64,000 bases of DNA, from assembly GCA_963693285.1 (NCBI GenBank), contig OY848919.1, forward strand, positions 11,589,461 through 11,653,460, read 5' to 3'. Under the pieces are notes generated by a model. The model ran no database searches and had not been told where the DNA came from. It saw only the letters and a list, made by a program, of their open reading frames with translations. The position numbers and the translations under genes were made by a program. Below, in pieces: positions 1 to 64,000 of the stretch. This DNA is from Xestospongia muta. Its lineage: Eukaryota; Porifera; Demospongiae; Haplosclerida; Petrosiidae. How positions within the stretch are numbered: the stretch's first letter is position 1; the number at the start of each line of letters is the position of its first letter.

Positions 1-3000
1 ATGTTCTTCTTCTTCATAATATAGCAAGGCTCTGTATTTTTGCTTGTAACATCTTAATTGAACTGGTAACATCATATGTTCCACTAGTGGAGGATTTCTT
101 TGTCTTTCCCTGTGAGTATTCTTGATTGGAGCAGTTTGCGGGAAATGTGAAGGACTTGACTGGGATTTAGTAGGAGCCAACTTTCTTTCATCCATTAACC
201 AAGCATTCCAAACTTTTTGCTCAGCATCACTATGAGCATAAGTGCACTTGGGTAAGAACTTACAAGAAGTTCCATCATAACATTTTGTGAAGAAACCTGG
301 AGGACGAAACTCTTTTGGTAGTGGTCTGATTTTCACTAAAGTACCACAATCTTCTGTTACCAATACTTTATCATGCTGACTGTGTTCCAATAATGATCTA
401 CATTGTAATTCTAATAATGAGAGATCATTTGGACTTCTTTCATAGCACCGTCGACAAATACTAGTTGTTGTGTATTTGAGTGACGATATTCCTTTCCTCT
501 GAAAACTGCTGAATGGCGCAGTCTTGACAAGTAGTGGGATGGGGTCTGGTAGGTCTTTTGATGTTATACTCTGCAGTAATAATTATGTATTATATTCATA
601 TTATACTATTATAAGCTATATAATTTCTTAAATATCTTTGTGATAATGCTATTTTTATTGGTAACAGTAAGAAATATGTACTGGCAAAATGATTGGCTGT
701 TGCCATTAGTACAAATGGATGGATGCCACTAGAGCACACTTGCAGAGCAGTAAAAAATATACTGTATTGAAAATCATAATTGTAGTCATCATCTTATGTA
801 CATCCAGAGACCATGAATTAAATTATAAAAGTGTATTTGAAGCTAACAAGTTATTCTGATGTCACTTTTGTGAAAAAAGTAGTTGTTGTCATCAATAGCC
901 TTGTATTATAACTATTACTATAAGTGGTTTAGTAAAGTACACTCTACTACTGCAGTTTTAGAATACACTTACTATATTTTCTTTTGAAGAAGGCTTGGAA
1001 GGTATATAACTTAAATTACTTCCAGGCTGTGGATCAGTAAGATACTCAGTGGACTCTTGAGGATCATCATTCTGCTTGTATTGATTCCCAGAAGTCTATT
1101 GTAATAATAAATTTAATAATCTCCAATGTACATAGTAAGGTGTAAACAATAATGTTGAATTAAAAATAAAAACTTACTTGTGGTGTTTGAGGAGGATGAG
1201 TACCTAGACAATTTACAAATGAATGGTCATGACCATGTAATATGATGAGCGTGTACCTTCCATATTTTTTGGTAGCTCATAGATCTTATCTTTCCCTTGT
1301 AGTTGACTAAATGACTTTAGTGATTCTTCCATTTCCTTTCCAGTTTTTTGTAACTTCCCTATGGATAAGGTTGAACATAATAAAAATAATCAAAGTACTA
1401 CACACAGTAATTCAGATAATATAACTTTATATTGATTTCTATACCCTAAATATGTGAATGATAATGATTGATCATATAGTAATTAGCTTGCGCTGCCATT
1501 ATACCTTCCAAAGTTTCTGTCATTTTATTGATTCTCATAAATTGCTCCTCAAGTTTTAAGTTAAACAACTCTAACAACCTCTTAGCTTCTTCTAGCTTTG
1601 CTATAAGACAAGATTACAGGATTACATCATATTCAATGTACTATTGTTATATAGTAGTCTAGTGTACTCAGACAACAAGCTATCGTTGACATAATGAAAA
1701 AGTTTTATTATCAAACAATATATATTTTCATTTTTGTATCAAAACCATTTGCAATGTTATATTTAAAGTTTAAAAAAGCCTTTTTCTATTAGAAGTATAT
1801 ATACCTTTTGAGTTCTCCTCTAGCTTGCCAATTGTCTTTTCTTTTTCTTCAAGTTGTACTTTCTGTTTTTCATCTATTATAGTGAATGTTAAAAATCTCA
1901 TTTAAAATTATGCATGCAACAATTTATTGAGTGATACCTTTTTGTTCGAGAAGAGAATTTAGTTCCTCAATTTGAAGTGTTTGAGCTTTTGTCATTTTTT
2001 TCATCATTTCAAATTGAGTTTGCAAATCCTTTTGTTCTTCCTCAGACAGTAACTTCCCTTCATCAGGTTCTAAATGAACAATAGCATTTGAATAAATCAT
2101 AAAGTTACTATTACCTTCAACATCATTTGTAGCCTCAACTGATTGAATCATTGACACCTTCACAAAGTCCTATAAACATATTATGCATACTAATTAATTT
2201 ATAAAGAGAAGCTTTACTTCAAATTTATCATAAACTGTTACATAACCAATTTTCAGTCCAACAACTTCAAACTCCTCCATCACATCCCTATTCTTATCTG
2301 CTTCAATCAGTAGTACATCCATTATGTATTGTGGAGTATAGCACATAACAGTAATAAGATCATCCTTTCTTATTCCCGCCATATAAACTCGGTTGTGCAT
2401 ATCTCCAAAAAGCTTTGATAGCAACACTTGGACATCATGCAGCTTGAATTTGTCAACCTTACACCCCAAGGTAAGCTGAACAGTCTCATTGCAGAGAAGA
2501 GGGGGCGATAATACTGATATGAAGCTTTCGTTAAAGCACATACTAAGAGTGATTTCCTTGCAAAATGTACCCACAGTTATTTTATAGGATGAAAAATAAG
2601 CTTTAGCTTCTGTAATCTCAAGATAAACAATAACAGCCTCCAAACAATCAACATTGATGATATTATATTTCTCCACAATAATAGTTATGACATCATCAGA
2701 TGATTTAGCATGTGCTAGTTGTGGTTTTAATTCTCTATAAGATTGCTGAAGGTAGGATTTGAGGTCTTTTAGTGAAGAAACATCTTTAGGCATGAGACTT
2801 CTGATAGTTTTAATAAGAATACGAAATTCTTGCCACAAGCTTTTAAAACTGTGTACTCCAGAAGGTTCTTTAATATCTGAAATTATATAATTTGTAAAAT
2901 AAATGTATTTATAACTTGTAAGTACCTTCAATACTTTTATCATTTTCTACCTGCTCAGTAGTATCTTATGATAAAATATTTGCTAATTAAATGAAATCTA

Positions 3001-5664
3001 AAAAATCATGTCATACCTGTCGACGTCATAGTGTACTGATATATTGTTGCAAATGAAGGAGTACTAATTTCATCTGCTAATAAAATGATTACTTTTCACT
3101 ACATTAACTTCAATTTCATCTTACCTCTAAATTCATGTTGAGGCAGTCGAGTGTGAGGTACACAAGTTTGTTGAGAGATTTGTACTAAACGTTTCAAAAG
3201 TCATTGCATAAAATTTGTGATGCCTTGTATATTATTACTTACGATAATCTTTAAGGATTTCATTAGCAATCAGTACTGTCTTCTTTGAATGTAGTAATAT
3301 ACTGACAAATACTCTCAACTGGCTTGGATCCTTTGACACTGTGGTATGTAGTGCTGTCAACAGATCATTGGTTAGGCAACATCCTGATTTCATAACGTTA
3401 TTATATAGCTCCTTAGATATGACTTTCTCTGTATATAAAAGCTGAATAACTTCCACAGAGAGAACAAGACCCGAGAGACATTCTGAGTATTGGTGCAGTA
3501 TTAGATTAGCAGGCTCTAATTTCTCGTCTGTAAAAGGTAATTCTATTACTCTTTGAAAACCTTCAGGCTATAAATGCAAATTAGTAGTTATATATATAAT
3601 CATGCTAACTTAAATATTTTTACCAATTTTGAAAAAATTGAAGTATCAGTCACTTTACTAGGCAATGCATAGCATGATGACTGATCTATAGAAAATGAAA
3701 ATACAACATAAGCATTATATCTAATCTAATTAATGTTTGTGCCTTATCCAACAGTTTAGCTCTTTGTCTGCATTATGTATATATTTATACATGCACTATA
3801 CTTCAAGTTACATACCAAGTGGAGAATCAGTTGATGACTGGTCTTGCTGTTCTCTGTCCATATAGGTATAAACTAAGGTTTAATTACGTGATCCTTTATA
3901 TCATGTGTATCATTGTCGTGCTCACCTTTCAGAGACTTTAGCTTTGCTATTTCATCCGATATTACCTTCTCTTCAAGAGCTTTTACCTCCTATATACAAG
4001 TATATTAACATACTTTAGTATTACTCATTTCTTACCTTTTCTCTTTTACACATATCCCATATAATATGGAAGCCCATAGTTAATTTAAGTAATCCCAGGT
4101 TTATCAATGGGTCAAGATTTTTCTCTACTTCCATTTGTAGAATATCCATTATATGTCGTGGAGCATAGCAGGTTACAATGACAGAATAGCCTTCTCTTGC
4201 TTTTGTAACTAAAACTCTCTTAGCCATATCTCCAAATGCTTTCCATAACAGATCCTGTATTTCACTGAGTGTGTGCTCATCTGTCTTCCATCCTAGGATA
4301 AACTCAATGGTCTCACATTTGAGATGAGAGGATGAGCCTATCACAAAGTTCTCATTTGAGCACAGACTGAGCTTGACTTCTTTACAGAATTTTTCAACAG
4401 CTGATTTGTAATTTGCAATATGAGCTTTGGCTTCTTCAATGTTGTAGTGATCAACAACAGCTTCCAAGCAGGCAACATTGATTATTGTACATTTTTCTTC
4501 TACTAAGTCCATAACATCATCAAATGATTCAGCTATAGATAATTGAGGTTTTAGCTCTCGAAAACAGCTTCGAAGATATTTTTTCAAATCTTTCAGTAGG
4601 AAAGAGAACTCCTGCTGTGGAAGAGGTGGTTCTGATGAAGGAGGTGAACTTATAATAGCAGATTTAATAAGAGGTGTCACACTATGAACAAGGTTTCCCA
4701 ATTTTATTCTCATTTGATCAAAATCGTATTGAAAAGTAGGCGGGAGATACAACTCTGTTACAGCACCTAATTGAAGTATATGGAATTCATTATTTAGGAG
4801 TGATGAGAAAACTAACTTTGATTACTAGAAGTTGATGTAGTGTTCAGTGGTGGAGTATCAAGAGTACTAATATCTATTGGTATGTACATAAATAATGCAT
4901 ATGACAGTAATCTAATTTGATTACAAACCTGGTTGACTTGGACATAGTGGTACTTGAGGAAAGTTTTCATCTATATACAAAATTTTAATACTATGAATCT
5001 ATAAAATATAAACAACTTACTGTACTCTTTGAGTATATCTTGTCCTATACATATTGTCTCCTCTGATTGTAACAAAACAGTAGCAAAATCTCTTAACTTG
5101 TTTGGGTTTTCAGATACAGCACTAGACAGTGCTCTCAATGGATCACCAGTTAGTAGACCTGATTTGCTCACTTCATCAAATGTCTCCTTAGAGATGACTC
5201 TCTCTTTATACAAAATATTAACTATCTTTGTAGGTAGAGTGAGTGGTGAGAGAGATTCAGAGTGTTTCTGTAATATTGAAGTAGCAACCTCTTTTTGAAC
5301 TGTTATACAAAGAAACATGAAAACATTTAACATGTTCTCTTAATCTCTGCTCACACTTACTTTCTGGTAATATCTCCTTGTATTGTTCAGCAATAGCATT
5401 GTCATTAATGCCTGGTTTCTTTAGTGTTTCTATAATCTCTCTTCTCGTGGGGTTGGGTTTACTACTCAGCCATAATTCAAACATCTTTAATGATTTGATA
5501 TCACTATCTTCATTTAGTAATTTGATATCATTTAACTTTGCGATATCTAACTTGAGAAGTACACCAAGTTTTTGCCAATTAGTACCGACTCTGACATGCT
5601 CGTATAACTCGTGTATACTCGGTTTTCCATTCAAAAACTGATCAAAATATGTGGGCACAGCCAT
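1..5664 (-). CDS. Death domain / CARD-like / coiled-coil / CCCH zinc-finger protein leading into a predicted SF1 RNA helicase (3' part off window)
   Basis: Twenty exons can be joined (high to low): 5664-5361, 5299-5021, 4970-4929, 4873-4817, 4766-4036, 3989-3926, 3872-3816, 3685-3624, 3567-3243, 3184-3125, 3073-3017, 2964-2926, 2876-2218, 2169-1938, 1873-1805, 1600-1505, 1358-1257, 1203-1178, 1095-973, 570-1. They total 3954 nt, 1318 open codons. Residues 1-101 look like a Death domain (NWQKLGVLLKLD, MFELWLSS). Residues 102-194 and ~535-640 are two related CARD-like helical domains (VISKETFDEV / VISKELYNNV). Each is followed by a ~220-residue module (~230-470 and ~692-912) sharing FRELKPQL, INVxCLEAV and a CYxPxxIMD motif. 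Residues ~950-1085 are charged coiled coil. A C-x5-C-x5-C-x3-H finger lies at ~1225-1241 (CYDGTSCKFLPKCTYAH), as in HELZ/ZC3H7 proteins. The last residues (YKQKYRALLYYEEEH) resemble the stretch preceding the helicase core of MOV10/HELZ. A nucleic-acid sensing or RNA-control role with Death-fold signalling is inferred. The ATG at 5664 is preferred over the in-frame ATG at 5709, which lies in a transposon terminus. Confidence 0.8.
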
Positions 5665-5699
5665 CGTTAGAAAGATCAATGGGTGGGACTTATAGGTCA

Positions 5700-6011
5700 C
5701 TACTGACATAGATAGTATAGACTACGTAACCGGGATTGGAAACGGATCACGTGATCCCATAGAACTGAATGAACATTCAAAAACGCACTCCGTGTCCAAA
5801 GAAATCAATTAATTTTTATTACCTGACATTGTAAACTGGACACACTCTTACCAGTATTATATTACTCTATGAAGACATTAATGTAATTTTTATTTATCAA
5901 AACATTGACTATATAATTTTCTTTATGTTCTATTATTAAAAGTAGTTAATAACACAGACATTCACTTTTAAATTACTTATTTTACGTAGTCTATACTATC
6001 TATGCTACTGA
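5700..6011. mobile_element. 298-bp MITE with 23-bp perfect terminal inverted repeats and 7-bp target duplication
   Basis: Positions 5707-5729 and 5982-6004 are exact reverse complements (23 bases, beginning catagatagtatagac). The element is bracketed by direct repeats ctactga at 5700-5706 and 6005-6011. The interior is AT-rich with no coding potential, so this is a non-autonomous DNA transposon. It lies immediately upstream of the Death-domain gene start and probably inside that gene's promoter or 5' UTR. The family cannot be assigned from 7-bp duplications alone. Confidence 0.85.
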
Positions 6012-6504
6012 GCATGCGCAATATGCTCCGCCCTAACCAATTCCTGCAATGCAATCCTCAATGGGAATGTGTGTAGCGGTATTCGAAGAGTTCAATGATC
6101 ATTTAAAAGATGCTAAGAAGTAGCCTAAATAATGAGTGAGTTTAAGTAGTGCATAATAAAGTATACTTGCTGTCAATGCATTTTTTCAATAGTATTGTGG
6201 AACATAGCATTAATTTATGGAACAATTTTAGCAGTGTATATCACAAGACTGAAGTGTTCAGCCATCAATATTGATACATGTTCCAAGTTTTTGATACTTT
6301 TATTTAAAATTTTGCCTCCATCAAGCAATGTCTGAACTCAAGACCCAATACTAAACCTTGAACCTTGAACTTTAATTTGTAACATCATCAGTAGCAGGAT
6401 AATCTAATTAAAGAATTCTATTATATTAACATCTCTATTATTATATAATATAGAATAAAGTACATAACCTTATAAAATGTTCTCTCTCTCAATTGGTTAC
6501 AGAA
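6012..6504 (+). other. Spacer upstream of KMO1, probably holding a non-coding first exon and 5' UTR intron
   Basis: No coding region is visible. A pyrimidine-rich tract ending in a splice acceptor (ttggttacag, AG at 6501-6502) lies two bases before the KMO1 ATG. The other KMO copies have the same arrangement, so a 5' UTR intron is likely. A possible donor (gtgagt) is at about 6134, but the upstream exon is not established. Confidence 0.45.
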
Positions 6505-7851
6505 ATGAGTGATATAGAGAAACCAGTTGCTGTAGTAGGAGGTGGACTAGTTGGTTGTATGCAGGCAATCTTCCTAGCTAATCGAGGATTCAAAGTGGAA
6601 CTCTATGAGTCTCGACCTGATATACGTAAATGGAATACTGGACAAGGTCGGAGTATTAACTTCACACTTTGTCATCGAGGAAGAGCAGCTCTGAGCGCCA
6701 TTGGATGTGAGGAAGAGATCATACCAATGTGTGTTCCAGTATATGGACGTATGATACACTCACTAAATGGTACAACATCTAGTCAACTCTATAGTACAAA
6801 AGGTGAGGCTCTTCTTTCAATTGATCGTCAAAAACTCAACAGATATCTCCTGGACAAAGCAGAAGCACATCAAAATATTAAAGTATATTTTCAACACAAG
6901 TTAGTATGTGTTAATCTCAAAGAACAAATTCTTACTTTGAATTATAATGGAATAGAGAAAGATGTCAGTGTGGCCTTTACTTTTGGGTGTGATGGTGCAT
7001 ATTCTACAGTAAGACGTCAATTAATGCGACATGGACGTCTAAATTACACTCAAAAATACATTGATCATGGCTACAAAGAACTTATAATGCCACCAACAAT
7101 AGAAGGCGAGTATGCAATGCCTCCTAATTATGTCCATGTTTGGCCAAAACAGGACTTCTTAATGTTAGGACTACCTAATCAAGACAAGAGCTTTACAATG
7201 ACTCTCTTTATGCCATTTGAAGGACTTGATAGTCTTAAAACAGAAAATGATGTATTAACTTTCTTTAGGACACACTTTCCAGATTCAGTTAACAAAATCG
7301 GAGCTGATCGTATAGTCAAAGACTTCTTTACAAATCCTATTGGTTCCTTAGTTTCTATTAAATGTTATCCTCACTATCTTGATTCTTACACTATTATTCT
7401 TGGAGATGCTGCTCATGCAGTTGTACCTTTTTATGGCCAAGGGTTAAATGCTGGCTTAGAAGATTGTCTTGTTTTTGATAAATGCTTGGAACAAGTAGGA
7501 AAAGATTTACACAAAGCATCTCAAGCGTATACCAAACTTCACTGGAGAAATTGTCATGCGATAGCTGATTTATCAATGCGCCATTACATGGAGTTAAGGT
7601 CACATTGTACTAGTAGAATATATATATTTAGAAAACATTTGGACAATTTTCTCCATTTTTTATTTCCTCATGCTTTCATACCATTTTATACATTGATAGC
7701 ATTTTCTCATATACCATATCATCAAGCAATAGAGAGACATCGACGACAACAAATTGTTGTAAATTGTGGATTAGTACTTGTTGTGTTAGGAGTAATCAGT
7801 ATTATTATGTGTATAATTTATATATATACAAAATGTTATGTTGTGCTATGA
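6505..7851 (+). CDS. KMO: Kynurenine 3-monooxygenase, copy 1
   Basis: Single coding exon of 448 residues from the ATG at 6505; an in-frame TTG at 6493 lies in the presumed intron. The family hydroxylates L-kynurenine to 3-hydroxykynurenine with FAD, NADPH and O2 at the mitochondrial outer membrane. Visible motifs: FAD Rossmann GGGLVG followed by ELYES, substrate-side GRMIHS and LYST, the DG motif GCDGAYSTVR, and the second FAD motif GDAAHAVVPFYGQG. A hydrophobic C-terminal anchor covers roughly the last 30 residues. The length is slightly below the vertebrate enzyme (about 480). This is the most diverged copy from KMO3-5, and it is the only one not followed by a ZDHHC copy; the NDUFA2 gene follows on the opposite strand. 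Nothing in it suggests loss of function. Confidence 0.95.
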   Translation: MSDIEKPVAVVGGGLVGCMQAIFLANRGFKVELYESRPDIRKWNTGQGRSINFTLCHRGRAALSAIGCEEEIIPMCVPVYGRMIHSLNGTTSSQLYSTKGEALLSIDRQKLNRYLLDKAEAHQNIKVYFQHKLVCVNLKEQILTLNYNGIEKDVSVAFTFGCDGAYSTVRRQLMRHGRLNYTQKYIDHGYKELIMPPTIEGEYAMPPNYVHVWPKQDFLMLGLPNQDKSFTMTLFMPFEGLDSLKTENDVLTFFRTHFPDSVNKIGADRIVKDFFTNPIGSLVSIKCYPHYLDSYTIILGDAAHAVVPFYGQGLNAGLEDCLVFDKCLEQVGKDLHKASQAYTKLHWRNCHAIADLSMRHYMELRSHCTSRIYIFRKHLDNFLHFLFPHAFIPFYTLIAFSHIPYHQAIERHRRQQIVVNCGLVLVVLGVISIIMCIIYIYTKCYVVL

Positions 7852-8575
7852 GTTCGGTGTAAGTAATATGCTGAGGAATACTAGGTTGTATGTGAATTAA
7901 CATTTAATGTCACCAGACATGTTGCTCTCATGAGTTGCTCAACAATCATATTTTATTGTGTTAATCATATTTGTTATAAAAATCAAATCTAATATTTTAT
8001 TTTATTTTAATATTTTAAGTATGGTTTTAATATGCTATATAGTAGTATATGTACTGTGATACATTATGTCATGGATATAATAACCAATGGGAGGTGTGAA
8101 GGTTCAGTATAGGTATAATAGGGTACAGTTTGCATTCCTTAAAGGTTAATAGTACATCCAATAAGTGTCATATACAATGTACTGAATGTACTATAGCACT
8201 CAAAAGTTGTGGTGTCAGCTGTGTAATCTCTATGTGGTGGGTGACCTCTAGTCATGCATAACCCCAAGAGCTACAGGGTGATATCAGATGTCATACTTAA
8301 CTCTATAGCATTGTATATTTCTATCTAACATATAGCTGTATTTTAGGAGAGGGAAAAACCTTCAAGTTTATTAATTATGTATTGTTATAATTGTGGCATT
8401 AAATTCAAAGAACAGAGTTCTCTGTGAAGTTAAATAATTCCAGAAGAAAATGTCTATACTATAAATATCTACAATCAAGAACCTGTAAATATAGTGTGTG
8501 CTAAACTAATAGACACATTAAATACAAGTTTGATATATTTTGTGACATACAGAACATATGTTACTACTTCATTCG
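7852..8575. other. Convergent spacer between KMO1 and NDUFA2
   Basis: AT-rich sequence with no open frame or recognisable repeat that I can support. It should hold the 3' UTRs of KMO1 (plus strand) and NDUFA2 (minus strand). Confidence 0.6.
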
Positions 8576-9951
8576 TTATTGTTGATTTTTAGTGTTCACT
8601 AAAGTCTCTAATGCTTTAAGGACATCTTCACTGGACTGGTTGGATAATGGTAGAGACGTCTCTCGTCCAAAATCTACACAAAGTAGTGTTATTAAACTAT
8701 ATATATTCTCACAATTATTTTATTAATGCACTTTCATTTCTACCAGATCAAGTAGTATCACTCCTTATCATGACATCAACCATGTGATTTGCTTTTAATA
8801 ACAACATTACATGTTGTTATTAAAAGCAGACTTACATGATGTAAGTCTGACAAACCAGATCCTTTCTATGACATATAGAGAAGGAAGGTTCACAAAACTA
8901 GTACAATACTTGGACATAAGAGAGCTTTATCTATTGTTTCATTACACATCAAAATGCTTTAAATGTCACAGTGTTTGTATGAACAAATCATTTTTATGTT
9001 ATAGGGGAGCATCTGGAAGTCAACCCTAGTTGGTATGTTGGTATATAGTTTTGGCTGTGTGTAAGTTATGAAGTACAATCCCCAAAGACAAAGAGAAGTT
9101 AAGATACGTCAACTGTGTATGTCAATAGAGATAGTGATACTACAAAGTATTGGTTATAGATATGGGGATGTATTCTATTGTCATTCTTTGTGTTGTCTTA
9201 CCATATCTAGCATATATCTTTGGTTCAATTCCACTACACTCTCGTATCAAGAATGGAAAGTTTGGATTGACTTTCTTCAAATCGACATAATGCTTCTCAA
9301 TAAATTCCCTTAAAAATGAAAAAAAAACATGTGTACATGTAGTCTGACATTGCCGACCCTTCCCTAAGAAAGGAAAGGTCTGAGGACAAGTGGATATAGG
9401 ACTCGTACAGCAGAGATGCAAATGTGGGTAGAGCATACTTAGAACTGAGAATGTGTTAAGAGAATGTAAAATGCAAAATGGCTGTCGTGATATTTGTTGA
9501 ATATGATGATCTTTTGAATACAAGTATAGACTGTCTTTTACTAACTAGCACTGCCTAGTATCACATAGTGCTTTAAGAGGAGAGTTTCAAGAAGCTTTGA
9601 TCAGTTTGATGACTTTACTAGCCATGATCGAGTCACATCAATAATGGCATTAAATGAAAAGGAGGAGCTCATAAGTGCACAAAGTATTTCTGTAACAAGT
9701 AAGATTTTTGAAGGCTGAAAGAGTCCTATATGCGCTAGTCCCCAAACCCTTTCTCTCTTAGCAAGAGGCCGGCAACACCAGACTAAAGTATATATACATT
9801 ATTTGTTACATACGTAATTGTTTTAATAGGACAATTTTAGTATTTACACATAATCTACTCACCTAACACCTCTACTACTCTCAGAAGTCTGACAAAGATG
9901 AATCCTAACCTCTCTGAGGTTCTTTGAAATTGCTTGCCTCCATGCAGCCAT
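8576..9951 (-). CDS. NDUFA2: NADH dehydrogenase [ubiquinone] 1 alpha subcomplex subunit 2 (complex I B8 subunit)
   Basis: Three exons: 9951-9863, 9308-9202 and 8673-8576, 294 nt in total, giving 97 residues (the mammalian protein is about 99). The parts read [20 protein letters not shown], then [14 protein letters not shown] and [17 protein letters not shown], then [20 protein letters not shown]. These match the thioredoxin-fold accessory subunit NDUFA2 along its whole length, including the conserved IRECS and ARY segments. The family belongs to the peripheral arm of mitochondrial complex I in the matrix. The start is the ATG at 9951, because it begins the conserved N-terminus. Introns are 554 and 528 bases with consensus ends and consistent phase. 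The gene sits inside the KMO tandem array in the opposite orientation and is divergent from KMO2. Confidence 0.95.
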
Positions 9952-10380
9952 CTTGTTTTCGTTTACAGCTTGAGGGTTAAAAATAGCTAACACAGCAACA
10001 CGTCACAATCTAAAGGTGAGTGTAAAGATAAGCGACAACAAGACATGATTGATACTGAACTAAAATCAACAAAATAAATGCACTATATATTTATTGAAGT
10101 AGAAGCTCTAATACAGTAACTAATACATTTAAGTTTAAAGTCAGAGGTAAGTCAGGAGACAGGAAATTAAAGAGCATTGAAAAGCAAAACCACAAATTTA
10201 CTTAATTCGTATCACTATTGCAATTTTTATGTAACAAATCCCTGTCATAGTAATGATATCACTATGATGCACATGACTCTCATCACACCACTAGTTAAGT
10301 TATTCATACTCCCCTCTAAATGTAATGATATTGCTAACAACTCTTATTTAATAGCTATCTCTTCTCTAGGAGTGTGTGAC
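9952..10380. promoter_or_regulatory. Divergent spacer between NDUFA2 and KMO2, likely bidirectional promoter
   Basis: The start codons of NDUFA2 (minus) and KMO2 (plus) are only 429 bases apart, so both promoters should lie here. The right end contains a pyrimidine-rich acceptor (tctcttctctag, AG at 10368-10369) 11 bases before the KMO2 ATG, indicating a 5' UTR intron. No clear TATA box was identified. Confidence 0.45.
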
Positions 10381-11706
10381 ATGGACAAACCAGTTGCTGT
10401 AATAGGAGGTGGACTAGTTGGTTGTGTGCAGGCAATCTTCCTAGCTAAAAGAGGTTTTAAAGTGGAATTGTATGAATCTCACCAAGATATCAGAAAATCA
10501 AGTACAGGACAAGGTCGGAGTATTAACTTGACACTTTCTTACCGTGGAAGAGCAGCTCTGAGTGCCATAGAATGTGAGGAAGAACTTATACCAATGTGTG
10601 TACCAGTATATGGACGTATCATACACTCATCAAATGGCACAATGACTCGTCATTTCTATAGCATTAAACGTGATGCTGTGGCTCTTTCTATTCATCGTCT
10701 CAAGTTCAATGAATATCTCCTGAACAAAGCAGAAGCACATCCAAATATTAATGTCTATTTTCGACACAAGTTCATTCATGCTGATCTCAAGGAACAAATT
10801 CTTACTTTTGACTATAATGGAACAGAAAAGAAAGTAGACGTGGCCTTTACTTTTGGCTGTGACGGTGCTCATTCTGCTGTACGACGTCAGTTAATGCAAT
10901 CCGGACTCTTCAACTACAGTCAAGAATACATTGATCATGGCTACAAAGAACTTACTATGCCACCAACACCAGAAGGTAATTACCCAATACCTCCTAACTT
11001 CTTCCATGTTTGGCCAAAACATGAGTTTATGTTAGTAGCACTACCTAATCAAGACAAGAGCTTTACTCTGACGCTCTTTCTGCCTTTTAAAAGTTTTCAT
11101 AGTCTTAAAACAGAAGAAGATGTATTAACCTTTTTTAAGAAACACTTTCCAGATCCTTTTAACAAAATTGGAGCTGATCGTTTAGTCAAAGATTTCTTCA
11201 CTAATCCAGTTGCATCCATGGTTTCAGTTAAATGCTCTCCTCACTATCTTGATTCTCATACTGTAATCCTTGGAGATGCTGCACATGCAATGGTCCCTTT
11301 TTATGGCCAAGGATTGAATTCTGCTTTAGAAGATTGTCTCATTTTTGATGAATGCTTGGAGCAAGTGGGTGGAGATTTACACAAAGGAGCTCAAGCATAT
11401 TCCAAAATTCGTTGGAAAAACTGCCATTTAATTGTTGACATGTCGATGTCTAATTACTTGGTATTGAGGTCACACTGTACAAGCAGGCTTTATGTATTGA
11501 AGAAATATATTGATGACCTGCTTTATTTGTTATTTCCATATTCATTCATTCCTCTCTATCTAATGGTGGTTTTTTCTCGTATGCCTTATCATCAAGTAAT
11601 AGAGAAACATCAACGACAAGAAGCTATTATTAAATGTGGAATATTCATTATAGCAGTAGTAATAATTAGTGTGATTATTTACTTTATACTTCTCTTTGCT
11701 TATTGA
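10381..11706 (+). CDS. KMO: Kynurenine 3-monooxygenase, copy 2
   Basis: Single coding exon of 441 residues from the ATG at 10381 (MDKPVAVIGGGLVGCVQ). The frame stays open upstream to 10177, but that part lacks family similarity and ends in a splice acceptor, so it is intron. FAD motif GGGLVG, GRIIHS (Met to Ile compared with the other copies), HFYS supplying the tyrosine, GCDGAHSAVR, and GDAAHAMVPFYGQG are all present. The C-terminal segment after residue ~415 is hydrophobic and should anchor the protein in the mitochondrial outer membrane. Codons ~3-33 share a 94-base identical patch with KMO5, though the two genes differ elsewhere. A decayed ZDHHC copy follows. Confidence 0.95.
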   Translation: MDKPVAVIGGGLVGCVQAIFLAKRGFKVELYESHQDIRKSSTGQGRSINLTLSYRGRAALSAIECEEELIPMCVPVYGRIIHSSNGTMTRHFYSIKRDAVALSIHRLKFNEYLLNKAEAHPNINVYFRHKFIHADLKEQILTFDYNGTEKKVDVAFTFGCDGAHSAVRRQLMQSGLFNYSQEYIDHGYKELTMPPTPEGNYPIPPNFFHVWPKHEFMLVALPNQDKSFTLTLFLPFKSFHSLKTEEDVLTFFKKHFPDPFNKIGADRLVKDFFTNPVASMVSVKCSPHYLDSHTVILGDAAHAMVPFYGQGLNSALEDCLIFDECLEQVGGDLHKGAQAYSKIRWKNCHLIVDMSMSNYLVLRSHCTSRLYVLKKYIDDLLYLLFPYSFIPLYLMVVFSRMPYHQVIEKHQRQEAIIKCGIFIIAVVIISVIIYFILLFAY

Positions 11707-11949
11707 AATGTAAATGTAGTTACAAATTTGATTCTTTGCAAAGCTTTAAAATAATTAATTTTGAAAGCTGATTTATGATATATATCATACACTTCAGACT
11801 TCATCAAGTAACAATGCATAATGATAAACATTACCAAATGAGTTCAGTAAAACATGAACACAAGTGTCCATTTTATTCACATACAAGACAAACTATGTAC
11901 TTACACTGACAAGATGTTTACGTAACACTTGGAGTAGTCCATATCAATC

Positions 11950-12830
11950 GAAGGGTTAAAAACACGATTACACGAATAATTAAACCACGTGTGCAAGACA
12001 AATGGGCGTGGTGAAGGGTAATAAATATCAAAGTTGTTTTTCAAACGGGTTCATCAAGACTGTGAAAGAGACGTTAGAGGGAGAATTTGGTGATGAATTC
12101 ATTCAATAGAGGGACAAAGAAGGCCACACAGCCCTTCACTGGGCAGCATTAGGTGGTTATAATGAAATTTGTGAGATCTTAGTGGAAAAGGTCCCTTTAA
12201 TGAACGTGATAATGATTATGATCCGAGACCTATACACTGGACCTATGTTAATGAACATGTAGTGACTGTGGATTTTTTCTTAGAGAGGGGTGTTCATATA
12301 GATACATCAGATTTTAATGAGTGTTCCCCATGTGTTTCATGTTAATATTAATGGAGACATTGCTCTATAGTGGGAGCATTTAAACTCTAGCTCTAGACTG
12401 TCACTAATAAAATTGAACAGCAGTACTAACTTATCTACCTAGACCTAGAAGGACTAATGAACAGCAGTATTTACCACAGTGACCTAGAATAGTCACTGCA
12501 TGCATATAGTACACTCTAGACTATTACATACCCTAGTGACTTACTTGCTGATAACATTAATATGAACATATCATTAAGTTAAATTTTAATATTTATAGGT
12601 TATCCTGATGTGGTATTTCTATTATGAAAATGCTAGACTACACTCTAAACAAAAGGACTCTTATATCAACAGGTATATCCATTGCTGTCTGTTACTGTAT
12701 GTATAGTGTGTGTGTGTGTGTGTGTAGTATGTATATAGATTATACTTCTGTCTTTTTCTTAGACTCCAATGCATTCAGTCTGTATGAAAGGTGATATACA
12801 AGTAGCTGAAATGTTGTTAGAACAGGTATA
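11950..12830 (+). pseudogene. Decayed ankyrin-DHHC palmitoyltransferase copy 1 (exon 1 lost)
   Basis: From about 12048 the sequence follows exon 2 of the intact gene at 24343 but has a stop (TAG) at 12107-12109, several small deletions and a degraded end of the exon. Exon 1 is absent: the 5' flank jumps from the promoter-proximal ccacgtgt directly to intron 1 sequence. Pieces equivalent to exons 3 and 4 follow (exon 4 near 12762-12822). All later exons, including the DHHC core, are missing. Confidence 0.85.
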
Positions 12831-13278
12831 ATGGATCTCTAAATAACTGCAAAACCTCTTACTAATGATATTCATAGTGTGTTTATTTCATCATTTTACA
12901 ATATATGAGTCACCAAAACCAATTCTCATTGACTTTAAAATCCTCAAAAATCATTCCTTAAAGAGTGGTACTACACTTGGTACATATGTTCCTTGTCCAA
13001 ATTCTTGTATGCAACTTTTAAGCAAATGAAATTAACTTACAAGTAACTACTGACAAATTTCTCTTATAACAATCATTTATAACCACCTGTTTTTCATATT
13101 GATGTATAACTACTATGCTAGACAAGATATTACAGGACCTTATAAGCCTCTATCAGTCATGTTCAATTCAATACACTTGCAATAAAAATCATTTATCAAC
13201 AGTTACTTTGTGCTGGTGTATTTAATTTATTGCTATCAATAGTTGCATAGAAACAATAGACATTGCTCTAATGACAAA

Positions 13279-13321
<43 letters not shown>

Positions 13322-15193
13322 CAAGTGTCCCAAAAACAATATTGTGATTGACTAGCATGCCTTTTGTGTGAGGAAAAAAGCTTGAGATGAATATTATAGA
13401 CTACTTGAAACTGGAAACATTTAACTAAACTGCTTGTTCATGTCAATCCTGCACTGAAGGTTAAATTTGCATATTATGTACGAGGTTTTGCTACAGTCTA
13501 AGAGATTTATGTACTAGTTTTACCACTCACTACTTGTGTACTAATCATTATATAAAGAGCTCCTATCAAGCATTTGAAAGTCAAGAGGAAGAAAATTGTG
13601 GACTTTTCCTAATATGACGTGCAATATGACCAGCACTGTAGTAATAATTAACTACCTCCAAGCAACCATAGAATAATTATGAAAGGCTAAAAGTAGCTTC
13701 TGAGAAAATAATGCAAGGAATGTTCAGTGCACTTGTATTGCTAGAGTAGGAGGAGTGCATTGCAAGCAGATATAACAAAACATATAGTATTCATAATGTC
13801 TCAGCTTATAATTGTAAACTAACAATTCACATGAAATGTCTCAGCTTATAGTTTTAAACTAACAATTCACATGAAATGTCTCAGCCTATAATTTTAAACT
13901 AACAATTCACATGAGCATGAAATGACTCAGCTTATAATCATAAGCTAACAATTCACATGAAATGATTCAATTAAATTAGTTTATATGACCTTGAAGTATG
14001 TTGAGCAATAAATCAATATAAGACATTTAATCTATTCCTTGTGTATTTCATAGTTTACAGTGTGAATCAATTATTATAAATTGACATTTATATGTACATC
14101 TGATCAGCTCTTTAAATTGGTTAGCTCTAAGATTTGGACCAATGTGACACGATACTGACTATGTACGTGTCTATCTCTCATTGTAATAATTATATTGTTC
14201 TATACAAATTCTGAAAGTATAGTATTGACTGCCAATATATACCATGCCATAGAGTTTTATTTGCCTTTATTGTGGGCACAACAATTAATGATGGGCAAGG
14301 CTTATGATTTAAAGTAATGTCAAAGCTGTACTAGCACTCCACTCTTTATACAAAGTATCTTGCAATATTGAAACTATCAAAGCCATTCTTATATAAGACT
14401 GCCTGACATGTTAAATTTTCTCACACAGTCCTGACTTACCAACAGTGTCTGCCAGCTCATAATGTTTTACCAGCATACAAAACATTCCCTCAAAATAATA
14501 TTAATATGATTTTTATAATTGAAGTCATGTTTCAATTTTTTGTTTTCAGTCAATGCTAAAAATTATGATAAGAGCAAACCCCATCCATACCTTTGTACAA
14601 ATTGGTACTGTCAGTAAATAAAGTTGTGCTTAACATCATAACCCTTACATGTATATATCTATGCTCCACTCTACTGTTTTTGCTTATCACTCATAAGCAA
14701 CAATGTCAATATACCTCACTAAGATAGAAAATGGGATGCAATCAAAATTGAACGTCTTGTGGCAACAATATTTCACTCATTTGTAGATTGTTTCAGGCTT
14801 AAGCAGCATGAAAATCAGTACGAGCTTTTATAGTGATAGTACATAGGAAGTTATCTCTTCTTTGAAATGTTTAAGCAGAAGTTAAATAGAAACCTCAAAG
14901 AAATAAACAAAGTTCACTTTATGATCATTTATAGTTATATCAATTATTCTTTCAATATCTTTCTTTCTAATTGCTACAACTATGTTTGAAAAAATGTCAC
15001 CTAATATTGATTTCAATACTATTATTATGCTGTAATAATAACTCCTTGTTCTTGTATAGAATAGTTATTGTATGCATATCCGGTTAGATGTATGTCAATG
15101 TGCCAATGAATATGATTGTTCATGCAGATCAATGCTATATATGTTGCCAGCAACTTAAACTTGTGATGCTTTTTTTCTTTTATCTCCAGAAAA
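12831..15193. other. Spacer before KMO3 with duplicated blocks
   Basis: No gene is visible. It holds a TA microsatellite (about 13280-13320), a block from ~13320 to ~13760 that recurs at ~21505-21830, and a 42-base tandem repeat. The last ~200 bases (~14980-15193) are nearly identical to the KMO5 upstream region (~21985-22209) and end in the conserved acceptor tttatctccag just before the ATG. A segment near 14860-14945 also recurs near 18940-19025. Confidence 0.6.
13795..13968. repeat. Four-copy ~42-bp tandem repeat
   Basis: Four imperfect units containing ctcagcttataat and aactaacaattcacatgaa follow head to tail, the last with a small insertion. There is no coding potential. A degenerate related unit is seen near 21895-21955 in the duplicated spacer before KMO5. 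Confidence 0.8.
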
Positions 15194-16537
15194 ATGAATC
15201 GCGTAAAGAAACCAGTTGCTGTAATAGGAGGTGGACTAGTTGGTTGTGTGCAGGCAATCTTTTTGGCTAACCGAGACTGTCAGGTGGAACTGTACGAATC
15301 TCGTCAAGATATCAGAAAATCAAGTACAGGACAAGGTCGGAGTATTAACTTAACTATTGCTGACCGTGGAAAAGCAGCTCTGAGTGCCATAGGATGTGAA
15401 GAAGAGGTTGTAGACATGTGTGTACCAGTATATGGACGTATGATACATTCACTAAATGGCAAAATGACTTCTCAACTCTATAGCGTTAAAGGTGATGCGA
15501 TTCTTTCTATAGATCGTCTCAAGCTCAACAAATATCTGCTGGACAAAGCAGAAGCACACCCGAATATTAAAGTGTATTTTCAACACAAGTTACTACGTGC
15601 TAATCTTAAGGAACAAATTCTTACTTTCGACAATGATGGCACAGAAAAGAAAGTAAGTGTGGCCTTTACCTTTGGATGTGATGGTGCTCATTCTGCTGTA
15701 CGACAACAATTTATGCAATTACCACACTTCGACTATAATCAAAAATACATTGATCATGGCTACAAAGAGCTTTTAATGCCAGCTACAATAGAAAATGAGT
15801 ATGCAATGACTCATTATAACTATATCCACATTTGGCCCAAAGAAGAGTTTGTGATGATAGCACTACCAAATCAAGACAAGAGCTTTACTGTGACACTTTT
15901 TATGCCAAAGGAAAGTTTTGATAAAATAAAAACTGAAGAAGATGTCTTAGCATTCTTTAACAAACACTTTCCAGATTCCATCGACAAAATTGGAGCTGAT
16001 CGTTTGGTCAATGATTTCTTTAAGAACCCTACTGGCTCTTTAGTTTCAATTAAGTGTTCTCCTCACTATCTTGATTCTCGTACTGTAATCCTCGGAGATG
16101 CTGCGCACGCAATGGTCCCCTTTTACGGCCAAGGAGTGAATGCTGGCTTGGAAGACTGCCTTTTTTTTAATGAATGCTTGGATAAAATGGGTGGAGATTT
16201 AGACAAAGGAGCTCAAGAATATTCCAATGCTCATTGGAAAAGCTGCCATGCGATTACTGACTTGTCAATGGACAATTACTTGGTATTGAGGTCACACTGT
16301 ACAAGCTGGCTTTATCGTTTGAAGAAGAATATTGATAATTTGCTTTATCGGGTTTTTCCAAACTCGTTCGTTCCTATCTATTCAATGGTCGCCTTCTCTC
16401 GCATGCCTTATGACCAAGTAGTTAAGAAAAATGAACGACAAAAAGCTATGGTTAATTGGGGATTAGCCACCATAACAGTGGTTGTGATAAGTATGATTAT
16501 CGCCATTGTTTTGTTCTTTGCAAGTTTACTTTTTTAA
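15194..16537 (+). CDS. KMO: Kynurenine 3-monooxygenase, copy 3
   Basis: Single coding exon of 447 residues. The ATG lies four bases after a strong acceptor (tttatctccag), so the 5' UTR is probably spliced. Motifs by residue: GGGLVG 12-17, GRMIHS with Arg82, LYS with Tyr96, GCDGAHSAVR ~161-170, GDAAHAMVPFYGQG 301-314, and a C-terminal membrane anchor ~418-447. Arg82 and Tyr96 fall where the kynurenine carboxylate-binding Arg/Tyr pair lies in yeast and human KMO, so activity is expected. The gene is very similar to KMO4 and KMO5 at nucleotide level, including the 3' flank, so these three are the youngest duplicates. A ZDHHC pseudogene follows at 17144. Confidence 0.95.
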   Translation: MNRVKKPVAVIGGGLVGCVQAIFLANRDCQVELYESRQDIRKSSTGQGRSINLTIADRGKAALSAIGCEEEVVDMCVPVYGRMIHSLNGKMTSQLYSVKGDAILSIDRLKLNKYLLDKAEAHPNIKVYFQHKLLRANLKEQILTFDNDGTEKKVSVAFTFGCDGAHSAVRQQFMQLPHFDYNQKYIDHGYKELLMPATIENEYAMTHYNYIHIWPKEEFVMIALPNQDKSFTVTLFMPKESFDKIKTEEDVLAFFNKHFPDSIDKIGADRLVNDFFKNPTGSLVSIKCSPHYLDSRTVILGDAAHAMVPFYGQGVNAGLEDCLFFNECLDKMGGDLDKGAQEYSNAHWKSCHAITDLSMDNYLVLRSHCTSWLYRLKKNIDNLLYRVFPNSFVPIYSMVAFSRMPYDQVVKKNERQKAMVNWGLATITVVVISMIIAIVLFFASLLF

Positions 16538-17143
16538 AAATCCATGTATTTTGTGTGATGTAGAATTTTACTTTCTTTGAGATTCCTTTATTAATGTTTA
16601 ATAGTGATATTATGATTATTAACTTTGTTTTGCTCCTAAGGTTTACAAGTTTAAATTTAAAAAAAAATTGTTTGTAGTTTGTGTGATTATTGATTGTTTT
16701 TAGTTTCTTTGAGATTCCTTTTATTAACATTAGCTTATTAAAAGTTGGTTTGTGATATAATAATTATTATATATTATTATTGAAATTAAAAGATTCTGAT
16801 AATAATCGGTTGGCGTAAGAAAATACTGCATGGCATTTAACTAACAATATACTCATTGAGATAAACAACAATGGTTGCGCATATAAGACATACTTATCTT
16901 AATTTCTACAATGACTTCAAAATTAAGTCACAATAAGCAACTGATCTACTAGCGAAAGATTAACATTCAGCCTGGGATCTGCAGCTGGATGTCAATGTAT
17001 ATACTTACTTAGTTACCTGTATTATAACGAAGTACATCACTGATCTGGTTGTCCACATACAGCTGTTTTCAAGGGTTAAAAACTAGTCACTAATAAGCCA
17101 CGTGTATTTCACAATATCACACCGCCCCTTGACTTGTTAGATC
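16538..17143. other. KMO3 3' flank and upstream region of ZDHHC copy 2
   Basis: Repeated almost base for base after KMO5 (23551-24140), and for its first part after KMO4 (20560-20919). It therefore carries the KMO 3' UTR and the ZDHHC promoter region of the duplicated unit. No coding sequence is seen. Confidence 0.7.
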
Positions 17144-18134
17144 ATGGCTACTTACCAAGGACAACACGTACCGTTGGCTGACAGTGATGTGGAGAGTGAA
17201 GAAGAATACCTTGGCGAAGGAGAAGATGAACTGACAGAGGAACAAAAAAGAATGGAAGAATTAGTCAATGCAATCAAGAACGGGTAAGATAAATGGGCGT
17301 GGTAAAGGGGTGTGACTAACAAATGTCAAACTTGTTTTCAAAACAGGTTCATCAAGACTGTGAAAGAGACGTTAGAGGGAGAATTTGGTGATGAACTCAT
17401 TCAACAGAGGGACAAAGAAGGCCACACGGAACTTCACTGGGCAGCATTAGGTGGATATAATCAGATTTGTGAGATCTTAGTGGAAAAGGGTTGCCCCCTT
17501 AATGAACATAGTGATAACGATTAGGGTCCAAGACCAATTCACTGGGCCTGTGTTAATGGACATGTAGTGACTGTGGATTTTTTCTTAGAGAGGGATGTTC
17601 ATATAGACACATCAGATTTAAATGGGTGTTCCCCATTACTGATAGCAGCTCAGTATGGTCAGTCATTAGTATTGAGCTTCATGTTGATATTAGTGGAGAC
17701 ATTGTACTACACTGGGAGCATTTAAACTCTAGCACTAGATTGTCACTAATAAAATTTTACGTCAGTATTAACTTACCACAGTGACCTAGGATAGTTGGAT
17801 CATACACTCTAGACTATTACATACCCTAGTGACCTACTTGCCGATAATGTTAATATTGAACATATCATTAAGTTAAATTGTGATATTTGTAGGTTATCCT
17901 GAGGTGGTATTTCTACTATAAAATGCTAGACTACACTTTAAACAAAAGGATTTGTATCAACAGGTATATCTTAACACATTACTACATTGCTGTCTGTTAC
18001 TGTGTGTATATTATGCATGTGTGTGTGTGTGTATAGTATGTATATAGATTATACTTCTGTCTTTTTCATAGACTCCAATGCATTCAGCCTGTATCAAAGG
18101 TGATATACAAGTAGCTGAAATGTTGTTAGAACAG
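17144..18134 (+). pseudogene. Decayed ankyrin-DHHC palmitoyltransferase copy 2
   Basis: Exon 1 is intact (17144-17283) with its donor, and exon 2 starts at 17348. A Tyr codon has become TAG at 17522-17524, and ~28 bases are missing near the end of exon 2. Exon 3 is recognisable near 17893 but mutated (actataaaatg), and exon 4 lies near 18072-18134. No later exons follow. It could still make a ~105-residue N-terminal ankyrin fragment, but the DHHC catalytic part is gone. Confidence 0.88.
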
Positions 18135-19230
18135 GTAATCATTCTCTGAGGTCTTCAGTTAATAGTATTCATAACATGCCTAGTTGATAGTCCTACAAAT
18201 CCCAATGACCTATTCCTAGAAATGACTAAATAACTACCAAATCCACTTACTGATGATATTTATAGTCTGCTTATTTATCATTTTAAAACTGAGTCCACAA
18301 AACTAATTTTTCATGGGTTTCCTTAATGACTACTATTACACTTGGTACACAAGTGTATGTCCACTTTTGTTGTTTTGTTGTATGCAACTTTTAAAGCAGA
18401 TAAGAAAAATAACCTGTACTAAGTAAGTAGTGACAAATTTCACTTATAACAATCATTTATAAACACTTGTTATTCATATTGAAGTATAACTGCTTTTTAG
18501 AAAACTGGGAATTGGCCTAACTTTTTGCTACTTCTGATTTTATCGAAGAGATAGACCACTAATGCTTAAAGCTATTGTAATGATTTTGTTACCATTTAAC
18601 CTTAGTAAGAGTGTAATGGCAACTTAACATTTTGAACACTTGAAATTAAATCATTAAGATAAGTAATCACAGGAGCTTACAAGCCTTTATCAGTCACGTT
18701 CAATTTAATACACTTGCGGTAAAATCATTCATCAACTGTAATTTATGCTAGTTAATTTCATTTGTTGCACACAACAATAAACTAAGACAATGTGTAAGTG
18801 ATGTACTTATATGAAATAATTCCAAATGTTCATTTCTTTGAAAAGGTTACTAATATTCATGTTTTTGTTATTGATTTGTTCATTTCTTTGAAATGTTTAC
18901 TAATATTCATGTTTTTGTTATTGATTTGTTCATTTCTTTGAAATGTTTAAGCAGAAGTTATATAGAAAGCTCAAAGAAATACACAAGGTTCACTTTATGA
19001 TCATTTATAGTTACATCAATTATTTTTCAACATATCTAAGTGGTACAACTGTGTTTGCACACGTCATATTATAGATTTCATTTTATATTTGTTGTACTCT
19101 ATATAATTGTTATTGTCAGCACAACTAGATAAATCTACACCAATGTACCCTATGAATATGATTGCTCAGATCAATGCTATATATGCTGCCAGCAACTTAA
19201 ACTTATTATGTTTTCTTGTATCGATAGAAA
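18135..19230. other. Spacer before KMO4
   Basis: AT-rich and without genes. Contains a ~58-base unit repeated about twice at 18826-18952 (tttgttcatttctttgaaa...). It ends in an acceptor (tgtatcgatag, AG at 19226-19227) three bases before the KMO4 ATG. The upstream sequence differs from that of KMO3 and KMO5. Confidence 0.6.
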
Positions 19231-20559
19231 ATGGATCATGTAAAGAAAACAGTTGCTGTAATAGGAGGTGGACTAGTTGGTTGTGTGCAGGCAATCTTTT
19301 TGGCTAACCGAGACCTTCAGGTGGAACTGTATGAATCTCGTGAAGATATCAGAAAATCAAGTACAGGACAAGGTCGGAGTATTAACTTAACTATTGCTGA
19401 CCGTGGAAAAGCAGCTCTGAGTGCCATAGGATGTGAAGAAGAGGTTGTAGCCATGTGTGTACCAGTATATGGACGTATGATACATTCACTAAGTGGCAAA
19501 ATGACTTCTCAACTCTATAGCGTTAAAGGTGATGCGATTCTTTCTATAGATCGTCTCAAGCTCAACAAATATCTCCTGGACAAAGCTGAAGCACATCCGA
19601 ATATTAAAGTGTATTTTCAACACAAGTTGGTTCATGCTAATCTCAAGGAACAAATTCTTACTTTCGACAATGATGGCACAGAAAAGAAAGTAAGTGTGGA
19701 CTTTACCTTTGGATGTGATGGTGCTCATTCTGCTGTACGACAACAATTTATGCAATCACCACACTTCAACTATAATCAAGAATACATTGACCATGGCTAC
19801 AAAGAGCTTTTAATGCCAGCTACAATAGAAAATGACTATGCAATGCCTCATAACTATATCCACATTTGGCCCAAACAAGAGTTTGTGATGATAGCACTAC
19901 CTAATCAAGACAAGAGCTTTACTGTGACACTTTTTATGCCAAAGGAAAGTTTTGATAAAATAAAAACAAAAGAAGATGTCTTAGCATTCTTTAACAAACA
20001 CTTTCCAGATTCAATTGACAAAATTGGAGCTGATCGTTTGGTCAATGATTTCTTTAAGAACCCTACTGGCTCTTTAGTTTCAATTAAGTGCTCTCCTCAC
20101 TATCTTGATTCTCGTGCTGTAATCCTCGGAGATGCTGCACACGCAATGGTCCCCTTTTATGGCCAAGGAGTGAATGCTGGCTTGGAAGACTGCCTTTTTT
20201 TTAATGAATGCTTGGATAAAATGGGTGGAGATTTACACAAAGGGGCTCAAGAATATTCCAAAGTTCATTGGAAAAGCTGCCATGCAATTACTGAATTGTC
20301 AATGCACAATTACTTGGTATTGAGGTCACACTGTACAAGCTGGCTTTATCGTTTGAGGAAGAATATTGATAACTTGCTTTATCGGGTTTTTCCAAACTCG
20401 TTCGTTCCTATCTATTCAATGGTTGCCTTCTCTCGCATGCCTTATGACCAAGTAGTTAAGAAAGATGAACAACAAACAAAAATGGTTAATGGGGGATTAG
20501 CCGCCGTAACAGTGGTAATTATTGCCATTGTTTTGTTCTTTGCAAGTTTAATTTTTTAA
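19231..20559 (+). CDS. KMO: Kynurenine 3-monooxygenase, copy 4
   Basis: Single coding exon of 442 residues starting MDHVKKTVAVIGGGLVG, with the ATG three bases after a splice acceptor. All diagnostic motifs of the family are intact: FAD Rossmann loop, GRMIHS, QLYSVKG, GCDGAHSAVR, GDAAHAMVPFYGQG, and the hydrophobic C-terminal anchor (VTVVIIAIVLFFASLIF). It is nearly identical to KMO3 and KMO5 through the body. The tail is five residues shorter than in KMO3 because of a small in-frame deletion in the anchor. A ZDHHC fragment (exon 9 onwards) follows. Confidence 0.95.
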   Translation: MDHVKKTVAVIGGGLVGCVQAIFLANRDLQVELYESREDIRKSSTGQGRSINLTIADRGKAALSAIGCEEEVVAMCVPVYGRMIHSLSGKMTSQLYSVKGDAILSIDRLKLNKYLLDKAEAHPNIKVYFQHKLVHANLKEQILTFDNDGTEKKVSVDFTFGCDGAHSAVRQQFMQSPHFNYNQEYIDHGYKELLMPATIENDYAMPHNYIHIWPKQEFVMIALPNQDKSFTVTLFMPKESFDKIKTKEDVLAFFNKHFPDSIDKIGADRLVNDFFKNPTGSLVSIKCSPHYLDSRAVILGDAAHAMVPFYGQGVNAGLEDCLFFNECLDKMGGDLHKGAQEYSKVHWKSCHAITELSMHNYLVLRSHCTSWLYRLRKNIDNLLYRVFPNSFVPIYSMVAFSRMPYDQVVKKDEQQTKMVNGGLAAVTVVIIAIVLFFASLIF

Positions 20560-20919
20560 AAATCTATGTATTTTGTGTGATTGAGAATTTTTCTTTCTTT
20601 GAGATTCCTTTATTAAGTGTGATTATTTACTTTGTTTTGCTCCTAAGGTTTACAAGTTTAAATTTTAAAAAAATCGTTTGTAGTTTGTGTGATTATTGAT
20701 TTTAGTTTCTTTGAGATTCCTTTTATTAACATTAACTTATTAAAAGCTGGTTTGTGATATAATAATTATTGTATATTATTATTGAAATTAAAAGATTCTG
20801 ATAATAATCAGTTGGCATAAGAAATATTGCATGGCACTTAACTAACAATATACTCATTGAGATAAACAACAATGGTTGCGCATATAAGACATACTTATCT
20901 CAATTTCTACAATGACTTC
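20560..20919. other. KMO4 3' flank
   Basis: Copy of the sequence following KMO3 and KMO5. It ends abruptly at ~20919 within the segment that, in the intact unit, lies ~230 bases upstream of ZDHHC exon 1. The next base begins ZDHHC exon 9 sequence, marking a deletion junction. Confidence 0.75.
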
Positions 20920-21500
20920 ATTGTGCTCTCATGTTCTTTAGTGTACCAGTAGTAATTATGTTAGGTTACGTGGTAAGTTCTTGCATCACATTAGTGAACT
21001 TTCTTATAATTTGTTATAATTTGTTCACATTATGTTTAGACTGTTTTTTCAGAGAGAGAGAGAGAGAGAGTGTAAGCTTGGAATGGTCAACTGCTATGAA
21101 TGTTGTTAAAAATACTCTTGCTAACAACCCACAATAGTTCTACAAATAGTGTTCAATTAAATTGCTCAAGTACTTCCACATAAATTGCTCAAGTACATCC
21201 ACTATTTTAATTAGTTGACACTAGTTCTCTACTGTCAATAGCAGAGACAATTTTTGAGGGGGTAATTCCCTAAGCTTATAATAAATTAATTCATATATGC
21301 TATGATGAAAATCTGTTCTAATATATTATTAAATCAATGAAGAACTTCTAGCGTCATATAGGGTTATAAGAGTCCACTTAAGTTAATGGAAACATGGTAC
21401 TTTTATTGTCCTTGTGAAGACTATAGTATATGTATACCCTCCTTGTTTTATGACATTTAAGTGGAATTATTCTTGTAATAAAATTTAGAAATAGAAGCAA
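20920..21500 (+). pseudogene. ZDHHC copy 3: 3' fragment only (end of exon 9 plus following intron)
   Basis: Matches ~28199-28757 of the intact gene, including the transmembrane-coding end of exon 9 (MFFSVPVVIMLGYV), its donor gtaagttcttgc and a shortened AG repeat. Exons 1-8 and the last exon are absent. The left junction joins KMO 3' flank directly to exon 9, consistent with one deletion of about 4 kb. Confidence 0.85.
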
Positions 21501-22209
21501 TATATATATATCAAGTGTTCCAAAAACAATCTTGTGATTGACTAGCGTGCCTTTTGTGTGAGGCAAAAAAGCTTGAGATGAATATTAAAGACTACTTGAA
21601 ACTGGAAACATTTAACTAACCTGCTTGTTCATGGCAATCCTGCACTGAAGGTTAAATTTGCATATTATGTACATGTAAGAGGTTTTTGCTACAGTTAAGA
21701 GATTTATGTTGTACTAGTTTTACCACTCACTACTTGTACTTATTATTATTACTAAGCAACTATAGAATAATTATGGAAGGCTAAAAGTAGCTTTTGAGAA
21801 AATAATCCAAGGAATGTTTAGTGTCAGCACTACTAGTAGGAGCTCATACTGCTAACAGATGTATAACAAACCATATATTTGTCTGTTTACATGAATGAAT
21901 CAGCTGATGATTTAAAGTAACAGCTCACGTGAAATGACTCAGCTTATTACTCATAAGCAACAATGTAGTAGGAGTACAGTATCTTTCTAATAGCTACAAC
22001 TATGTTGACAACATGTCACCTAATATCGATTTCAATACTATAATTGTGCTGTAATAACTCCTTGTTCTTGTATAGAATAGTTATTGTATGCATATCCGGT
22101 TAGATGTACGTCAATGTGCCAATGAATATGATTGTTCATGCGGATCAATGCTATATATGTTGCCAGCAACTTAACCTTGTGATGCTTTTTTTCTTTTATC
22201 TCCAGAAAA
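21500..22209. other. Spacer before KMO5, copy of the spacer before KMO3
   Basis: Blocks 21505-21830 and ~21985-22209 repeat ~13320-13760 and ~14980-15193. There is no gene. It ends with the conserved tttatctccag acceptor four bases before the KMO5 ATG. Confidence 0.75.
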
Positions 22210-23550
22210 ATGAATCGTGTAAAGAAACCAGTTGCTGTAATAGGAGGTGGACTAGTTGGTTGTGTGCAGGCAATCTTCCTAGCTAAAAGAGGTTTTAAAG
22301 TGGAATTGTATGAATCTCGTGAAGATATCAGAAAATCAAGTACAGGACAAGGTCGGAGTATTAACTTAACTATTGCTGACCGTGGAAAAGCAGCTCTGAG
22401 TGCCATAGGATGTGAAGAAGAGGTTGTAGACATGTGTGTACGAGTATATGGACGTATGATACATTCACTAAGTGGCAAAATGACTTCTCAACTCTATAGC
22501 GTTAAAGGTGATGCGATTCTTTCTATAGATCGTCTCAAGCTCAACAAATATCTCCTGGACAAAGCTGAAGCACACCCGAATATTAAAGTGTATTTTCAAC
22601 ACAAGTTGATTCATGCTAATCTTAAGGAACAAATTCTTACTTTCGACAATGATGGCACAGAAAAGAAAGTAAGTGTGGACTTTACCTTTGGATGTGATGG
22701 TGCTCATTCTGCTGTACGACAACAATTTATGCAATCACCACACTTCAACTATAATCAAGAATACATTGATCATGGCTACAAAGAGCTTTTAATGCCAGCT
22801 ACAATAGAAAATGACTATGCAATGCCTCATAACTATATCCACATTTGGCCCAAACAAGAGTTTATGATGATTGCACTACCAAATCAAGACAAGAGCTTTA
22901 CTGTGACACTTTTTATGCCAAAGGAAAGTTTTGATAAAATAAAAACAGAAGAAGATGTCTTAGCATTCTTTAACAAACACTTTCCAGATTCCATCGACAA
23001 AATTGGAGCTGATAGTTTGGTTGATGATTTCTTTAAGAACCCTACTGGCTCTTTAGTTTCAATTAAGTGTTCTCCTCACTATCTTGATTCTCGTGCTGTA
23101 ATCCTCGGAGATGCTGCGCACGCAATGGTCCCCTTTTACGGCCAAGGAGTGAATGCTGGCTTGGAAGACTGCCTTTTTTTAAATGAATGCTTGGATAAAA
23201 TGGGTGGAGATTTACACAAAGGGGCTCAAGAATATTCCAAAGTTCATTGGAAAAGCTGCCATGCGATTACTGAATTGTCAATGCACAATTACTTGGTATT
23301 GAGGTCACACTGTACAAGCTGGCATTATCGTTTGAAGAAGAATATTGATAACTTGCTCTATTGGTTTTTTCCAAACTCGTTCGTTCCTATCTATTCAATG
23401 GTCGCCTTCTCTCGCATGCCTTATGACCAAGTAGTTAAGAAAGATGAACAACAAAAAACTATGGTTAATAGGGGATTAGCCACCATAACAGTGGTAGTGA
23501 TAAGTGTGATTATTGCTATTGTTTTGCTCTTTGCAAGTTTACTTTTTTAA
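22210..23550 (+). CDS. KMO: Kynurenine 3-monooxygenase, copy 5
   Basis: Single coding exon of 446 residues (MNRVKKPVAVIGGGLVGCVQ). All KMO motifs are present: GGGLVG, GRMIHS, QLYSVKG, GCDGAHSAVR, GDAAHAMVPFYGQG, and a C-terminal membrane anchor. The body is nearly identical to KMO3 and KMO4, but bases 22225-22318 match KMO2 exactly. This gives LAKRGFKVELYES where KMO3/4 have LANRD-type sequence, so the gene is mosaic. The substitution Arg for Pro in MCVRVYGRMIHS, next to the substrate region, is private to this copy. The intact ZDHHC gene starts 590 bases downstream in the same orientation. Confidence 0.95.
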   Translation: MNRVKKPVAVIGGGLVGCVQAIFLAKRGFKVELYESREDIRKSSTGQGRSINLTIADRGKAALSAIGCEEEVVDMCVRVYGRMIHSLSGKMTSQLYSVKGDAILSIDRLKLNKYLLDKAEAHPNIKVYFQHKLIHANLKEQILTFDNDGTEKKVSVDFTFGCDGAHSAVRQQFMQSPHFNYNQEYIDHGYKELLMPATIENDYAMPHNYIHIWPKQEFMMIALPNQDKSFTVTLFMPKESFDKIKTEEDVLAFFNKHFPDSIDKIGADSLVDDFFKNPTGSLVSIKCSPHYLDSRAVILGDAAHAMVPFYGQGVNAGLEDCLFLNECLDKMGGDLHKGAQEYSKVHWKSCHAITELSMHNYLVLRSHCTSWHYRLKKNIDNLLYWFFPNSFVPIYSMVAFSRMPYDQVVKKDEQQKTMVNRGLATITVVVISVIIAIVLLFASLLF

Positions 23551-24140
23551 AAATCTATGTATTTTGTGTGATTGAGAATTTTACTTTCTTTAAGATTCCT
23601 TTATTAAGTGTGATTATTTACTTTGTTTTGCTCCTAAGGTTTACAAGTTAAAATTAAAAAAAAATTGTTTGTAGTTCATGTGATTATTGATTTTAGTTTT
23701 TTTGAGATTCCTTTTATTAACATTAGCTTATTAAAAGTTGGTTTGTGATATAATAATTATTATATATTATTATTAAAATTAAAAGATTCTGATAATAATC
23801 AGTTGGCATAAGAAAATACTGCATGGCACTTAACTAAGAATATACTCATTGAGATAAACAACAAAGGTTGGGTATATAAGACATACTTATCTTAATTTCT
23901 ACAATGACTTCAAAATTAAGTCACAATAAGCAGTTGATCTACTAGCGAAAGATTAACATTCGGCCTGGGATCTGCAGCTGGACGTCAATGTATATACTTA
24001 CTTAGTTACCTGTATTATAACGAAGTACATCTTCACTGACCTGGTTGTCCACATACAGTTGTTTTCAAGGGTTAAAAACTAGTCACTAATTAAACCACGT
24101 GTATTTCACAATATCACACCGCCCCTTGACTTGTTAGATC
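23551..24140 (+). other. KMO5 3' flank and ZDHHC promoter region
   Basis: Equivalent to 16538-17143. It contains a ccacgtgt (E-box-like) motif about 45 bases upstream of the ZDHHC ATG, conserved in the decayed copies. No coding sequence is seen. Confidence 0.6.
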
Positions 24141-29214
<5,074 letters not shown>

Positions 29215-29647
29215 GATTATAATTTACTGAAATTTATATTTAGGTATTATAAATTTTGTCATTATTTATACACCATTATGTTTACTTGATTTGTCATGCA
29301 TTTACATGTATAATTGCGTTCGTTGTACATGTATTTATTAAGTGTTTTTAAGCAACATCTAAATTTATATTCTAATTATGTACTTTTTTCAAAAAATTTG
29401 ACAAGTTATTTAACATCTTATTAAAGGAATGTTTGAAATAATAATTATGAAAAAATTATACTTAATTTTAGGGTGGTGGTGTGCTATAAAATGTTACAAT
29501 CCTTAACTCATTCATTTATTGGTGCCATTTCGATTGGTAGGTGGACTATTACATAGTGTCAGCAACAATCAGCATACTTGACATGTCTTGTTCTCCAGTT
29601 CTCTAGCTCTGGACTAATGATCTTTATGGATATGAAACTAAAAGATG

Positions 29648-29831
29648 GGGTGGTTCTTGGTGTAACTTGACTGTGATGACATCATAATGAAATGACACAA
29701 GTGATGTCATCATATTGATGACATCACCTAAACCCTAAACCAAACCTAACATTATTAACTCTATGACACATAATGATGTCATCATATGACATGTTGTTAC
29801 ATCATCAGTCAACTCACACCAAGAAGCACCC
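29648..29831. mobile_element. hAT-like MITE, copy 1 (184 bp)
   Basis: Terminal inverted repeats (outer part gggtggttcttggtgt at the left; complementary acaccaagaagcaccc at the right) continue about 30 bases imperfectly. The flanks aaaagatg and gaaagatg form an 8-bp duplication with one mismatch. It contains several tgatgtcatca palindromes (CRE-like). A second copy is at 47600. Confidence 0.85.
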
Positions 29832-29852
29832 GAAAGATGAGTTGTAATGTGA

Positions 29853-29889
29853 GAGTCCGAGATGGTGAACAGTTCATCATCTCGGACTC
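29853..29889. repeat. 37-bp near-perfect palindrome
   Basis: gagtccgagatggtgaac, one base, then its complement with a single G-T pair. It is directly adjacent to the MITE and could form a tight hairpin. Function unknown. Confidence 0.8.
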
Positions 29890-30523
29890 CCACTTGTCTT
29901 CCCTTCCAGCCATCTTTCCTTCTCTTTTTTAATTTTAAACCTAATGTTTTGTGGCTATCTAACCCATACACACCATATGTGCACACATATCTAACCCATA
30001 CACACCATATGTGCACACATTTATACTAACCTTATTAATAGTCCCTCAATTAATTTGTTCTGTACACTTTATTTGTAAACACTGAATATTTAATATTTAG
30101 TAGATAATTTGTGTAACTATAATTTGTCAATTGTATACTTTCTTCCTAGCTTTTACAAGTCTGTTAAATTTTTAAACACCATTTTGTCAATTGGAAACTA
30201 CTACTAACTGGGTTGTATAGTGATATAAATTCAATTTTTAAACTTTTTTAAAATTGAATTCTAATTTTTTATTCTTAATTTTACAGTTACTTAAATTTTA
30301 CTTAATCCTTTAACTTCAAATTTTCATAGATTCCAAGAAGTGTACATTAAGACTTCACTCTGATGCCAGTGATATTCAATGGCAACCATTTTGCTTTGTT
30401 TATTACTATTAACTATTGTTGTCATAGTAACAAACTAACAAAGGATGTATTACGTAATGTAGAAAGTACAGGGCTGAAGGGATTTTATATATAATATAGT
30501 TATTAAGTTGATTATATATAAGA

Positions 30524-33500
30524 ATGGCTTTAGGGCATCTATCCATCGCGGGTAAAACTCTAACTGGCCTTATGACTACTCATCTCCGTCGTACCACAAC
30601 GGACAGGGTGATTCTAGCCAATATCACTGGATGCGGACCACTTAATTGCTCCTTCCCTCAAGGGATTTGTGTCAATGGAACGTGCCAATGCGAGGTATGT
30701 CTCTATATATAGTAATTGACTGCGATATGGTATACTGTGTTAGTTAGTAGCATCTATTGATAGAGTAAGCCTATTTTCTTTAAATAAACAGGTACGATAT
30801 TTAAGAATGACTTCTTTGTTCCTTGTATAAATAGAGCATTGTGTTTCATGTAAGAAGTTAGGGTACTATCTATTTCTGTTATGTCTGTTGTTTTATGATG
30901 TTAAGTGTGTACATTGTGGAGTTTGTATATCTCTTGGCTCAGTCAAACTGACAATCCACTGATAGGATTGTAATATTTGATATTTGAAGAATAAATCTGA
31001 TTACTTCCGACAATGATTAGTATCAATTTAGACAATAGTAAATGTAGGTTCACAACATACTATACACTATATTTGGTGGTACATGGACAACCACCATGTT
31101 TTATAGTTTTAGAATTGTGTTATTGTGTAAAAATAAGCATTTATTTTTGACATTGTTAAGTTTCATTTTCAGCATATAAAAGACAATAAACTTAGAAAAT
31201 ACTGTTTACTAATTATCATACTTGTAGATACTACACTCGTCTATAACATGTCAATTGAAAGTATGTGGTTTCATATGGACATGTATAGATGTTCATGTTT
31301 TTTTTTGGAATTTTTTCAGGGAGGCAAACTAATGTTTCGAGAAATAGAAGGGGGATGTAGGTTGGAGCTAAAATACATAAAATAAAAATTAATGTACTTT
31401 GCTGCAAGCTCGGGGAGGCAAAAACATTTGCGGGGGGGGGGGGGGGAGGGGGTTAAATGCCCCCCCCCCTTCAAACATCCTTAAAAAAGCATGAGTGTTG
31501 TAAGTGTCTATAAGGTCTACCAGTTAGTGGTAAAATGTGTTTGTTTATATATTGTTTAGATTTTAGTATTTATGCAGACAGTATTATACTGTTTTGTCTT
31601 GGTCTGTGTTGTAAACACCTGTTAACAAATGCTATAAATTTGTTAAGTTATGTAACTTATAGGACTTGCTAATAACTTGTGTGATTTCAGCAAGTCGGAA
31701 GATAATTGCATTATGATATTGGAGGAATTTATTTAGGTTAATATAATAAATCAACTTTTGGTCATTGTATTTTGTTATTGCATGCAACTTTTAAACTGCA
31801 AAGCCATTCACATTGTGAGTCACATTTCATGAATATCGTTTGTTTTTTCAATAAGCACGATATCTAAAGATTTTACTGATCATCTTTTTAAACCTTAAGA
31901 ACTCTTCTGCAAGAACCATTAATGCCTTTAATGAAATCAGAGTTATAATCTACAACCATGTTGACTTGATGTGTATCGTTAACTTTAATTAGTACATACT
32001 GTAGATACATGTGATGGTGTTCAATTACATTAACAAAGGACATGCTTGCATCTTGTTAGAAGGAAGTCATATTGTTATTATACTATAATTGTTTCCTTGC
32101 TTGTTAACAGATCAAGTGTTGTTTTACTAGTTGCCAGTTGGTATAATTATTTTTTGAATTTTAACTTCAACTCATATCACATTGGATATACATTGATATC
32201 AGAATAGTTTGTAGCAGTACATGTTGGACAATATAGTACTTTAGCACTAAACCTTATATATGAAAACCCATTGGGACAATCTAAACATTGAACAATAATG
32301 TCCTTTAACACTTATTGTTTATGGTTTAGGGAGTGGAGATCAGTATTAAGATAGTGTCCAACCTCGGACTGTCCCTCTGGTCTTTTGTATTTATGACAAA
32401 CTATCTCTTTTGGTGACTATTTCGTTATGTTTTAGTGATAGTATAATTTATGGTTGTGCTGGATTAAATATATAGGATGATATTTTAACTACTCTTTTGT
32501 CAAAAACAAACAAGTTAAGGTTTTTTTTACTCTTGTCATGTTTATTCAGAACACAAACTCAAGTAGATTAGTGCTGGTGGGTGGGGCTCTCTCCAATACT
32601 TATAATTGTTTCTTGACCTTTTTATATATCGGTTATGTAGTGCCTTGTTTTTTTGTATGTGTTGTTATATTGTTCTATATATCCGACCTTTGTACTAATA
32701 TCGTGATCATCTATTATACGGACTTGTACCCACAAACATGACTTTCCCTAATTTACTCCAGTGTACATATCTATCTGAAATAACCTAATGAGAGAAGGCT
32801 TCTATTACCCAGACTACAAATACAAATCCGTTTCTCTGTCTTACTATATATAATCACTTGAAAGTATATCTATTACTATATCTTTCCCCCTAACTTAATT
32901 TATACTAATATGCTGTGCATACATACAGAATCCTCCCACCTCAAAAGTCAGTGTATACTTACTATATGCCATTTAATGTCTTAAAGTTAATTATTGGTGA
33001 TGTAACCAGAGTTTATATAACTTGTAATAATCAACGCAGACTATCACCAGGTATGAGAAACATGTGATCCTACTATCTCCTCACTGCCCTCTATGACTTC
33101 ATATATTGAGTATATAATGTGATGATTCATGTGACATTCATGATCATGAGTAAGTCATTTTAGAGTCCTTGGCATTTAATATATACTTACAATACAGTGA
33201 TGAATAAAATTGAACTTAGTCACTTAAAAATAAACACTTTCCAAATAAATTTATTCATAGATTTGACAATCTGTTTACACTAAGAAAAGTTATTTTGCAG
33301 TATTGTGTTATTCATTGTGTTTTCACTTGTGTCAACTGATGCCATTCAATTGTTTAAAACTAGGTTTTAAACTTGTTAAACAAGTTTATCTAATTACTGT
33401 TTATTCATTGATGTGTTGTCAGCTCTTGTCAGCACTTTATACACCATACCAGTGATTGTTAAACTTGGTATATCTAACTTGTTCTTCTAGGTTTTAGTAA

Positions 33501-36500
33501 AGATCTGTGTCATGTTTTCATGATAGAGACAGCTGTGATAAATAGACTAGTGAGGTGAAATTTACAATGAGTCCACCATTGTTCCAAGAGCATTAAATAT
33601 TAGGATATATACTTGCAAAATACATGTACACACACTCATGTTCTGTTATTCTTAACCCTAAGACACACTTCTATAGTGAATACATACTATCCAGTCAAGG
33701 GATGTATGAGTCCATTAGTGTTATCATAACTTTGAGGGGAAAACTGGTGGAGTTTGTGGTTTGGACATATTATTCCAGTAAAAATTATGATACAGAATAG
33801 TCCCTAGACTAAGGGCTATGTGAGCATCCACAGACAATCACCAACCTTTGTTGGCTTAGGCAGCTATTAATTTTGCTAAATTGTTACATAACTGGACTGG
33901 TTTTGTTCACTTACTTTAAATTTGTTAAATTAATCATAATAAACTAAATGTATTTTCGATTGGTTTTGCTCTTTACATTTAAAATTACTCTCCAGATACA
34001 TGTACAATATCTTTCATTAATTAAGAGGTGATTTTTAGACCGTTTTAACATTTTTGCTGCTATTTCCTATTATGATTAATATAAACTTTTACCATTCAAG
34101 TCTACTTGCTGTATCATCAGTTATAGCTAAGCTGATGTAATAGTTTTATCACCTCTTGATCTGTGCCATGATCAATGAATAATACTGAGTTTAGTGTGTA
34201 GTCAAATGTAGGACTTACATGTTAATGCTACATTGTTTAAATAATACTCTGTTCCATGCACATACATGTTTTTTTATGTAAAACACCTGCTTTTAGTTCC
34301 AGTTTAGTAAATTAATGAGCTCTCTATTGTTATCATAACTTTGAGAGGATAAGCTGGTGGTGGGTGAGTTGGGTGACACATCAACCTGTGGTTTTTACAT
34401 GTACACATAATGTACTATTCAAAGTACATTACATTAATAGCATGATACATTTATATCTGTATAAATGTATTAGGTGTGTTGGTAGGCTTTATTGACCTTT
34501 TATGGACTTGGTGGTATGCAACAGTGACTCTAATGTAAATAACACTTTTGTTTGTTATATGTGATACTATCTAACGAGTGTGTTTCATTGGTTTGTGAGA
34601 TCTAGCCACGCAAGAGATATTTAATTTAAGATAATGCTACATCATACTTAATCGTATGTTAATGTTGTATACCTGATATACTGCCGAGCATTATGATTCT
34701 TACAATGATTAGTACAAATAGCTATTACATGACTTCTCAGGAATCACTTGTAGTCCTTTTGTATTGAGGCTACCAATGTAACTTGTATCCTACTACCCTT
34801 GGCACGATATTTATATAGATATTGTTATATGATAATGATCATGTTTTTTCTTGATTTCTCTGAGTAAAGCTAAGATATTGAATTACATGGGAGTGGTATC
34901 GTCAACATGACACTATACTTTATAGTGTTTCTAGACTCATCCCAAAACCTAAACACTAAACACTTGAGTGTACAATTTATTCAACCACACTTTCTCTTAA
35001 TTTTGACACAAGACACATTACACTTTGTGATGTACATTGATAGTTAAATTTGGTGTGGCTTGGCTAATTTCAGTTGTTCTTTTCAATAATCATGTAACAC
35101 TATCTTTAAATAATACGGCACCCTTACAAGTTCATGTATATATGACATCGTCTAGAGCAGCTGTAAGACCACCTGTACATGATCCATGTACAGGTGGAAT
35201 ATTTGCTTGTAACATATACATATATGTAATTGTTATGTCTGATATTTGTAGTATTTGATAGAACACGATTGCTTGTTATAACTGGATGACCATACTATAA
35301 TTAATGTTAGACTCACAGTATGTTGCTGGCCACACTCCATAAGAGTTATAATTAGTGTATATTTGTCTCATAAAGTACATAGGACTGTTGTCCTTTCAAA
35401 AATTTTGTTGATAAAGACACTATTAAGTGTTAAGTATTGTGATACTAATATTGTTATGATGGAGTTGTTTTTATATCCTATATTAACAAACCTCTTTTGT
35501 GGGGTTTTAAAGTTGGTTCACTTATAATAATATTCATTTGACTATCAAAAGAATTTTATTGACAAATAGTGGACATAATTTTAGTTTAGTTTTTTAGTGT
35601 ACATATTAGCAACAAATATATATTAGATTTTGATGACAATAAATGTTAGATTTTGATGACACTGACCATGTGACCATCAAAGTTAAATGACAAGGAACCT
35701 TTAGTAATTTCTTGCTTGCATTATTTTGTTTATTTTTAATTTCTGTATTGATATATATGTATTTTGTTTAGATATTATTTGCTGGTCCATCTTGTGAGGC
35801 ATTCAGTACTGGATATCTGACTACATTTGCCACCCTCTGTTACATACTCTTCATCATTGCATCAATACAACTGGTAAGAAATGGACAGATGGATGGATGG
35901 ATGAATGGATGGATGGATGAATGAATGAATGGATGAATAAATAGATGGATGGATGAATGAATGGATGAATGAATAGATGGATGGATGGATGAATGAATGG
36001 ATGGATGGATGGATGGATGAATGGATGGATGAATGAATGGATGGATGGATGGATGGATGGATGGATGGATGAATGAACAACACTTGACCAACACTGAACT
36101 GTCCTTTACTACCTCAGAATTACATGTACTTGTACACGTATATGTATATACATGTAAATACATATATGTATGTACATGTACATACATATATGTATGTACA
36201 TGTATTTCCTTGTACTTTCTACATACCAAAGACTTTGGGAAACATTGTTAATTTAATTATAATAGTATGGTTTGGAAATTCTCAGGATTCTTAGAGCACT
36301 ATTGGCTAAGGTTAATAACTATTACATCACAATGACAATATATGGTAGATGGATGTACATGTAAACAAGCACAAACATGCACGTTAATAACAGTGCGTGT
36401 ACTATAAATAGAATTTATTTGATCATAAATTCTAACAATTTTGTTGTCCGTTCGTCTCTGCTGACTGGACTTCTTTACTTAATTAACTAATATTCAAATT

Positions 36501-36995
36501 AACTTTGCTTTGATTATAGAAATCCTTCTTATAGAAACTGTTATTGATATGTAAACATATTGACGAAGTACAACAGATGATATTATTTTACTATTTTGTT
36601 ATTTGATATTGTCTTCGTAGATACTCTGTATGATCAATGACTCTCATGACGGTCCTCAACTTGAAAACAGATGCAAAAAAGCTTTTCGTATCACTGTCCA
36701 GAAATGTATTCTCGGTACAGTTATTGCTGCTACTGGGACTAGAGCTATATACTTTACTGTACAGGTAACCACACCCACTAATAGATTGTCACTATAATTA
36801 TATGCATTACTGTTTTTTAGCGATTTGGTTTTCCTGAGAAATGGGCTGATATTATTCACAATGTTTATTATCCTGCTTTAATTACTGCTTTTTCTGTACT
36901 TATATGTTTCTGGGCAGAGGTGAGTAATATAATGCTACTAGTTGAAATATAGTCTAAGTGTATTTAAAGTAGGAAATGCCATATCATCTGCTTGT

Positions 36996-37044
<49 letters not shown>

Positions 37045-40000
37045 CCTCTCCCTCCCTCTCACCTTACACAGGTCTTTTATAACAGTTCTGAAGTGTTTGA
37101 TACTCAAGATTTCTTACGCAAACATCACTATTTTCTCGGCTGCTCAATCTTCAATATTTTATTATATTTACTGTTGCTAAGTGATGTAATAGCCACACCC
37201 CTTGTTAATGAAGTGGAGCAGGTAAGAGACACTACACCCTCTAATCAAGTTATAATTTATATTATGATTTATATATTTTAGGCTCGTAAAAGTGTGGTAA
37301 TAGGTGGTATATTTGTAACTCTTCTGTTAATAATGTTAGTAGGATTTCTACACTATGGAGTGAGACTATTTTTTAGGGTAAGTCCCTGTAATTGATTAAT
37401 ATATATTACATCATTTTTACATCATTGTTTACATTGATTGTACATGTACTTATCAATATGTTCACATATAACCATTTGATTGTCATGGATTGTTCTATAT
37501 GGCCATTTACAGTGGAGCCACTTGTAAAGGGTACTATCTATATTAATAATAATATAAGATATTAATGCTATAGTGAACTATTTCAACTTTAATATTGAGG
37601 ATGAATGCCATCATTCTAATGACAGTTTCTATAGGCCTAACATTTCTGCTAAAGAAAGGTTTCGTTGTATACTATATATTATTTTATTTTGCAAATGCAA
37701 TAATTAGTGGTAGAAATTTGCATGATTTAAATTTTGCGATAGCTTTTTGTCTGACATATTCAATGCAAAGTTAATTTTTCATGTGGTTTAATTTTTGAGT
37801 ATTTGTCTCATCACAAAAATTAAATTACAATAAGAAAAAACACTTATACAGTGTTTTATGCATTTGTATTACACATTCTACATGTACTGTATCATGGACT
37901 GTGTCATGTGTCTTGTCTATCTATCTCTAGCCGGACTGGCGTCCTTTATCTGATGTCTTTAAAGTTAACGTCACACAGCAGACATTCTCCTGTGTGGGTG
38001 TAGTCTCTAACGCTTTAATGCAGGTAATCATATGTAATATGCCTGTGATTTCATTTACTGAAGTTATTAAAATATACTATTATTGTCAATTCAAATAGGT
38101 AAATAAATTTTTCATACATCTGAAAGGTCCTCCTTGCCTTTAAAGGCAAAAGAGCTTTCTCTGAATAATATTTTAATAGTGACTTGTTTGAGCATTTCTT
38201 TATGAAATATTTTAAATAGGGACAAAGTCCCTTTTCAAAAATTCTCTGCTACCTGGGAGAGTGATTAACTGAGCGTGTTACTAAAGTTTGGTCACTTTTG
38301 TGTTTCTCAGTGTGTACACCTATTGTGGGTTATTGGTACTTTGAACAGTAACTATATTCATAGGGTTTGCAAGTTAAATAATAGTTTATTATTATAGGGA
38401 GTTACCTCTTTAAAGCTTATCAAAGTATTTGATGGATGTTTTATTATCTGATGTGTTTTTAAGTAGACTAAATCTCTCTTGGGTAATATAACTGATATTA
38501 TATATTATCATTTACTTTACTGGAATTTGTTTCCATTAATTAGGACACAACAAGCAATAACTTTTAATTAAGTAATTTTTATACTTCAAAACATGTTTAC
38601 TTTTTATGCTTTGTATGTCAAGCAGTCTTGTAATTGTTTTGGGGTATATATATATATATTGTGTGTTTCCTTGTTACTGTAATGAGAGAATTATTTTTGA
38701 ACAGCAGTACAGCTTTTCCCAATTATAACTCTCCTGTCTTCTGATTAACATAATGTAGGCTTTCATATCATATCACTGTTTCAAGTGCCAAGTAGTGTTT
38801 TAATATATAGTTTGGACTAGATAGTAAATATAATCTATTGAGTGTGTGTGTGTGTGTGTCCACTTTGTTGTTGTGTGTGACACTTGATAATGAAAAAAGT
38901 ATGACTTCATTCTCAGCATCATCCTTTTATAGCAATCAGTGAGTTTTATGTCTCTTTTCTATAAGCATTACAAAGACAATGTGTAATTGAATATTCTTGG
39001 AATCTTATTTCCTTAGTTATGATCTTTCTTATAGCCTTATAGCATTCTTATGTAGTAGTAATAGCTTAGAGGTTTAGCTAACTCACAATGTTTAATGTTA
39101 TAATCAAGTATTCATTTTTTAGATATTTGATTGGTTGGGACTAGTCACTTTGAAAGTAATTAATGTATGGTATTTAAAATTAGCTAGCTTAAATATTGAG
39201 CTGTCTGATTACACTCTGTTGTGGCTTTTGTGTAACTATATTATTCTTGAGTATATTTAGTTGGGTGGGAAAATTTAATAGGGAGTTACCCCATTCAAAA
39301 ATTTTACCCATGCAGAGAACTGATCTCAGCTCTACAGATGTTTTGATGAGAAACTCTTGTAAGGTTTTTATTAAACAGTACAGTTGTGGGTTGATGACTA
39401 GTACATTTGTACCACTCCTAGCTTAACTTGACTCTTGACTTTATCCCTCTCTCTCTCTCTGATCATAATTTTTTGAAGTATCCTTTTGGTATTATTTACA
39501 ACACATAAGTATATTTACACAAAACTCACAAAAATGTTATTAGACAGTTCAATATTCAAGCTATCTAACTTCTAATATCATACATATAATAATTACTCAT
39601 GAATAATATATGTATCTGCTTACAATTGTTGCTTAATAACTTGTTTTATAATAGGGATTTATCCCTTTTTGTAGTATGCTTACATTTAAGTGGGTTGGTA
39701 AACAATTTCACTCTTACACAACATCACTAAACCACACAATATGTGTAATTCACTGGCTATAATTAAAAATGGCTCTTATCTTTATATTTGACATTTACTG
39801 TTTTGAGTTTGAACTATAATCATAAATGTTTAAGTGATATTTAGTATAATAGAATAGGGAGTTACCCCATTCAAAAATTTTTTTCATATATATAGAAGGA
39901 CTCTACTGATGGTTTTGAAGGGACTCTTGGTGTTTTTATTAAATAGTGTTAGCAGTTTTGTTGTGGGTTGTCAAGTGGTACATTTGTAACAACATTCATA

Positions 40001-41323
40001 GTTGACCTATTCTAACTTACAGGGTTTCATACATAGTGGTCCTAATTTAATTTACAGGGATTCTTACAGAGAGGGGTTTCCCTGGATTTCTCTTCTCAGA
40101 ATAAGTCCCCCACAGAATTTTAAAGTTGCTATATGGTAGTAATACCAATAGGTAACAAATATATCACTCATGAATTTAACACAGGCTAAAACTCTTATTG
40201 TGCAACCACAGGATCTGAAAACTTACAGGGACTAACTGCATATATACCAAACTCCTTTGAGTGCTGTGTGGCACAGTTACTTTATGATTTTTTCCTTCCG
40301 AAAAATCCTGTATGAAACCCTGACTTGACTCTGTCCTCTCTCTGAATGTTAATTATTAACCTTTACCATTCTCTGGATAGAGTTACAATACTTGCTGTGT
40401 GTGTGTGTGTGTGTACAATAACTAGTTCATAATTAGGTATTTACCTTCTTGGACTTATATGGCCAATAGACATTTTAATTTTTTTGATTCTGATATGTAA
40501 CAAGATAACAAAGCAAGGAACAACTGAAATTTGTATATTTCACTGGCTAATGATAAATATAAAATCAGCTTCTACCTTCAATTGACATTGTCTCATAAAA
40601 TGTTCCAAATTATATGCTTTGACATTTAAAGGAATAATATACATCATTATCTCGTAAAAACCATAGTGTTATTGTTTAGAAGTTAAAGACAAGGGACATA
40701 GTCCCTTTCCAAAAATTTCTTAAATGTCACATGGGATAACATCAATGGGATAAGTGCGCTGGTCATGTTAATATACACCATTATGTATCGACCACCTGTG
40801 GGTTATTGGTATTATAAGTAGTAATTGTATTCATAGGTTTACTAGTTAATTAGTGGTTAATTATAGAGAGTTACCCCTTTTGTGGTAATGGACTTGTGTG
40901 GTTTATCTATTCTAGTAGCCAATAGCACTTGATGGGATTTTATTTTTGGTCTACTTAATCATTTCCTTCATGGTACTATTATTATCCTGGATGTCTTACA
41001 AGAGTAGAAATATATAGTTGGGTTATTTTATGGAGTTACCCCGTCTAAAAGTATCCTCGTGAAGGAACTTAGTTGGCTAAACAAGATTAGTGTTTTAAGT
41101 GTTTGATGACACTTAAAACATTTTTACTAAACTCTATTATTGTGGATTGATATATATATACCAGAATTGAGGGACAGAAGATTGTATAATGCATGAAACT
41201 CGGAGTAACAGCAACTAAGCGAGAGCTCTGTTCTTCTGTCCCTCAATTCTGGTCTAACCCGCTCTGTCTAAATGATATCAAGCACTTTTCTACAACAGAA
41301 CTAGATACTTTGATATATATTTG

Positions 41324-41420
<97 letters not shown>

Positions 41421-42281
41421 AGTGAATTTGTAGTAACATTTATAATTATCAACTACTGCTAGATTACTCTCTCTTTTTTTCTCTTTGTCTTCTAGTGTCT
41501 GATTATTGCTCTTCTTCTTGTTAACTTAACTGGTCAATACTTACCTGTTGACTCTCATTCTCTGTACACTAGTAGCATGGTCATACACATTATTGAGTTG
41601 GGTCTGCCTATCTGGTTCTGTTGTAGCCTGTGGAACTTTAAAAGGTAATGAATGGTGCAAGTCATGTTGGAATGAACACTCTCTCTCTCACTCTTAGGCC
41701 TACCAGTTTATGGCTACTAAATCCTAGTCTTCTCCTACAGCCTCGTACTATAGTAAATAGTACAGATAACTCAGAATCAGTAAATAGCCCTCTTCTTTCT
41801 TCTGAACCCCCTAAAGACTATGGTACTATTACTGATGAGAGAGAAAGTAAGTTAACATATAGCACACCATGTACTTTTAGATGTTGTCTGTTACTTGCAG
41901 GTAGTACCAAAGGGGAAGTACCAGATTGTTGGATTTGTCTGGACTCGGGGGACACTAGTGACCTGTTTAAACCATGTAGTTGTCCTGCTGTTCATCGAGA
42001 ATGTCTCAACAAATGGATCAAAGAGGTAACTTAACTTTTAATATGTCTGTTAGTCACTCACTGTGGATAATATCTAACAACAATTTTTATGAAGACATTT
42101 TATTGTCTATCTGTGTATCCTTACAATCTCGTTTACTAGAGGGCAACTACTACGTCTCATAAAAGTGCTCTTAAATGTCAAGTATGTAAAAAGAAATATG
42201 GTGTGGTTAAAACTAAATTTCATTGTATCACTAATGACTTGACAGTGAAGTAAGTAGAGAATGGATTAAGAAAGCGGTTGT

Positions 42282-42338
<57 letters not shown>

Positions 42339-42652
42339 NNNNNNNNNNNNNNNNNNNNNNNNNNNNNNNNNNNNNNNNNNNNNNNNNNNNNNNNNNNNNN
42401 NNNNNNNNNNNNNNNNNNNNNNNNNNNNNNNNNNNNNNNNNNNNNNNNNNNNNNNNNNNNNNNNNNNNNNNNNNNNNNNNNNNNNNNNNNNNNNNNNNNN
42501 NNNNNNNNNNNNNNNNNNNNNNNNNNNNNNNNNNNNNNTAATAACTAGTTAATTAGTAGACATTGCCACAGATTAATGGCAGTATACCTTATAAATATCT
42601 ACATTATTATTGATTTTGTACAGCTTTAATATTTATTGATTTGATACTATAT

Positions 42653-42698
<46 letters not shown>

Positions 42699-42862
42699 GA
42701 TTTATTGGTTTCTGTGCATTATGGGCCTATAAAAGGTCAAGAGTTACTCAACTAATACTTGTTGGAGATCCTATTCAACTATCGATAGAACATAAACACG
42801 ATAAACTCATTCATCCACCAACACAACTAACTATACAACAAACAACTCTATCCCTACAATAA
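30524..42862 (+). CDS. EGF-like / seven-transmembrane / RING-CH (MARCH-type) protein, candidate membrane E3 ubiquitin ligase
   Basis: Twelve exons: 30524-30694, 35772-35873, 36621-36764, 36821-36919, 37072-37221, 37282-37377, 37931-38023, 41496-41644, 41698-41846, 41901-42025, 42140-42249, 42700-42862; 1551 nt, 516 residues. The first splice completes an EGF-like pattern ([10 protein letters not shown] joined to [10 protein letters not shown]). Seven hydrophobic segments follow, one or two per exon (for example [48 protein letters not shown]). The FWAE motif and layout resemble TOM1/THH1 and GPR137-type 7TM proteins, a tentative match. Residues ~391-445 form a C4HC3 [37 protein letters not shown]. 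The loop before the histidine is short (C-x-C-x3-H). RING-CH domains recruit E2 enzymes to ubiquitinate membrane proteins. The ATG at 30524 follows an in-frame stop, but no clear signal peptide is seen. The N gap after exon 11 could hide an exon, although the flanking phases join cleanly. Confidence 0.85.
31425..31472. repeat. Poly-G / poly-C hairpin-prone tract
   Basis: A run of about fifteen G, then aggggg, a short spacer ttaaatg and about eleven C, inside the 5-kb first intron of the EGF/RING-CH gene. It could form a hairpin or G-quadruplex and is also prone to sequencing error. The rest of this intron (30695-35771) shows no gene. Confidence 0.7.
35169..35197. repeat. 29-bp perfect hairpin
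   Basis: ccacctgtacatg, loop atc, then the exact complement. It lies in intron 1 of the EGF/RING-CH gene. No function is evident. Confidence 0.75.
35881..36074. repeat. ATGG/ATGA tetranucleotide microsatellite
   Basis: About 190 bases of atgg and atga units beginning just after the exon 2 donor. Long His-Pro-Ser-Ile frames on the minus strand are artefacts of it. The following ~36120-36210 is a palindromic acatgtat-rich stretch. Confidence 0.95.
38024..41495. other. 3.5-kb intron 7 of the EGF/RING-CH gene with degenerate repeat ends
   Basis: No exon is supported here. It contains several stretches resembling termini of the intronic repeat family seen on the right of the window (gggacaaagtccc near 38220, gggagttaccccattcaaaaa near 39280 and 39860, gggacatagtccc near 40690). 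It also has GT/CT microsatellites, including (GT)n at ~41323-41420. Confidence 0.6.
41161..41252. repeat. 92-bp inverted repeat (hairpin) with 21-base arms
   Basis: ccagaattgagggacagaag at 41161 is complementary to the segment ending at 41252, with a ~50-base loop. It is intronic and pre-miRNA-sized, but could equally be a short MITE remnant. Confidence 0.75.
42284..42538. other. CT microsatellite running into a 200-base assembly gap
   Basis: (CT)n from 42284 to 42338, then N to 42538. The gap lies between exons 11 and 12 of the EGF/RING-CH gene. Another CT run at 42655-42695 abuts the exon 12 acceptor. Confidence 0.98.
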
Positions 42863-45800
42863 AATACATTCAGTAATAGTATTACTTGTATATATAACAC
42901 TACATTATTCTTTAATATCCCAGTACTATGGATAGTACTGGACTATAGTATATTATTGTATATTTAACCCCAAAGTTAGCCATTTTGTTATCCCCACACA
43001 TTGCATTATAATTATTAATGAGTGTTTGGCTGTTTCAATTATGTTTTTGATATTAAATGAAAAAATAGTTATAATTATTGAGAGTAAACATAATAACAAA
43101 GTGTTAAACAATAATAATATTATTGTATGTATTAATAACAATTATAATATTGTTATGATAAATAATCAATGTTTGTTAAAATACAAATATTTGTTATTGT
43201 GGTAACCAAGTTACAGAACCCACAAGAGGTTGAAGGACTGATTTTCTATATAAGCCTTATAGTGAAACTTGCCATTGTGAGACTAACCAGTTGCAGGTGG
43301 CAAGTCAAGATTTATAGGGAAATTGTTTCGAATGACTGGTACTGAAATGTATGTATATGAGGTTCATTCCTGTCTATGAAAGAAAAGAAGTAAATGTAAG
43401 TGTACTTTCTCTGTAGCTGTTACAATAGTTGGTGTAATATAATGCTGATTTTATTAAGCAAATTGTTATGTTAGCATAATTTTTACATGCTAAATTTCAT
43501 GAATGGGGTGGATCCAAATGCTTGTCCCCACAAAAAATTCAAAAGCTGTACATATAGAATTCAATTTCAATATGTCGTATGCAGAGTTACAAGACTATAT
43601 ATAGCATACAACAATTATTTGCTACTTTAGTGGCCAGTTTAAAACTTGTGTCATGACACTATTCATTCAACAGTACAAGCTTTATATTACTTTCAATATT
43701 TTTTAGTACAAGTCAGTTGTCCACTGAGCTAAGTAAGTCATAACTGCCAGAAAGTTATAACTAACTGTGTTTATAGGAGTGTTAAACGTTGACATGAACA
43801 TGTAACCACTAAGTAATTGTTAGAAGTCTCTTGTAGGGTAAAGACACATTTGACATAGATTATGTATGAATCAAAAGTCCTTTGTTTATATATCATGCAA
43901 ACATTGGAACTATCGATGTAGGTCAGTTGAATCAGTCATTTGATAATTGATTGATGTAGTAACAGTTTATAATCTAAGAATTTAGCACAGGTGTTATGTG
44001 ACCTTAACAAAAATAAATTGTGGTTTTAGGTTTATGACTAATAAAACGTTCGCTGTTTTTCTAATACAGTGAAGCTTTATTAGCCACTAATCATGAAACC
44101 GCTGTTACACCTGTTCTGAGTTCTTAGATTCATTATCTTACCACTCACCTTACTGCTATCTAAATTATCTTGTAGTAACATTTCTAGTAAGATGTGTGTA
44201 GTCCACTACTGAATAATAAGAGTTAAGAAAATACCACTGCTGTGGCAAGAAATGAAATTGAAAGGTGTTGAGACAATGTTCTATGAATATTTTGATCATG
44301 GCACATTCTCAATAGTTCTATACTAGTACATATTCTACTTGATCATATATTAATACTAATGATAATACTGTTGTTAGTACATGTATGAAATAGAAATAGT
44401 ATTGGACATGTTATTAGATGCAATTTTCAAAAGGATTTCATGCTATATTTGTACATTAGTAGTAACATATGGTAGTTGACCACATACTTTATTTAACCAG
44501 AAACAGATGTGGTTAGAGACAATATTGGAATATCATTTGCAATACTAAAAATTGTTTGGGAAATATCACTACTGAGACAAGAAATGAAATTAAAATTGTT
44601 TATAAACAATGTTCTATGAATGTCCTGACTCCATTCTTAATAATTCTATACTAGTGCATACATAGTCTACTTGATCATATATTAATACTAATATTAATGC
44701 TGTTTATATGTAGTTAGTATTGAACATGTTATTAGATGCAGTTTTCAAAAGGATTTCATGCTATATTTGTACATTAGTAGTAACATATGGTAGTTGACCA
44801 CACATTTTATGTATTTTACCAGAAAGAGATGCGGTTAGCAAGACAACCATCAGTTGACTTTATGTGTAATCATACTGAGTGAAGGATAATCAACCGCTGT
44901 TATTCTAGTGGAGACCTGCACCTAACCTTCTGTTTACACTGGCACCTACAGTAAAAACTTTCCCAATATATCAGAGAATTAAATTGTATGTGTGGCTTTT
45001 TGTGGATTAGTAATGTTTAAATAGAGAATTAATGGACAATGTTACCAGCATGAAGTTCTTAATTAAAAGTTCAATATTGTATTTGCATCTGCAACTATGT
45101 GACTACTTTGTACATAGAGTCTACTGTAAAATGCAAATTTATCTCTTTTTTAATTTGTTAACAAGCACAAAATTAAATAGATTGGTAGTTTTGCCAGTTC
45201 TAATTACTATGAAATTCACAGTTCATGTACTTTTAACACATGACATCCCACATACGTGGTATATAGGACTGTACAATTATAAATTCCATAGTAATGGACC
45301 TCACTCATAGACCTAGCATTCATCATGTCTAATTATACATTAGCAGAATCTTCATAGCATAACTCTTACAATAAACTATGTGATTGCTGGCTATTGAGTT
45401 GCATCTATGTGTTGATACTGACCACAGTAATGAGTTTGTTGTCGTGGATGCTACTCCTTATGCTAACTGGAACCATTTAATTGCAATAAATACAGGACAC
45501 TCTTAAAGTCAAAACATAGGTTATACATCGATATATTTTCTCTAACCATTTGAACCAGGCCTCAATCACTATTACAAACCTATATGATAATAAAACTCAA
45601 AAGAATAGTTTGAGCAATTGGAGTTATACTTTAATTTTTTACTACAGACTATGACATAAGTATGTTTGTGTGTGTGTGTGTGTGTGCTTCAATTTAACTA
45701 CAAAAATGCATATATAATGAAATGACACAATATAATGCACAATCTATTCATTATATAATATTTTAGTGTATGTAGTGCTAAGAACTTGAAATTTCTGTGA

Positions 45801-47599
45801 TTTTTACAACAACTTTTCCCAAGTGTCATCACAAATAAAATTAATTACCAATTATTATCACATATTACACACAATAAAGGAATAGTGTTTCCGGTGCTGA
45901 GTATAGTTAGGGAAATACCTGTACCATTACTGAGCCAAGAAATGAAATTAAAATTGATGTTAGGAAATAATATTGGAATAGGATTTCCAATACTGAATGT
46001 AGTTAGGGAAATACCACTACTAAGACAAGAAATGAAATTGAAAGTTTTTATAAGCAATGTTCTATGAATGTTCTGACTCATTCTCAATAATTCTATACTA
46101 GTACATAGTCTACTTGATCACATATATTAATACTAACAATAATACTGTTTTTATTACATATATGCAATTAATTACATGCATGTATTAACAACAGTACTAT
46201 TGTTAATAGTATATTGTTTTGGACATTATTAGATTTAATTTTGAAAGTTTCAACTTTATTTATTGCCATATTATACTACAGTGGTAGTATATTTTCCTTA
46301 CCAACTATAGTAGTTGATTACATATTTTATATATTTTGCAAGAAAGAGTTTATAGTTTACCGATTGTCAAAATAATCAGCTGTCTTTCTAGTGTAATTGT
46401 ACGTGGTAAATGCCACAGTTTTTCTAGTGACTACCTGTACTGGTTTTTTGTTAACCACAACAAGAATTATCCAACTTGCTGGCACCCACAGTAGGAACTT
46501 TCCCAAATCTCATTACACAAGACTTGTTATGCATTGGTGTGTTTTAAACAGGGAATTAACAGACATATTTGTGAGCACGAAGTTCTCAATTGAAACATAT
46601 AATATATCAGTATTGGTATCTACAACTATGTAACTGGTCTGCATATATTGTGTAACTGCTCTGCTGTACCTACTGTAAAATGCATATGTATTCTTTTTGT
46701 TTAATCTTGACTCAGCTCTACTGTTGTTAATGAGTGCTTTCAAACATTACACCAGGCAGTATAGTAATTAAACATAGGCCCTGGCATGAAGTGTGTGTAT
46801 CATGATTAATGGTTCACACTACAAAATGTTATATGCAGTACCTAGCAAAGTGTGGACTTCTTGTTGGTTATTGAATACTATTAAGGTTATATTTATATGT
46901 TAATATACTATATGGGTATAGTAATGACCTTATGATCATAGATACTTGTCTTTATCAAGCTAGCTAAAATCCATTCACTTAGAAAAATAGCCAGACATTC
47001 TCTAAATATTGCATTGGTTATATAATAGAGTAGTTATGTAGGATAAGTGATCTAATCTTTTCTCTCACCTTCTGATTCAGGCCATAATCATGATTTAATA
47101 GTCAACTAAGCCTAGATACCACACGATCTGAGGGATACTTGTCAGCAAGAGGAGCTTCTGAAATCATACATAACTTATTCAAAATCTTCCATTAAATCCT
47201 GACCTTATAAAACTTTCTGAAATCATAAGAGTATACAAAGCACTGCATAACCATATATATATATAATTAAAAAACAATGAGTTAACACTGTTTATAACAA
47301 ATGACAAGCTCCTATTAGTCTGCATGTGTCCATTTGTCCATCTATAATCAGCTTGTCTCCCAATTTTCTATATTGTAACAGCAAACAACTAACTACATAA
47401 CATTAGTACATGAATATTATATTGTCAGTAATACTCTGTTACCTATACAAATATCCAACATTCAACTTAATACTACAGGCTATATATAATATATATATAA
47501 GTATATGTATAATATTAATTTAGGTATAATAGTTATATATGATTTTTTGCCCAATAATACCTCTTTTGTCACATTTGTATATGCTTTTATACAATTTTC

Positions 47600-47784
47600 G
47601 GTTGGTTCTTGGTGTAACTTGACTATGATGACATCATAATGAAATGACACATAGTGATGTCATCATATTGATGACATCACCTAAACCCTAAACCAAACCT
47701 AGGATTATTAACTCTTTGACACATAGTGATGTCATCATAGGACATGTTGTTACATTATCAGTCAAGTTACACCAAGAAGCATCC
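47600..47784. mobile_element. hAT-like MITE, copy 2 (185 bp)
   Basis: Same element as 29648-29831, with inverted termini containing ttcttggtgtaacttgac. It is flanked by an exact 8-bp duplication caattttc (47592-47599 and 47785-47792). It is non-autonomous and contains repeated gatgtcatcat palindromes. Confidence 0.9.
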
Positions 47785-49187
47785 CAATTTTCGAATTCTT
47801 GTGTAGTATAGCACATTTTCCTTATCTATGGTGGTTCATTACACATATCACCCAGAGAATGTATGTAGGATGATACAACAATCAGCAGCGTGTTTTTCTA
47901 GTAACCTTTCGTTAACCACAAACTGATTATCAAGTACAAACCCGACTTACTGGCGCCTACGTTTATAGTAACATATTTTCCCAAAACACATATTATTGAA
48001 TTAAATTACTCATGAGGCTGAATTGTGCATCAGTGTGGTTTAATAGGGAGAGATGTCTTAGTAGTTTCCTTGGTAACCCATATAATAAAGAATATGATGA
48101 CCTCATGTCAACTGATGATGTTAGTGATGTAAAGCCAAACAACATACCATAGAGTAATGTCTCTATTTTCCCTCTTGTTTTTGTATAAGACTATATCACT
48201 ATAGTGAACAATACTGCATGTTCCTAAAGACTAATATTGAATAATATATAATTTAATGTTAAGTCCTCTCCATATTAGAAATATTTTGCTATTTTAAACA
48301 CAACATATTGGTGATAACAAATATCTAATGTATATGTAGAGATAAGAGGTTTCAAAGTATACTGATTTCAGTGAGCTCATAGCATTTTCAAATGTTCCAC
48401 TCAGGCAGTTTATGTAAATGTTAATTCTGTTATAGTCAACAGGCATTTGTCTGCCTAATAATTAATATACAGTCCTGGAATGAATTACTACTTACTTATG
48501 TAGAATCATAATTAACAAAGTATATCACTTAATTAAATATTATACACTATAAAATAAGGACTTCCTACCAGATTTTATGCACGCATGTCTTGCTGGGTAT
48601 GTGCATTTAACATCCTTTTTGCTCAGACAGATCCTGATGATCATTGTGATTTTGTTGTCATGGGTACCTTTTCTAATATTATTGGAGTCCATCAATTCAA
48701 TGAATATTCTAAGCTTACATGCAAATTAGCTATACCACTATCATGACACATGTACATACGTCAATACATTCCCTCTCACCTCATCATTGAAACTCTTGCA
48801 ATAATATAATTATATTATTTTGGTGTTCCTCAGACCACAGCAGGCTGTATTAAAGTGTTTAGTTTGTTAGTAAAGAGTGATAAATATGAAGTCTATAGTG
48901 ACATTCCTGACTTGTGCTTCCTCCTTGCGTGTTCTTGTTCAGTTCCCTCATTGAATATTCTTGTTCACTATGTGAATGTTCGTGTTTTAAATTTGTGGTT
49001 TCTATATACCAGGTGTGTCACGCTTAGTGCACGCACACAGTATAGTAACAGCTAATTTGGTGGTTACTGAGGTGCTTAATAAAATGTGTAAAAGGTTATT
49101 TTCTTTGAAAAGGAGCTGAACATATGAATATGTATAAACAGCAGCCAATTACATGTTTCTAGTTGTTCCCTAGCAACAGAGCCTGTG

Positions 49188-49195
49188 TATATATA
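49188..49195 (+). promoter_or_regulatory. Candidate TATA box of the defensin/Calx-beta gene
   Basis: tatataag lies 93 bases before the ATG at 49288, a plausible position for a TATA box with a short 5' UTR. No initiator was identified. Confidence 0.4.
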
Positions 49196-49287
49196 AGACA
49201 AGTAGCTTACTATTTGTTACTTATACTCAGTAGTCAAGGTCTTATAATAGTTGATACCAACATAATCAACTTATTAGATAGACCAAA

Positions 49288-50321
49288 ATGCTTATTGGAA
49301 TAAGGGTGCTCTTACTTCTTGCACTATGTAGCTATTGTTGTGCTTTCAGCTGCTGTAAGTAATGATATATACATATAGAAGCTAACTAATTATGATACTA
49401 TATTTATTTTAGCATTGGGATTTTTCTCAAAGGCAGCTTGTATTGGTGTTTGTCAATTACAGAACTGTGGGACAGGCTATTGTGATATGTAAGTTTACAT
49501 GAAAATGCCCTAAGACACAATTGATCACAAATCATTATTTTTGTGTCTCAATTTTCAGAAATAAAAGCTGTCATTGCGACCGCTGTAAAGATGGACCACC
49601 TTGGCGTAGGTTATATGTGTTGTTTGAAGTTAATGTGAAATATTGTTGCAGATATAACTTTAAGTTTATCTTTATCACCATTCAAAAAAGGAATAAAAGC
49701 ACTTCAAACAAAAAATATGACAGTAAATGAGAATACGGGGACATTTCGATTGTGTGCCACAGGATCTGGAGACTTTATGGATCGGACCTTTGTTTTTGCA
49801 GTTACCACAACTCGAGAGACAGCAACTGGTCTGTACACTTAATTGGTTTTAATTAAGATTTACATTTTTCTATACTTGCAGCTAATGTGGATTATAATCC
49901 AAATGCTCTTCCAACACTATTGTTTTTTACGCAAAACGCTAGTCGTACACAATGTAGTAGTATTACGATCTATAATGATAATCGGATGGAAACTCGCGAA
50001 AAATTTGGTTTAATGATTTCACATCCTATAATCGAAAACAATGCCTTTAACATAACTATGTCTGTTGGTAATACAATGGAAGTAGGTGAGTGTTGACATT
50101 TAATTTATACTGCAACTCTTTATTAAATTATAATTATATATCCCTATAGGAAATTCCCTTGCCTTAGACGTGAACATCGTTGATGATAATGGTATGTATG
50201 TTAAATATTCTATCAGCTAAATTCATTTCTCTTAACAGATACTAATTCAGCTGGGTCTGCTACTGTATCAATGCTGTTGTCCATTGTTGCATTTATGGCT
50301 ACCATGGGAACGCTGCTTTAA
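49288..50321 (+). CDS. Secreted/GPI-anchored protein with ASABF-type defensin domain and Calx-beta domain
   Basis: Seven exons: 49288-49354, 49413-49488, 49559-49605, 49652-49828, 49882-50085, 50150-50191, 50239-50321; 231 residues. Signal peptide MLIGIRVLLLLALCSYCCA. Residues ~22-55 hold eight cysteines spaced C-x9-C-x3-C-x4-C-x4-C-x5-C-x-C-x2-C, with CIGVC, GYC and CHCDRC. This is the cysteine-stabilised alpha-beta arrangement of four-disulfide defensins of molluscs and nematodes (MGD-1, ASABF), and NCGTGYC is especially ASABF-like. Residues ~75-205 match a Calx-beta domain: NMTVNENTGTFRLC, TATANVDYNP, an ITIYNDN strand, and final VNIVDDND. The C-terminus is hydrophobic (TVSMLLSIVAFMATMGTLL) after small residues, suggesting a GPI signal. 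CSalpha-beta defensins bind microbial membranes or lipid II. The fused domain suggests a surface-displayed antimicrobial or microbe-binding role, which is inference. Introns are mostly 46-70 bases and almost all phase 1. Confidence 0.85.
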
Positions 50322-51192
50322 TGTATGAACATATCAAAAGTTATGAATGTGTGTAGCCCTTAAGTATGTAGTTCCTTAGAAATTTATAATTTAAAAAATT
50401 TAAATTTATAATTTAAAATTCATATAGCTTACTATTTGGATTTTTGTACCCCCTAATTTGATAAAAATCATTTAGTAAACATTTTGTGAATTATCTGACA
50501 ATATTCGGTAACATTAAATTAATATCATAGTGCATCAGAAGTGTCCCCTTTTGTGACAGAAGACATCTAGCTAGATATGAGATCATAATTTCACTCTGCT
50601 TTATAATTTGTCAGGTTATTGGCTCCTTGTAATAATTAAACAAATGTAGCAGCTGAATTATCATACTGTATAGATGGAAAATTTAGCAGATTGATCTAAA
50701 ATCTTAAAAATTAGAAGTTGGTGAAATTAAACTTGTTCTTCTGTTAGTGAAGGAGCAGTCCTTGGATATACAGATGCAGATTCTAGAGAGAAATATTTAA
50801 ATAAAGCCATTCTTGTTTTGGTGTTCTCCAGTTCAACTTTTTCTCTATTAAAAATAAATTCCACCCACTACTAGCCAAAAATTAATTGTTGGCAAATTTA
50901 CCTCCAGTATTACCATAGGTGGAGCTTTTATAATAATTAACTGTAAAACTATCTCCACCCATCACACGTGGCAGTTAAATTTGGTATTGCAGAATAAGAA
51001 TTTATCATGTTATGAAGAATTAAAAAAATGATGGTTCAAGTATTGAGTCAATAACACTACCAAACATTTAAAATAAAAGATTTTATGATCTTTTACTTGT
51101 CAGGAATAATGACACTTGAAAGATACAAAACATTTGAACATTACATATGATGTTGGAGAGTTGCTACGTTAGAAATGGTTGCTAGGTTACAT
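50322..51192. other. Convergent spacer after the defensin gene
   Basis: AT-rich; contains an aatttaaatttataatttaaa palindromic stretch near 50385-50425. It should hold the 3' UTRs of both flanking genes. No coding sequence is seen. Confidence 0.6.
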
Positions 51193-54100
51193 CTAAAACA
51201 TGAGTTCATGTGTACTGATAAGGTAGGCCAATAGTGTGAGAGAATGATTTGGTTTGAGTCCTTCAAATAGTGCTGAACCAAACATACGATTGAGATCACT
51301 GACTTCAAGTTTGTGCTTACGATTAGGGATGTCCTCCTCTTCAAGAGCCTAGAGAACAAGAGTTAGTAGAGCTTTAAATTGAATTTATTACTACATCAAT
51401 AATTACATGAATGAGATATCATTTACACTAAGTTCAAGTTGGGGCTAGTGCTGTATTTTTACTTATAGCTATTTGTTATTTTCATTTGTCTATGATGAAC
51501 TTGTTTGTTTCTTGTTCTTATCAATTAGTTTGTTATTCTACTATATTTGTTTATTCCCCTACTCTCTGTCAGACTGTATTAGTATATACTGGTAAACAAC
51601 AATGACTGTCTATTTTGTTTTAATAAACTGTATTGCCCCTCCTTTGTTGATGCATTTATAAAATGTATCTTGGACTATGCATTTATAATCTTAGTGAAAA
51701 ATATATTGGATTGTGTATCATTGAGATGTGCAGCCCTTACCTTGGAGAAGACTCTTAGAAACATTTGTAATATATGAAGTGACTCATCAGGAAGATGATG
51801 TAGTTTAGATTGTATATCTCTTACTGGACTACTTTTCTTCACTTGTTGACTGATCTCCTATGAAGCACAATGTAAGTTTTAATATCTACCATATTTAGTT
51901 TGAATACCTTGGCTATTTCTGACGGTACTAAATGTCCCAGTTTTCCATCTGTTAGTAATGACTTAAGCATACACAGAGCACTGCTAGGATTAGTGAGTGC
52001 TGAGAGATCAGGTCTCTGTAAGAGTGAGAGGATAGCGATAAAATGTAGGTTGTTAGCAGTTGCTCTCTCTCTCTCTCTCTCAACTCACTTGTCCTTCTTC
52101 TATCTCTTGTAACCAGCCCTTCATTATTCCAAGATCAGTCGATAGCTTAAACACATTTTTATCAAGAGGAGTTGGGTACTCTATTAGAAAATCCAGACAA
52201 TATTCAGCAGCTTTTAGTGATGGCATATACGACACCGGTTTGGCTATAGAAGAATATAAATACTTTCTACTTTATAAACTAAATGTAACATACCTCTCAA
52301 TCGTACTTCATCAATAACTTGATTAAGACTACCCAGCCAGTCCTCCAGCTCCTAAAAAGAGACAAATACATTTATAAAGGACATGTAAATAACAATTAAC
52401 ATTGGTAAATATTAGTAGATAAAGTATCACTTTACCAACATTATTATGGAGATAGTATGATGGCTGGTCTACTTACCATTCTAGACTGACATCCTAAGAC
52501 AATACTTGTCTCATAACGCATTAGTATTGCAAGACATTGTAGTTGGTTCTTTTCTCCAACAGGTATGGCCTTTACCATACGATTAATAGGTATCTCACCC
52601 AATGGACGACTCACCTAGCAAGATAAAATATATTTATTAATAAATATATCCGTTGATTTATCAATTTAACAATCCACTAAGCAATTTAACTGTTCATCAT
52701 TCATCCATCATTTCAAGATTGCGCTCAATTTATACATCTTCCATCCATCTTATCTAACTTACTCTACTAGGACTATCGGAGGACTCATAGTACAAGAGTC
52801 CATCTTCCACTAATTGAAAATATCGTGGTTTCCAGTCAGTAATTGAGCTAGAGCTGGATTCCTTTAGCAAAATACCTTGTTTACCAATTCCCTATAACAA
52901 TACCAAACACTATTAATTTATATTACAGACTATGACATTATGACATATATAAATTTATGTATAGTTTTCCACAAGTCTAACTAAACAATACAAGGTCATA
53001 CATAATATTACTGCATGTAGATTATCTATACACATAATACTAAAATTAATAATACATAAGTTGTCTCCATAATATGTCCTAGATATTATATACTGATACA
53101 ATATATTATTAGTGCAATAAAACATTGTGTACTATATAGGTGACCTAGTCTAACAAAGACGTCTTATTATGCAAACAAATTTCAAATGAATGTTTGTGTA
53201 TAAACAGTTGCTACACAACCATCTTAAACAGGAAGTCCACATAATTTGATATGCAGGAAGGACAATCATTGTACTTTTTACAAACTAACTTTCATGACCT
53301 TCGTATTCAAGGTGGCCATGTAGCAGCAACTATTATATACAACCATTCATTCAATTTTTTTGTGCAATAACACTCCTTTTGTTAGAATCGGTCATGTATT
53401 GTGGTGACTTACAGTGAATTCTTGTCCATCTTCTGGTATACAAAATGTACCTCCAGTTACTGCTAAATGGGATTCTTCTCCCATTACTGCTTTTGTCTTC
53501 CTTTGAACAACAGGTGAACGAGATCGGTTTGGAGGTTTATAACGAAGTTGTTCTCTTTGTTGACTGACTGTCCATCTATAGTGTATGAATTAATGTGAAT
53601 ATGAATAAATAAATAAATGATAAACGGATGATTAAGAATTATTTGGTTGCTTGGAAATATGTATGTCTGTGTATGTTTAACTAATGACTACATTAACATA
53701 ATGAGGACACATGCATAATATATTATAGTATTACCATATTGTCATACTGAGTAATACTGAGTAATACTGAGTAATACTGAGTAATACTGATATTATACAT
53801 CAAAAAGTATAATATGATGCCTATATACAAGTATTGTATACAATAAAATAGGTGTTAATTAAAACATTGGCATCAGTTAAGATACCTTAAGTATACACTA
53901 TATTATACACATATTATACACATGTTATAACATTATACACCTATAAATCATGTTATTATGACATTATCAGTTATTTTACATGTAAACACAATCACACAAC
54001 TATGAATACACTTAATGATGTAATCAAACAACATGAAAGCATGATTCATGAATTATTCATGAGTTAAATAATCTACAAGTGAGTAAGTAGGTATACAATA

Positions 54101-56046
54101 ATGATATTAATTAATATTGTAGTGTACTATAGGCTTGGTTTATGAGAGCAGCTGTCAATGTTATCATTGTTGTAATACAAACTGAGGCTACTATTAAACA
54201 TTCAAACAATGAACAAATGAAGTGTTACTATAAATAGCATATGAGCATACATCATAACATTACTATAAATAACACAAAGCATAAGTTGTAAATTGTAATT
54301 AAGAAGCCCTTATTACAGGGGCTGACTCGTTCACCTTCGATCTCCTAATTGGGAATTTTCTTGACGATGAGATGGAAAGGGCTTACGAGGATGACCTCCA
54401 CGTAAATCCATATCTGAATGAGATGAGGTAAACCCTTTAGGTTTATTAGAAGGAGGAGGAGGGGCGGGTCGATCAGGTGGTCCTCCAATGCTTCCACCTG
54501 GTTTCCGTTTTTGACGAGGGGGTGGAACTGGGGGTGGAGTCTTCTTTTTGGCTCCATCTACATGTTCTTGCTTGGATACCAATTGAGGGGAATGAGCTGG
54601 ACTTTTACGAGGACGGGAGATTATCATAGGAGGTGGTAGAGGATCTTGTGAGGAAGAGGCAGCTCTTGTGGGTAATTGAGGGGAGGAGCCAGGTACATAT
54701 GGTTTAGGCGAGTTTGAACCTTTTGCAGAAAACTGAGGAGAGGAGCTAAGAGGTTGTGGAGAGTTGGTTCCTTTGTTAAACTGAGGAGAAGCCATTCTGT
54801 TTAGTTGAGGAGAAGAACCACCTATAACGTAAGGAGGAGGAACCTTTGGTTTGGTTAATTCATTTGAAGTGGATGACCCATTCTTTGTACGTGGTTGAAC
54901 ATCAATGCCCCAACTTGGCTTTTTCAATGGTTGTGGTTTTGCTTTAATGGGTGGTGGCTCGGGACTGGGGACCCATTCACGCAGGTTCCATGATTCGTCT
55001 TCAGCAAACAGTTTTCCATCAATGGGACGGGTAACATCTTCTGGTTCTTCTGTTATATCTACCTCTTCATCTGTTCCATCTAATTCCTCATCGTCAAGTA
55101 ATTCGTCATCAGTGTCTGGTTTGTAATCAGATATTTTAATGGTGACAACCTCTTTAGATAAAGTAGGTGTTGGAGGCTTAATAATCTCATAATCCACATC
55201 AATACCCATTTGAACCTCGGTGAGTGTTGCATAACTGTGCTCAGCTGAGCACTCATCAAATTCTTTCAAATTGTTCAATAAGTCTTCCATACTGCTACTC
55301 TCTTTTGTTCGAGTAAGACTACTTTCTTCAGGTTTCTCTTCTGGTGATTTGCTTCGAACACGTTCTCTTGTTGGCTCTGGAGTCAAACTTTCAACTTCTT
55401 CTGACACAATTTCCTCTACGTCAACATTCTGAGCTCTAATAATCTGATCCAGTTTAGCTGCTTGGGTAGGATGGGTTTTAGCAAATGGAGGTGGACGTGG
55501 TGGTGGTGGACGTCTCTTTTGTTCAGCTCCACCCAATTTAGGACTACCATTCTGTCCAGTTCGCTTGTAGTTCATTTGTGGCAATGGACGACTTTGTGGG
55601 TCTGGTGAGGGAGATTCAGATGGAGGCGTTGCTACCTTGTGGGTAGAATCTTCCCCAAGTACCTTAGGCCTCACAATATGTTGCTTATATTTTGACTTGT
55701 GTTCTGCCTTGGATGGTTTGGCTGGATCGGGTGATTCTGGTTTTCCTTCTTCCTCTTCAAAGACAGTGAGGTTATTGTAACCGCTTCTCTTGTTCTTTTT
55801 CTTTTGAAACAAAGCACTCACTCGATTCTTATCACTACTTGTTAGTTGAGAACTAAAGTCTGGAACACTCATTCCGCGTTTCTTTAATTTACTAATTAAA
55901 TTAGGACCAGAATGTCCTAGAGCATCACTAGTTTGACGAGAGACATGTCGATGTTCCTCTAAAGAAGGAAATAATTATTACTTTAAAAACTATTACACAT
56001 GTATGACGTTCTTTATTCCTCCATTCTCTCACTAGCTCCTTCTCTC

Positions 56047-56091
<45 letters not shown>

Positions 56092-59000
56092 CTCTCTTCC
56101 ATTGTCTCTTACCTTCAAGTTCTTCCTCAGGTTCCTGTTGCTTTTTGTTTCCTCTTTTCATTACTTCAAGGAGACGAATTCCTTCCTCTTTGCTTTGAAT
56201 TTCTTCAACAAAACTTGCCGGAAATGATCCAGTCTTATCTCCTGTGCTACCTTCCCACCAACCATCACCTCCTTTCTCAATTATCTAGGAGTAGAAGAAA
56301 AAATAATATATATCATAATAGGTCACTGTGGTAAGTACTGATGTTTACTAGTTTAGAGCTTACTAATGTAGCTATCCTAGGTCACTGTGGTAAGTACTGA
56401 TGTTTACTAGTCTACAGTTTAGTAATAATAGCTATCCTAGGTCACTATGGTAAGTACTGATGTTCACTAGTTTAGAGCTTACTAATGTAGCTATCCTAGG
56501 TCACTGTGGTAAGTACTGATGTTCACTAGTTTAGAGCTTACTAATGTAGCTATCCTAGGTCACTGTGGTAAGTACTGATGTTTACTAGTCTACAGTTTAG
56601 TAATAATAGCTATCCTAGGTCACTATGGTAAGTACTGATGTTCACTAGTTTAGAGCTTACTAATGTAGCTATCCTAGGTCACTGTGGTAAGTACTGATGT
56701 TCACTAGTCTAGAGCTTACTAATGTAGCTATCCTAGGTCACTGTGGTAAATACTGATGTTCACTAGTCTAGAGCTTACTAATGCTAGCTATCTTAGGTCA
56801 CTGTGGTAAGTACTGGTGTTCACTAGTCTAGAGCTTACTAATGGTAGATACCCTAGGTCAGCGTAGTTCTGAAATTTATTAATCTAGATCTACTAATGGT
56901 AAATAACCTCCTCTAGTAAGTAGATTGTAATATACACTATTAAAACATACCTCAATAACATCACCTTCATCAAAAGCAAGGTTAGATTCATCACCAAGTG
57001 TATCATATTCATATAGAGCCACAGCTATAGGTCTATAGACAAAACGATCAAATAATGTTAAAATCAACTTAAGAATATCGTCATAGCAACGATACATGTA
57101 TACATGTTGTATGTCCTTACCCTTTAACTTGTGACCAATCTAGATCATATATCTTCAGTCTCTTTTGTCTCCTTTCGCCTTTTCTTATCTCACGAATTTC
57201 CTCCTCAGTTGGCTCAAATCTGTAAATGAATATGGACATATATGATGGTTTGTGTTTGGGTGTGTGTGTGTGTGTGTCTGTGTGTGTGTGTGTGGGTGAG
57301 AGAGAAAGACTCACCTGTTAAATAAGAAAAATGGCAGAGGACTTTGAGGATTGATAACAACACTATCAGATAGTTCAACTTGTCCCTGATTAAACTGGAT
57401 ATTCTCGTAAGGCAAACCAGTTCTACTAGCTAAATCTTGTTTGACATCTTTAACTGTGGTTGTCTTAAGTACCATTAAACTAAGTTCCGTGCCTCGAGAG
57501 ATCTAAAAATCAGAAAAATAAAAAGTTAATTAAGCTTCCTTTATGGTATGTAACTGTACGATGACACAAATATTTATCCTAAAAAACAATTACTTTTATT
57601 TGTTGCCCTTGAAAATTGTATGTAACAATTCAAGAACATACAAAGAGCAATAACCAGATACAAATGTAACACTTGGTCTAAAACTGTTTGTTCCAAGTGA
57701 ATGTTTTTAAGAAGCTTTCAACATCTTATTTAGTGACAGGTAGCCTAATATTAACAGAATGTATTCATTTTATTGATTGAAGGGGCTACTGGAGTAATCA
57801 CTAAATTTGTACAAGTTTATAGTAATAATAAGTATGTTATAAACAGAATAATCAAAAAAGTTAATTAATATTGATATTAATAAAATATAGATGAACACTG
57901 ATTAATTACTAATTTAATAAATACACTTATTATAAGGTTCTTACATGTAATGATCACAATGTCATCTGTTTAAAAAATATATTATCAAGGTTAATTTATT
58001 TATGCAGAAAAAGGTTAAAAACAAACACAAAGTTTCAGCTGCCTATATTAGTGTAATCATTACTAGTTATAAAAAGTTATAAATAGTTATGACCCACAAT
58101 AGAATGGTAAACAGTAGAGTATATAATTAAAGCAGTGTAACAATAACGGCTGTTAACATCTACCCACTTCTGAATAACTTCATAAGCAATTTTTGAGAGG
58201 GATTATAATCCCTAAATATTCAGTTATTCTGAATCTCACCATACATGTATTGCTATGGTTATGACATTTAATAATAGTTACTACAATGAATGAAGTGAAC
58301 AGGCAAAGAACATATAAATTAAATAGTCTGTTTTGTGTTTTGTGTATGTCACAACATCTACATGCAATCACAAACATTATAGACAATAGATGAACAACAG
58401 CAAACAGTACTAATAAACATGATCTACAAATTACTAAAACATCATCACTTATTTACTTAATTTTAAGGGACATTGTCCCTCTCAAAAATTTGTTAAAATT
58501 TCGCAAATGCAGATCCCAACATGTGTGACTGAAACACACTCTCTCATTTATATACTATACTTGTCACTCATCCTCTTGTGGGTCTGTAACAATTTATTAG
58601 TATAGACCTTAAATTAAATTTACATAAAAAAGGTTCAGCTGATATTTGTATGCTGTAAGTACATTATTGTGGTCACAACTCTTATAGACAATGAATAATA
58701 CAAAGTACAAAATCAAGAAAGCGTAAAAAGAGTCTGTCCTCTTTACAAGACTTGTTAATAATTATGTATGAGGCAATTAATATACCAATAAATATATTAT
58801 TGTGGTTACAATAATTATAAATTTTTACAGACCCACAAGAGGGTGAGTGACCAAAAGAGTATATAAAAAGTTATAAATAGTTATGACCCACAATAGAATG
58901 GTAAACAGTAGAGTATATAATTAAGGCAGTGTAACAACAATGACTGCTATTGAACAATAACTTTATAAGCAATTTTTGAGAGGGATTATAATCCCTAAAT

Positions 59001-62000
59001 ATTTAGTTATTCTGAATCACCATTGCAATAGGCCCACATGCACTACTCTTGCCAGCTAGGGGTGGAGTTTTAATAATTGCAGTAACCTCAAAATTTATTC
59101 CGCAAAATGATTCTGTTACAACAATCATCTAAATTTTTTTTTAGTTCATTGAAAAAGTAACGCTCTACGGTAGTCTGTTTTGGGTTATTTGTATGTCACA
59201 ACTACTACATGCGATCACAAACATTATAGATAATGAATGAACAACAGCATACAGTATACATAAATATGATGTACAAATACAGAAAAACATCACTTGTTTA
59301 CTTAAATTTAAGGGACATTGTCCCTCTCAAAAATTTGTTAAACTTTTAAAGATCCATAATATGCATGACTAGAACACACTCTCTCATTTATATACTAGAC
59401 TTGTCCTCATCCTCTTGTGGGTCTGTAACAATTTATTAGTATAGACCTTTAAATTAAATTTACATAAAAAGGTTCAGCTGATATTTGTATGCTGTAAGTA
59501 CATCATTGTGGTCACAACTCTTATAGACAATGAATAATACGGAGTACAAAATCAAGATAGCGTAAAAAGAGTCTGTCTTCTTTACAAGACATTATGTATG
59601 AGGCAATTAATATGCCAATAAATACATTATTGTGGTCATAATAATTAAAATTTTTTACAGACCCACAAGAGGGTGAGTGACCAAAAGAGTATATAAATAA
59701 TAGCAGGATGTGTTTCGTTGACGCTGAAGTAGAGCTATGTTATTAATTAAAAGGCTTTAACAAATTTTTGAGAGGGATAACGTCCCTTAAAATTAAATGA
59801 ACAACTTATAGTAAAGCATATTTGAAGAGTTGGGATGTGTTTCCGTGACTTAAATTATATTCATTTACACATAAAGTAATAAAACAGTTTCAGCTGACAT
59901 TTGTATGCTACGAGTACATCATCGTGGTCACAACTCTTATAGACAATGAATGAATACCAAGTACAAAATGAAGGTAGCATAATTCTATCTCCTTTACAAG
60001 ACTTGCCAATAAGTATATTATATACCAATTATATTATTGTGCTCACAATAATTATAAATTTTTACAGTCCCACAAGAGGATGAGTGCCCAGTAGAGTATA
60101 TTAAAAAACAGAGTGTGTTTCAGCAATGGTAACGTGGTCAAATTAAACTCAAATTTTTGAGAGGGATTAACGCCTTAAAATTAAATAAACAGGTTATGGT
60201 TGAACAGCAACATAAATTTTTCATTTCATTTTAAGAGATATTATCCCTCTCAAAAAATTGCTTAAACTTTTATTTAACAATGTCGCTCTAGTCTTGTGTG
60301 ACTGAAACAGACTCTCTCTCTCTCATCATCCTCTTGTGGGTCTATAACAATTTAAAGTATAGACCTCAAAATTAAATAAAGAAGTTACAATGCTTGGTAT
60401 GGCATATTCATCTGCACATAACGTAAACAAGTACAAAAACAAGGTTGTCCTCTTTACAAGACTTACAATAATTATGTATGAGGCAATTTATATGCCAATA
60501 AATACATTATTGTGGTCATAATAATTAAAAATTTTTACAGACCCACAAGAGGGTGAGTGACCAATAGAGTATATAAATAATAACAGCATATGTTTCACTG
60601 ATGCAGAAGTATCGAGCAATGTTGTTAATTAAAAATTTTTAACAAATTTTTGAGAGGGATAACGTCCCTTAAATTAAATAAACAAGTTTTAGTGTTGCAC
60701 ATCCTAAAATCATATTCAAAGAAGTTAAGATGCATTTCCATGACTTAAATTATATTCATTTAGACATAAAGTAATAAAAAAGTTTCTTTGTATGCCATAA
60801 ACACATTATTGTGGTCACAACACCTATAAATCGTTATTGACCCACAAGAAGATGAATAACAGTAGAATATATACCTAAAATCATATTCAAATTAAGATGC
60901 ATTTCCATGACTTAAATTAATTCATTTACACATAAAGTAATAAAAAAGGTTTCAGGTGACATTTGTATGCCATAAATACATTATTGTGGTCACAACACTT
61001 ATAAATCGTTATTGACCCACAAGAAGATGAATAACAGTAGAATATATACCTAAAATCATATTCAAATTAAGATGCATTCCATGACTTAAATTAATTCATT
61101 TACACATAAAGTAATAAAAAAGGTTTCAGCTGACATTTGTATGCTATAAATACATTATTGTGGTCACAACACTTATAAATCATTATTGACCCACAAGAAG
61201 ATGAATAACAGTAGAATATATAAAGTAAAGAGAAGCAATTTACTTCAGTCTTTTTCCAGATTTTGATAACTTTGAAAAGTTTTCGAAAAATTTTTGAAAG
61301 GGATAGCATCCCTAAATTTTAAGTTAAGACTTGATATATGTGTGCATGCTGGGGGATACACTATAAAAATTCATTATTGTTGTCATAACAGGCCCACAAT
61401 AGGATGAGTAACTAGTAGATTATATAAACATTATATAGTACGATTAACAGTGTATCTGAGGACAGTACTTTTAAAGGCTACAAACTAAATTTTTGCAAAG
61501 GGACTGTTATATCCCTAAATGTTATCTATTTTTAAATCTATTTTTTAGCAAATAATTTGTGTTTTGGTAACAAAACATAGTATACAAAACAATTATAGAC
61601 TTGTCTGGGTGCTTTACTTGCCAAGTGATTTTAATACTAATAAAACAGGGTTAACAAATGATCCTGTAAATGTTATGGACGATACTGAACTTCATAATGA
61701 AACATCACTTGAGCTACAGAGATTGCATCACTAGGAGCAGTGTCTGAGAGACAGATAGCTATAAAATACTAGAAATATAGGTAGAGGAACAAGCTATATA
61801 GCTTCAAGCACATCAGTCATATCCATTGTCATAGTTAGGATTAATAAGATTCATAGGTTGATATTTGCATTGGTCCGTTAAAGGATACAGTTTAATTTCG
61901 TTTGCGATTTTAATTGTTGTATATATACAACAATTAAAATCGCAAACGAAATTAAACTGTATCCTTTAACGGACCAATGAAAACATGGACAGTGAATGGG

Positions 62001-63600
62001 ATATAGAAATATGCTTAAGTAGTCCAATACAATTATAGATTTAAAAGTGGTTATTTGTCATTATACTCTGTCCAATTTGAGGATCTCCTACATGACATTA
62101 CTACATAATTAGCATGTCCTTTAATTCACTGTTAATACAACAAATAAATAAAGAAAAAAAAATAACCTTATAATTACTTTAATATTGTTGTTATAAGGGA
62201 TTGTATTTTGCCAAATATGGGGACTGGTAAGGTGGAAAAACTATGATACTGCTCAAAGACGTTTCACAAAACCTTCAAGCCTCAACTAGTTGTGCCCATT
62301 TTGAAACGCTCACAGTAGCAATTTAATTGTTGGTCATAATGTGTGTTAATTTGATTGGTCAGCTTCAAAAGTATCACACAATAAATAAAATAATATACCA
62401 AGAATATATATTATGTGGCTTAAAAATGTATTTATTATTTATAGGCGGGTGTGTGAGCCCGATGAACTAGACTACACAGGTTGATACTGTACCACACACA
62501 CACACACACACAAAGTGAAAATATTATCCTATAATTGTCTTGGAAGACATTGATTTCATAATGAAACAGTGAGTAGAGCTATAATGATATAAAATTCACA
62601 ACACTATAAAGACCATACCAGAGAACCAAACTAGAGAAAGCTTTAATCATTGTTCTATAAATTAGCAGCACTAATAGTAACAGAACACTAGAAATATAAA
62701 AGGCAGAAGAAAGCAACCTAGCAAGAAGTTACTGTCAATAAAATTCAATGGTTGTTATATGCATCAGTGGCTAAAGGAAAGGTGGCATAATCCTTTATTG
62801 GGTAATATGTTATATAACAGTATGCATGTGTGGACCAAGGCTTGCCAAACTTGCCTCAAAATGTTAATTTTTGCTTCAAATAGGGAACAAGGTCCCTCCC
62901 AAAAATTACTTAATAAAAGAACAACGTATTTATTTGTACCTAACTTCGACACCTATACATAACAGTTCTCACCGCTTGTGTTATATAGCTACATGGGTTC
63001 TCAACCATTTGTGGGTTTGGTGAATAGTAACCATAATTATATTCACGAGGTAGTTAGCATCTGCTATAATTATTGTTATTATTGGATTGTGGTTAACACA
63101 GCATAGAACATACAATGGGTTGACTACTAGCTGAATATAAGTTGAATGCAATTTTATTAACCCTTTTATGATACAATATGCTAGATGTAAAAAATTTTTG
63201 AGAAGAAAACTTTCCTTTACATTTAAAACAAATCATTAACTAAAATAAGAGCTATCATTAAGAGAGGATTTTCAACTAATTTCATTAAATACGGAAGCCC
63301 AGTGGAAGCAGTTTGAGATAAGTATATTTTAATACAGATATGTCCCTCGTATACCCTAAACAGTAGTTGCTAATGTTGTAGTGTGAGGTTCAGACCGTCC
63401 CCCACAGGGTTTCTGTAATTAACAACAAAGAGTGCAAGAGACTGAAAACTATTAAATTCTGTGTGTCATGTTCTATGGCTCGGTAGATCATTATAACCAC
63501 ACCTATTTATGATGACATAATGACTCACCGGTTGTTGTGTCTTCTGATCAACTGCCACACTAGTACAAACGTTACAACAAATCTCATACTCCTGTTTTGG
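51193..63600 (-). CDS. SH3 / proline-rich / PH / RhoGAP-like signalling protein (5' end beyond window)
   Basis: Fourteen exons (high to low): 63600-63529, 57502-57315, 57219-57121, 57032-56951, 56284-56113, 55958-54335, 53575-53413, 52891-52763, 52614-52477, 52351-52294, 52243-52089, 52015-51908, 51857-51741, 51348-51193; 3261 nt, 1086 residues plus stop. N-terminal ~60 residues after NVCTSVAVDQKTQQP look ubiquitin-like (ELSLMVLKTTTVKDVKQDL...), a weak call. SH3: AVALYEYD, GDGWWEG, GSFPASFV (residues ~120-180). The 541-codon exon is acidic and proline-rich with PPPPRPPP and PPPVPPPRQKRK ligands and repeated SSPQ motifs. PH: GILLKESSS, WKPRYFQLVEDGLLYY through ELEDWLGSL (~800-905). RhoGAP-like: SLKAAEYCLDFLIEY to DLNRMFGSALFEGL (~910-1080), with LPDESLHILQMFLRVFSK. 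RhoGAPs stimulate GTP hydrolysis by Rho-family GTPases. Here the finger motif reads NVFKLST, with Lys where GIFRxSG has Arg, so catalysis may be lost. The order resembles ARHGAP9/12/15/27, but without a WW domain. Confidence 0.85.
53753..53790. repeat. Short 10-bp tandem repeat (tgagtaatac)n
   Basis: About four direct copies of a ten-base unit in the intron between the proline-rich exon and the next exon. The surrounding intron (53576-54334) shows no other feature. Confidence 0.85.
56320..56875. repeat. ~59-bp minisatellite, about nine units (reverse orientation)
   Basis: Units read gctatcctaggtcactgtgg then taagtactgatgttcactag. They are the reverse complement of the families at 24823 and 63675. 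They lie between the two SH3-coding exons. Subtypes alternate (tctacagtttagtaataata and tttagagcttactaatgta), indicating multi-unit expansion. Confidence 0.92.
60690..61220. repeat. ~176-bp tandem repeat, three copies
   Basis: attgacccacaagaagatga recurs near 60837, 61012 and 61188, with the same intervening sequence including gcattcc/atgacttaaatt and tattgtggtcacaac. It is derived from the inner part of the surrounding fold-back family. Confidence 0.85.
61868..61979. repeat. Perfect 112-bp palindrome
   Basis: Every base from 61868 to 61923 pairs with 61924-61979, with no spacer; the centre is atatat. It lies inside the large intron of the SH3/RhoGAP-like gene. It may be a mobile element end-to-end fusion, a hairpin RNA source or an assembly fold-back artefact. 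Confidence 0.95.
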
Positions 63601-63674
63601 CTAAGAAAAAAGAAGAGAAAAAATAAAAAAAAATTAAAAATTGTTATCATTTTGACTACATTTCTGGTTACAAT

Positions 63675-64000
63675 TAGACTAGTGAACATCAGTACTTACC
63701 ACAGTGACCTAGGATAGCTACATTAGTAAGGTCTAGACTAGTGAACATCAATACTTACCACTGTGACCTAGGATAGCTACCATTAGTAAGCTCTAGACTA
63801 GTGAACATCAGTACTTACCACTGTGACCTAGGATAGCTACATTAGTAAGCTCTAGACTAGTGAACATCAATACTTACCACTGTGACCTAGGATAGCTACC
63901 ATTAGTAACCTCTAAACTAGTGAACATCAGTACTTACCACAGTGACCTAGGATAGCTACCATTATCAGTATTTACCACTGTGACCTAGGATAGCTACATT
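63675..64000. repeat. ~60-bp minisatellite running off the window
   Basis: Five to six units of gtgaacatcagtacttacca...ctaggatagctac(c)attagtaag, the same family as 24823-25510 and 56320-56875. It lies just upstream of the most 5' exon visible for the SH3/RhoGAP-like gene. Confidence 0.92.

Follow-up and report, generated by a model that had tools for sequence, protein, structure and literature searches.

A candidate gene of the sponge Xestospongia muta joining Death, CARD-like and TRADD-N-like modules to a HELZ2-type RNA helicase

We found that a minus-strand gene at the left end of the window (the whole 64,000-nucleotide stretch of contig OY848919.1 that was analysed) can encode a predicted protein with the order Death - CARD - TRADD-N-like - CARD - TRADD-N-like - charged coil - HELZ2-type zinc-finger region - one SF1 helicase. 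We judge it on balance probable that this is a single gene, gene A, in which Death/CARD/TRADD-N-like modules are joined to a HELZ2-type helicase, and whose product is a putative RNA sensor or effector coupled to signalling.

Structure and domains of gene A

Our own splice model on the leftward-extended contig gives gene A 24 exons and 1929 codons in a single open frame; the model was drafted automatically and then corrected by hand, with an earlier exon count in view. All 23 introns are GT-AG, with a median length of 53 bases and a maximum of 402, and the stop lies at window coordinate -2043 (L001:6957), so that the gene extends about 2 kb beyond position 1 to the left. Within the window the gene touches 20 exons, with 3957 coding bases and 1319 codons, which agrees with a sequence-only reading of this DNA that had proposed 20 exons in one open frame of 1318 codons. 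That reading had supposed a helicase outside the window; on extending the contig we found it directly to the left, and, at the sequence level, no stop or transcript end precedes it. The features are as follows.

1..5664, minus strand: gene A, window part, exons 1-19 and most of exon 20 (GT-AG introns, one frame; continues to -2043)
5361..5664, minus strand: exon 1, start ATG at 5664 and Death domain, aa 17-88 (Pfam PF00531)
5021..5299, minus strand: exon 2, six-helix CARD-like domain 1, aa 102-194 (AlphaFold fold)
4036..4766, minus strand: exon 5, six-helix segment and a beta-alpha-beta-beta-alpha-beta domain, TRADD-N-like, aa 228-471 (AlphaFold2 pLDDT 75)
3873..3925, minus strand: intron 6, the junction carrying the Death-helicase link (if not spliced out, it leads to a stop at 3875-3873, read as IKP then stop)
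3243..3567, minus strand: exon 9, CARD-like domain 2, aa 533-640, with no preceding Met in the exon (sequence likeness to exon 2)
2218..2876, minus strand: exon 13, TRADD-N-like domain 2, aa 694-913 (41% identity to the exon 5 domain)
1257..2169, minus strand: exons 14-17, highly charged coiled-coil-like linker, aa 914-1079 (composition only)
1..570, ending at -19, minus strand: exon 20, zinc-finger region and then the YKQKYRALLYYEEEEH segment preceding the helicase, with no Met upstream of the finger (homology to HELZ2-like zinc-finger regions)
-71..-1064, -1113..-1511, -1577..-1664 and -1712..-2043, minus strand: helicase exons of gene A (splice model)

The Death domain and two CARD-like domains named by the sequence-only reading hold up. 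PF00531 scores 24.8 bits on the exon 1 frame, over its cut-off of 22.6, and 20.2 bits, under the cut-off, in the whole-protein scan. CARD-like domain 1 is predicted to adopt a six-helix CARD fold, with the CARDs of Apaf-1 and RIG-I nearest, and CARD-like domain 2 is assigned by sequence, from 46% identity to the exon 2 domain and a blast match to the same domain. No Pfam CARD match was found in the exon frames or the whole protein; a CARD fold for gene A is supported by one AlphaFold model.

The same reading had overlooked two TRADD-N-like domains; its placing of death-fold modules in one frame with a zinc-finger SF1 helicase is supported. The exon 5 domain has relatives in at least 150 exons of this genome. 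Among 17 of these relatives, PF13820 and PF20694 each gave sub-cut-off matches in two (best E 0.008 and 0.096), while the unrelated FcoT profile scored better, with matches in three (E 0.0015); neither TRADD-N profile matched any of eight C-type members. A TRADD-N profile scan of the genome gave no match, the positive control being silent too, and no TRADD structure was present among the 50 matches listed. TRADD-N of the NCOA6 clade, an RRM-like fold, has a small residue and Ser/Cys in its beta2-beta3 turn; the C-type members share G[CS] in 8/8 (alignment A3), at a candidate beta2-beta3 turn placed without a model, and 12 of the 17 A-type members carry G[NY]S, with one intervening residue (alignment A1), which is absent from exon 13. 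Profile-profile comparison of the two types gave an E-value of 0.0036 at a probability of just 9%. We infer that gene A carries two TRADD-N-like domains.

As to the coiled coil and CCCH finger of the earlier proposal, the first is borne out as a highly charged segment, by composition (46% K/E/R/Q in aa 941-1079 versus 25% in the whole protein), and the second as a pattern (a C-x2-C pair and C-x5-C-x5-C-x3-H) whose surroundings align with the zinc-finger regions of a Halichondria helicase (E 7e-15) and a mammalian HELZ2 (E 1e-5, both by blastp), although the Pfam CCCH match is not significant (E 0.5).

AAA_11 and AAA_12 exceed their Pfam cut-offs in the gene A protein (P0001), whose helicase matches over cut-off are of SF1 only, with Walker A (GPFGSGKT) and motif II (DEGAQ) intact. 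The helicase half reaches E 3e-46 with the best vertebrate HELZ2, against 5e-26 with an unnamed MOV10-domain protein and 3e-19 with MOV10L1, in a search restricted to candidates of at least about 1061 aa, which leaves out most MOV10s. In the tree, the helicases of this genome group with the first helicase (hel1) of vertebrate HELZ2, apart from MOV10 and the C-terminal helicase of HELZ2 (support 97/93, with several long branches). On search ranks and tree together we reject a MOV10/HELZ identity: of the proposed HELZ/MOV10-like helicase, the SF1 zinc-finger helicase is retained and its type becomes HELZ2. Neither an RNB exoribonuclease nor a further helicase is present in the protein; the frame ends after one helicase, and gene A is therefore a single-helicase derivative and not a full HELZ2.

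Junctions and alternative gene boundaries

The Death link hinges on the exon 6-7 junction (3926/3872) and the CARD-helicase link on the junction 973/570; the sequence-only reading had singled out the latter and not the former. The first half of gene A (window 3933-5706) is 88.8% identical to neighbouring gene B, with similarity stopping at 3933, the end of exon 6, and is a recent duplicate. Gene B, whose end was judged by eye, shows no helicase exon before the start of gene C and resembles a stand-alone Death-CARD-TRADD-N gene. Exon 6, if unspliced, runs into the stop at the end of intron 6, and exon 7 has an ATG at 3861 (MDREQQ...), a potential start for a separate CARD-TRADD-N-helicase gene. 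These points favour two adjoining genes, namely A1 (Death-CARD-TRADD-N-like), ending by intron 6 read-through, and A2 (CARD-TRADD-N-like-coil-zinc finger-helicase), starting from 3861, in which case the helicase would be linked to CARD only. However, with only 11 bases (3872-3862) from the stop to the next ATG, neither a 3' end nor a promoter would fit between them; intron 6, at 53 bases, is of median size; and gene D joins the same CARD-TRADD-N-helicase half closely to a Death/TRADD-N exon, through two introns (59 and 49 bases) and a Met-less exon of 119 bases. We therefore regard two adjoining genes as unlikely.

On another reading the helicase has a gene of its own, which begins either in a first exon not seen here or within the coil; the death-fold exons upstream would then be unrelated neighbours. 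This genome abounds in Death/TRADD-N exons (579 and 298 genome-wide candidates for the two types at first look), and intron 19, the longest of gene A, contains eight ATGs, of which three (792, 789 and 777) run in phase to a GTATAT at 762, a donor comparable to the one modelled for exon 15; Mets also lie within the coil. Against this, the remaining in-phase donors of intron 19 (GTGACA, GTCTCT, GTGGCA) are poor, and in four unfused genes of contig 9 an in-frame ATG stands immediately before the finger, where gene A has none; this comparison covers the four contig 9 genes. The module order also recurs in gene D, where a coil lies (by eye) between TRADD-N and finger, although the finger exon of D starts with a Met. 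A separate helicase gene seems very unlikely on this evidence.

The duplicated 5' half, together with broken TRADD-N-like and helicase fragments nearby (L003), would also suit a recent non-functional chimera born of segmental duplication. We consider this the most improbable of the readings weighed here, as 1929 codons run without internal stop or frame break, every splice site is GT-AG and both helicase motifs are intact. The preferred reading of one gene is nonetheless weakened, because the 5' half is a recent duplicate ending at exon 6 and alternative first exons, short ones, could exist.

Recurrence in this genome and relatives elsewhere

A total of 22 helicase-core exon matches were grouped into 15 HELZ2-like helicase loci, and in 10 of the 15 a Death/TRADD-N-like or TRADD-N-like exon lies on the same strand at most 4 kb upstream; about 0.017 such exons per locus would be expected by chance within 6 kb, if the first-look exon counts were spread evenly. 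The ten comprise the cluster of genes A, C and D, the recent duplicate pair E and F, a four-locus cluster on contig 13, and C3b. Because of such clusters and duplicates the loci are far from independent, and the ten amount to about four independent places. At C13_1 to C13_4 the match covers the TRADD-N part only (at C13_3 only its last third); a Death match adjoins C13_1 but is on record for none of C13_2 to C13_4. For the five loci that lack an upstream match, C13_5 among them, the search used our own queries alone and covered up to 10 kb upstream.

In gene E a single model frame spans 2128 codons, beginning with Death, passing hel1 and hel2 and entering the OB segment that precedes RNB, at which point the sequence examined ends; its Death domain was matched at E 3e-7. 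Gene C continues downstream, on the same strand, with hel2, an OB fold of HELZ2 type and RNB. Spliced models that can be drawn between modules are weak evidence on their own, because the method nearly always finds some path. The linking exons of E and F differ by 4 synonymous and 9 non-synonymous codon changes, which are too few differences and give no sign of purifying selection.

The helicase half is 30-49% identical to HELZ2-like proteins of other sponges (P0002, P0003, P0005, P0006, P0007 and P0009), and none of these six matched our Death, CARD or TRADD-N queries at E 0.01. P0007 (Halichondria) contains a kinase, and P0006 (Amphimedon) has a sub-threshold ZU5 match. A search for fused homologues with the helicase half returned 14 matches, none with a Pfam Death domain listed or matching the N-terminal queries, and further protein searches gave none at E 0.001 or better among 7731 and 6553 candidates; these searches reach only proteins that share exact words and have similar length. 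Among the titles and abstracts listed from the openly licensed PMC literature, none showed a Death/CARD-HELZ2 protein.

The two TRADD-N-like domains would tie the N-terminal half of gene A to a large published sponge family. Amphimedon has an expansion of Death-like plus TRADD-N (NCOA6 clade) proteins, in hundreds of copies, with varied C-termini that include ankyrin, SH3-LRR, kinase, MATH, SH2, PDZ, caspase, PNPase and HD (Kaur et al. 2021, PMC8195603), and cnidarians and brachiopods have TRADD-N fused to Mov10, DDX60 and RLR-like helicases (PMC8195603). The main text of that paper does not mention HELZ, RNB, UPF1 or ZNFX1. TRADD-N-helicase fusions are already known, and the earlier description of an undescribed combination was too strong in general; the HELZ2 version is not named in that main text.

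Putative function and comparison with known systems

The product of gene A is probably an RNA sensor or effector. Such a protein would be a cytoplasmic RNA sensor or RNA-targeting effector, whose zinc finger and helicase might engage foreign or aberrant RNA, using ATP. RNA-dependent clustering could then gather the Death, CARD and coil segments, which would nucleate assembly and recruit Death/CARD partners, leading to cell death or an immune response. This would be the mode of action of RIG-I-like receptors placed on an SF1 HELZ2 helicase, and sister gene C, with its second helicase and RNB, might combine RNA destruction with signalling.

Human HELZ2, termed poorly characterized, is a helicase/exonuclease induced by interferon; it reduces the level of LINE-1 RNA, and mutation of its Walker A motif abolishes inhibition (PMC9839780). 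TRADD-N, moreover, serves TRADD as an interaction module (PMC8195603). Both facts would fit an RNA-silencing or anti-retrotransposon effector in which the Death, CARD and TRADD-N-like parts provide scaffold or localisation only, with no death or immune signal. We think this rather unlikely, as Death and CARD folds typically signal through homotypic contacts (PMC8998645) and the wider sponge family bears caspases, kinases and other signalling domains (PMC8195603).

A broader proposal, which we hold tentatively and at clearly less than even confidence, is that sponges have a second, RIG-I-independent class of RNA receptors, with Death/CARD/TRADD-N-like modules before HELZ2-type SF1 helicases. 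One-helicase members such as A might only signal, those with RNB (C, probably E and F) might detect, degrade and signal, and the front modules would have been swapped by exon shuffling. RIG-I and MDA5 are built on the coupling of an RNA helicase with death-fold signalling; if the proposal is true, the same coupling was reached with another helicase superfamily, alongside RIG-I C-terminal domains encoded in the same genome, which would suggest that the design is easy to evolve, and HELZ2 would gain a direct evolutionary tie to cell-death signalling. Fused and unfused HELZ2-like genes within one genome make the comparison testable.

Gene A resembles RIG-I-like receptors in that death-fold modules precede an RNA helicase, with two CARDs in RIG-I and two CARD-like domains here. 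It differs from them in that the helicase is SF1 and not SF2, and the two CARD-like domains have a TRADD-N-like domain between them. Searched for the RIG-I C-terminal RD (PF11648) at E up to 1, P0001 gave no match, whereas three separate matches lie elsewhere in this genome; Death-type RLRs are reported in Amphimedon (PMC8998645). Lacking both an SF2 helicase and the C-terminal RD, gene A is ruled out as a true RLR, and the RIG-I-like architecture proposed by the sequence-only reading survives as an analogy only.

The Death-like/TRADD-N family of Amphimedon has N-terminal Death-like domains and then TRADD-N, as in gene A, given our TRADD-N assignment. The TRADD-N-Mov10 proteins of cnidarians and brachiopods likewise place TRADD-N on an SF1 RNA helicase, but they belong to other phyla, carry a TRADD-N of the DEDD2 clade and have Mov10 where gene A has the HELZ2 type (PMC8195603). 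In human HELZ2 the helicases flank RNB (PMC9839780), whereas in this genome hel1 and hel2 both stand before RNB. With vertebrate HELZ2 gene A has in common the zinc-finger region and the first helicase; it differs in ending after that one helicase and in the death-fold and TRADD-N-like modules added in front.

Structure of gene A and affinities of its helicase

The genome comprises 158 Mb in 28 contigs, and the window lies on contig 3 (11589461-11653460). The contig was extended leftward and an automatic splice model of gene A, the minus-strand window gene, was corrected by hand and checked. In this model the gene spans window positions 5664 to -2043 (L001:6957; negative positions lie left of position 1), with 1929 codons in 24 exons, and all 23 introns are GT-AG, with a median length of 53 bases and a maximum of 402. 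The 20 exons and 1318 codons proposed in the sequence-only reading were right, as the window part of the corrected model holds 1319 codons.

Both AAA_11 and AAA_12 scored above cut-off in a Pfam scan of the whole protein; Walker A reads GPFGSGKT and motif II DEGAQ. Gene A groups with HELZ2 first helicases, away from MOV10 and the HELZ2 C-terminal helicase (support 97/93), in a tree of 42 rows with several long branches, so that its deep placings are unsure. Among named proteins, the helicase half is closest to those of three sponges, Amphimedon queenslandica (47-49% identity for three proteins, 34% for a fourth), Halichondria panicea (36%) and Dysidea avara (30%). No compared locus reached 85% identity to any of 14 related proteins, and the source is therefore probably a sponge that is not A. 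queenslandica.

Other HELZ2-like helicases carry, or may carry, additional C-terminal domains. P0007 (H. panicea) ends in a protein kinase (PF00069, E 4e-49). The C-termini of P0006 (A. queenslandica) and P0010 (metagenome) resemble, by eye, ZU5 plus a CARD-like bundle, and may be a second, independent death-fold fusion; ZU5 in P0006 scored 17.8 bits, below the cut-off of 21, and the Pfam scan of P0010 gave neither ZU5 nor CARD matches. In D. avara, two HELZ2 genes are reported to show lower expression on contact with symbiont microbes (PMC11229196).

One gene or two

The neighbouring gene B (L001:3346-5374), a recent copy of the first half of gene A, encodes Death, CARD and TRADD-N-like domains and, by eye, a proline-rich end; no helicase exon was seen in it. 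The two genes share 88.8% identity over window 3933-5706, and the similarity breaks off at the end of exon 6 of gene A. This would fit two genes, Death-CARD-TRADD-N followed by CARD-TRADD-N-helicase, as would the stop that an unspliced exon 6 reaches at the end of intron 6 and an ATG at 3861 within exon 7. However, only 11 bases would lie between that stop and the ATG, and in gene D, a relative clustered with A and C, the Death/TRADD-N exon is tightly joined to the CARD exon. We therefore regard two genes as unlikely; even so, the second would still combine CARD and helicase.

Gene A is arranged head to head with a divergent flavin monooxygenase-like frame (by eye, kynurenine monooxygenase-like; window 6454-7851, plus strand, and L001:5399-5946). 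Its start region (window 6005-6583) is likewise copied beside gene B (88%), and thus the duplication included the intergenic region.

We also compared start codons, as the helicase might be a separate gene. An in-frame ATG directly precedes the zinc finger, in the same open frame, in all four contig 9 members of the five unfused genes; the finger exon of gene A has an acceptor and lacks this Met. Intron 19 (402 bases) contains eight ATGs, most with a poor or no in-phase donor. Those at 792, 789 and 777 lead to an in-phase GTATAT at 762, similar to the exon 15 donor, and a short alternative first exon ending there is possible. The finger exon of gene D begins with Met, so for that gene it is the CARD junction that carries the argument: the Death/TRADD-N exon is followed by a Met-free 119-base exon and the CARD exon, across introns of 59 and 49 bases, which leaves little space for a start of its own. 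The model of gene E has one frame of 2128 codons that extends from Death across both helicases.

Recurrence of the putative fusion in the genome

The helicase core gave 22 genome matches, grouped as 15 loci, ten of which are preceded on the same strand by a Death/TRADD-N-type exon or by the TRADD-N part of one.

Helicase loci with an upstream Death/TRADD-N-type exon
A: window gene, window 5664 to -2043, minus strand
C: upstream exon, then first helicase, second helicase and exoribonuclease domain (RNB)
D: Death/TRADD-N exon upstream
E and F (recent duplicate pair): upstream exon, then both helicases; the analysed sequence stops in the segment preceding RNB
Contig 13, four loci: TRADD-N part only; a Death match adjoins one of them
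C3b: near contig 3 12.34 Mb (12343383-12344405); motif II is DKAAQ, not DExxQ

From its motif, C3b is possibly an inactive helicase. With these queries no upstream Death/TRADD-N-type exon was found at the other five loci (four on contig 9, one on contig 13).

The window-type Death/TRADD-N exon has at least 150 genome matches (579 first-look candidates), and another 108 (298 candidates) belong to a second exon type, which combines Death and TRADD-N-like parts. If both types were spread evenly, about 0.017 same-strand exons would be expected in the 6 kb upstream of each locus, a figure that the true chance exceeds because these exons cluster. The ten loci represent about four independent places. 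In the helicase tree, one clade (100/98) unites the fused genes A, C, D, E and F with three of the unfused genes of contig 9, and another (100/99) unites the contig 13 genes with C3b; the fusion was thus gained more than once, or lost.

Fragmentary TRADD-N-like and helicase pieces adjoin on contig 3 at 11565130-11566183 (L003), possibly remnants of another fused copy. Three RIG-I C-terminal domain matches lie at 11371526-11379989 of this contig, about 0.2 Mb from gene A. Death exons form very large sets genome-wide, numbering at least 150 (1488 first-look candidates; all 150 scored were above cut-off).

Possible function and relation to known fusions

According to PMC9839780, human HELZ2 lowers LINE-1 RNA, and Walker A mutants of it no longer inhibit retrotransposition; once purified, it degrades RNA 3' to 5' via its RNB domain. 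The finger and helicase of the sponge protein may engage RNA; this engagement would cluster the protein, and Death and CARD contacts could then carry a signal.

No Death/CARD-HELZ2 protein appeared among the titles and abstracts listed by literature searches, and the words HELZ, RNB, UPF1 and ZNFX1 are absent from the main text of PMC8195603. That source describes cnidarian and brachiopod fusions of TRADD-N to helicases of the Mov10, DDX60 and RLR-like kinds, and Amphimedon has Death-type RLRs (PMC8998645). We file gene A as a HELZ2 variant of an already published kind of fusion.
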